Shown here one piece after another: positions 1-42,682 of a DNA stretch of 42,682 bases. The stretch's first letter is position 1. Each line of letters begins with the position of its first letter. Made by a program: the position numbers and the translations under genes. A model generated the notes under the pieces. The model was not told the origin of the DNA. It searched no databases and was given only the letters and a program-made list of their open reading frames with translations. Source of the DNA: Verrucomicrobiota bacterium (lineage in GTDB: Bacteria > Verrucomicrobiota > Verrucomicrobiia > Opitutales > UBA953); NCBI GenBank assembly GCA_016871725.1, contig VHCL01000011.1, positions 1 to 42,682 of the forward strand, written 5' to 3'.

Positions 1-2
1 TC

Positions 3-1487
3 GCGCCGTGGAATGTCGACGTGACCACCGAGGATCCGGGCGTGGAAGGTCTCCGCAAGACCAGCCCCGGCGATCTCGCTTACGGCATCCGCGTCGTCAT
101 CGGGCCGAAGGCGTTCGACACTTCCGCCGCCGGCATCGCCTACCTCAATTCCTTCTCCGACAGCATCGACAACCCGTGCTTCACCTTCGCCGAAGGCAGC
201 TGGAGCGCCGCGCTGATCGCGGGCGTCACTTCGCATGAGGTCGGCCATACGGTGAGCCTCGTCCACCAGGGACAGAACCCGGGCACCGGCGAATATTTCG
301 GCGGCCACGGCACCGGCGCGATGTCCTGGTCTCCGATCATGGGCAATGGGCTCCGCCCCGTCAACCAGTGGGCCAAGGGCGAATACCAGAACGCCACCAG
401 CCAGCAGGACAACCTCGTCGCCATCGCCAATCCCGGTTCCGGCGTGCCGCTGCTCGCCGACGACCATGGCGACACCCGTGAGACCGCCACGTTCGCCCCC
501 GGCCTCTCGACGACCGTCGGCGGCGTCATCAGCGGCCCGGGAGACGTGGACATGATCCGCATCAACGCGGGTCGCGGCAACCTCGTGATCACGCCGAAGG
601 TCTCCCTCGTGGCGCCCAATCTCCGTCTGCAGGTCCGGGTCCTGGATTCGGCGGGTACGGTGCTCGGAACCTATGTCGGCGCCGGTACGGCCGGCAACAT
701 GGCGCCCGCTCCCATCACCCTCCGCCTGACCACGGAAGGCGTCCATTACATCGAGCTGGACGGCATCGGCAACGGCACGGGCGTGACCGAAGGTTACACC
801 GATTACGGTTCTGTCGGCTACTACAGCCTCACGGCTTCCTGGCCCGATCCCGCCAACCGTCCGCCCGTGGCCGACGCGACGCTCACGACGAACACCACCT
901 ACAACTACCAGACGCAGCAAGGTGCGGTGGTGAACTTCAACGGCACCCTCTCGAGCGATCCCGATGGCGTCATCATGCGCTACCTCTGGAACTTCAAGGA
1001 CGTGAGCCCGGCCTCCGCCACGGGCGTCACGGCCACCCACCGGTACAAGGCTCCCGGCACCTATTACCCGACGCTCACCGTCGTCGACGACCGGGGTGCT
1101 TCGGCCACCACGACCGTCACGGTCACCGTGACCGGCCCGCTGCGGGCGCCTACCTGCTCCCTGGCCTTGATCTCCGGCTCCTTCTCGCGTCGGAACTCCG
1201 TCCAGGATGTCGCCAATGCGACGATCCTCGTCCAGGATCAGTACGGCAATCCGGTCCGCAGCGCCCTCGTCTACGTGTCGGCCTCGGGCCTCGTGGCCAT
1301 GAGGCAGACCGCTCTCCGCACGAATGAGCTCGGGCAGGTCAACGTGTCGACCCCTGGTTTCCGTCGTGGCGCCCGCGGCTCGGTGGTCTTCACCGTCTCG
1401 ACGGTGCAATCCCCCGGCCGTCCTTACGTGACCACCACGCCCGCACCGGTGGTGACGGTGGCGCCCACGGTGACGCTGACCCGCTGA
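3..1487 (+). CDS. Secreted metzincin zinc protease (reprolysin-like) with PKD domain, 5'-truncated
   Basis: The gene enters from the left edge: the frame is open from base 3 and reads APWNVDVTTEDP, a stretch typical of the middle of this family, so the GTG at 21 is not the true start. The zinc site HEVGHTVSLVH lies at bases 234-266, followed by a Met-turn region (SWSPIMG). Metzincins bind Zn with HExxHxxGxxH; here the usual Gly is Ser. After the catalytic part comes a beta-rich region resembling a pre-peptidase C-terminal domain (roughly bases 480-840), a PKD-like domain (about 864-1136, with SSDPDG and a YLWNF core) and a final Ig-like module. The layout suggests an extracellular or cell-surface protease. 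The signal peptide would be off the window. A hairpin terminator follows 19 nt after the stop. The family call is firm; the substrate is unknown. Confidence 0.85.
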   Translation, partial: APWNVDVTTEDPGVEGLRKTSPGDLAYGIRVVIGPKAFDTSAAGIAYLNSFSDSIDNPCFTFAEGSWSAALIAGVTSHEVGHTVSLVHQGQNPGTGEYFGGHGTGAMSWSPIMGNGLRPVNQWAKGEYQNATSQQDNLVAIANPGSGVPLLADDHGDTRETATFAPGLSTTVGGVISGPGDVDMIRINAGRGNLVITPKVSLVAPNLRLQVRVLDSAGTVLGTYVGAGTAGNMAPAPITLRLTTEGVHYIELDGIGNGTGVTEGYTDYGSVGYYSLTASWPDPANRPPVADATLTTNTTYNYQTQQGAVVNFNGTLSSDPDGVIMRYLWNFKDVSPASATGVTATHRYKAPGTYYPTLTVVDDRGASATTTVTVTVTGPLRAPTCSLALISGSFSRRNSVQDVANATILVQDQYGNPVRSALVYVSASGLVAMRQTALRTNELGQVNVSTPGFRRGARGSVVFTVSTVQSPGRPYVTTTPAPVVTVAPTVTLTR

Positions 1488-1506
1488 GGTCGGATTCCTC
1501 TCCCGG

Positions 1507-1533
1507 CAAGGGGCGGCCGCGGGCCGCCCCTTG
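1507..1533 (+). terminator. Hairpin terminator after the metzincin gene
   Basis: A perfect 11-bp stem (CAAGGGGCGGC paired with GCCGCCCCTTG) encloses a 5-nt loop, 19 nt after the stop codon. The downstream bases (CGTTTGCC) are only weakly T-rich, so termination may be imperfect or Rho-assisted. Confidence 0.65.
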
Positions 1534-1600
1534 CGTTTGCCTGCTTTCCGGCTTTTGGGCTGGAGGACGGTTCATCATGCGATAGGTTCAGGCTCACCCC

Positions 1601-2617
1601 ATGGCCTTCGAAGTCACCCACTCTTCCCGTCGTGAATTCCTCGGCTCCGCCGCCTTCGCACTGGCCGGTCTCGCCTCGACCGCGCGTCTCGCCGCGGCCG
1701 ACGCCCCGAAGCCGGCGCCCGTGAAGCGTCCGCCGAACCCTTACGTCTACAGGTTCAACATCGGCAAGATCGAGGCTTTCTCGATCAGCGACGGGCACAT
1801 GCTCTTCCGGCAGGGACTGGACCTCATGTGGCCGGAGTCCGACCGGCCCGTGATGAAGGCCGCGCTGGAATTCAACCGCGAGCGTCTGGACGCCCTGCCG
1901 CTTTACGTCAACATCATGGGCCTGAAGATCGGCGACGAGGTCGCGCTGATCGACGCCGGTTTCGGCGAGCGTCACCCCAATCCGAATTTCGGCTGGCTGG
2001 CCGAAGGTCTGCGTCAGCTGGGCATCAGGCCCGGGCAGGTGACGACCGGCTTCCTCAGTCATTCGCACTCCGATCACCTCGACGGCTTCGTCGACGACGG
2101 CAAGCCGGCGTTCCCGAACGCCAAGATCTACCTCTTGCAGGAGGAATATGATTTCTGGCGCGGTCCGAATCCGGATTTCTCCAAGTCGAAGCGCGACAAG
2201 AAACCGCTGCCGAACATGGTGAAGACCGTCCGCCGCAACTTCGACATCCTCAAGGACCAGCTGGTCATCGCCAAGGACGGCCAGAAGCTTTTCCATGACG
2301 CCGTCACGGTCATCGCGGCGCCCGGCCATACCGACGGCCACGCCTGCTTCGAGATCCGTTCGGAGGGCGAATCCCTCGTGCACATCAGCGACGTCGTGCA
2401 CCATCACGTGCTCATGTTCGACAACGTCGGCTGGACCGTCGCGATGGACCATGATCCGGAGACCGCGGTGAGGACCCGGCGGAAGCTCTTCGCGCGGATG
2501 GCCAAGGAGAAGAGCCGCGCCTTCGGCTTCCATCTGCCCTGGCCCGGCATCGGCACGGTCGTGCCCAAAGGGGACCAGTACGCCTGGGTGCCCGAGCGCT
2601 TCAGCTGGGGCTCCTGA
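1601..2617 (+). CDS. Tat-exported metallo-beta-lactamase-fold hydrolase
   Basis: A 338-aa protein. The N-terminus has a twin-arginine signal (SRREFLGS, Arg10-Arg11, then a hydrophobic Ala/Leu stretch and an AAADA-like cleavage region), so it is probably exported folded with its metals. The metallo-beta-lactamase signature HSHSDH is at residues 154-159, with further likely ligands His243 (PGHTDGH), Asp264 (HISDVVHH) and His311 (FGFHLPWPG). The C-terminal WVPE ending and the overall layout resemble the methyl-parathion-hydrolase/lactonase-like branch, but the natural substrate cannot be read from sequence. The ATG at 1601 is preceded by CTCACCCC with no Shine-Dalgarno; the Tat motif nearby supports this start. 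It converges on the next gene with 6 nt between stops. Confidence 0.85.
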   Translation: MAFEVTHSSRREFLGSAAFALAGLASTARLAAADAPKPAPVKRPPNPYVYRFNIGKIEAFSISDGHMLFRQGLDLMWPESDRPVMKAALEFNRERLDALPLYVNIMGLKIGDEVALIDAGFGERHPNPNFGWLAEGLRQLGIRPGQVTTGFLSHSHSDHLDGFVDDGKPAFPNAKIYLLQEEYDFWRGPNPDFSKSKRDKKPLPNMVKTVRRNFDILKDQLVIAKDGQKLFHDAVTVIAAPGHTDGHACFEIRSEGESLVHISDVVHHHVLMFDNVGWTVAMDHDPETAVRTRRKLFARMAKEKSRAFGFHLPWPGIGTVVPKGDQYAWVPERFSWGS

Positions 2618-2623
2618 GCCGGA

Positions 2624-3202
2624 CTACTGGAAGACCACCGGCGGAGCAGGCGCCGCGGCCGGCGCGGCCGCGGGGGCCGAGGTCGGCGTCGGGCCGCCTC
2701 CGCTCGCCGGCGCCGGCGCGGGAGGCTGGCTCTGCAGGCGCTGGATCTCCGCGAGGATCAAGGTGAAGCCTTGCTGACGGAGGCTGTTCATCTCGTTCAG
2801 CATGCCTTCGCGTTCGTGTTCCGGCGCGGTGGCCCAGGCTGCCTCGATCTGGTGGCGGCGGTCGAGGAGGGCGCGGTATTCCGGACGTCGGACCACTTCG
2901 TTGTAAGCCTGGGCGGCCTTGGGGTCTGACTCGAGGAGGGTCTGGCGGACACGTCGGCCTTCTTCCTTCAGGTCGTTGAAGCGTTCCTCCATCTGGGCGC
3001 GGACGGCGGCGGCTTTCTCGGCGGGGGCCGGTCTTTCGATCGGCGCCACGGCGGCGGGCTTGGGCGTCCGGACGATTTCCACCGGGCTGGCGGTTTTCAT
3101 TCGTTCCAGGGGGTTCCGCGGCGCCGGGGCGGGCGCCAGGAAGCGCCAGGCGCTCAGGCCGACGACGGCGAGGAGGCCGAGGGCGAACAGAAGGTTACGC
3201 AT
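2624..3202 (-). CDS. Small membrane-anchored coiled-coil protein, function unknown
   Basis: A 192-aa protein that I do not recognise. Residues 3-22 form one hydrophobic segment (signal anchor or signal peptide), followed by a Pro-rich linker, a charged helical region (about residues 60-165, Glu/Arg/Gln-rich, probably coiled coil) and a low-complexity Ala/Pro tail. It most likely sits in the inner membrane facing the periplasm, or is secreted. Its ATG overlaps the 3' end of the potassium-channel gene by 8 nt, and AAGGA stands 5 nt upstream, one of the few Shine-Dalgarno-like sites in this window. Translational coupling to the channel is likely, so an accessory role is possible but unproven. 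Confidence 0.7.
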   Translation of the reverse strand: MRNLLFALGLLAVVGLSAWRFLAPAPAPRNPLERMKTASPVEIVRTPKPAAVAPIERPAPAEKAAAVRAQMEERFNDLKEEGRRVRQTLLESDPKAAQAYNEVVRRPEYRALLDRRHQIEAAWATAPEHEREGMLNEMNSLRQQGFTLILAEIQRLQSQPPAPAPASGGGPTPTSAPAAAPAAAPAPPVVFQ

Positions 3203-3944
3203 GGGGGTCCTTAGGTTTGTCCGGCAATTGACGCCGGAGTTCCCGGATTTCCGCGTGCAGTTCGCGGACTTCCTTGCGCAGGTCCTCGTGGTCCCGGGTC
3301 TCTTTCGGCAGGATGAGCTTGGACGTCACGATGGCGGACATCGAGCCGAAGAGGGCGATGCCGATGAGCATCAGCACGGCCGCGATGATGCGTCCTTCGG
3401 TGGTCACCGGATAGGTGTCGCCGTAGCCGACCGTCGTGACGGTCGTCAGCGCCCACCAGAGGGCGTCCCCGCCGGTCTTGATCGTCGCGCCGGCGGCGCC
3501 GCGCTCGACTTCGACCATCAGCATCGTGCTGAAGAAGACCATGACCAGCGCCACGCCGGGCAGGGCGAGCAGTTTCTCGTTGAGGGAGGTGCCGGACGTC
3601 AGGGTGTTCAGTTTCTTGAGCACCCGGATGAGGCGGATGAAACGGTAGATGCGGATGGCCTGCAGGGAGCGGAAGGCGGGGTCGAAGGGGATGCTGGCCA
3701 GCACGTCGACCCAGCCCCAGCGCCAGAACGAGGCGGCCCAGCGTTCGCGGCGCCAGCGCACGATGATGTCGGTCAGGAAGATCAGGCAGGACAGCCGGTC
3801 GAGGTCGCGGAGCAGCGGCAGCAGGTTCGACGGGACCTGGAGGAAGGTCTCCAGCAGCACCAGCAGCAGCGAGACGACCGCCACGACTAGCACCAGCCAA
3901 TCCCAGGGATTGAGTCGTTGTCGTGCTTCGGTCTCGGTCCGCAT
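3195..3944 (-). CDS. Voltage-gated potassium channel (KvAP-type, six TM segments)
   Basis: A 249-aa inner-membrane protein with the full voltage-gated channel plan. S1 is near residues 14-36, S2 50-64, S3 76-88, S4 97-113 with basic residues every third position (Arg98, Arg101, Arg104, Arg107, Lys110), S5 124-145, a pore loop with the selectivity filter TVGYGD at 171-176, and S6 184-210. A Glu/Arg-rich C-terminal tail (214-243) looks like a short coiled coil that could help tetramer assembly. It lies 12 nt downstream of the M1 peptidase gene and overlaps the next gene, so the three probably form one transcript. The filter predicts K+ selectivity; gating behaviour is inference. Confidence 0.9.
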   Translation of the reverse strand: MRTETEARQRLNPWDWLVLVVAVVSLLLVLLETFLQVPSNLLPLLRDLDRLSCLIFLTDIIVRWRRERWAASFWRWGWVDVLASIPFDPAFRSLQAIRIYRFIRLIRVLKKLNTLTSGTSLNEKLLALPGVALVMVFFSTMLMVEVERGAAGATIKTGGDALWWALTTVTTVGYGDTYPVTTEGRIIAAVLMLIGIALFGSMSAIVTSKLILPKETRDHEDLRKEVRELHAEIRELRRQLPDKPKDPHA

Positions 3945-3956
3945 GTCTGGACGGGT

Positions 3957-6290
3957 TTACTTCTTGGCCCCGTCCTTGCCCGCGGCGGGCTCGGGCTTGG
4001 TCACTTCGCGCATCGGATTGGCCGGTTTCTCGTCCTTGAAGAGTTGGAGCTTCGTCTTCACCGCTCGGCGCGGCCAGAAGTTATTCTCCACGTCGGCATC
4101 CATCAGTTCCTGACGCGGATCGAAGGTGACCGAGCGGAGCTCCTTGGGGGTCAGGTGGACCTTCGAGGTCTTCTCCGTGTTGAAGCGCCAGATCTCCGCC
4201 GGCAGCAGCAGTTCCTCCTGGGAGCCGTCCGTGTATTCGAGCCGGAGCGGCACCGGGGTGACCAGTCCGCCGACGTTCGAGAGTTCGAAGACGTAGAGGT
4301 TCTGCTTGGTCCGAAGCAGGGAGGGGTCGATGCGGGCCTCCTCCAGTTCCTTCAGCAAGGCTTCGTATTTCTTGCGGTCGCCGGGCAGTACGGTCGCCTC
4401 GTCGAAGCCGTCGTAGAAGTCCTTCAGTTCGGGGAAACGGTCGACCCGCTTGGGCAGGAGCGCGTTACGCTCCTTGCTCAGGCTCTTCGGCAGCGCCTCG
4501 CGCTCGGCCTTGGACTTCGGCTTTTCGACGGCCGGATCGCGCGTATCCAGCTGAAGCCAGCGGACTTCGTCGACGGAGACGTCGACGTGGTCGACGCCAT
4601 AGAACCACCCGCGCCAGAACCAGTCGAGGTCGACGCCGCTGGCGTCCTCCATCGTGCGGAAGAAGTCGGCCGGGGTGGGACGCTTGAACATCCACCGGCG
4701 GGCGTAGGTCTTGAAGGCGTGGTCGAAGGCTTCGCGGCCGAGGACGTTCTCGCGGAGGATGGTGAGGGCGGCGGTCGGCTGGCCGTAGGCGTTGGGTCCG
4801 AGGTCGATGATGGATTCCGAGTTCGTCATCGCGGCGACGCGGTCCTTGCCGCGCATGTAGTCGATCAGGCCGCGGCTGTCGCGCCGGGGCTTCCAATGGT
4901 CCTCCCACTCGGCTTCGGCGAGCGATTCCAGGAAGGAGTTTAGGCCTTCGTCCATCCAGGTCCACTGACGCTCGTCGCTGTTGACGATCATCGGGAAGTA
5001 ATTGTGGCCGACTTCATGGATGATCACGCCGATGAGCGCATACTTGGTCCGTTCAGGGTAGGTGCCGTCCGTCTCGGGTCGCGGTCCGTTGAAGCAGATC
5101 ATGGGGTACTCCATGCCGCCGATGGCGCCGTTGACGGACCAGGCCACCGGGTAGGGGTAGTCGAAGGTATGGCGGGAGTATACCTCGATCGCATGGGCGA
5201 CGGCGTGGGTGGAGTATTTGTCCCACAGCGGCATGCCTTCCTTCGGATAGAGGGACATCGCCATCACCGGCTGGCCGTCCACCTGGGTGCCCGCGACGGC
5301 CATGGCGTCCCAGATAAATTTACGGGAAGAGGCGAAGGCGAAGTCGCGGACGTTGCCGGCCTCGAAGCGCCAGGTCTTCTTGCCTTTAGGGCGGCCCTTT
5401 TCGGCGGCTTTAGCCTCTTCAGGCGTGACCACGAAGACGGGGCGCTTGGTCTCCTGGCGGGCCTGGGCGAGGCGTTCGCGCTGGACAGGCGTAAGGACCT
5501 CGTCGGGATTCTTCAACAGGCCGGTCGCGGCGACGACGTGGTCGTCCGGTACGGTGAGGGCGACCTTGTAGTCACCGAACTCGAGGGTGAATTCGCCGGT
5601 GCCGAGGAACTGCTTGTTGATCCAGCCGGCGTAGTCGGTGTAGGCCGCCATGCGGGGGAACCACTGTGCGATGGTGTAGATGTGGTTGCCGTCGGCCTTG
5701 AAGAACTCGTAGCCGGTGCGGGCCATGATGCGCTTCGCATCGTTGATCGGATAGGTCCAAGCGATCCTGAAGACGAAGTCTTCGCCGGGTTTCAGCGGCT
5801 TCGGCAGGTCGAGGCGCAGCATGGTCTTCACGACCGCGTGTGGCAGGCCGCGTCCTTCGGCGTCCGTGAGCCGGGTGATCATCAGTTCGCCGTCGTACTT
5901 CTGGTAGGCGAGCAAGCGATCAAGGGCGGAGTAGCTGAATTTCTTGAGGTCGACGCCCCGTTTCTGATTGGGCGCGGCGCGGGAGTCGGCGCCTTGGGCG
6001 AAATAGTTCTGATCCAGTTGGACCCAGAGATATTCCAGCGCATCGGGAGAAGTGTTATGGTAGGTCACCGTCGCCTCGGCCGAGAGGGTCTTCTTTTCGT
6101 CGTCGAGTTCGGCCCGGATGTCGTAATCCGCGCGGTTCTGCCAGTAGCCAGCGCCAGGCGCTCCGGTCGCCAGCCGCTGGGGGGAGGGGGAAGGGAGCGT
6201 CGTCTCCAGTTGCTGGAACTTGCCTACGGGTGAGCCTGTTTCCGCCGCGAACGAGGTCAGGGCGAGGAGCAGGGGTAGCAGTCTTCTCAT
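3957..6290 (-). CDS. M1-family zinc metallopeptidase (aminopeptidase N-like), secreted
   Basis: A 777-aa gluzincin. I chose the ATG at 6290 because it begins a typical signal peptide (MRRLLPLLLALTSFAAETG); the open frame continues upstream but that part is not protein-like. The exopeptidase motif is GGMEYP at residues 391-396 (the GxMEN equivalent), the zinc site HEVGH at 425-429, and the third ligand Glu448 in WMDEGLN, matching the HExxH-x18-E spacing. The C-terminal region is charged and ends in a Lys-rich tail. It likely trims peptides in the periplasm or at the surface. It is first in a run with the potassium channel and the small anchored protein, and divergent from the PhoD-like gene across 70 bp. 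Confidence 0.88.
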   Translation of the reverse strand: MRRLLPLLLALTSFAAETGSPVGKFQQLETTLPSPSPQRLATGAPGAGYWQNRADYDIRAELDDEKKTLSAEATVTYHNTSPDALEYLWVQLDQNYFAQGADSRAAPNQKRGVDLKKFSYSALDRLLAYQKYDGELMITRLTDAEGRGLPHAVVKTMLRLDLPKPLKPGEDFVFRIAWTYPINDAKRIMARTGYEFFKADGNHIYTIAQWFPRMAAYTDYAGWINKQFLGTGEFTLEFGDYKVALTVPDDHVVAATGLLKNPDEVLTPVQRERLAQARQETKRPVFVVTPEEAKAAEKGRPKGKKTWRFEAGNVRDFAFASSRKFIWDAMAVAGTQVDGQPVMAMSLYPKEGMPLWDKYSTHAVAHAIEVYSRHTFDYPYPVAWSVNGAIGGMEYPMICFNGPRPETDGTYPERTKYALIGVIIHEVGHNYFPMIVNSDERQWTWMDEGLNSFLESLAEAEWEDHWKPRRDSRGLIDYMRGKDRVAAMTNSESIIDLGPNAYGQPTAALTILRENVLGREAFDHAFKTYARRWMFKRPTPADFFRTMEDASGVDLDWFWRGWFYGVDHVDVSVDEVRWLQLDTRDPAVEKPKSKAEREALPKSLSKERNALLPKRVDRFPELKDFYDGFDEATVLPGDRKKYEALLKELEEARIDPSLLRTKQNLYVFELSNVGGLVTPVPLRLEYTDGSQEELLLPAEIWRFNTEKTSKVHLTPKELRSVTFDPRQELMDADVENNFWPRRAVKTKLQLFKDEKPANPMREVTKPEPAAGKDGAKK

Positions 6291-6360
6291 AAGGGCGATT
6301 AAGACGAAAGGACTCGTGCAGGGAAACTTTTTCAACAAAAAGGGGTATTCCAAGTGCCTC
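6291..6360. promoter_or_regulatory. AT-rich divergent intergenic region with a central palindrome
   Basis: These 70 bp separate the divergent M1 peptidase and PhoD-like genes and must hold at least part of both promoters. The region is AT-rich relative to its surroundings and contains a 6-bp palindrome, CTTTTT-CAAC-AAAAAG, at 6327-6342. That could be an operator or simply promoter-associated AT-rich DNA. I could not assign clear -35/-10 boxes. Confidence 0.35.
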
Positions 6361-8244
6361 ATGAAATTGCTCCTATTTCTCGTGATTCCGATGCTGGTCG
6401 CCGCCCCGGTCCCGCCCGCGGAGACGCTCAAGCCCTTCGGCGCTGATTTCCCGAACTTGGATTCCTTTGCCGTGGGCGCCTGGTGGGACAAGAAGCCGCC
6501 GGCCAAAGGCAAGAAGGGTGGCGGTACGCCGCCGCCCACGATGCTGGTCGCCCGCGATCAGGTCATCGCTTTCGCGCTCTACACCCAGCAGGCGGGCGTC
6601 CTGAAGCTGACGGCTCAGCTCTACCCGCTTTATCCGGAGGAGGCGAAGGTCGCTCGGCTCGAGGTGAAGCGTGGCGACGCGTGGGTCGAGGTCGCCCAGG
6701 CGCCGGTGCGGTTCCCGGGCTGGAGCGCCCACTTCCGCGTCGAAGGCTGGGACGGTTCAAAGGATGTCGCCTATCGCGTGCGACATGGCGAGGCGGCGAA
6801 GTTCGAGGGACTCGTCCGACGCGACCCGGCCGACAAGCCGACCATCGTCGTCGCGAACATGTCCTGCAATTCAAGCCGCACGACCGGCGCCCGTCCGGAG
6901 ATCCTGGACAACCTTCTCCGCCAGGATCCCGACCTCCTGTTCTTCGCCGGCGACCAGACTTATCGTCATACCGAGCACACCGCCGGCTGGATCGAGTTCG
7001 GGCTGCAGTTCCGTGAGGTGATGAAGGACCGGCCGACGATCTGCATCCCCGACGACCATGACGTCGGGCACCCGAACCTCTGGGGCGAGGGCGGCAGGCA
7101 GTCCGTGCAGAAAGACAATTCTGACGGCGGCTACTACTATCCCGTGGCCTACGTGAACATGGTCCAGCGCCAGCAGGCCTGGCATCTGCCGGACGCCTTC
7201 GATCCGACGCCGGTCCAGCGGGGCATCTCGGTCTACTACACGCGCCTGAAGGTCGGTGGGATGGATTTCGCGATCCTGGAGGACCGTAAGTTCAAGTCCG
7301 GTCCCTTGGGCAAGATCCCTCAGCAGGGCCCGCGCCCCGATCACATCACGGACGAGAAGTATGATCCGAAGTCGATCGACGTCCCCGGCCTGCAGCTGCT
7401 GGGAGAGCGGCAGCTCAAGTTCCTCGCGGCATGGTCCGAGGACTGGGTCGGCGTCCGGCGCAAGGCCGTCCTGTCCGCCACCGCGTTCTGCGGAGCCGTC
7501 CACATGCACGGCAAGCGGGACGACCGCCTGCTCGCGGACCTGGATTGCAACGGCTGGCCGCAGTCCGGCCGCAACGAAGCCTTGCGGGCCTTGCGCCGCG
7601 TGCAGGCGGTCCACCTCTGCGGGGACCAGCATCTCGCCGTCACCGTCAAGCATGGCATCGAGGCTTTCGGCGACGGACCTTATTCGCTGACGAGCCCGGC
7701 GCTCGTGAACACGATCTACGGACGATGGTGGCATCCCAAGGACGAGAAGGCCGGCCCGAACGCCGTGGCCGGCAGTCCGTTGCCGTGGACGGGCGATTAC
7801 TTCGACGGACTCGGCAATCGGATGTCGGTCCTGGCCTACGCCAATCCGGGCGACATCCAGGACGAACGGCAGCGGGCCGACGGTTACGGCGTGGCCCGCT
7901 TCGACCTGAGGCAGGACAAGGTCACCTTCGAGTGCTGGCCGCGTTTCAGCGATGCCCGGAAGGGTGACAGCCAGCAGTTCCCCGGCTGGCCGCAGACCTT
8001 CGCGCTCGCCGACAACGATGGTCGCAGGCCGACCGGCTATCTGCCGGCCGTCGAGCTGCCTGCTGGTCCGGCGGTCGTGCAGGTCATCGCCGAGCAGACG
8101 GGCGAGACGATCTACGTCCGCCGCCTGCAGGGAGGAGCGGCCTTCGCTCCTCCGGTGTTCGCGCCGGGTAGATATACCGTGAAGGTCGGCGTCGATCGTC
8201 CGGACCAGCGCACCCTGAACGCGCTGGAACCCATCGCGCGTTAA
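6361..8244 (+). CDS. PhoD-like secreted metallophosphatase
   Basis: A 627-aa protein beginning at an ATG that opens a signal peptide ([16 protein letters not shown]); longer in-frame starts upstream would bury this signal. The catalytic core starts near residue 160: [20 protein letters not shown] (Asp198), [11 protein letters not shown] (Asp231, Asp232, His233, Asp234) and a later LCGDQHLAV metal-binding segment, all typical of the PhoD/PF09423-like calcineurin fold. It probably hydrolyses phosphomono- or diesters outside the cytoplasm. The N-terminal 150 residues look like a beta-sandwich preceding the catalytic domain, as in PhoD. Its stop codon overlaps that of the convergent sialidase-like gene (shared TTAA at 8241-8244). 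No Pho-box was recognised. Confidence 0.82.
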
Positions 8245-9365
8245 CGCTTCAGGAGGGCGTCCGTCTCGCTGAGCTTGAAGCGGACGCTCACCACGGAGTT
8301 CTGCTCGGGGCCGTCGGCGTATTTGACATACGTCGTGGCCACGACGGTGCCGTCGGGGAGGAGTTCGACGCCCGGATAGCCGCAGTCGCCCGCGCGCTTG
8401 CCGTAGTGATGCAGCAGCTTGACGCGATATTGTCCCGGCCGGCCGGACTTCAGGTCCGCATACGTACCGACCCAGGCGACGAAGTGGCCCCGGGTCGGGC
8501 TGTTGATGGCCTGATCGCGGAAGCACACGACCATGCGACCGTCCGTCGTGAAGACGCCGTTATGGCGGTCGCCCGTGAGGCCCCAGCTGGTGTCGACCGG
8601 CGTCGACCAGGTCGCGCCCTCGTCCTGACTGAACATCATCAGGCTGCGTCCCTTGTGGGAATTCTCGCGCAGCAGGCAGGCGAGCTCTTTGCCGTCGGGG
8701 GAGCGGAAGACGTAGGGTTCGCAGGGGTTCTTGCCGGCGACTTCGGCGACGATGCGCGGTTCGGACCAGGTGAAGCCGCCGTCGGCGGTGATCGTCTGGA
8801 GCGTGACCAGCGGAGCGCGGTCGGCGCCGCCCGGGCCGCGGTGATAAAGGCCGAGGGTGCGGCCGTCCTTGAGCCGGACGACGCTGCTGAAGGTCATCAC
8901 GCAGGGGAAGCCGAGGGGAGGCATTTCCTTCCAAGTCTTCCCCTCGTCCTCGCTCATGATGCTGGGCATGCCGGCGCCGCCGCGCTTGCCGAGGGAGGCG
9001 GAGAAGACCCAGAGGCGGGCTTTGCCGGCCGGGTCGGTGATGCGATAGATGCTCGGGCAGTTCTGGTGGGTCGCGAAGCCCTTAGGCAGCTGTGCGTCGA
9101 GGCGCGTCCAGGTCAGTCCGCCGTCATCGCTGCGGGCCATCGGGCCGGCTGAGCCGCCATGGTTGATGCACCAGACGGAGAAGATCGTGCGGTTGTCCGG
9201 CATCAGCAGGGTCGTCGGATGGCCTTGGTAGAGCGATGCCGTGCCGGCGCCGATGACCACCTGACGTTCCTTCTGAGCCGACAGGTCGACGATAGGCAGG
9301 TCGGGTTTATCTTCAGCCATGACCAAGCTAGCCAGGCAGAGCAGGGCGGGGAGCAGGGGGCGCAT
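8241..9365 (-). CDS. Secreted BNR-repeat exo-sialidase-like protein
   Basis: A 374-aa protein. The ATG at 9365 starts a signal peptide ([19 protein letters not shown]); codons further upstream in frame are not convincing. Four Asp boxes (SxDxGxxW type) are visible: [16 protein letters not shown], a TADGGFTW variant and SQDEGATW, the hallmark of the six-bladed sialidase propeller. Such proteins remove sialic acid or related sugars, or bind glycans, outside the cell. I did not identify the full set of sialidase catalytic residues (Arg triad, Tyr/Glu pair), so enzymatic sialidase activity is inference. It is convergent with the PhoD-like gene and overlaps it by 4 nt. Confidence 0.8.
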
Positions 9366-9448
9366 GACGACACTCTGTGAGAAGTCTTCTTTCCTGCCAA
9401 GCCCATTGGCCCGCTTGACCCCTGCGGTCGGGCCGGCAGGCTCTCTGT

Positions 9449-10165
9449 ATGGCTCGGTCGCCGGCACGTCAATGGCTCTGGTTCCTCTGCGCGTTCGTAG
9501 GGGCGGTCTTCGCTTTGCTTTTGCTCATCATCGTGCTGGAGCCGGTGGATGAAGCGGACGCGGCTCCTCCGCAGTTCGTGGAGCAGCGGGTCAAGGCTGA
9601 GGCCGGTGATGCGGTCGCCCGTTTCAAGATGGCGGGCTTTTACGCCCGAGGCGAAGGGGTGGCCCAGGATCTCGTCGAGGCGGCCAGGTGGCTGACGTTG
9701 GCGGCGGAGCAAGGCTATGCGCCCGCCCAGAACAACCTTGCGGTCTGCTACTCCACCGGCGCCGGCGTGCCCAAGGATCAGGCCAAGGCCATCGAGTGGA
9801 TCCGTAAGTCGGCCGACCAGGGTTATGCCCGGGCGCAATGTTATCTGGCCTTGTCTTACGCCAAGGGCGAAGGCGTCCCGCGGGATCAGGCGCAGGCCAT
9901 CGACTGGTTCCGAAAGTCCGCGGCGCAGGGCTTTCCGGACGCGCTGAACCATCTGGGGTATTGCCACAGTCAGGGAAGGGGCGTGCCCAAGGATGAGGCC
10001 GAAGCGTTCGCTTGTTGGTCCGTCGCGGCCCGTACGCACGAGGGTGCGGCCCGTAACCTCGAGCTCTTGGAAAAGAAGATCTCGGATCAGAACCGCCTGC
10101 GGGGCGGGGTCCGCCGCGACGAGCTGCTCCGGCAGATCGAGGCGACCAAGTCCAAGGGCTCCTGA
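9449..10165 (+). CDS. Membrane-anchored Sel1-repeat (TPR-like) protein
   Basis: A 238-aa protein with an N-terminal transmembrane helix (residues 9-30) and then four Sel1-like repeats of about 36 residues. The repeat marks are [24 protein letters not shown] and QGRGVPKD, each followed by a helix such as AIEWIRKSA. Sel1 repeats form alpha-solenoids used for protein-protein contacts. The helix orientation suggests the repeats face the periplasm, but a cytoplasmic location is possible. It stands alone between divergent and same-strand neighbours, so no partner can be named. Confidence 0.85.
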
Positions 10166-10226
10166 GCGGATTGAGATAATCTGGCGGGACATTTGCGGAC
10201 TTGGCGGCTTCCGCTAAGTTCAAGGC

Positions 10227-11432
10227 ATGCCTTCACCGCTGGACTTCCTCCCGACCCGTGCCGCGGCCTTGGCGCGTCTGGGGGAATTCCTTCCCGCTGC
10301 CGGGCGTTATGCGGCAGACCGTAACTTCGTGCGTCCCGGACATGAGAACATCTCTCGCCTATCCCCGTGGGTGCAGAAGCGCCTGCTGCTGGAAGAGGAA
10401 GTCGTCGCCGCGGCCCGCGCCCGTTGGTCCTTCGAGGCCGTGGAGAAGTTCGTGCAGGAGATCTACTGGCGGACCTATTGGAAGGGTTGGCTGGAGCATC
10501 GTCCTGAGGCCTGGTCGCGTTGGGTCCAAGCCGTGCCGCGGCTGCGCGATTCGCTGAGCGCCGGGCAAAGGTCGACTCTGGAGGCCGCCCTCGCCGGACG
10601 TACAGGTATCGCGGGCTTTGACGACTGGGCTCAGGAACTCGTGGCCACCGGCTACCTGCATAACCACGTTCGCATGTGGTTCGCCTCGATCTGGATCTTC
10701 ACGCTGAAACTCCCGTGGGAGCTCGGTGCCGCGTTCTTTTACGAACACCTGCTCGACGGGGATGTCGCGAGCAATACGCTCTCGTGGCGCTGGGTCGCCG
10801 GGCTGCAGACGCCGGGGAAGACCTATGTCGCTCGGGCGGACAATATCGCTCACTACACCAACGACCGGCACGTACCGCAGGCAGGCCAATTGGCCGGTGC
10901 CGCGTTTCCGATCACGGAGCCGGCCCTGCCGAAGATCGCGCCGTGGACGGAAGACCCCTTGTGGAGCAAGGCGGAGGAGGGTAGGGCGGGCCTCTGGGTT
11001 CACCCAGAAGACCTCGCCGTCGAACGCGGAGAGCTGTCCGGGGGCAAGTTTGTCGCGATTAACGCCACATGGCCCAAGCCTATGGCCAAGAAGGCCGGCT
11101 GGTCGGATGCCGTTGCCAACTGGACGCAGGCGGTTTTGCACGACGGCGCCTCACGGGCGGGTGCGCACTTCGGGGCTGACGTCTCCGCTGAGGCATCGGA
11201 CGAACTCGCCGCGACGCTGGTCGACTGGGCCCAGAAGCATCAGCTCAAGCGGGTCGTCGCTTATCGCCCGTTCGTCGGACCTTGGTTGGCCGAGGCTCTC
11301 GCCATCGAGTCCGCCCTCGCCCAGGCCGGCATCGCCATCACCTGGCGCCGACGGCCTTGGGATACTCGTCTCTTCCCGCACGCGACCCGCGGCTATTTCC
11401 CATTCTGGGAGAAGGTGACGGCTGCTGGATGA
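10227..11432 (+). CDS. Photolyase/cryptochrome-family FAD protein with apparently permuted domains
   Basis: A 401-aa protein. The photolyase FAD-binding helical domain is at the N-terminus (residues about 1-215): SRLSPWVQKRLL at 43-54, FVQEIYWRTYWKGW at 75-88, TGYLHNHVRMWFASIW at 141-156 and DGDVASNTLSWRWVAG at 177-192 correspond to the conserved motifs that bind FAD and DNA. In ordinary photolyases this domain follows an N-terminal alpha/beta antenna domain. Here nothing precedes it; residues about 252-401 instead look like a reduced alpha/beta domain (LWVHPEDLAVE as the first strand, LFPHATRGYFPFWEKV as its usual end). This suggests a circular permutation. DNA repair or blue-light sensing are both possible. 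The start has AAGG 5 nt upstream. It converges on the tRNA gene. Confidence 0.82.
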   Translation: MPSPLDFLPTRAAALARLGEFLPAAGRYAADRNFVRPGHENISRLSPWVQKRLLLEEEVVAAARARWSFEAVEKFVQEIYWRTYWKGWLEHRPEAWSRWVQAVPRLRDSLSAGQRSTLEAALAGRTGIAGFDDWAQELVATGYLHNHVRMWFASIWIFTLKLPWELGAAFFYEHLLDGDVASNTLSWRWVAGLQTPGKTYVARADNIAHYTNDRHVPQAGQLAGAAFPITEPALPKIAPWTEDPLWSKAEEGRAGLWVHPEDLAVERGELSGGKFVAINATWPKPMAKKAGWSDAVANWTQAVLHDGASRAGAHFGADVSAEASDELAATLVDWAQKHQLKRVVAYRPFVGPWLAEALAIESALAQAGIAITWRRRPWDTRLFPHATRGYFPFWEKVTAAG

Positions 11433-11439
11433 AAGTAAG

Positions 11440-11512
11440 TGGGCCCACCGGGATTTGAACCCAGAACCAAGGAATTATGAGTTCCGTGCTCTAACCGTTG
11501 AGCTATAGGCCC
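11440..11512 (-). tRNA. tRNA with CAT anticodon, probably tRNA-Ile2 (lysidine-type)
   Basis: The minus strand folds into a 73-nt cloverleaf: acceptor GGGCCTA/TGGGCCC with one G-U pair, D arm GCTC/GAGC, anticodon loop CTCATAA (anticodon CAT, complement at 11477-11479), T arm CTGGG/CCCGG with loop TTCAAAT, and discriminator A73. CCA is not encoded. CAT can be Met or Ile2; the C4-G69 and C5-G68 acceptor pairs and the CTTGGT after the anticodon stem resemble E. coli tRNA-Ile2, whose C34 is changed to lysidine by TilS. The first anticodon-stem pair is a C27-U43 mismatch. The gene lies 47 nt downstream of sulfatase 1 on the same strand and ends 7 nt from the photolyase stop. Confidence 0.85.
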
Positions 11513-11559
11513 GTACGAAAGAAATAGGGTGAAAACGGCCCTGAGGGAAGGCAGAACCC

Positions 11560-12951
11560 TTACTTGGCGACGACGTCGATGAGCTGACTGCGGACCGGCG
11601 TGACGGTCGCGCGGTGCTGCTCGACGGCGGCCTGCAGGCGGGCGACGACGTCCGGATGGTCGGCGGAGATCTCGTGGGCTTCGGAGGGGTCGACGGAGAG
11701 GTTGAAGAGCAGCGGCTTGGCATGCTCGATCGGCTTGGGGTCGCCGTAGGAGCCTTGGGTGATGAAGTGGATCTTCCAGTCGCCGAGACGGGCGGCGTAG
11801 AGTTTCTCGCCGCGGTAGTAGCAGAACAGGCCGCGGTCGACGGCGCGTTCCTCGAGCAGGAGCGGGGAGAGGTCGGTGCCGTCCATCGGGCGGTCCGTCG
11901 GGGCCTGCGCGCCGGCGAGCTTCGCGACGGTCGGGTAGAGGTCGAGCATGGTGGCGACGTTGTCGGTCACGCCAGGCTTGATCTTGCCGGGCCACCAGGC
12001 GATGCCGGGGACGCGCATGCCGCCTTCCCAGGTGCTGCCCTTGCCGTCCTTGAGCAGGCCGGCGCTGCCGCCGGTCTCGGTGCCCATGAGCGTCCACGGG
12101 CCGTTATCGCTGGTGAAGAAGACCAGCGTGTTGTCGGCCACGCCGTTGGCCTTGAGTGCCTTGAGGACTTCGCCGACGTTCCAGTCGAGCTCGGCGAGCA
12201 CGTCGCCGTAGATGCCGCGCGGGCTCTTGCCCTTGAAGCGATCCGACGCGAAGAGCGGCGTGTGCGGGAACGTGTGCGGCAGGTAGAGGAAGAACGGCTT
12301 GTCCTTGTTCGCCCCGATGAACTTCACGGCCTCTTCCGCGTAGCGCTTCGTCAGCTGGGTCTGGTCGGTGCGCGGTTCGAGGAGCTCGCGGCCGCGGTAG
12401 AGGGCGGCGTTCCACCAGGCCGGATCCTGCGCGACGAGGGAGTTTGCCTTGGGCGGATTGCCCGGCGTCGGATTCATGTCGTTCGAGTGCATGAGGCCGA
12501 AGTGGAAATCGAAGCCGTGGTCGAGCGGGTGATGCTGCGGCAGGTTATTGGCCCAGACGCCGAGGTGCCACTTGCCGATGATGCCCGTGGCGTAGCCGGC
12601 AGACTTCAGCGCTTCGGCGAGGGTGACTTCGGACGCAGGCAAGCCGCCGGTGGAAATAGCGCGCAGAACGCGGTATTGGTTGTGGGCCATGCCGGAGCGG
12701 ACCGGGTAGCGCCCGGTCATCAGCGCGGCGCGGCTGGGCGTGCAGACTTCGGCGGCGGAGTAGAACTGCGTGAAGCGCAGGCCTTCGGCGGCCATGCGAT
12801 CCAAATTCGGCGTTCTGATGGTGGGGTGGCCGTAGCAGCCGAGATCGCCGTAACCGAGGTCGTCGGCCAGGATGATGACGATGTTCGGCTTCGGGGCGGC
12901 TTGGGCGGCGAGGGTGAGGGCCGTCAGCAGGGTAAGCAGCAGGGGTCGCAT
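11560..12951 (-). CDS. Secreted S1-family sulfatase with canonical CTPSR site (sulfatase 1)
   Basis: A 463-aa arylsulfatase-type protein with a signal peptide (MRPLLLTLLTALTLAAQA). The formylglycine site is CTPSR at residues 70-74, followed by AALMTGRYP. Metal-site residues are in ILADDLGYGDLG near 27-38 and FFTSDNGPW in the C-terminal half, with IIGKWHLG as another S1 landmark. The Cys type requires a formylglycine-generating enzyme or a radical-SAM maturase, neither of which is in this window. The substrate (sugar sulfate type) cannot be told. Its leader carries interleaved inverted repeats just before the ATG. It is divergent from the DUF3293 gene; the tRNA gene follows on the same strand. 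Confidence 0.92.
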   Translation of the reverse strand: MRPLLLTLLTALTLAAQAAPKPNIVIILADDLGYGDLGCYGHPTIRTPNLDRMAAEGLRFTQFYSAAEVCTPSRAALMTGRYPVRSGMAHNQYRVLRAISTGGLPASEVTLAEALKSAGYATGIIGKWHLGVWANNLPQHHPLDHGFDFHFGLMHSNDMNPTPGNPPKANSLVAQDPAWWNAALYRGRELLEPRTDQTQLTKRYAEEAVKFIGANKDKPFFLYLPHTFPHTPLFASDRFKGKSPRGIYGDVLAELDWNVGEVLKALKANGVADNTLVFFTSDNGPWTLMGTETGGSAGLLKDGKGSTWEGGMRVPGIAWWPGKIKPGVTDNVATMLDLYPTVAKLAGAQAPTDRPMDGTDLSPLLLEERAVDRGLFCYYRGEKLYAARLGDWKIHFITQGSYGDPKPIEHAKPLLFNLSVDPSEAHEISADHPDVVARLQAAVEQHRATVTPVRSQLIDVVAK

Positions 12952-12952
12952 G

Positions 12953-13002
12953 AGGACAGGGAAGGCGATGGCTGTCCTGATGGCAAAGGGTTTTCCATCG
13001 CC
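12953..13002 (-). promoter_or_regulatory. Interleaved inverted repeats in the sulfatase 1 leader
   Basis: Read on the minus strand just before the sulfatase start codon, the order is GGCGATGG, a 16-nt spacer, AGGACAG, CCATCGCC, TTCC, CTGTCCT, one base, ATG. The 8-nt pair (GGCGATGG with CCATCGCC) and the 7-nt pair (AGGACAG with CTGTCCT) interlock, so they could form either a pseudoknot or two mutually exclusive hairpins. The second hairpin would end 1 nt before the ATG and could block initiation. An additional CCATC in the spacer offers a third partner. Transcription through this segment is assumed, not shown. Confidence 0.4.
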
Positions 13003-13032
13003 ACCGAAAGGGAGTTCTCTGAAGTTAGATGG

Positions 13033-13422
13033 GTGAATCCGTCACTCCGACGTCTCTTCGCCCAGGCCGTGTTCCGGGGTGGGCCGTTGCCCTCCGATTG
13101 GCCGGCGGACTTCGCGATCCTTACCGCTTATGATCCCGAGGGCAGGGCGGCGTCGCGGGCCGATAACGTCGCGGCCGACGCCATGCTGAAGGCCGAGCTC
13201 CTGGCCGCCGGGTTTCGTCTGCATCGTCTCACCGGGGGTTCGGCGGATGGCGTCCATCTTGAGCCGGGCTGGGGTGTCAACGTAGGGCTGCCCGGCGCGG
13301 TCGAGTTCGGGCGTCGGTATCGTCAGGTGGCCGTCTTTTACGTCCGGGCGGGGGCGTTGACCTTGGTCGACTGTGAGGATGGCTCGTCCGCGGACCTGGG
13401 ACGGACCTTCGTGTTGGTCTGA
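13033..13422 (+). CDS. DUF3293-like small protein
   Basis: A 129-aa protein using GTG at 13033, the only start codon in the usable part of the frame before the conserved region. The pattern FAILTAYDPEGRAAS, ADNVAADAMLKAELL, VHLEPGWGV and FGRRYRQVAVFYV matches the layout of DUF3293 proteins (strand with TA-NP, an N-rich helix start, a late R-Q-AVF strand). The molecular role of this family is not established. The open frame extends far upstream antisense to sulfatase 1, but that part is not a gene. It is followed after 60 bp by the redoxin gene on the same strand. Confidence 0.65.
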   Translation: MNPSLRRLFAQAVFRGGPLPSDWPADFAILTAYDPEGRAASRADNVAADAMLKAELLAAGFRLHRLTGGSADGVHLEPGWGVNVGLPGAVEFGRRYRQVAVFYVRAGALTLVDCEDGSSADLGRTFVLV

Positions 13423-13482
13423 CCATTTTCGGGTTGGAACAGCGAGGGATTTCGGGACTCTAACCGTCACCCCCTTATCCCC

Positions 13483-14700
13483 ATGAAGAGCCTAATGTCC
13501 CTCCTCGCCGTCCTGGCCGCCGTCGTCGGCGTCCGGGCCGCCGACGCCCCTGGTCTGGTCAACGGCAACCCGCCCGACATGCGCACGCTCAAGAGCGGCG
13601 ACGCCGCACCCGATTTCGACCTGCTCGGGATCGACGGCAAGAAGCACAAGCTCGCCGAGTACACCGGCGGCGAAGCGCTCGTCGTCCTCTTCACCTCCAA
13701 CCATTGCCCGACCTCGCACAGCATCGAGCGTCGCCTCCAGAAGTTCTACGAAGAATACAAGGGCAAGGGCGTGAAGCTCGTCGCGATCAATCCCAACCAT
13801 CCGGACGGCCTCAGCAAGGACGAGCTCGGTTACGGCGAGTTCGGCGACTCCTACGCCGAGATGAAGCCTTACGCCGAGAAGAACAAGTGGACCTTCGACT
13901 ACCTGTATGACGGCGACACCCAGGCCGTCGCCCGCGCCTACGGCTGCCTCGCGACCCCGCACGTCTTCGTCTTCGACAAGAACCTGAAGCTCCGCTACCA
14001 GGGTCGCTTCGACGATTCCCGTTTCTACGACGACAGCACCGTGAAATCCAAGGACTGCCAGAACGCCGTGGACGCCATCCTCGCCGGCAAGCCGGTCGCG
14101 GTCGAGCTGACCAAGCCCATGGGCTGCTCCACCAAGTGGCGCGAGAAGAAGGCCCTGCACGACGCCAAGCACGAGACCTGGGCCAAGACCCCGGTCACCG
14201 TCGAGCTCATCGACAAGGCCGGCATCGCCGATCTCCGCGCCAACAAGTCGAACAAGTACCGCATGATCAACGTCTGGGCCACCTGGTGCCCGCCCTGCGT
14301 GAAGGAGTTCCCGGACCTCGTCGAGATTTCGCGCAAGTTCGACATGCGCGACTTCGAGCTCGTGACCATCTCGATGGACGACCCGAAGGACATGGCCAAG
14401 GCCGAGGCGTTCCTCTTCAAGCAGGCCGCCGGCCTCAGCAAGAAGGTCGAGAACACGCTCAAGAAGGAAGGCCGCACCACGAACAGCTACCTCTTCGCCG
14501 GCAGCGCCGACGACCTGGCGGCCGCGTTGGACAAGGAGATGCCCGGCCCCATCCCGCACACCATCGTGGTGGCTCCGGGCGGCGAGGTCGTCTACCGCCA
14601 CACCGGCATCATCGACCGCGCCGCGGTCGAGAACGCCATCCTCGACAAGATGAACCGCTTCTACTCGCCCGCCGCTCCGAAGGCCGCCGCGAAGAAGTAA
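13483..14700 (+). CDS. Secreted two-domain redoxin/TlpA-like thioredoxin-fold protein
   Basis: A 405-aa protein with a signal peptide (residues 1-20). Domain 1 (about 37-210) is peroxiredoxin/AhpC-like: PDFDLLGIDGKKHKL, a single Cys75 in NHCPTSHS, Cys155, and the cis-Pro-like TPHVFVFD at 158-165. Domain 2 (about 235-390) is TlpA-like with the redox motif WATWCPPC (Cys269 and Cys272) and a PHTIVVAP strand. The link contains GCSTKW, common after domain 1 in this family. It probably acts in periplasmic thiol-disulfide chemistry or peroxide removal; donor and substrate are unknown, though a DsbD-like reductase encoded at 26.7-28.7 kb is a candidate electron source. The ATG follows TTATCCCC with no Shine-Dalgarno. 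A terminator lies 19 nt after the stop. Confidence 0.85.
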   Translation: MKSLMSLLAVLAAVVGVRAADAPGLVNGNPPDMRTLKSGDAAPDFDLLGIDGKKHKLAEYTGGEALVVLFTSNHCPTSHSIERRLQKFYEEYKGKGVKLVAINPNHPDGLSKDELGYGEFGDSYAEMKPYAEKNKWTFDYLYDGDTQAVARAYGCLATPHVFVFDKNLKLRYQGRFDDSRFYDDSTVKSKDCQNAVDAILAGKPVAVELTKPMGCSTKWREKKALHDAKHETWAKTPVTVELIDKAGIADLRANKSNKYRMINVWATWCPPCVKEFPDLVEISRKFDMRDFELVTISMDDPKDMAKAEAFLFKQAAGLSKKVENTLKKEGRTTNSYLFAGSADDLAAALDKEMPGPIPHTIVVAPGGEVVYRHTGIIDRAAVENAILDKMNRFYSPAAPKAAAKK

Positions 14701-14719
14701 GCCATCTCCGGAAAGACGA

Positions 14720-14752
14720 AAGCCCCGGCCGCCGTGATGCGGACCGGGGCTT
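14720..14752. terminator. Hairpin terminator, probably bidirectional
   Basis: A 9-bp stem AAGCCCCGG/CCGGGGCTT is extended inward by CCGC/GCGG with one bulged A and a 6-nt loop. It stands between the convergent redoxin and retropepsin-like genes. TTCTTG follows on the plus strand, and the stem itself starts with AA, giving Us on the other strand. The outer stem is identical to that of the terminator at 15664-15691. Confidence 0.7.
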
Positions 14753-14774
14753 CTTGTCGGCGGGATCGCCGACC

Positions 14775-15518
14775 TTAGACCGCGAGCGCGAACGTCTGGT
14801 CCTGAGGATTAAGCCAGACCTTCACGCGAGGCATCCAGGAGGGGCCGATGATCGCGTCGATGTCGAGGGCGCGCAGGAACTGGCCCATCGGCACGGGCGA
14901 GACGCCGCCGCCGAGGACGTGCGGGGCTTCGCCGACGGTCTCGAGCAGATCATGGCCGGCGAGGGTGAACGGCGGCACGTAGGACTGCGGGATGTCCAGG
15001 TCGCCGAACATCGGGCTGAAGTCCTTGAAGCCGGGCAGGGCTTTCGCGCCCTTCACGAACTTGCGATCCGTGACGTAACCATACTGCGCGCCCGTGTCCC
15101 AGAGCACGCGGGCCGGCTGGCCGTTGAGAGCCACGTGGAAGAGCGGGATGTCGGACATCGGGGCGTGCTCGTAGGGCAGGGGCGTGAAGCCGGCGGGCAT
15201 CTCATCGCCGGCCGCGAGCCTGCGATGGGCCACGTCGAAGAGCAGGGTGGTCTGGGCGAGCAGGTCCATGCCCAGCAGCGCGTCGACCTGCACGCCGATC
15301 TCGGCGGACAGTTGGTCGAACGTGAAGCCCAGGTAGCCGCCCTTGTTGACCCCGTGGTTTTCGTTCTGCCAGGTCAGGCGACCCGAGGTGGAAGAGCTGA
15401 AGGGGGCGCCCGTGTCGACCAAGGCACGGCCTTCGGGCAGGTCGACGAACAGGTGACGGTTGAGGAGATAGAGGTGGTAGGTGCAGACCATGTAGGAAAG
15501 GGAGGTTTTACGCGGCAT
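14775..15518 (-). CDS. Two-lobed retropepsin-like aspartyl protease
   Basis: A 247-aa protein with two copies of the clan AA active-site layout. Lobe 1 has LVDTGAPF (Asp35) and DALLGMDLL at 79-87; lobe 2 has LWDTGAQYG (Asp141) and DAIIGPSWM at 221-229. Retropepsins normally have one DTG per chain and dimerise; here both halves are in one polypeptide, about 105 residues apart, so the chain could form a complete active site alone. No signal peptide or membrane segment is visible, so it is probably cytoplasmic. A second ATG at 15491 is possible, but the promoter at 15537-15564 fits the 15518 start. Catalysis is inferred from the DTG motifs. Confidence 0.72.
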   Translation of the reverse strand: MPRKTSLSYMVCTYHLYLLNRHLFVDLPEGRALVDTGAPFSSSTSGRLTWQNENHGVNKGGYLGFTFDQLSAEIGVQVDALLGMDLLAQTTLLFDVAHRRLAAGDEMPAGFTPLPYEHAPMSDIPLFHVALNGQPARVLWDTGAQYGYVTDRKFVKGAKALPGFKDFSPMFGDLDIPQSYVPPFTLAGHDLLETVGEAPHVLGGGVSPVPMGQFLRALDIDAIIGPSWMPRVKVWLNPQDQTFALAV

Positions 15519-15536
15519 AGGGAGATATTGCTGACA

Positions 15537-15564
15537 GTTGTAAGTGGTAACAGTCTAGTGTCAA
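15537..15564 (-). promoter_or_regulatory. Sigma-70-type promoter for the retropepsin-like gene
   Basis: On the minus strand a perfect TTGACA (15564-15559) is followed by a 16-nt spacer and TACAAC (15542-15537). The expected transcription start is near 15530, leaving a leader of roughly 12 nt before the ATG at 15518. The spacer is one base short of optimal and the -10 box matches four of six positions. Confidence 0.5.
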
Positions 15565-15587
15565 GCGTGTGGCGTAATCGGGTGTCA

Positions 15588-15642
15588 GGTAGGGCGGGCT
15601 CTCCGAGCCCGCCGCCGGACGGCTCGGAGAGCCGTCCCTACC
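15588..15642. repeat. REP/BIME-like double palindrome
   Basis: Two head-to-head hairpins. The left has stem GGCGGGCTC/GAGCCCGCC with loop TCC; the right has stem GGACGGCTC/GAGCCGTCC with loop GGA. They are joined by GCC and flanked by GGTAGGG and CCCTACC, so the two halves are near-identical inverted copies of one unit. It lies between the retropepsin-like promoter and the terminator of the sugar operon. This is the architecture of REP/BIME elements. Only one copy is in this window, so dispersal is inference. Confidence 0.65.
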
Positions 15643-15663
15643 CTAAGTCCTGTGGGCATAAGG

Positions 15664-15691
15664 AAGCCCCGGATCGGGTGATCCGGGGCTT
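15664..15691 (-). terminator. Hairpin terminator of the sugar operon
   Basis: A perfect 12-bp stem AAGCCCCGGATC/GATCCGGGGCTT with a 4-nt loop begins 23 nt past the stop of the Gfo/Idh/MocA gene. On the minus strand CCTTATG follows, so the U-tract is weak. Confidence 0.7.
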
Positions 15692-15714
15692 CTGGAAGGC
15701 GGCTGGAGGGCGGT

Positions 15715-16878
15715 TTAGGCCTTCTTCACCTTAACCCACTGCTTCGTCTTGGCGGACTCCAGGACGGCGTCGCAGACGTACTGGGTGCCGAGGGCGTGGC
15801 GGAAGTCCGGATAGGCCTTCGGCGCCTTCGGGTCGTCGAGGCTCTTGAGGAACTCGGCGAGCTCGTGGGTGAAGGAGTGCTCGTAACCGAGGCAGAGACC
15901 CGGGACCCACCAGTTGCCGGCGTACGGGTGGTCGCCGTCGGACGTGTGGATGCTGGCCCAGCCGCGACGATCTCCCGGGACGGAGTGATCGAAGTAGTTG
16001 AGGCGGTTGAGGTCGTGGAGGTCCCACTGAAGGGACTTCTTCTCGCCGTTGATCTCGAACGTGTAGAGCGCCTTGTGGCCGCGGGCATAGCGGGTGGATT
16101 CGAACTGGGCGATCGAGCCGTTCTCGAAGCGGCAGAGGAAGATCGCGGCGTCGTCGATGGTGACGGCCTGCTTCTTGCCCGTGGCGGTGTGGACGCGTTC
16201 CTTGATGAACGTCTCGGTGACCGCGGAGACCTCGGTGATGTCACCGTTGATCCAGCGGGCCGTGTCGATGCAGTGCGCGAGCAGGTCGCCCGTCACGCCG
16301 GAACCGGCGGCGGCGGCGTCGAGGCGCCAGAGACCCGCGCCGCCCTGCGGCAGCTCGGTGGAGATGGTCCAGTCCTGGAGGAAGTTGGCGCGGTAGTGGA
16401 ACACGCGGCCCAGTTCGCCGGCGGCCACGATGTTCTTCGCGAGCGTCACGGCGGGGAGGAAGCGGTAGTTGTACCAGACCAGGTTCGGGAGGCCGGACTT
16501 CTCGACGGCGGCGACCATCTTCTCGCCCTGCTCGCCGTTGAGGGCGAGGGGCTTCTCGCAGAGGATCATCTTGCCGTGCTTGATGCACTCGAGGGCGATC
16601 TCGGCGTGCGAGTCGTTCGGGGTGCAGATGTCGACGGCGTCGATGTCGGCGCGGGCGACCAGCTTGCGCCAGTCGGTCTCGTAGGAGGCGTAGCCCCACT
16701 TCTGGGCGAAGTCCTTGACCTTGGCCTCGTCGCGACCGCAGACGGCCTGGCGGACGATGTGGTGGCCCGTGGTCAGCTTGTCCTTCGGGAAGAAGTGGCC
16801 GACCTGCGAGTAGGCGTTGGAGTGGGTGCGGCCCATGAAGCCGTAACCGATGAGACCGATACGAATGGCTTTAGACAT
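15715..16878 (-). CDS. Gfo/Idh/MocA-family NAD(P)-dependent sugar dehydrogenase
   Basis: A 387-aa oxidoreductase. The Rossmann domain has GLIGYGFMG (GxGxxG at residues 11-16), [10 protein letters not shown] at 86-95 and the family mark CEKPLAL at 107-113, whose Lys109 is catalytic in the family. The C-terminal alpha/beta domain carries [13 protein letters not shown] at 198-209, whose His and Asp match the GD-x-x-x-H-x-ID pattern that contacts sugar and nicotinamide. It likely oxidises or epimerises a sugar or cyclitol in the cytoplasm. It is last in a same-strand cluster with the TIM-barrel isomerase (42-nt gap) and the cupin, which implies one pathway. The exact sugar is not deducible. Confidence 0.9.
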
Positions 16879-16920
16879 AGTTCGAGGGGATGAGGGTTTG
16901 GAGTATCGAGTATGGGGGGC

Positions 16921-17925
<1,005 letters not shown>

Positions 17926-17965
17926 GGGCGTGGGGGTAGGGTGAGGGGAGGGCGGACGGGAAGGC

Positions 17966-19237
17966 TTACTTCTTCCTGGCCTTCTTGTAGGCGCCCATGG
18001 CGGGGGCGTCCGGGTTCACTTCCGGGCCGAAGTAGCGCAGGCAGACCAGCGGCTCGGTGGCGGAGGTGTTGCGGAAGGTCACGCCCTGCTTGGCGCCGGC
18101 TTCGGTGCAGAAGTACTCGTCCTCGGTCAGCTCGTTGAAGCGGATGAGCTTCGGGCTGTTGAGGACCTGGCCGTTGATGGTGCCGGAGCCCTGGACGCAG
18201 ATGAGGCCGTAGGCGCCCTTGTCCGTGATGGTGCACTCGGCGCCCGGTTCGACGGTCAGTTCCTTCGCGGTGAAGTACTGGAACTTGTCGACCTTGCCGT
18301 AGACGATCCACTTGTCGACGAAGCCCTCGCCTTCGACCGAGACGACCGGCTCGAGGTAGTGGTTGTCCTTGAAGTTCGGGTCGACGTTCTTGTCCCAGTC
18401 GAGCTGGTCCACGATGAAGTCGATGTCCTGATGCTTGGACTTCGGCATGTCCTTGACGAGGAGGGCCCACGGCACTTCGCGGCCTTCGACGAGGTTCTGG
18501 TACATGCCGAACACGTCGGAACCCCACTGCGGCTCGTAGGTGCAGAGCGAGCCCGGGGCGTGGAGGATGCACGGGTCGATGAGCCAGCCGGTGCCGGGCT
18601 CGAGCTTGTAGGCCTTGGAGAGGGCGAGGATCTTGTTGTCACCCTTGTGCCAGTTGGCGATGCACTCGCGGACCTGGGCCTTGGTCGTGCCGGGCTCGAA
18701 GCCCATGAACGTGTAAGGGAAGTTGTTGCCGACGTTGTTGTGCTGGGGCGGGAAGTAGTAGGACTCCGGCTTGCCTTCGAGGCCGAGCAGCTTGGCCTGC
18801 TTGGCGTTCTGGTGCATGTGGTGCGGGATCGGCCCCATGTTGTCGAAGAACTTGGAGTACACCGGCCATTTCTTGTACTTGTTCCAGATCTTGGAGCCGA
18901 TGAGCGCGGCGCCGCATTCCTGGACCGCCTGCTTCAGGGTGAAGCGGGTCTTGCCGATCACGACGTAGGAGAGGCCTTCGTCCGGGGTGCGGTTGTCGTT
19001 GGCGGCTTCCGTGGTGGAGGCGAACCAGCGCTCGTCGATGCCGCCGCGGCTCAGGCCGAAGGCGTAGAGGTCGTCCGGGTGCAGCTTGAGGCGCTTGCCG
19101 GGCTGCAGGAAGGAGCGCGGCACCCAGCACGGGGCGAGGCGCAGCAGGCCGCCGGTCTTGGCGAGTTCCTGCTCCACGAGCGAGGCGACGCCGGTCTTCT
19201 TGGTGGAGAGATCTTGGACAATCTTAGGGGAGGACAT
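17966..19237 (-). CDS. Phosphomannose-isomerase-like bicupin protein
   Basis: A 423-aa protein. I start it at the ATG at 19237 ([11 protein letters not shown]); the open frame reaches 33 codons further upstream but without conserved features. The first cupin has [11 protein letters not shown] (His140, His142), Glu159 in PESYYF and His226 in [10 protein letters not shown], an arrangement like the metal site of class I mannose-6-phosphate isomerases. The second cupin follows near residues 330-415 ([23 protein letters not shown]). It may isomerise a hexose phosphate or a related sugar. It lies upstream of the isomerase and dehydrogenase genes on one strand. The assignment rests on fold-level motifs, so the substrate is open. 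Confidence 0.72.
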
Positions 19238-19314
19238 GTGTGGGGGAAAAGGAGGGTCGGGGAGGTCGGATTTAGGCGACTGCGTGGGCAGGGACAAGAA
19301 TTGAGTAAGCCGAC

Positions 19315-20418
19315 TTAAGACTTCAAAAACTGCCAATTAACGGGGCAGGTCACGGACTGACCGTTTTCGCCCGTGATCCGGACGGACTCCGGGCCGGCGG
19401 GGACGATGCCCTGGACCTGGCCGAAGGCGGCGGGCACGGCGGCGGCGGCCTGGATCAGGGGGAGGCGGACGCGCTCATCCTTGCGGAAGAGGCGGCTGGT
19501 CGGGATGCCCTTGGCGGCGAGGCGGTCCTCGCGGGCGATGTCGACCCCGTCGCAGAAGTGGGAGCAGACTTCCTCGAGGCCGAGCCGACCGAGGTGACGC
19601 TTCTCCCAGGGGTGTCCGGGGCGTCCGCCGTTCGAGAGCCAGAACAGGGTGGAGGGGAAGTCGGCGACGTTCTTGAGGGAGAACCAGACGTAGCCGGGGA
19701 AGGTGACGGCCGTCCAGGCGAAGGGCTGGGCGTCGGTGGCGGGCGCGTTGACCAGCATGATCAGGTCGTCGTTGCCGGGCCGGGCCGGGTAATGCGTCAG
19801 GTCGGTGTGCGTGCCGTCCTTCATCGGGACGGACGTGAGCGAGGCGAATTCGGCCGAGGGCTTGAGCACGCCGGATTCGCCCGCGGCGGGATTGGAGAAC
19901 TCGCCCGCGTACACCGAGCCGAAGCGGAAGGCGGAGGTCGCGATGCGCGCCGCGCCCGCCGGCACCCGCGAGAGATCGAGTACGGGGTGGTTGCCGTAAT
20001 TCCAGCGGCCTTCGAGCCCGGTGATCACGTGTTCGCAGTAGATCGCATGGTGGCCCGGGATGAGCGAGAAATGCTTCGCCACCGTGGCGCCGGTGTCCGT
20101 GCCGGTCTGCGTGAGGCGCAACGTCGTCGCCGTCGCGGCCACCAGCTGCCAGGGCGCGTTGGCGGTGTCGCCGTGGGGCGGGCCTTTCTGTTGTCCGCCG
20201 AACGGCAGGCAGAGGAAATCGCCACGCAGGTACGTGAGCAGATTCGGCAGAGACTGGTCGATCTGCGAAGGCGTCCAGGGCGAGAGGGAATAGGGGCTGG
20301 CCTTGAGGCCGGGCAGATGGAAGGTCACCGGGGCGAGGTGACCGGCGGTCTGCGTGACGGCCAGTTCGACCTCGGGGGTCTTCAGGGTGTAGCTCGGGGC
20401 GCCGTGAATCGTTTCCAT
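19315..20418 (-). CDS. Galactose-mutarotase-like (aldose 1-epimerase superfamily) protein
   Basis: A 367-aa protein starting at the ATG at 20418 (METIHGAPSY); a longer in-frame start at 20463 is less likely. Conserved stretches include QTAGHLAPVTF at 23-33, LRGDFLCLPFGG at 64-75, PPHGDTANAPW at 80-90 and YGNHPVLDL at 141-149, which I associate with a PVC-rich branch of the mutarotase superfamily. It is beta-rich and has no signal peptide, so it is probably cytoplasmic, and could interconvert sugar anomers feeding the pathway encoded downstream. A 77-nt gap separates it from the cupin gene, so it may have its own promoter or share one. The catalytic His/Glu pair is not assigned with certainty. 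Confidence 0.65.
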   Translation of the reverse strand: METIHGAPSYTLKTPEVELAVTQTAGHLAPVTFHLPGLKASPYSLSPWTPSQIDQSLPNLLTYLRGDFLCLPFGGQQKGPPHGDTANAPWQLVAATATTLRLTQTGTDTGATVAKHFSLIPGHHAIYCEHVITGLEGRWNYGNHPVLDLSRVPAGAARIATSAFRFGSVYAGEFSNPAAGESGVLKPSAEFASLTSVPMKDGTHTDLTHYPARPGNDDLIMLVNAPATDAQPFAWTAVTFPGYVWFSLKNVADFPSTLFWLSNGGRPGHPWEKRHLGRLGLEEVCSHFCDGVDIAREDRLAAKGIPTSRLFRKDERVRLPLIQAAAAVPAAFGQVQGIVPAGPESVRITGENGQSVTCPVNWQFLKS

Positions 20419-20518
20419 GGGTTGCTTTATTTCCAGCAGGCCGTCGGAAGGTGTCAACGCCATGGGCGGGTCGTCCTCTCCGCTTGCTAAACCTACCATG
20501 GCTCGCTTGTTTTTGGGC

Positions 20519-20797
20519 ATGCCTCAGCCGCTCCCGATCCTCTACGTCAAGCCTGGTTGCCCTTGGTGCACCGAAGCGCTCGATTTCTTCGCCCAGCAGG
20601 GGGTCCGGCTCGATGTCCGTGACGTCGTCGCCGACATGCACCAGATGCGGCAGCTGGTCTCCCTGACCGGACAGTCCAAGTGCCCGTCCTTCCGTTACGG
20701 CGATTTCATCGTGGCGGACTTCGGCGTCGACGAGTTCATCAACAAGGCCCGGAAGCACCCGGCGGTCTGCGCGGAGCTGGGACTGAAGGTCAATTGA
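20519..20797 (+). CDS. Glutaredoxin-like protein
   Basis: A 92-aa thioredoxin-fold protein with the dithiol motif KPGCPWC (Cys14, Cys17), then TEALDFFAQQGV and a CPSFRYGDFIVADFG segment where a cis-Pro is expected (KCPSF). The length fits a classical glutaredoxin. The ATG at 20519 gives this length; an in-frame ATG at 20498 would add seven residues. It likely reduces disulfides or glutathione mixed disulfides in the cytoplasm. It is divergent from the mutarotase-like gene, and sulfatase 2 follows 50 nt downstream on the same strand. Confidence 0.85.
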   Translation: MPQPLPILYVKPGCPWCTEALDFFAQQGVRLDVRDVVADMHQMRQLVSLTGQSKCPSFRYGDFIVADFGVDEFINKARKHPAVCAELGLKVN

Positions 20798-20811
20798 GTT
20801 GATAATAGTTC

Positions 20812-20839
20812 TTGGAACCTAGGGGAATCACCCTATGTT
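20812..20839 (+). promoter_or_regulatory. Possible promoter of sulfatase 2
   Basis: TTGGAA (20812-20817), a 16-nt spacer and TATGTT (20834-20839) resemble a sigma-70 promoter, each box matching about four of six positions. The predicted transcription start would be within a few bases of the ATG at 20848, giving a nearly leaderless mRNA. Confidence 0.35.
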
Positions 20840-20847
20840 CTGGGTCC

Positions 20848-22236
20848 ATGAGGTTTACCCCGACCTTGGTTTTGTTCTGGTGCGTATCATTGCTCGCCGG
20901 AAGACCGAACATTGTCCTCATCATGTGCGATGACATGGGTTGGGCCGACCTCGGCTGCTACGGATCGAAGCAGAATCCCACGCCGAACATCGACCAGCTC
21001 AGCAAGGATGGTCTCCGCTTCACGAGTTTCCTGGCGACGCAGGCCGTCTGCACTTCCTCGCGGGTGGCGCTCCTGACCGGCTGTTATCCGAACCGCCTCG
21101 GCCTCGGCGGCGTGGCCCTCGGGCCGAACTCCAAGATCGGGCTCAGCACGGACGAACAGACCTTGGGTACGCTCCTGAAGGAGGCCGGATACCACACGGG
21201 CGTGGTCGGCAAGTGGCATCTCGGTGACGCGCCGAAGTTCCTGCCGCCGGCGCACGGTTTCGATGAGTCGATGATCACGCCCTACTCGAATGACATGTGG
21301 CCCCGCGGTTACGGCCGAACCGGCGAGAGCCGTCGCCAGATGTATCCGGAGCTGCCGCGCATCGTGAACGGACATCCCATGGGGTTCACCCGTGACTGGG
21401 TCGATATGGACGCTCTGACGTCCTCGCAGGGGTTGCGGGCCGTCCGTTTCATCAAGGATAACGCCGGCAAGGCGCAGCCGTTCTTCCTCTATATGGCGAC
21501 TTCGATGCCGCATACGCCCCTCGGCGCATCGTCGGAATTCAAGGGCAAGCACGCCACGCCTTACGCTGACACCTTGGCGGATCTCGACCATGCCGTCGGC
21601 GCCGTCCTGCGTACCTTGCGCGAGAAGAAGGTCGAGCAGGAGACCATCGTCATCTTCACGAGCGACAACGGTCCGTGGCTGAACTTCGGACGTCATGCCG
21701 GCTCCGCCGGTCCGTTCCGCGAAGGCAAGGGCACGACCTTCGAGGGCGGCGTGCGCGTGCCCTTCATCGTCCGCTGGCCCGGCGTCGTGAAGGCCGGCGG
21801 CGAGACCGACGCGCTGGTCGCCAACATCGACGTGGTGCCGACCTTGCTGGCCGCGGTCGCGGCGGACGCGCCCAAGAACGAGATCGACGGCGTTTCCTTC
21901 CTGCCGGTGCTCAAGGAAGGCAAGGCCGGCGGCCGGGATTCCTTCGCCTACTATTATGGCGACCGCCTCGAGGCCGTCCGCAAAGGCAAGTGGAAGCTCC
22001 ATCTGCCGCATGCTTATCGCAGCTACGTCGACATGATCCCGGCCGAGCGCGACGGTTACCCCGCGAAGACCCACCAGCGCCAGATCGGACTGGCTCTCTA
22101 CGACCTTTCCAAGGACCCGGGTGAGAAGGAAGATCTCGCCGCCGCCCAACCGGAGGTCGTCAAGGAACTCCAGGCCTTCGCGGAGTCCGAGCGCAAGCGT
22201 CTCGACGCCGGCAAGCGACCCGTAGGGCAGCTCTGA
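20848..22236 (+). CDS. Secreted S1-family sulfatase with atypical CTSSR site (sulfatase 2)
   Basis: A 462-aa arylsulfatase-like protein; the ATG at 20848 opens a signal peptide (MRFTPTLVLFWCVSLLAG). S1 landmarks are clear: LIMCDDMGWADLG at 24-36, VVGKWHLG, MPHTPLGAS and IFTSDNGPW. The formylglycine site reads CTSSRVALLTG with Cys68, so position +2 is Ser instead of the usual Pro (or Ala). Whether it is matured normally is open. It shares the plan of sulfatase 1 but differs in detail, so the two probably have different substrates. It may be co-transcribed with the glutaredoxin or use the promoter at 20812. Its stop abuts that of the convergent HupE/UreJ-like gene (TGATCA). Confidence 0.9.
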   Translation: MRFTPTLVLFWCVSLLAGRPNIVLIMCDDMGWADLGCYGSKQNPTPNIDQLSKDGLRFTSFLATQAVCTSSRVALLTGCYPNRLGLGGVALGPNSKIGLSTDEQTLGTLLKEAGYHTGVVGKWHLGDAPKFLPPAHGFDESMITPYSNDMWPRGYGRTGESRRQMYPELPRIVNGHPMGFTRDWVDMDALTSSQGLRAVRFIKDNAGKAQPFFLYMATSMPHTPLGASSEFKGKHATPYADTLADLDHAVGAVLRTLREKKVEQETIVIFTSDNGPWLNFGRHAGSAGPFREGKGTTFEGGVRVPFIVRWPGVVKAGGETDALVANIDVVPTLLAAVAADAPKNEIDGVSFLPVLKEGKAGGRDSFAYYYGDRLEAVRKGKWKLHLPHAYRSYVDMIPAERDGYPAKTHQRQIGLALYDLSKDPGEKEDLAAAQPEVVKELQAFAESERKRLDAGKRPVGQL

Positions 22237-23364
22237 TCAGCCCAGCCCGAGCAGGCGCCAGAGGAAGACGCCGAAACCGATGAGCGCCACCGCCAGGCTC
22301 AGGGCTTGGCGGATCCCGGCTTCCGGGAGACGGACCCTGCGGACGGCCCAGAGGCCGGTCGCGGCGACGCCGATGACGAGGGCTTGGGCGGCTTCGACGC
22401 CCAGATTGAAGCCGATCAGGATGAGGATGATGTCGCCGGCCGACCAGCTGGCGAGGTTATCGGCGACCGCCGCCGCGAACCCGAGGCCGTGCACCAGGCC
22501 GAAGACCGCGGGCAGGAGCAGGGCGGAGCTTTCCTGGCCGCGGCCGCGGAAAGCGAGCCAACCGCCGACGCCGATGGTCAGCGCGATGAAAGGTTCGATC
22601 CACGGACCCGGTTGCCCCAGCCAGCCCATGGCGACGGCGGTCAAGGTCACGCTATGGCCGAGGGTGAAGACCAGCGAGCGTCGCAAGGCCTGGCCGACCG
22701 TGGAGGCTCCCAGGAACATGGCCACCATGAAGAGGCAGTGATCCCATCCGTCGGGCAGCACATGTCCGAAGCCGTCGAGGAAAAGCTTCCAAGCGGTCGC
22801 GGCCGCGGAGTCGTCCGGCGACTCCCCCAGGGTCAGCTCGGCGGGCATGGCGGGCGTCGCGGCCATGACCACCTGGTATTCCATGCCTTTGCGCAGGTTC
22901 ACGAAGACCGTGCCCAGCGCCGGCGGGAAGCTCAGCCTGAGCCGCGTCGCCTTGGTCGGGATCGACGCCGTCAGGCGGGCGTTGAGCATCACGGGATAAC
23001 GGTCGGCTTCGCCTTGGCGGGCGGACGTCGCGGCGATGGCCTCCGCCGAGGGGAAGGCGACGAGGATGACCGGCGTCTCGCGCCCGTCGACTTCCAGGCG
23101 CAGGCCGTCGAGCAGACGCCGCCGGCCGGGTTCGATCGCCGCGTCGAGCCGGCCCGGGGTCCGCATGAGCTCGTCCAGCGCCGGGATCGTCGCGTCCTTG
23201 GACGTCTGGCCGACGAGGAACGACGGGACGTCGAACTTGATCGTGAGCGTCAGCGCGCCGCGCTCGTCGATCACGCCGAGACAGTTGGCTTCCTTCCACT
23301 CCGGGTGCGCGGACAGCAGGCCGGGGCAGACCAGGGCGAGGCAGAGCAGGGCGAGACGCCGCAT
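22237..23364 (-). CDS. HupE/UreJ-2 family membrane protein
   Basis: A 375-aa protein. The ATG at 23364 begins a signal peptide (MRRLALLCLALVCPGLLSAHPEW). Residues about 24-185 form an extracytoplasmic beta-rich domain; the rest is a membrane domain with six or so helices carrying the HupE/UreJ marks FGHVLPDGWDHCLFM (His201, Asp208, His209), FTLGHSVTL (His237), FGLVHGLGFA (His292) and GFNLGVEAAQ. HupE/UreJ proteins are linked to nickel or cobalt uptake, but the fused periplasmic domain form has no firm function, and no urease or hydrogenase genes are here. It follows truA by 56 nt, probably in one transcript with ruvX. Confidence 0.82.
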   Translation of the reverse strand: MRRLALLCLALVCPGLLSAHPEWKEANCLGVIDERGALTLTIKFDVPSFLVGQTSKDATIPALDELMRTPGRLDAAIEPGRRRLLDGLRLEVDGRETPVILVAFPSAEAIAATSARQGEADRYPVMLNARLTASIPTKATRLRLSFPPALGTVFVNLRKGMEYQVVMAATPAMPAELTLGESPDDSAAATAWKLFLDGFGHVLPDGWDHCLFMVAMFLGASTVGQALRRSLVFTLGHSVTLTAVAMGWLGQPGPWIEPFIALTIGVGGWLAFRGRGQESSALLLPAVFGLVHGLGFAAAVADNLASWSAGDIILILIGFNLGVEAAQALVIGVAATGLWAVRRVRLPEAGIRQALSLAVALIGFGVFLWRLLGLG

Positions 23365-23420
23365 GACTAGGCCATAGTCGGACGGACGGAGGGCTTCCAT
23401 CCCAAACCGAGCTCCGGCCC

Positions 23421-24269
23421 TCACTCGGAGCTGACGTCCGCTTCGTTCCGGCTGCGCAACGGGCGCGGATTCCGCAGCGAACCCGGCTCGAAGAAGACCT
23501 TCTCCATGAAGAGCCCGCGGGCCGGGGCCGTCGGGACTTCGGAGGTGATGACGCGCTCCTTGCGGTATTCCACCAGGCGTTCGGGCGGCATCTTGCCTTC
23601 GCCGACCCGCAGGAGGCCGCCGACGAGCCGGCGGACCATCTTGTAGAGGAAGCCGCTGCCTTCGGCGACGATCGTGATCCGCTTGCCGCGGCGCCGGACG
23701 TCGAGGCGGCGCAGTTCCTTGACCGGGTTCTCCTTCTCCATGCCTTGCCCGTGGTTGGCGCCGAAAGCGTAGAAGTCATGCTTGCCCAGCAGCAGCTTGG
23801 CGGCCTGACGCATGAGCCGCACGTCGACGGTCTTCTTGCCGAGCCCGAGGCAGTAGCGGGCCTCCCAAGGCGGCGGATAGCCGTCGCAGATCTCGTAGCG
23901 GTAGCGTTTGCCGTTGGCGTGCCAGCGGCAGTGGAAACCGGGAGCCACGCGCTGCAGGTGCGTGACCAGGATGCCGTTCTGCTCGCAGGAGTTGATCGCG
24001 TGGACGAGGTAGCTGCAGGGATGCGGCCAGAAGGCGTCGAAGTGGAACCGCTGGCCGACGCTGTGGACGCCGGAGTCGGTCCGGCCGCTGCCATGGATGT
24101 CGATCGGCGTCTTCAGGATGCGCGAAAGCCGCTCCTCGATCTCGCCCTCGATGGACAGGCGGCCGTTCTGCACCTGCCAGCCGATATGGTCGGTACCGTC
24201 GTAGGCGACGGTCGCCAGGAAGCGTTCGAGCTTCGGCGTGAAGGGTTGCTTGGGCTCGGCGGGCGGCAT
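23421..24269 (-). CDS. truA: tRNA pseudouridine(38-40) synthase TruA
   Basis: A 282-aa cytoplasmic enzyme that converts uridines 38-40 of the tRNA anticodon arm to pseudouridine. Visible family marks are VAYDGTDHIGWQVQ at residues 21-34, the catalytic block GSGRTDSGVHS with nucleophile Asp65, FHCRWHANGKRYRYEI, and GSGFLYKMVRRLVGGLLRVG. Length is normal for TruA, with a short extra C-terminal tail. Its ATG lies 2 nt after the ruvX stop, so the two are translationally coupled. The start lacks a Shine-Dalgarno. Confidence 0.95.
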   Translation of the reverse strand: MPPAEPKQPFTPKLERFLATVAYDGTDHIGWQVQNGRLSIEGEIEERLSRILKTPIDIHGSGRTDSGVHSVGQRFHFDAFWPHPCSYLVHAINSCEQNGILVTHLQRVAPGFHCRWHANGKRYRYEICDGYPPPWEARYCLGLGKKTVDVRLMRQAAKLLLGKHDFYAFGANHGQGMEKENPVKELRRLDVRRRGKRITIVAEGSGFLYKMVRRLVGGLLRVGEGKMPPERLVEYRKERVITSEVPTAPARGLFMEKVFFEPGSLRNPRPLRSRNEADVSSE

Positions 24270-24271
24270 GG

Positions 24272-24727
24272 TCAGGCGCCGATGCCCCGGCTGTTGAGGA
24301 AATCCTGCAGCAGTACGGCGGCTGCCCGCGAGTCGCGTTCGCCGGTGCGGGCCTGCTGCTTGCGTTCGTGCGCCGAGCGGGCCTTGCGTCCGCCGAGTTC
24401 GTCGGCCGCCTGGCTGGTCAGGGCTTCGTCGACCTTCTCGATCGGCAGGCCGAAGCGACGGGTCAGTTCCTCGGCGAAGGCGTCGACTTCGTCGCAGCGC
24501 TTGGTGCGCTCGCCTTCGACGGAGAGCGGGTAGCCGAGCACGAGCAGGGTGACCTTCAGCCGGGCGATCTCCTTGCCGATCTGGGCGAAGCGGGCCTCCG
24601 CGTCTTCGGCCACCGCGGCGGGCAGGGGGAAGGCGAAGCCTAGTTCGTCGGCATGGCTGAGCCCGACCCGTCGGGAGCCGTAATCGATGCCGAGGAAGAC
24701 CTGTGCCACGGGGTCAAGTTGGGACAC
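24272..24727 (-). CDS. ruvX: Putative pre-16S rRNA nuclease / Holliday junction resolvase RuvX (YqgF)
   Basis: A 151-aa RNase-H-fold protein. It has GIDYGSRRVGLS with Asp15, the LVLGYPLSVEG segment near residues 62-72, VDEALTSQAA with Glu101, and RDSRAAAVLLQDFL with Asp132, together the acidic active-site set of YqgF. In E. coli YqgF matures the 16S rRNA 5' end. The GTG at 24727 gives MSQLDPVAQ; a second GTG six codons later would also leave the family's usual short N-terminus, so the start is uncertain by six residues. It leads the ruvX-truA-hupE-like run and is divergent from the E1-like gene across 74 bp. Confidence 0.92.
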   Translation of the reverse strand: MSQLDPVAQVFLGIDYGSRRVGLSHADELGFAFPLPAAVAEDAEARFAQIGKEIARLKVTLLVLGYPLSVEGERTKRCDEVDAFAEELTRRFGLPIEKVDEALTSQAADELGGRKARSAHERKQQARTGERDSRAAAVLLQDFLNSRGIGA

Positions 24728-24766
24728 CTCGGCCGATTATTCAATCCGACACGTGGAAGGGGCGGT

Positions 24767-24795
24767 TTGACACCGTCCGCCGCGGGGGTTCGACT
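24767..24795 (+). promoter_or_regulatory. Possible promoter of the E1-like gene, predicted leaderless
   Basis: A perfect TTGACA at 24767-24772 is followed by a 17-nt spacer and TCGACT at 24790-24795, a poor -10 box. If used, transcription would begin at or next to the A of the ATG at 24802, so the mRNA would be leaderless. There is no Shine-Dalgarno before this ATG. Confidence 0.35.
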
Positions 24796-24801
24796 GTCCC
24801 C

Positions 24802-25950
24802 ATGTCCGCGGACCTGCGCCTCAGCGACCACGAGAAGGCCCTTTACTCCCGGCAGATGCGTCTGCCCGGGGTCGGGGAAGCCGGTCAGCTCCGCCTCCGG
24901 GAGGCCAAGGTCCTGCTGCTGGGAGCCGGCGGACTCGGTTCGCCGGTCGGGCTCTACCTCGCCGCCGCCGGCGTCGGGCTCATCGGCATCGCCGATCCCG
25001 ACAAGGTCGAGGTTTCCAACCTGCATCGGCAGATCATCCATGGCTTCGACACCCTCGGGCTGCCGAAGACGGTCTCCGCGGCCGAGTCCCTCGGCGAGAT
25101 CAATCCCGGGCTCAAGGTGGCCTTGCATCCGGAAGGCTTCACCGTCGAGAACGCCGCCGAGCTCGTGTCTCGGTACGATGTCGTCATCGACGGCACGGAT
25201 AACTTCGCGACGCGGTTCCTGGCCGCCGACGCCTGCGTGCTCGGGCGCCGTCCGCTCGTCCACGGCAGCGTCCTGCGCGGCACCGGCCAGGTGGGAGTGT
25301 TCCTCCCCGGGGCCGGTTGCTACCGATGCCTGTACCCCGTCATTCCCGACGCCGCCTCCGTCCCGACCTGCGCCGATGCGGGGGTCTTCGGGGCGACCTG
25401 CGGCGTCATCGGCTCTTGGATGGCGTCCGAGGCCATCGCCGTCGTCCTGGGCCGGCGTCGCCAATCCCGGCTCTGCGTCGTCGACGTCGAGGCAGGCTCC
25501 TCCCGCCCGCTGGCTATCCTCCCCGATCCCGCCTGTCCTTGTTGCGGCGCTTCCGCGACGATCCGCACCCTCGACAAGACCGCCTACGCTCCCGTGGTCT
25601 GCGCCCCGCCTTCTCCCGTCATGTCCGCAACCCCGCTCGAAATCTCCGTCGAAGAAGCCAGCCGCCTGCTGGCCGGCCCGAACCCGCCCGTCCTGCTGGA
25701 CGTCCGTGAACCCGATGAATACGCGGTGTGCCGCATCGAGGGTTCCCGTCTGATCCCGATGAACACCGTGCCGACCCGCCTGGCGGAGATTCCTGCCGAC
25801 GCCTGGGTCTTGGTCCAGTGCCATCACGGCGGCCGGAGCATGCGGGTCACCCAGTTCCTCCGCTCCAAAGGCTTCGCCCGCGTCACCAACCTGCAGGGCG
25901 GCATCGACGCATGGTCCCTCAAGGTCGACCCCAAGGTGCCTCGGTACTGA
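24802..25950 (+). CDS. moeB: MoeB/ThiF-type E1-like adenylyltransferase fused to rhodanese
   Basis: A 382-aa cytoplasmic protein. The E1-like domain (1-250) has LYSRQMRLPGVG, the nucleotide loop GAGGLGS at 41-47, DGTDNFATR, zinc cysteines Cys173/Cys176 and Cys245/Cys248, and a candidate catalytic Cys190 in TCADAGVFG. A C-terminal rhodanese domain (about 275-378) has LLDVREPDEY and the active loop CHHGGRS with Cys340. This fusion (MoeZ/MOCS3-like) activates the C-terminus of a ubiquitin-like sulfur carrier (MoaD or ThiS) and loads it with sulfur, for molybdopterin, thiamine or cysteine synthesis. No carrier gene is in the window, so MoeB versus ThiF is not settled. The ATG follows TGTCCCC; longer in-frame starts lack conservation. 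Confidence 0.87.
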   Translation: MSADLRLSDHEKALYSRQMRLPGVGEAGQLRLREAKVLLLGAGGLGSPVGLYLAAAGVGLIGIADPDKVEVSNLHRQIIHGFDTLGLPKTVSAAESLGEINPGLKVALHPEGFTVENAAELVSRYDVVIDGTDNFATRFLAADACVLGRRPLVHGSVLRGTGQVGVFLPGAGCYRCLYPVIPDAASVPTCADAGVFGATCGVIGSWMASEAIAVVLGRRRQSRLCVVDVEAGSSRPLAILPDPACPCCGASATIRTLDKTAYAPVVCAPPSPVMSATPLEISVEEASRLLAGPNPPVLLDVREPDEYAVCRIEGSRLIPMNTVPTRLAEIPADAWVLVQCHHGGRSMRVTQFLRSKGFARVTNLQGGIDAWSLKVDPKVPRY

Positions 25951-26002
25951 GGAGACAAGGCTTGCCCAGTCCCGCCCGCCGTTCTTTTATTCCCCTCACA
26001 CC

Positions 26003-26611
26003 ATGAAGCGTCTCACCTTCCTTCTCGCCCTTTCCGCCCTCGTCGTGGGTTGCACCTCCCGCATCCCCGCCGGTTTCCAGCCGCTCTCCTCCGGCCGGGG
26101 TGGCAACGGCTTCAACGGCGAAACCCTCGACACGCGTCCGACGGGCTATGACGCCATGGCCAACGCCATCCGTAACGGCACCATCCCGCCCGAGGCCATC
26201 CTCGCCACCGTCTACTTCGACTTCGATCGCTACAATGTCTCGGCCGCCGAGCGTGGCAAACTGGACGCCATCGCCGGCCGCGTGAAGGGCACCAAGGTGA
26301 TCATCGCCGGCTACACCGACCATTTCGGCACCGAAGAGTACAACCTCGGCCTCTCCGATCGTCGCGCCCAGTCCGTCCGTGACTACCTCGTCGGCCTCGG
26401 CGCCAACCAGGCCAACAGCGAGATCATGGCCCTCGGCTCCCAGCAGGCCGACAAGTCCGCCGCCGGTCGTCAGTCCGGCGCCAAGGACCGCAAGGCCCTC
26501 GTCGTCGACGTGAACTACGGCGGCGCCGCCGCGGCCAACCGTCCCGCCGCCGCCCCTGCGCCCGCCGCCGGCGCCGCGCCCGCTCCGGTCAACAATCTCG
26601 GACCGCTCTGA
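26003..26611 (+). CDS. OmpA/Pal-like peptidoglycan-binding lipoprotein
   Basis: A 202-aa lipoprotein: a signal peptide ends in the lipobox VVGC with Cys17 as the lipidation site. After a Gly-rich linker the OmpA C-terminal domain begins with VYFDFDRYNVS near residue 70 and includes AGYTDHFGTEEYNLGLSDRR, the segment whose Asp and Arg hold the diaminopimelate of peptidoglycan. Pal has the same size and plan and ties the outer membrane to the cell wall. No tolB is adjacent, so I do not use the name pal. An Ala/Pro tail (about 175-202) is extra. A strong terminator follows 20 nt after the stop. Confidence 0.87.
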   Translation: MKRLTFLLALSALVVGCTSRIPAGFQPLSSGRGGNGFNGETLDTRPTGYDAMANAIRNGTIPPEAILATVYFDFDRYNVSAAERGKLDAIAGRVKGTKVIIAGYTDHFGTEEYNLGLSDRRAQSVRDYLVGLGANQANSEIMALGSQQADKSAAGRQSGAKDRKALVVDVNYGGAAAANRPAAAPAPAAGAAPAPVNNLGPL

Positions 26612-26631
26612 GCGGCCGATGCGGCAAGCAG

Positions 26632-26658
26632 AAGGCCCGCCGATCGGCGGGCCTTTTT
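26632..26658. terminator. Strong intrinsic terminator, probably bidirectional
   Basis: A 10-bp stem AAGGCCCGCC/GGCGGGCCTT with loop GATC is followed by TTT on the plus strand. It ends the OmpA-like gene and faces the convergent DsbD-like gene, whose stop is 23 nt away on the other side. Confidence 0.88.
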
Positions 26659-26680
26659 GTTGGCTGTTCACGACGGGCGC

Positions 26681-28711
26681 TCAGGGCAGCGTCGCGTAGA
26701 GGTAGCCGAGGGTGGCGACGAACAGCAGGCCGGCAAGGAGGCGAGCCGAGACGCGCTCCAGATCGGAGCGATGCAAGGCGCCCCAGCGTCCGAGCACCCA
26801 GCAAGCCGTGGCGATCACGGCGAGGCCGAGGGAGGCGTCGCGCACCCAATTGCCGTCTTCGACGAGCGCGTTGAGCACCCAGAGCAGGTACAGCGCGTAG
26901 CCGAAGAGCGGGAACGACATGCCCTGTTTCAGCGACTCCATCCATTCGCCCGGCCGGGGCAGCAGCGCGGTGAGGCGGGGGAAGGCCGAAAGCAGCAGGT
27001 AGGGCAGGGCCATGCCGAGGCCGATGACCGTGAAGAACAGCAACGTCTCCGCCGTCGAACGGTCTTTGTCCAAGGCGAAACCGAGGGCGGCGCCCAGGCC
27101 GGGGGCGGTGCAGGGCGTGGCGACCACGGTGGCGAGCACGCCGGAGAAGAAGGTCGCGGTCCGGCCGTCGCCGTCGCCGGCGGAGACGCCGCCGAGGCCG
27201 ACGCCGATCTCGAACACGCCGACGAGCGAGAGGCCGAGGACGATCATCAGCACGCAGGTGCCGAGGACGAAGCCGGGCGACTGCATCTGGAAGCCCCAGC
27301 CCACGGAAGCCCCGCCGGACTTGAGCGCGATGATAAGCGCCGCGAGGGCGAGGAAGCTCACGATGACGCCGGCGGAGTAGAGCAGTCCGTTGATCACGAC
27401 GGTGCGCCGCGAGGCGCCGGCTTCCTTGGCGAAGCCGAGCACCTTGAGGCCGAGCATCGGGAAGACGCAGGGCATCAGGTTCAGGAGCATGCCTCCGCCG
27501 AAGGCCAGCAGCAGCCAGATGAAGAAAGAGTGGGAGGTCGCCTCGGCCTGATAGGCCTTGCCTTCGCCGACGGATTTCAGGGCGGCGAGCAGTTCGGTCC
27601 CCGTGAGAGCTTCGGAGAGGACCGCGGGCGGCTGGCCGGCCTTGAGGAAGACGTTCAGGGGGATGCCGGTGCGGCCGTACTTGCCGAGTTCCTGCGCGAT
27701 CACCTCGTCCTTCTTCGTCCAATCGGCTTTGAGCATGACCACGCCGGCGGACGCCAGCGCCTGGGCGACGTCGCCTTGCGAGTAGACGCGCTTGTTGACC
27801 TGGCAGGTGGCGCACCAGCGCGCGGTGAAGTCCACGTAGACCGTCCTGCCTTCGGCCAAGGCTTTGGCCTGCGCTTCCGGCGACCACGGCTGCCATTCGC
27901 CGGAGGTCTTCGTCGGCGCGGAGGCGGGGCCGGGCGCGGCCTTGGCCGGAGCGCCGCCGAGCACGGCCTTGATGTCGACGAAGCCCCCGTCGGCGGCTTT
28001 CGTGGTGAAGACGAGCTCGCCGGAATCCAGCTTCTCGGTGGCGTCCGCGAGGTCGAAGAAGATCTCCCCTCCGGCCTGCTTCTGCTTGGCCGTGGCGGTG
28101 GGGGCGACGAAGTTACGCTCGGGGAACCAGGTCTGCGGGAGTTTCTCGCCGGCCGGGACGACGACCTTGAGGGTCTTGCCGTCGCTCGTCGCGGTCGTCG
28201 TGAGGCGGGGTCGCAGCGCCGGGTAGAGCTTGGCGTCGTATTTGTAGGCCGCGTTGCCGGCGCCCACCTGCACGGTGAGTTCGACCTGCTTGTCGTGGGG
28301 CCAGCAGCCGGTGTCGTCGCACTCCAGCCACTCGGCCTTGCCTTTGAACGTCAGCGCGCCCTTGGCTCCGGCCGGGACGGCGACTTCCATCAGCAGCAGG
28401 GTCTCGTCCTCGTAGACGAAGTTGAAGACGCCCGACTGGTCGAGCAGCTTGGGGCCGGGCCAGACGAAGGCCCCGACGGTGGTCCCGGACTTCTCCTGCC
28501 ATTCGACCGTGGGGGACTGGCCGGCGTCTCCGGGATTCTTCCAGTAGATGTGGAAGTGCGGGTCGCAACGGAAGCGCATCGCGATCAGGGCCTTCTCGCC
28601 CGGGCGGATGTCGGGGGTCAGGTTGACCAGGTCGACCTTGGTGCGGACGGCGGCCGCGAGGTCGCCGAGCAGGCCGAGGAGCGAGAACAGACCGAGGGCG
28701 AGGAGTCTCAT
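26681..28711 (-). CDS. DsbD-like thiol:disulfide reductase with the thioredoxin domain in the middle
   Basis: A 676-aa inner-membrane protein. After a signal peptide, residues 22-250 form a DsbD-alpha-like domain with a Cys pair in WLECDDTGCWP (Cys131, Cys136). A thioredoxin-like domain follows at about 275-385 with ARWCATCQ (Cys300, Cys303). Only then comes the membrane domain (about 395-676, roughly eight helices) with LMPCVFPM (Cys415) and ATPCTAPG (Cys534), the membrane cysteine pair of the family. Classical DsbD has the order alpha, membrane, thioredoxin, so the last two are swapped here. Its expected role is moving electrons from cytoplasmic thioredoxin to periplasmic thiols; the secreted redoxin/TlpA protein is a possible client. 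It follows the 462-aa gene by 50 nt. Confidence 0.87.
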   Translation of the reverse strand: MRLLALGLFSLLGLLGDLAAAVRTKVDLVNLTPDIRPGEKALIAMRFRCDPHFHIYWKNPGDAGQSPTVEWQEKSGTTVGAFVWPGPKLLDQSGVFNFVYEDETLLLMEVAVPAGAKGALTFKGKAEWLECDDTGCWPHDKQVELTVQVGAGNAAYKYDAKLYPALRPRLTTTATSDGKTLKVVVPAGEKLPQTWFPERNFVAPTATAKQKQAGGEIFFDLADATEKLDSGELVFTTKAADGGFVDIKAVLGGAPAKAAPGPASAPTKTSGEWQPWSPEAQAKALAEGRTVYVDFTARWCATCQVNKRVYSQGDVAQALASAGVVMLKADWTKKDEVIAQELGKYGRTGIPLNVFLKAGQPPAVLSEALTGTELLAALKSVGEGKAYQAEATSHSFFIWLLLAFGGGMLLNLMPCVFPMLGLKVLGFAKEAGASRRTVVINGLLYSAGVIVSFLALAALIIALKSGGASVGWGFQMQSPGFVLGTCVLMIVLGLSLVGVFEIGVGLGGVSAGDGDGRTATFFSGVLATVVATPCTAPGLGAALGFALDKDRSTAETLLFFTVIGLGMALPYLLLSAFPRLTALLPRPGEWMESLKQGMSFPLFGYALYLLWVLNALVEDGNWVRDASLGLAVIATACWVLGRWGALHRSDLERVSARLLAGLLFVATLGYLYATLP

Positions 28712-28761
28712 GGGCCCACCTTGGCCGCAAAGCCCGCCGGAAGCAAGGCGAGGGAGGCCCC

Positions 28762-30150
28762 TCAGCCGACCACGTGACAGGGGAGCAGGGCCGCATCGCT
28801 CATCCCGTGGATGATCTTCTTATCCGCCGGACAGAAGGTCGCCAGGATGCCCGACAGCTCGACGGTGTCGCCGTCGACGAAGAAGTAGGGGCAGAGGCGG
28901 ACCCGGCCCTCGGCGGGCACGACCGCGCCGTCGTCGGCGTAGACCGGATGGGTCAGGCGCGAGGGCTTGTGGTAGGCCTGCATCACGTGGAAGGTCTCGT
29001 TCTCGGGGTCGAGCGCGGCGTCGATGGCTTCCAGCCACTCTTCGCGCGAGACGTCGCTGCCGAGGGTCACGCTGCGGGCGCCCCAGGCGGTCTCGTGGAA
29101 GCCGCTCGCCTTGATGATCAGGTTGCGCTCGCGCTGGGAGGCTTCCGCCAGCTCCGGCCATTCGCGGATCGGCCGGCCGTTGACGCCCGGCGCGTGCAGG
29201 ACCGCCGTCGGGGGCAGCACCGTCTTCTCCATGATCCAGGTCTGAGGGACGATGCGGAACAAGGCCTCGTGGTGGTCTTCCGGCAGGTTCTCCTTCCAGA
29301 ACTCGGCGAGCTGCGGATGGTGGAGCAGGGCGAGGCCGAGCTTCTCCTCCTGGAACGCCTTCATCGGCGGCGTCAGCGTCAGCGTGCCGGCCTCGACCGC
29401 GTTGAAGATGCCGTCGGCGCCCTTCACGTTGGCGAGGTCGAAGAGCTCGAAGAAGCGGTACAGGATGTCGACGCGGCGCGGGGCGCCGTCGACGGGGACG
29501 TAGGAGCCGTCGCCCATCTGCATGACCTGGGAGGGCTCGACGACGTGCACGTCATGACCGAGGGAGCGCAGCTTCTCGCCCAGCCACTCGAACTCCGGCC
29601 GGTAGGTCGCGCCTTCCTCGCTGACGACGATCGCGACCAGCGGGAACTTCTCCTTCGGGGTGAGCCGGCCCAGCGCCGCCATGAAGCGGTCGGGCATGCC
29701 GGTGCGGCCGACCACGCCGGGGTAATCCTCGGCGTAGACCTCGTTGAGGTAGGCCGTGAGGCCGACGCCGCCGGGCACGCTGTCGAGCTCGGTCATCGTG
29801 AAGCCCTGCTCCGTGATCAGGAGGTCCGGGCGGAGGACGACAGGGCACTGGTTCTTCACCGCGCGATGACGGCCATGCGCCACGAGGCCGGCGGGCTTGT
29901 AGCGGTCGAGGTATTCGGCGACCCACGGGGCGTAGACCTCGCGGTTGCGGAGGATCTTCTTGCCGGAGAAGGAACGCACGTACAGGCGCTCCAGCGCGCG
30001 ATGGTAGCTGAGGCAGGCCGCGCCGATGCGCTTGAGGTCGCGGACCTGGGCTTCGGTCAGGGCCCAGGGCTCGGGCGAAAGCTTCCAGATCTTCTCCGCG
30101 AAGAGCGGGGTCTCGAGGAGCTTCTGGCGGAGGACTTCCCGGGTGGGCAT
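28762..30150 (-). CDS. Conserved cytoplasmic protein, possibly ATP-grasp (glutathionylspermidine-synthase-like)
   Basis: A 462-aa soluble protein. I do not recognise an established family with certainty. Segments resemble the permuted ATP-grasp fold of glutathionylspermidine synthase-like enzymes: LRPDLLITEQGFTMTELDS near residues 106-124, a Rossmann-like VAIVVSEEG region, an LIIKASGF strand where ATP-binding Lys and a Gly turn would be expected, MQAYHKPSRL, and a C-terminal RLCPYFFVDGDTVE. Catalysis of a C-N ligation is therefore possible but inferred. It lies 12 nt downstream of prfB and 50 nt upstream of the DsbD-like gene on one strand, so it is probably in the prfB transcript; that says little about its role. 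Confidence 0.6.
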   Translation of the reverse strand: MPTREVLRQKLLETPLFAEKIWKLSPEPWALTEAQVRDLKRIGAACLSYHRALERLYVRSFSGKKILRNREVYAPWVAEYLDRYKPAGLVAHGRHRAVKNQCPVVLRPDLLITEQGFTMTELDSVPGGVGLTAYLNEVYAEDYPGVVGRTGMPDRFMAALGRLTPKEKFPLVAIVVSEEGATYRPEFEWLGEKLRSLGHDVHVVEPSQVMQMGDGSYVPVDGAPRRVDILYRFFELFDLANVKGADGIFNAVEAGTLTLTPPMKAFQEEKLGLALLHHPQLAEFWKENLPEDHHEALFRIVPQTWIMEKTVLPPTAVLHAPGVNGRPIREWPELAEASQRERNLIIKASGFHETAWGARSVTLGSDVSREEWLEAIDAALDPENETFHVMQAYHKPSRLTHPVYADDGAVVPAEGRVRLCPYFFVDGDTVELSGILATFCPADKKIIHGMSDAALLPCHVVG

Positions 30151-30162
30151 GGCGCGGAGGAC

Positions 30163-31308
30163 TCAGTCCTCGATCTTGATGTCCTTGTTGCGCGTGCGCG
30201 GGCCGCCGGCGCGCAGCCAGCCGTTGATGAACGCGTCGATGTCGCCGTCCATGACCGCCTGGATGTTGCCCGTCTCGACCCCGGTGCGCAGGTCCTTCAC
30301 CATCTGGTAAGGCTGGAAGACGTAGGAGCGGATCTGGTTGCCCCAGCCGATGTCGCCCTTCTCGCCGTAATACTTCTCCATCTCGGCGCGCTTGTCATCG
30401 ATGGTCTTCTCGTAGATGCGGGCGCGCAGGATCTTCATCGCGAGGGCGCGGTTCTTGACCTGGGAGCGTTCGCGCTGGCAGGCCACGACGATGCCGGTCG
30501 GGATGTGCGTCAGCCGCACCGCGGATTCGGTCTTGTTGACGTGCTGGCCGCCCTTGCCGCTGGAACGGTAGACGTCGACGCGCAGGTCGGCTTCGTTGAC
30601 CTCGACGTCGATGTCGTCGTCGATCTCGGCGACCACGTCGACGGAGGCGAAGGACGTGTGGCGGCGGGCGTTGGCGTCGAAGGGCGAGATGCGGACGAGG
30701 CGATGGACGCCGCGCTCGGCCTTGACGTAGCCGTAGGCGTTGGGGCCTTCGAGGCGGAAGGTGGCCTGGCTGATGCCGGCGCCTTCGCCCTCGGCGATGT
30801 CCTCGACCTCGATCTTGAAACCGCGGCGTTCGGCCCAGCGCGTGTACATGCGGTAGAGCAGGTCGGCCCAGTCGTTGGACTCGGTGCCGCCGGCGCCGGC
30901 CTTGACGGTGACGATGGCGTTGGACTTGTCGTGCGGTCCGGACAGGAAGGAGGCGATCTCCAGGTCGCCCACGCCGGCGAGCAGGTCGGCGGCGAGCTTG
31001 CGGAGCTCCTCGAGCTCGGCGTCGGCGGTGCCGTCGGGAGATTCGGCGATGAGTTCGGCGAGGGTCTTCACGTCGTCGATCTGCCGGCGGAAGGCCACCT
31101 GGGGGCCGACGATGTTCTTGTAGCCGTTGCACTCGCCGATGACCTTCTGGGCGGCCTTCTGGCTGTCCCAGAAGTTGGCGGCGCCCATCCGCTCCTCGAG
31201 CTTGGCGATCAGGGCCTGCTTGCCGGGCACGTCGAGGAACTTCCAGAGGTGGCCGGCGCGGCGCTCGACCTCTTCGATCTGGGCGCGGATTTCAGGCGGA
31301 ATATACAT
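30163..31308 (-). CDS. prfB: Peptide chain release factor 2, single-frame (no programmed frameshift)
   Basis: A 381-aa class I release factor. The stop-codon reading tripeptide is SPF at residues 208-210, which marks RF2 (UGA/UAA), and the catalytic GGQ is at 253-255 in [13 protein letters not shown]. In many bacteria prfB is interrupted after codon 25 by an in-frame UGA and needs a +1 shift. Here codons 25-26 are CTC GAC (Leu-Asp, 31236-31231), aligning with the E. coli Leu25-Asp26 junction, and the frame is continuous. The N-terminal helix domain and length are otherwise normal. It heads a minus-strand run with the 462-aa gene and the DsbD-like gene. Confidence 0.96.
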
Positions 31309-31461
31309 CGAAAGGAGCGGGAGGAGGGAGGTGCGTCCGCGAAGGGCGGCGCGCGAAGGTCGGTGATACGGAGGCCCCGTGGCGTTTTCAATGTCAGAGT
31401 GCTCCGCGACGCCGCCGGGTCACGCTTGCGCCCCGGCGCGGGAAGGGCATACCTGCACCCC

Positions 31462-34014
31462 ATGTCCACCCTCGAAGGCCTGAGTTTCGCCCAGATCGCC
31501 GGCCCCTTGCCAGAACGGCGGGTGCTCGCCAACGGACTCGAGGTCATCTACGCCCACCGCCCCGGCATCGGCCTCTGCACCGTCCAGGCCTGGGTGCGCA
31601 CGGGCAGCATCCATGAGGGCCGCTGGGAAGGCTCCGGGATCTCGCATTACCTGGAGCACATGGTGTTCAAGGGCACCGGCCGTTTCACGAACCGGGAACT
31701 GACCGAAGCCATCCACCGCAGCGGCGGCGCTTCCAACGCCTACACGACCTTCGACCGGACGGTGTATTACGTCGACGCCCCGCAGGAAGGTTTCGAGACC
31801 GCGATGGAAGCCGTCGCCGACATGGTCTTCGACCCGCTGATCACCGACGCCGACGCCCGCATGGAGCGCGAGGTCATCCTGCGGGAGATCGCCATGTGCG
31901 ACGACGAGCACGACCAGGTGCTCGCCAAGTCGGTGCTCGAGGAGGCCGTCCGCGCGCATGCGCTCCGCCAGCCCGTCATCGGCCACCGCGATCTCTTCGT
32001 CCGGATCACGCCCGACGACCTGCGCGCCTACCATGCGGGACGTTACGTGCCGGCCAACGTCGTGCTCGCGCTCGGCGGCAGCATGCCGCCCGAGGAAGCC
32101 TTCGCCGCCGCCGAACGTTGGTTCGGTCGCTTCGCCCGCCGCCCGCTCGCCGAAGCCCCGGGTCAGTTCGAACCCCCTCAGGGCGGCGTCCGCCGGGCCG
32201 ACCTCGTGCGCGAGGTCAGCACCGTGAAGGGCGTCTCGAGCTGGCGCATCCCGGGGTATTTCGACGAAGGTCGTCTCGCGACGGACCTTTTCCTCGGCGT
32301 GCTCGGCGCCGGCAACAGCTCCTTGCTCTGGAGCGAACTCCGCGAGAAGCGTAAGCTCGTCCACGCGGTCGACGCCTCCGGTTTCGGCATCCGGGACCTG
32401 GGCCTCGCCTGGTGCAGCTGGAACGCCGACGCCGACGCCGCGACGGCCGTCGTCGAGCAGGCCATCGCCGAGGTCGTGGAAGGCCTCCTCCAGCGCGGCG
32501 TCACGGCGGACGAGTTCGCCAAGGTGCGCCGCCAGTCCGTCGTGGGCATGGTCAACGGGCAGAAGAACATCCATGGCCTGACCGGCCGGTTCGCCCACGC
32601 CGCGACGATCGGCCATGACATCTCGTGGCCGCTGCGCGGCGTCGAACATCTCGCCCGGCTGGGGCCCGAGGACCTCACCCGGGAGGCCCGCAAGTGGCTG
32701 CGGCCTGAGCACGTGACCCTCGGCACGATGCGCGCGGCGAAGGTCCGGGCCGTCGCCCCGGCCGCCGCCGCGGCGGCCACGCCGGATCGGTTCGAGACCT
32801 TGGCGCTGGAGAACGGCGTCCGCGTGGTGCTCCAGCACGACGCGACCATCCCCAAGGCCGGCCTCGGCGTCTTCCTGGCGGCCGGCGTCGCCTACGAAGA
32901 CGAAGCCAGGCGCGGCACGACCGGCCTGCTCGGCACCCTGTTCGCCCGCGATACCGACCGTCGGACCAAGGAGGAGGTCGCCCAGCTGGTCGACAGCCTC
33001 GGGGCGACCTTCGCGGACCACGGTTCGCAGGTCTCGTGCGGGCTCTGGGGCGAGGCCTTGAGTTCGGATTTCGATCAGCTCGCCGAACTCGTGGCGGACG
33101 GCGTGCTGACGCCCCGGTTCCGCCCCGAGACGTTCGCCACCGAACGCGCCGCCCTGATCAGCGCGTGCCGCGAAGCGGAGGACGACATCGTCGAGAAGGC
33201 GCGTCTGCGCCTTCAGCGCCAGTTCTTCGGCGCGCACCCGCTCGCCGTCGACGCATGCGGCACCCCCGAGACCTTGGCCCGCATCGAAACGGGCGACCTC
33301 GCGGAACTGCATCGTTCGCTCGTCGTGGCGGACAACCTCGTCGTCGGCGTCAGCGGCGCCTTCGACCGCGGCGCGGTCCTGGAGTTCGTCCGCCGCCGGT
33401 TCGGCGCCTTGCCGAAGGCCGCGTTCGTCCGCCGTTCCCTGCCGCTGCACGTGCCGTCGGCCGCTTCCCGCCGGCAGGAGCGCGCCGCCGGCGAGCAGGC
33501 CGTCGTGGCGCTCGCGTTCCCTCATTGCGGCTTCGCGCCCGACGAGGTCGTCGCCGCGAACGTCACCGAAGAACTCCTCAGCGGCATGGCCAGCGGCCTG
33601 TTCCGGCGCGTCCGCGAGGAGAAGGGCATGGCCTATTTCGTCGGCGCCACGCGCGTGGAGGTCGTCGACCAGGGCATGTTCTATCTTTACGCCGGCACCG
33701 CGCCGTCCTCCGCGGCGGCGGTCGTCGCCGAGATGCGTCTCGAGCTGGCCCGCCTGCGGGCGGGCCAGTTCGGCGCGGAGGAGATCGCGGACGCCAAGCG
33801 GCGGATGCGGGTCTCCCGTCGTCAGGGCCGTCAGTCCGCGGGCGCCCGCATGCAAGGCGCGCTCGTCCGCGAGGTCGCCGGCCTGGGCGCCAATTTCGAC
33901 GCCGAGTGGGAGCGCCGCATGGCGCTCACCGACGAAGCGGCCGTGCAGGCCTTCGCCCGACGGTTCCTCGACCCGCGGTTCGAACAGGAGCTCGTCGTCC
34001 TGCCGAAGGCCTGA
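31462..34014 (+). CDS. Double-domain M16 zinc metallopeptidase (pitrilysin family)
   Basis: An 850-aa protein made of two fused M16 halves. The N-terminal half has the inverted zinc motif HYLEH at 62-66 (HxxEH) and the third ligand Glu142 in REIAM, 76 residues on, as in processing peptidases. The second half (from about 430) lacks HxxEH but keeps the RVREEKGMAYFVGA segment whose Arg and Tyr bind substrate in such domains. Fused M16 proteins close like a clamshell around short peptides. No signal peptide is visible at the ATG at 31462, so it may be cytoplasmic. The open frame extends much further upstream antisense to prfB, but the conserved protein begins here, after GCACCCC. Its stop abuts that of the convergent AmpG-like gene (TGATCA). 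Confidence 0.92.
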   Translation: MSTLEGLSFAQIAGPLPERRVLANGLEVIYAHRPGIGLCTVQAWVRTGSIHEGRWEGSGISHYLEHMVFKGTGRFTNRELTEAIHRSGGASNAYTTFDRTVYYVDAPQEGFETAMEAVADMVFDPLITDADARMEREVILREIAMCDDEHDQVLAKSVLEEAVRAHALRQPVIGHRDLFVRITPDDLRAYHAGRYVPANVVLALGGSMPPEEAFAAAERWFGRFARRPLAEAPGQFEPPQGGVRRADLVREVSTVKGVSSWRIPGYFDEGRLATDLFLGVLGAGNSSLLWSELREKRKLVHAVDASGFGIRDLGLAWCSWNADADAATAVVEQAIAEVVEGLLQRGVTADEFAKVRRQSVVGMVNGQKNIHGLTGRFAHAATIGHDISWPLRGVEHLARLGPEDLTREARKWLRPEHVTLGTMRAAKVRAVAPAAAAAATPDRFETLALENGVRVVLQHDATIPKAGLGVFLAAGVAYEDEARRGTTGLLGTLFARDTDRRTKEEVAQLVDSLGATFADHGSQVSCGLWGEALSSDFDQLAELVADGVLTPRFRPETFATERAALISACREAEDDIVEKARLRLQRQFFGAHPLAVDACGTPETLARIETGDLAELHRSLVVADNLVVGVSGAFDRGAVLEFVRRRFGALPKAAFVRRSLPLHVPSAASRRQERAAGEQAVVALAFPHCGFAPDEVVAANVTEELLSGMASGLFRRVREEKGMAYFVGATRVEVVDQGMFYLYAGTAPSSAAAVVAEMRLELARLRAGQFGAEEIADAKRRMRVSRRQGRQSAGARMQGALVREVAGLGANFDAEWERRMALTDEAAVQAFARRFLDPRFEQELVVLPKA

Positions 34015-35280
34015 TCAGGCTTCCGCGAAGTGGCGCTTCGCCACCGCCGCCGAGATGATGCCGGGGATGGCGAGGCTGAGCGCGAACAGGAAGTACTGGG
34101 CGTAGCCCAGGCGCTCGGCCAGATGGCCCGCCCAGAGCCCGGGCAGGTAATTGGCGAGCAGGGCGAAGGTCGAGAGCGCGGCGTAGCGCACCGCGGCGCC
34201 GGGGCCGGCGGCCAGCTTCATCATCGCGAGGATGAGGGCGCAGAGGCCCGCGCCGTAGGCGACGTATTCGACGACGAAGACCACGCCGATGACGCGGAGG
34301 TCGTGCGTGCCGTCGTAGGCCAGCCAGGCGAACGCCGCCAGCGGCAGGTGCATGACCACGCCGAGCGGGAGGAGCGAACGTCCCAGGCCGAGCCGGGCGA
34401 CGACGAACGAGCCGATCACGCCGCCGAGCGCCAGTCCGCCGACGGCGGAAAGCAGGCGCAGGAACGCGTAGGTCTCGTTGTCCAGGCCGAGCCCGCCTTG
34501 GCCGACGGTCTTGGAGAAGAGCGGGATGATGCGGGCCATGTGCACCTCGCTGGCGCGGTAGAACAGGATCAGCCCCAGCACGGCGTAGAGCCGCGGGTCG
34601 GCCGCGAGCGAGCGGAGTCCGGCGAGCATGACCGCGAAGCGTTCCTTCACCGTGGTGACGTCGGACGAGGTCCGGGGTTCGGCCGCCAAGCCCCAGGCGT
34701 TGGCGCCGAGGGTGAGCAGGGCGAGCAGGGAGGCCGCCGCCATCGCCCAGGACCAGGCGTCCGCCGTCTGCGGGCCATGGTCCATGATGCGGCCGACGAG
34801 CCAGATGAGCCCCGGGCCGGCGAGCACGGCCCCGACCTTCGTGGCGACGTTCAGCACGCCCGCGTGGGTGGCGCGGCTCCGGTCGTCGAGCGCGGCGACG
34901 AAATAGCCGTCGAGCGCGAAGTCGTGCGCGGCGGCGAGCAGGGAGAGCAGGATGAGGCACCCGACGATCCCGATCGTCGAACCATCCCCGGCGCCGAGGA
35001 AGGCCGCGAGCAGGCCGAAGACCGCCGCGATGGCGAGCTGGGACGTGAGGATGAAGCGGCGCGGGTCGAAGCCGGCGACCAGCGGGGAGAGCAGGATCTT
35101 GAAGCCGACGATCAGCCCGAAGAGCGCGACCGCCCGGGTGTTGCGGGCGTCCGGATAACCCAGGTCCTTGAGCGCGACCGGCAGGGCCTCGTCGCGGACC
35201 GCCGCGGGGATGGCCTGGAACAGGTAGGCCGCGAAGACCCACAGCCAGGCGCGCCGGGGGATCGTCGCGGGCTCCCTCAT
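34015..35280 (-). CDS. AmpG-like major facilitator permease
   Basis: A 421-aa protein with about 12 hydrophobic segments. The segment AAAHDFALDGYFVAAL near residues 115-130 corresponds to the TQD-IA-DA block of the AmpG/PAT branch of the MFS, and RSRATHAGVLNVATKVG to the loop after it. AmpG imports cell-wall muropeptides for recycling; other PAT members carry acetyl-CoA or other solutes, so the substrate is inference. It is the last gene of the mla operon, starting 3 nt after the stop of the 277-aa protein, which suggests a cell-envelope role. Alternatively it may simply ride on this transcript. Confidence 0.75.
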   Translation of the reverse strand: MREPATIPRRAWLWVFAAYLFQAIPAAVRDEALPVALKDLGYPDARNTRAVALFGLIVGFKILLSPLVAGFDPRRFILTSQLAIAAVFGLLAAFLGAGDGSTIGIVGCLILLSLLAAAHDFALDGYFVAALDDRSRATHAGVLNVATKVGAVLAGPGLIWLVGRIMDHGPQTADAWSWAMAAASLLALLTLGANAWGLAAEPRTSSDVTTVKERFAVMLAGLRSLAADPRLYAVLGLILFYRASEVHMARIIPLFSKTVGQGGLGLDNETYAFLRLLSAVGGLALGGVIGSFVVARLGLGRSLLPLGVVMHLPLAAFAWLAYDGTHDLRVIGVVFVVEYVAYGAGLCALILAMMKLAAGPGAAVRYAALSTFALLANYLPGLWAGHLAERLGYAQYFLFALSLAIPGIISAAVAKRHFAEA

Positions 35281-35283
35281 CGC

Positions 35284-36117
35284 TTAGGCGCCTTCGCCGA
35301 GCTGGGCGCGGCCGAAGTGGTCGACCGAGCGCAGGAGGCCGTCGACGAACTTCGTGACGGTGATGTTGAGGCCCAGCAGTTCGGTGTCGGTCAGGTCGAG
35401 GATCTCGCCGGGCTTGAAGGTGCGCGTCGTGTCGCTCAGGCGGGCGATGGTCTTCGGTTTGCCCACGTCGCCGGCGCCGTGCACCGTGACGCCGGGGGGC
35501 GGGGTCGGCGCGGCGGCCTCGCCGGCCGTCTCGGGCAGGACCTCGACGTCCTTCATCGCCTTGAATTCCAGGGTCAGCGCGCCGTCCGGGGTGATGTCGT
35601 CGTTGGTGACGAGGCCGCCGCGGGCCAGCACGCGCAGGGCGGCGGCGAGGCTGAAGATGCCGTCTTCGAGCTCGCAGACGATGCCGAAGTCCTCCTCCAG
35701 CGCCGTGAAGCGGGACTGCAGGTTCATCTTGAGGAAGGCCTGGTGCTTCTCGCCGATGATCTTCTCGACGAGCGGGTCGCGCCGCGGGTTCTTGCCTTGT
35801 TCGCGGATGAACAGGCAGAGCAGGTAGCACTGCGCCATGCACTCCGAGGAGAGCGTCAGCAGGTCGTTGATCGTCGTGCGCAGCATCAGGCCGCGGGCGT
35901 AGGCGAGCATCTGCTCCGGCGGCAGGTGGGCCTGCGGGACGGGCATCACGCGCGAGACCGTCGAGAAATGCTCGTAGGCCTTCGGGTCGGCCGTGTGCAG
36001 GCCGGCGATGCTGAAGGCGAGCATGTCATGCTGGCGCTGCAGGGCCGTGAAGAAGGTGCGGCTGATGTTCTGGAGCGAGAGGACGTTCTCGCCTTTGCCG
36101 GGCGTGGGTTGGGACAT
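35284..36117 (-). CDS. Unknown 277-aa cytoplasmic protein in the mla operon
   Basis: I do not recognise this protein. The ATG at 36117 (MSQPTPGKGENV) gives 4 nt from the upstream stop, which fits the operon spacing; longer starts would overlap the upstream gene deeply. Residues about 10-185 look all-helical with a Cys-containing segment (LSSECMAQCYLLCLF), then a Pro-rich linker with VTVHGAGDVGKPKTI, and a C-terminal part (LDLTDTELLGLNITVTKFV) that looks like a small helical end. There is no signal peptide or clear membrane helix. It sits between the TrmH-like and AmpG-like genes with gaps of 4 and 3 nt, so it is co-expressed with MlaFED. Confidence 0.72.
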   Translation of the reverse strand: MSQPTPGKGENVLSLQNISRTFFTALQRQHDMLAFSIAGLHTADPKAYEHFSTVSRVMPVPQAHLPPEQMLAYARGLMLRTTINDLLTLSSECMAQCYLLCLFIREQGKNPRRDPLVEKIIGEKHQAFLKMNLQSRFTALEEDFGIVCELEDGIFSLAAALRVLARGGLVTNDDITPDGALTLEFKAMKDVEVLPETAGEAAAPTPPPGVTVHGAGDVGKPKTIARLSDTTRTFKPGEILDLTDTELLGLNITVTKFVDGLLRSVDHFGRAQLGEGA

Positions 36118-36121
36118 GGGG

Positions 36122-36949
36122 TCAGCTAGCGGGATTGGAACCCTTGTCCTTGGCGTGGCGAGCCCTTTTGCGGGACAGGAAGCCGTCGGCACGGGGTTGC
36201 GGGGTGGAGGCGAACCAGGCGAGCGCCAAGGGGGCGACCTCGGCGAGGCTCAGCGGTGGCTGGCCGACCAGGCCGGGGAAGCGGTAGCAGTGTTCGACCC
36301 TGGGCTGGAGGTCCGGGTCGAGGCGACCGCCCGGTATGAGCAGGGCTAGGTGGCGGCCGGGCACGCGGACGGGCACGGCGAGGTCGATCTTGCGGCCCAT
36401 GTCCGGCGAGAGCGCGACGACGCAGCAGCGGTTCTCGACGAGCTTGAGCAGGCCGCCGAGGGCGGCGGCGCGCATGAGGCGCAGCTGCTCCATGGCGCCC
36501 CGGGCGAGGTGCCACGCCGCGGCGTCGTAGGCGAGCTTCTCGGTGCCGCCGGAGAGCAGCAGCCGCTTCAGGCCGAACGCCGCCATGCCGCGGGCGATGG
36601 CCGCGAGGTCCGCGGGGTCGCTGACGCCGTCCGCGATGACGATGCTTTCCTTGCTCTCGCGCCACTCCGTGAAATCCGCGATGCGCGCCAGGCCGGGTTC
36701 GGGGCGCATGGTCAGGGCGCACACGTCGGCGCACGGGCCTTCGGCGGTCTGGGCGAGTTCCAGCGGACCGACGACGCGGGTCTTGACGCCGAGCTCGGCG
36801 AAGGTCGCGTCATGTTCGGCGAGGTGCGGGGCGAAGGCGGCCGTCGCGACGACCTCCCGCAGCGCCTTCGGGTGATGCTTGAGGCAGGCCAGCAGCGGGG
36901 CGACGCCTCGGAGGATCAGGCGATGAGGGTGGGGGTCGGATGTGTTCAC
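36122..36949 (-). CDS. TrmH/SpoU-like RNA methyltransferase homologue, degenerate motifs
   Basis: A 275-aa protein. Residues 103-120 (IVIADGVSDPADLAAIAR) and FGLKRLLLSGG match SpoU motif 1 and the strand that follows, where the usual DP-N-G is altered. Near 206-240, IPGGRLDPDL and PPLSLAEVAPLALAWF align with the motif 2-3 region where the SAM-binding knot normally has SLN; here it is SLA. It could methylate rRNA or tRNA 2'-OH groups or be a non-catalytic RNA binder. The GTG start overlaps the DUF5069 stop by 4 nt (GTGA) and has GAGGGA 8 nt upstream, so it is probably translationally coupled. Confidence 0.62.
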   Translation of the reverse strand: MNTSDPHPHRLILRGVAPLLACLKHHPKALREVVATAAFAPHLAEHDATFAELGVKTRVVGPLELAQTAEGPCADVCALTMRPEPGLARIADFTEWRESKESIVIADGVSDPADLAAIARGMAAFGLKRLLLSGGTEKLAYDAAAWHLARGAMEQLRLMRAAALGGLLKLVENRCCVVALSPDMGRKIDLAVPVRVPGRHLALLIPGGRLDPDLQPRVEHCYRFPGLVGQPPLSLAEVAPLALAWFASTPQPRADGFLSRKRARHAKDKGSNPAS

Positions 36950-37419
36950 AGGATGCGTCCCTCGTCGAAGTCGATCATGTCGGCGAAAGAGATGACGTCG
37001 GTACGGTGTTCGGCCTTCATCTTGCGCTTGGCGTCGAGGAGGGCTTCGCGGCCCATCTCGCTCATGCCTTTCTGGACCAGTTCGCGGTTCCAGACGTGCA
37101 CGCGCAGGTCGGCGGGGAAAAGGGCTTTCAGGCGGGCGTCGAGGTCCGCCTCGTCGCGGGCTTCGCGCACGCAGGCGATCACCTGTTCAGGGTCGACGCC
37201 GAGGTGCAGGCAGAGGAAGCGGTCGAAGCCTTTGCAGAAGTTGCGCTGGTAGGACTTCGGGAGCTCGCCCTTCAGGTGCTTCCGGATCTTGGCGAGGAAG
37301 CGTGGCAGGTGCAGCAGCCCGGTGGCCGGGTGCGGGATGTAGGACGACGGCAGGTCGTAGCAGATCTCGCCGGTGGCTTCGGAGAAGCCGTTGGGGCGAG
37401 GGGAGGAAGGCGTGGTCAT
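36946..37419 (-). CDS. DUF5069-like protein
   Basis: A 157-aa protein. The arrangement CYDLPSSYIPHPATGLLHLPRFLAKIRKHLKGELP near the N-terminus (opening Asp-Leu, then LLHLPR and a K-R helix) followed by a Gly-Val-Asp helix (LGVDPEQVIACV) resembles DUF5069, a small, uncharacterised bacterial family. No signal peptide or membrane segment is present. It overlaps both neighbours by 4 nt (ATGA with the PqiC-like gene, GTGA with the TrmH-like gene), so its expression is tied to the lipid transport genes. Confidence 0.68.
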   Translation of the reverse strand: MTTPSSPRPNGFSEATGEICYDLPSSYIPHPATGLLHLPRFLAKIRKHLKGELPKSYQRNFCKGFDRFLCLHLGVDPEQVIACVREARDEADLDARLKALFPADLRVHVWNRELVQKGMSEMGREALLDAKRKMKAEHRTDVISFADMIDFDEGRIL

Positions 37420-38051
37420 TGCGGAGAGGGCGGGGCCGGGGCGCGGAGCCAGGGCGCGAGTTCGCCGGCGAGCGCCGCCAGGTTGGCGGACTGGGCCCGG
37501 ACGAAGGCGGCGGCCGTCCGTTCCTTGAGCGGGCTGGCGTGGGTGAACGTCCGTGCGACGATGAGCCTGCCGTCGGACTGCTCGAGGCGGCAGGTGAGTT
37601 GCAACGTCGCGGTGGCCGGTTCGTCGGCGCCACCGGGCAGGGAGAAGATCGAGCGTCCGATGCCGGACGGCGCGCTGACCTCCATCTTGTCGACCGTCAG
37701 CAGCAGCACCCGATGGTCCTCGGAAGGCGTCTGGGAGGTCGTGACGACGCCGGTCTTGGCGGCGAGGAGACGGCCGAGGGTCTCCGGGATGGCGCGGTCG
37801 AGCGGGGCGACCCAGCGATGGGCGTCCTCGATCTGGACCCAGCCGTTGTCGTCGAGCAGCACGACGTTGGGCCGACGCAGGGCCGACGGGATCGCGGCGC
37901 GCGGGATGAAGAGCTGCGGTCCCGCGGTCGGATTCGCCGGCGCGCCCGGCGCGGCGAACTGATGGAAGACGACGGCTTCGCTCTTCTGGTCGAAGATGAT
38001 GCAGCCGCCGAGGAGCACGGACAGGCCGAGAAGGGCGAGGCGGAGCATCAT
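37416..38051 (-). CDS. PqiC-like ABC-transport auxiliary lipoprotein
   Basis: A 211-aa lipoprotein with lipobox LLGGC (Cys17) after a hydrophobic signal. The middle region (VVLLDDNGWVQIEDAHRW and PLDRAIPETLGRLL) matches the ABC_trans_aux/PqiC pattern: a strand with W, then an amphipathic helix. PqiC proteins sit in the outer membrane and work with MCE proteins that shuttle lipids. Here it follows mlaD directly and overlaps it by 4 nt, supporting that role. It has a Pro-rich tail. Confidence 0.78.
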   Translation of the reverse strand: MMLRLALLGLSVLLGGCIIFDQKSEAVVFHQFAAPGAPANPTAGPQLFIPRAAIPSALRRPNVVLLDDNGWVQIEDAHRWVAPLDRAIPETLGRLLAAKTGVVTTSQTPSEDHRVLLLTVDKMEVSAPSGIGRSIFSLPGGADEPATATLQLTCRLEQSDGRLIVARTFTHASPLKERTAAAFVRAQSANLAALAGELAPWLRAPAPPSPQ

Positions 38052-39082
38052 TTGGCGGGCGGGGCCTCCTGGGGCTGGGCGGCCGGCGCGGCGGACTTGC
38101 TGCGACCTTGGATGATCGTCTCCGGGTTGCGTTCGAGGAAGTCGGCGAGCGAGCGGATGGCCTGGGCGGCCTCCGACACGTCGGCGAGGGCTTGGTCGAG
38201 GTCGCGGCGGGCGGGCGAACCCGGCTTGGTCAGCGTGCGCAGATGCTCCGAGGTCTGGTCGAGTCGCTCGAGCGCCTTGCGGCCGGCGGCGGCCATGCCG
38301 CGGATATCGTCGGCGACCGGGTCGACCTTGCCCGCCAGCCTCTTCACCAAGGCGTCGATGCCCTGCATCGCGGCGGAGAAATCGGCGACGGCCTTGGGGA
38401 TGGTCGGGTCGCCGGTGATCTTGGCGATGTTGGCCGACGCGGCGACGAGGTTGCCGTTGATCTTGTCGAACTCGATCTGCGCGGCGCCTTGGTCGATGCG
38501 CCCGAGGATCGAGTCGACCTTCTTGGTGATGTTGACGAAGTCGATGCGGCTCAGCTGGTCGAGCGTCTGGGAGATGGCTTTCGTGAGGGCGCCGAGGTTC
38601 GACGGCTGGGTCGGGATCTCAGGAAGCGGGCCGTCCTTGGCGTGGAGCCGGAACGTCGAATCCGGGAAGTAATCCAGTTCGACGTAGAGGACGCCGGTGA
38701 CCACCGACTGCTGTTGGAGCTTGGCGCGCAGGCCCTTGCTGATCGAACCGGCGAGGCCTTCCTTCTGCAGGAGGGCTTGGTCGAGCCCGCGACGGGTCAG
38801 CAGGTCGGGCGAGAATTCCATCACGACCGGCACCGAGTAGTCGGCCGCGGACTGCCCGGACGTGTGGAGCAGCACCTGGCTGACCTTGCCGATGGTGACC
38901 CCGCGGAACTTGACGGGGGCGCCGATATCGAGCCCGCTCACGGAATCGTCGAAGTAGGCGATCGCCTCGGGCTTGGCTCCGGTGAAGGAGCCGGCGCCGA
39001 GCAGGATGACCGCCGCGATGATGAGCAGGATCCCGCCGGCCACGAAGGCTCCGATCAGGGTCATGTTGGCGGAACGGCGCAT
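38048..39082 (-). CDS. mlaD: MlaD-like MCE-domain lipid transport protein
   Basis: A 344-aa protein. One N-terminal transmembrane helix (about residues 9-30) is followed by the MCE domain (about 38-140): AYFDDSVSGLDIGAPVKFRG, then VTIGKVSQVLL, as in MlaD. A long helical tail (about 160-330) is charged and Ala-rich, as in larger MCE proteins that reach across the periplasm, and ends in an Ala/Pro stretch. Its ATG lies 2 nt after the mlaF stop. It should hand phospholipid between the membranes with MlaE and MlaF; direction of transport is not shown by sequence. Confidence 0.88.
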   Translation of the reverse strand: MRRSANMTLIGAFVAGGILLIIAAVILLGAGSFTGAKPEAIAYFDDSVSGLDIGAPVKFRGVTIGKVSQVLLHTSGQSAADYSVPVVMEFSPDLLTRRGLDQALLQKEGLAGSISKGLRAKLQQQSVVTGVLYVELDYFPDSTFRLHAKDGPLPEIPTQPSNLGALTKAISQTLDQLSRIDFVNITKKVDSILGRIDQGAAQIEFDKINGNLVAASANIAKITGDPTIPKAVADFSAAMQGIDALVKRLAGKVDPVADDIRGMAAAGRKALERLDQTSEHLRTLTKPGSPARRDLDQALADVSEAAQAIRSLADFLERNPETIIQGRSKSAAPAAQPQEAPPAK

Positions 39083-39084
39083 GG

Positions 39085-39843
39085 TCAGTCGATACGTGCT
39101 TGGGTGAAGAAGGCGTGCACCTTCGGCGGTTGGCCAGCCTGAAGGAAGCTTTTCGGCGGCCCGTACGCGCCCATGGTGCCGGTCTCGGGGTCGAGGTAAA
39201 TGCAGAAGTCCGCCGTCCGGAGGATGCTCGGGATCTCGTGGCTGACCAGGACCACGGTCGTCCCGAAGGCTTCCCGCAGACGCAGGATGAGTTCGTCCAG
39301 CCGGCCCGAGCTCATCGGGTCGAGGCCGGCGCTGGGCTCGTCGAGGAAGATGACGCGGGGGTCCAGCGCCATCGCCCGGGCGATGCCGGCGCGCTTGGCC
39401 ATGCCGCCGCTGATCTCGGAGGGGAGCTTGTCCATGGCGTCGGCTAGCCCGACCAACGCCAGCTTGTACTCGGCGAGCTGACGGATCTCCTTGGCCGGAC
39501 AGCGCAGGAACTCGCGCATGGGCATCTCGATGTTCTCGCGCAGGGTGAGCGAGGAGAACAGCGCGGCGCCTTGGAACAGGAAGCCGCTGCGGCGGAGGAT
39601 CTCCTGCCGGGCGGGCTCGTCCGCCGTCGCGAGGTCGACGCCCAGCAGCCGGGCGCTCCCGCCGAGCGGGGCGTCGAGGCCGCCGAGGGCGCGCATGAGC
39701 GTGCTTTTCCCGCAGCCGCTGGGGCCGACGATGGCGAGGATCCTGCCGGCGGGCAGGGCGAAGGACAGCCGGTCCATGATGACCTTGCGGCCGTGGCCGA
39801 TGGCGAGGTCCGCGCAGCTCACGATGTCCGTCGGGTCGCTCAC
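39085..39843 (-). CDS. mlaF: MlaF-like ABC transporter ATP-binding protein
   Basis: A 252-aa ABC ATPase. Walker A is GPSGCGKST at 40-48, the signature ISGGMAKRAGIARA at 144-157, Walker B RVIFLDEPSAGLDP at 163-176, and the switch His in LVSHE. SGGMAKR is the form typical of MlaF. I use the GTG at 39843, which overlaps the mlaE stop by 4 nt (GTGA); the frame stays open upstream but only antisense-type sequence is there. It drives lipid transport by the MlaE permease on the cytoplasmic face. Confidence 0.92.
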   Translation of the reverse strand: MSDPTDIVSCADLAIGHGRKVIMDRLSFALPAGRILAIVGPSGCGKSTLMRALGGLDAPLGGSARLLGVDLATADEPARQEILRRSGFLFQGAALFSSLTLRENIEMPMREFLRCPAKEIRQLAEYKLALVGLADAMDKLPSEISGGMAKRAGIARAMALDPRVIFLDEPSAGLDPMSSGRLDELILRLREAFGTTVVLVSHEIPSILRTADFCIYLDPETGTMGAYGPPKSFLQAGQPPKVHAFFTQARID

Positions 39844-40934
39844 AGGTTGAAGAGGTTGAAGATGACGGCGAAGAGCGCGTCGGCGACGACGATCAGCGTG
39901 ATGCCGAGCACCGCGGCCGAGGTCGCCGCCTCGCCGACGCCGAGGGCGGAGCGTTTCGCGACGGACCCGCGGTAGCAGCCGGCCCATGCGGCGATGAAGC
40001 CGAAGGCGACGGACTTGATGACGCCCACCAGGAAGCTCTTGAAGGAGATGGCGCGGACGGCCTGCGTGAGGTACTGTTCGATGCTCAGGTCGCCCGCGCA
40101 GGCGACGACCATGCCTCCGAACACGCCGACGAAGGTCGCGAACACCGCCAGCAGCGGGACCATGAGCGTCACCGCGAGGATCCGGGGGAGGGCGAGGTAT
40201 TCCACGGGCTGGATCCCGAGCGCCCGGAGGGCGTCCGTCTCCTGGCTGACGTTCATGCTGCCGAGCTGCGAGGCGAAGGCGGTCGAGGTGCGTCCGCAGG
40301 CGATGACGCCGGTCATGAGCGCGCCCATCTCGCGGGTCATGGCGAGGGACACGAGGTTGGCGACATAGACGGTCGCGCCGACCTGCCGCAGCTGGATGAG
40401 GCCGACGTAGGCCATGATGAGGCCCGTCAGGAAGCCGAGCAGGGCGACGATCGGCAGGGCGTCGACCCCCGCGGTCTGGAGCTGCAGCGAGAAGTCGGCC
40501 CAGTTGACCTTGGCCCGGCCGATGAGCATGCGTGCGAAGCCGAGGGAGGTGTGCCCGATGTGCTCGAAGGCCCGGGCCCAGGAGGAGCCGCTCTCGACGC
40601 CCCAGGTGCCGAACTGCTCGAGGAGCCCGGGTTTTTCGTCGCCCGTCTCCTGATAGGCGGCCTTCTCGGCCATGCGCACCAAGGACTGCAGCCGGGGCGG
40701 CAGGGCCGATAGGTCGAACTCCCGGATGTTCTTGCCGTGCGCATGGAGCCAAGCGGGCAGGGAGGAGTCGAAGTCGCCGAGTCCCTCGGACACGACCCGG
40801 ACCCGGTCCCCTCGGATGACGACCGAAGGCAAGGGATCGTCCAGGTTCCAGACGCCCCCGATGGTCACCACGGCGTGGCCGTCGGCGCGGACTTCCGTCC
40901 GGGCAAAAGGCGAGCCTGAAGGCGGTTGGGACAT
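39840..40934 (-). CDS. mlaE: MlaE-like permease with N-terminal STAS-like domain
   Basis: A 364-aa inner-membrane protein. Residues about 10-100 look like a STAS-type cytoplasmic domain (VVTIGGVWNL, FDLSALPP). The MlaE permease core follows (about 110-364) with five or six helices and the family segment ASQLGSMNVSQETDALRALG plus the PVEYLALPR loop. In other bacteria the STAS subunit (MlaB) is separate, so here it appears fused. The ATG at 40934 is chosen because the upstream GTG extension is not conserved in character. It is the first gene of the eight-gene operon; a 91-bp spacer separates it from lpxR on the other strand. Confidence 0.9.
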   Translation of the reverse strand: MSQPPSGSPFARTEVRADGHAVVTIGGVWNLDDPLPSVVIRGDRVRVVSEGLGDFDSSLPAWLHAHGKNIREFDLSALPPRLQSLVRMAEKAAYQETGDEKPGLLEQFGTWGVESGSSWARAFEHIGHTSLGFARMLIGRAKVNWADFSLQLQTAGVDALPIVALLGFLTGLIMAYVGLIQLRQVGATVYVANLVSLAMTREMGALMTGVIACGRTSTAFASQLGSMNVSQETDALRALGIQPVEYLALPRILAVTLMVPLLAVFATFVGVFGGMVVACAGDLSIEQYLTQAVRAISFKSFLVGVIKSVAFGFIAAWAGCYRGSVAKRSALGVGEAATSAAVLGITLIVVADALFAVIFNLFNL

Positions 40935-41025
40935 CCTGATGGTCAAATACTTGGGCAGCCTCGGCTTCACAAGTCAGAAAGGCGTTGTCCCTGCCCGCGG
41001 ACGTCGCTTTGCTGACGGTTCGTCG

Positions 41026-41976
41026 ATGTCCTTCGCCCGTCCAATCGCCTTCCTCTGTCTCACCGCCCTGGCCTCGGCCGCCGAGTCCGCGGACGCCCCT
41101 TGGGTGGTCGCGATCACGGAGGAGAACGACAAGTTCACCCCGACGAACAAGGACCGCTACTACACGCAGGGGCTCAAGGTGTCGGTCAACCGCGACGACG
41201 GCGTCTTCTTCTCGATGACGCAGGAGATCAACACCCCGGCGGACACCGAGAATCCGCCCTCGGTGAGCCCGCCTTACACCGACCTGCCGTACTCGGGCGC
41301 CCTTTATTTCGGGTGCGGATACGGCCGCATCCTCGAACGCGGCGGCCGCCGCGACTGCTTGTTCTCCGTCGAGGCCAAGTTCGGCGTGATCGGTCCGTCG
41401 GCCGGGGGCGAGACGGTCCAGAACAAGTTCCATCAGCTGATCGGCACCCCTCAGGCCGTCGGCTGGGGCACGCAGCTGCCCGACGAACTGCTGTTCAATC
41501 TCGACGGCGAGTTCCGCCGTCGCTTCGACCTCGACGGTCCGGAGCAGGACGGCCGCGACCTCATCGCCCGCGCCGTGCTCCAGCTCGGCACGATGCGGAC
41601 CGAGGCCATCTTCGGCGCGCAGTTCCGCTGGGGTTCCGATCTCGGACGTTCCTGGGGGCACAGCTACATCCGCCACTCCAACGGCTACGATCCCTCTTCC
41701 GACCTGCGGGGGCCGGCCAAGGAGGGTTTCGCTTTCTGGGGTTTCGCCGACACCCAGGTCGAAGTCGTGGTCCGGAATTACGCGACCGACGGCACGAACT
41801 TCCGCGCTTCCCGCGCGGTCGATCGCTCGCCGATCGTCCTGCAGGCCGCGCTCGGCTTCACGGCGCAGGTCTCGTCCTGTTCGCTGACCTATTTCTGCGC
41901 CGCCCGCACCAAGGAATTCGAGACGCAGGACGGCTTCCATCTGATCGGCGGACTCAAGGGCCAATTCCTCTTCTGA
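41026..41976 (+). CDS. lpxR: LpxR-like lipid A 3'-O-deacylase
   Basis: A 316-aa outer-membrane barrel protein with a signal peptide (MSFARPIAFLCLTALASAAES). The LpxR/DUF2219 pattern is clear: EENDKFTPT with Asn34-Asp35, DRYYTQGL with Thr47, and KFHQLIGTPQAVGWGTQ with His136. These correspond to the active-site Asn/Asp, Thr and His of Salmonella LpxR, which removes an acyl chain from the 3' position of lipid A. Length and beta-rich, aromatic-capped pattern fit a 12-strand barrel. It is divergent from mlaE and is followed 2 nt later by a Ppx/GppA-like gene. Whether this organism makes a lipid A that LpxR would use is inference. Confidence 0.88.
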   Translation: MSFARPIAFLCLTALASAAESADAPWVVAITEENDKFTPTNKDRYYTQGLKVSVNRDDGVFFSMTQEINTPADTENPPSVSPPYTDLPYSGALYFGCGYGRILERGGRRDCLFSVEAKFGVIGPSAGGETVQNKFHQLIGTPQAVGWGTQLPDELLFNLDGEFRRRFDLDGPEQDGRDLIARAVLQLGTMRTEAIFGAQFRWGSDLGRSWGHSYIRHSNGYDPSSDLRGPAKEGFAFWGFADTQVEVVVRNYATDGTNFRASRAVDRSPIVLQAALGFTAQVSSCSLTYFCAARTKEFETQDGFHLIGGLKGQFLF

Positions 41977-41978
41977 TC

Positions 41979-42682
41979 ATGTCCGTCCTCGCCGTCGTCG
42001 ACGTAGGCTCCAATTCCATCAAGGTCGCGGTCGTCGCCGCGGCCGACCGCCGGGAGCTGGGCCGTCGCTCCGAACCTGTCCGGCTTCAGCCCGCGGACGG
42101 GCCGTCCGAACCGCTCACGCCCGAAGCGCGCGCCGAGGCCGTCGCCGCCATCGGCCGCCTCCTCGCCTACGCGCGCTCGCTCGGGGCGACCCGTTGCTGC
42201 CTGCTCGCCACCAGCGCGGTCCGCGAGTCGGCCAGCCGACGGGAGTTCGCCCGCGAGGTCGAGCAAGCCACCGGCTTGCCCCTGACCATCGTGTCGGGCG
42301 AAGTGGAGGCGCGCCTCGCCGCGGCCGGCGTGCGCGCCGATCCGGCCTACCGCGGTTACGAGGACATCCTCTCGTTCGACCTCGGCGGCGGCAGCCTGGA
42401 GGTCTCGGTCCTGCGCGGCCAGCGTTGCGTCCTCGCCCGCAGCTTCCCGCTGGGCTCCGTGCGGCTGACCCATGGCTTCCTCCGCGGCGGACTGCGGCCG
42501 GTCGACGAACTCGACCAACGCTCCATCCGCACCCATCTGCTGGCGTCCCTCCAGTCCGTCGTCCCGGCGGGCGCCGCGGAGAAGCATCTCATCGTCGGCG
42601 CGGGCGGCGTCTTCGCGGCCGTGGCCTTGCATCTCGAGGCCATCGGCGAGGCGCCGGTCGGGGGTCGGTTGCCGTTGCTCCG
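41979..42682 (+). CDS. Ppx/GppA-family exopolyphosphatase, 3'-truncated
   Basis: The first 234 codons of a gene that runs off the right edge. The ASKHA-fold phosphate loops are visible: VVDVGSNSIKV at residues 6-16, a TSAVRESASRREF segment, VSGEVEARLA, and SFDLGGGSLEVSVL near 128-141. These match Ppx and GppA, which degrade polyphosphate or the 5' phosphate of pppGpp. The missing C-terminus prevents telling them apart (Ppx proteins are longer and often have an extra domain). The ATG is 2 nt after the lpxR stop, so the two are probably co-transcribed. Confidence 0.9.
   Translation, partial: MSVLAVVDVGSNSIKVAVVAAADRRELGRRSEPVRLQPADGPSEPLTPEARAEAVAAIGRLLAYARSLGATRCCLLATSAVRESASRREFAREVEQATGLPLTIVSGEVEARLAAAGVRADPAYRGYEDILSFDLGGGSLEVSVLRGQRCVLARSFPLGSVRLTHGFLRGGLRPVDELDQRSIRTHLLASLQSVVPAGAAEKHLIVGAGGVFAAVALHLEAIGEAPVGGRLPLL

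Follow-up and report, generated by a model that had tools for sequence, protein, structure and literature searches.

A photolyase gene with inverted domain order in an Opitutae genome, with a predicted antenna-type domain at its C-terminus

The window analyzed here is a stretch of 42,682 nucleotides from a genome of the Opitutae (Verrucomicrobiota), and it carries on its forward strand an open reading frame that starts with ATG and encodes a protein of 401 aa. The features of the locus are as follows:

10215..10217, + strand: TAA stop codon read from the sequence, in frame, 12 bases 5' of the ATG
10227..11432, + strand: gene very probably encoding a NewPHL/SPL-class photolyase, with the FAD domain first and the alpha/beta domain last
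10227..10916, + strand: FAD-binding helical domain, residues 1-230, placed by its PF03441 match, VIA superposition and invariant residues
10917..10964, + strand: inter-domain linker, approximately residues 231-246, modelled without helix or strand
10965..11429, + strand: predicted C-terminal alpha/beta domain, residues 247-401, equivalent to the classical N-terminal antenna domain and to the 'Z-domain' of NewPHL, placed by model, Foldseek, VIA and hhalign

The region is flanked by genes for a BNR-repeat (sialidase-like) protein (8241-9467, – strand) and a sulfatase (11560-12951, – strand), and a tRNA-Met (CAT) at 11439-11512 on the – strand starts 7 bases past the photolyase stop codon.

Relatives of the window protein were collected by a pattern-based tblastn scan of genome contigs, which returned at least 593; the best 80 were retained as loci, and these span Verrucomicrobiota, Alpha- and Gammaproteobacteria, Microbacteriaceae and others. 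The alignment used throughout comprises the window protein and 78 of the 80 loci, since L031 and L035 are cut by contig ends. The layout with the FAD domain first and the alpha/beta domain last was kept in 79/79 aligned proteins, which excludes a sequencing or assembly accident. Among 57 near genomes (its own included), 8 have complete or almost complete copies with at least 72% identity and 2 others hold copies at 41-43%, with the full-length relatives from the same genus being 72-89% identical to the window protein. In one same-genus genome (L012:1498-1830), the C-terminal domain is down to about 58 residues (74% identical) within an ORF of 110 aa, apparently a decaying copy. A relative of 441 residues (L174:919-2244) also has the reversed order; its linker is long, its C-terminal domain is divergent, and it lies beside an oxidoreductase-like ORF. 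Plasmid-borne relatives are annotated publicly only as 'FAD-binding domain-containing protein'. No relative was detected in the viral contigs searched, and the nine phage records with partial matches covered the FAD half only, with none of the nine reaching 80% coverage.

The original prediction had the FAD-binding domain begin at residue 1, and this is where it was found. The sole Pfam match in the window protein is FAD_binding_7 (PF03441) at residues 75-201 (E 6.8e-21), and residues 1-230 superpose on the FAD domain of a Thermus photolyase (1iqr, 169-415) with a VIA Z of 16.0 and an rmsd of 3.2 over 217 aligned residues. In the PDB sequence set, it is the C-terminal halves of photolyases and cryptochromes that match the N-terminal half of the window protein, e.g., 1iqr 177-385 to residues 9-223 (E 9.7e-16). 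The FAD domain thus starts near residue 1 in the window protein, versus about residue 200 in most classical sequences. Nine residues of E. coli photolyase (E274, W277, N341, M345, D372, D374, N378, W382 and W384) align to E78, W81, N146, M150, D177, D179, N183, W187 and W189, respectively, and all of these, together with R149 and W164, are invariant in 79/79 aligned proteins. The E. coli residues are known for contacts with the CPD or with FAD, or as part of the electron chain. With respect to the electron chain, two of the three E. coli tryptophans are kept as Trp (W382 as W187, W359 as W164) and the third, W306, aligns to D108, so that the Trp chain of the window protein is a dyad. This fits the 'mere Trp dyad' described for the NewPHL of Dinoroseobacter shibae in an excerpt of PMC8948257. 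Likewise N183, which aligns to N378 of E. coli, the Asn near FAD N5, is present in 79/79 sequences, and an Asn near FAD N5 is conserved in NewPHL according to an excerpt of PMC12083526. The window protein contains no cysteine, and therefore no Fe-S cluster; across the 79-row alignment, Cys never occupies more than 30 rows of a column.

An antenna domain N-terminal to the FAD domain could have been separated from it by a frameshift, and this explanation was rejected on three grounds. The TAA at 10215-10217 and the open frame of only 404 codons rule out an N-terminal extension or an in-frame antenna domain; the upstream neighbor on the same strand (9449-10165, + strand) encodes a Sel1-repeat protein and not an antenna domain; and the matches to PF00875 in its own 2.37-Mb genome are confined to contig C122, within a separate classical photolyase. 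The latter (L270:356-1993, 546 aa, ordinary domain order) is the sole further photolyase found in this genome. Many genomes of the same genus have an additional photolyase-type match of about 480 aa.

To characterize the C-terminal third, an AlphaFold2 model of the whole chain was built from 79 sequences (the window protein and 78 relatives), giving a mean pLDDT of 95.2 and a pTM of 0.93. In a two-domain chain, such a pTM suggests a well-defined mutual placement of the predicted domains; in the linker, the block 241-250 averages a pLDDT of 70. When the tail (residues 247-401) was modelled alone, again with 79 sequences, the pLDDT was 94.0 and the pTM 0.87, and its best solved matches were N-terminal domains of photolyases and cryptochromes, these two kinds of protein taking all of Foldseek ranks 1-16. 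The best superposition was with 8ijy (VIA Z 12.1, rmsd 3.3, 142 residues, tail 7-155 to chain 2-157), followed closely by E. coli photolyase 1dnp_A (VIA Z 11.9, rmsd 3.1, 145 residues, tail 6-155 to chain 1-161). As modelled, residues 247-401 have the complete fold of a photolyase-type alpha/beta (antenna) domain. The identity proposed for this region in the original prediction was therefore borne out, whereas its description as a reduced form was not, since 145 residues align with positions 1-161 of E. coli photolyase and almost the whole domain is covered. Inside the domain, the elements follow one another as in classical photolyases, which means that whole domains were swapped: the circular permutation proposed at the outset is supported, with its cut at the inter-domain linker. 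Both checks suggested with the original prediction, carried out in equivalent form, spoke in its favor, and neither of the two outcomes that would have refuted it was seen.

We considered whether the C-terminal third might instead be an unrelated Rossmann-like or universal-stress-like domain, in which case there would be no swap but a photolyase cut short and joined to a new partner domain. Universal stress proteins (USPs) of similar fold do occur among the structural matches of the tail, with 7ji4 at VIA Z 11.8 and a USP at Foldseek rank 17. However, this resemblance spans tail residues 5-130, with most USP matches stopping near residue 130 of 155, whereas those to photolyases cover about 6 to 155 and take in the last helices. 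Profiles were also compared by hhalign. Between the tail profile, which drew on 77 of the 79 rows, and 29 antenna domains (PF00875) of the same phylum, the match probability was 81.4% one way round and 45.9% the other way, while the controls scored 1.0% (USP) and 0.6% (response regulators); as a further control, the FAD half gave 0.1% with 27 of the 29 antenna domains. The match is stronger by way of Phr5 of cyanobacteria, which scored 95.2 and 92.8% against the tail and 95.1 and 96.1% against the antenna domains. Phr5 itself also matches PF00875 (E 1.1e-4 and 1.2e-3), though it stays below the curated cut-off. With USP it reached 53% over 37 columns, so that the specificity of this bridge protein is lower than that of the tail. 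Shuffling the columns 100 times gave top scores of 26.9 and 21.7, and the observed 39.5 and 45.2 were never reached. These profiles point to a kinship of the tail with antenna domains, directly and, more strongly, through Phr5.

Other searches spoke against it. A Pfam scan of the 79 tails, each as a single sequence, found PF00875 in 3/79 (best E 0.01) and PF04273, a phosphatase-like model, in 6/79 (best 7.2e-5), so that on some tails PF04273 outscores PF00875, a point in favor of an unrelated domain. A phosphatase-like tail was set aside, given that photolyase domains superpose on the tail over its entire length and that PF04273 was not found in the tail of the window protein itself. The tail profile retrieved no photolyase from the PDB sequences, its top match there being BdcA/YjgI (E 0.0037). 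Weighing both sides, we regard an unrelated C-terminal domain as very improbable. For the swapped antenna-type domain, a ligand edge was sought in the pattern of conservation. The overall result was negative, as the mean of the post-strand loops was no higher than that of the rest (4231 of 10,000 random draws were as high); D262, G351, R376 and D379 of the tail sit in loops after strands.

The inverted class of photolyases has been known since 2020, and the window gene is a good further example of it and not a new kind of enzyme. The NewPHL class is said to go back to Emmerich et al. 2020 (NAR 48:12845), and the SPL (short photolyase-like) class reportedly to Xu et al. 2021 (MBE 38:4505); the proteins are described as CPD photolyases that act on ssDNA and have an inverted layout. 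The window protein resembles NewPHL in having the FAD domain first and the 'Z-domain' last, in its length of about 400 aa, in its CPD residues, the Asn at FAD N5 and the Trp dyad, and in having no Fe-S cysteines. What sets this copy apart is its origin in the Opitutae (Verrucomicrobiota); its tail is, as predicted, a complete antenna-type alpha/beta domain. Compared to class I CPD photolyases (E. coli PhrB, 1dnp; Thermus, 1iqr), both domains are there with the same folds and the same catalytic residues, but the domain order is reversed and the third Trp of the electron chain is missing; unlike any classical photolyase or cryptochrome, the window protein has no alpha/beta domain N-terminal to its FAD domain. 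The FeS-BCP or prokaryotic (6-4) photolyases carry an N-terminal DPRP domain (PF04244) and four Fe-S cysteines, neither of which is present here, Pfam finding no match to PF04244 in the window protein.

Membership of the window protein in NewPHL rests on this architecture, on the residues and on its place in a tree. The first tree of FAD domains comprised 29 NewPHL-type rows, 22 Phr4-type rows (L174 included) and 48 classical rows, with one row, L151, on a long branch. All 29 NewPHL-type rows, the window protein among them, fell on one side of a branch with a support of 100/96, and the reversed proteins were separated from the classical ones with 95/61 while L151 was included. In the second tree of 54 rows, L151 was removed, four SPL-like proteins were added and the sets were thinned; here the separation of reversed from classical proteins had a support of 100/100 and the NewPHL group one of 99/97. 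For the classical set of this second tree, 26 of the 47 rows that remained after the removal of L151 were chosen at random; all are matches of the FAD-domain profile, with no deliberate inclusion of class II, DASH or FeS-BCP proteins, and the root is consequently not placed. The NewPHL rows include relatives of the Roseobacter, Sphingomonadales and Phr7 types, with no experimentally studied NewPHL among them by name. The window protein falls inside the NewPHL group together with alphaproteobacterial members and the Phr7-like protein L152.

Domain order, both folds and their completeness, the conserved catalytic residues and membership in the tree are all computed properties of the window protein. 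The function proposed on this basis, a CPD photolyase of the NewPHL/SPL class with inverted domain order, is one in which we have high confidence. By analogy with published family members, the protein would bind FAD, repair CPDs and prefer ssDNA. In the proposed mechanism, the N-terminal helical domain would bind FAD and take the UV dimer into its pocket, where the light-excited reduced flavin would split the dimer by electron transfer; the C-terminal alpha/beta domain would pack against the catalytic one, where it may close off the FAD site, carry a putative antenna pigment, or do both. A cryptochrome-like light sensor in place of a repair enzyme is a very unlikely alternative: cryptochromes are found among both the sequence and the structure matches, and a photolyase core of about 30% identity is no proof of repair, but the five CPD-pocket residues checked (E78, W81, N146, M150 and W189) are all invariant in 79/79 proteins, as is consistent with CPD repair, and published members of the class repair CPDs in ssDNA according to an excerpt of PMC13274461. 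Against a sensor, too, a further photolyase gene is adjacent or nearly so at 8 of the 80 loci (five classical and four DPRP-like, L076 having both), which suggests photorepair clusters. The reversed-order genes that lie beside ordinary or DPRP-type photolyase genes are those of L076, L052, L098, L091, L051, L096, L108 and L095; the window copy has no photolyase neighbor among the genes scanned.

In excerpts of three papers (PMC9649867, PMC9498864, PMC9178010), SPLs are described as being without an alpha/beta domain and are proposed as possible ancestors at the root of the photolyase/cryptochrome family, and the ancestor proposed in PMC9649867 has an Fe-S cluster. A 2026 paper (PMC13274461), in the excerpted text, gives NewPHLs or SPLs an inverted domain topology and treats them as one class. 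The window protein is like the SPLs of these excerpts in being short and bacterial with its FAD domain first. It is unlike the SPLs so described, some of which have Fe-S cysteines, in having no cysteine and in carrying the alpha/beta domain C-terminally; only the N-terminal position is empty. Reversed domain order has also been reported in cyanobacteria by Haney et al. 2022 (PMC9426592), where the excerpted text gives Phr7 of picocyanobacteria an N-terminal FAD domain and a C-terminal Z-domain. The window protein shares the reversed order with Phr4/Phr5, Phr6 and Phr7 of these organisms and is nearest in layout to Phr7, whereas Phr4 and Phr5 are encoded by two adjacent genes and Phr4 and Phr6 have Fe-S cysteines in that excerpt, in contrast to the fused, cysteine-free window gene.

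One reading given for SPLs is that of an ancestral short photolyase that never had an alpha/beta domain (excerpt of PMC9498864). Extended to the window protein, it meets the alpha/beta domain at the C-terminus, and related arrangements were seen in two further groups. At 21 cyanobacterial loci (L153-L173) with a Phr4-type gene for the FAD domain only, Phr5 lies downstream on the same strand in 12/21; at L169:1324-2679 and L168:1023-2223, the Phr4-type gene has Fe-S-type cysteines and the Phr5 (alpha/beta) gene follows directly. Four actinobacterial proteins (L271:637-1890, L272:610-1821, L273:537-1796 and L275:1138-2916) combine a cluster of CxxC-type cysteines with a C-terminal domain that is short and Phr5-like. 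None of them is named as such; their length, layout and cysteines lead us to infer that they belong to the SPLs as meant by Xu 2021. Their tails matched Phr5 with 98.4%, and were weak against the PF00875 set (14.9 and 4.9%) and against NewPHL tails (30 and 18%), so that the match is strong only via Phr5; L274 did not fit the cysteine pattern used and was left out of this comparison. We therefore give an ancestor that always lacked the domain very little credence. The NewPHLs, the actinobacterial SPLs of the Fe-S type and the phr4-phr5 pairs of cyanobacteria appear to form one group, with the alpha/beta domain on the C-terminal side in each case. It may even be that all 'short' photolyases are domain-swapped full ones, with a single swap, common to NewPHLs, Fe-S SPLs and phr4-phr5, that moved the antenna domain behind the FAD domain, after which actinobacteria reduced the enzyme and cyanobacteria split it, a proposal that we regard as evenly balanced between right and wrong.

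The window gene is thus an intact and clean example, from the Opitutae, of an inverted photolyase class that was already known. The domain said to be 'missing' from short photolyases appears to be present on their C-terminal side, which merits the attention of specialists. If a single swap lies behind all of them, SPLs would no longer offer grounds for an antenna-less ancestor of the family, and an antenna pigment might still be bound by the C-terminal domain. If the alpha/beta domain truly lies on the other side, as found in three subgroups, the argument about the root of the family would need to be revisited, and the swapped domain would be a testable antenna.
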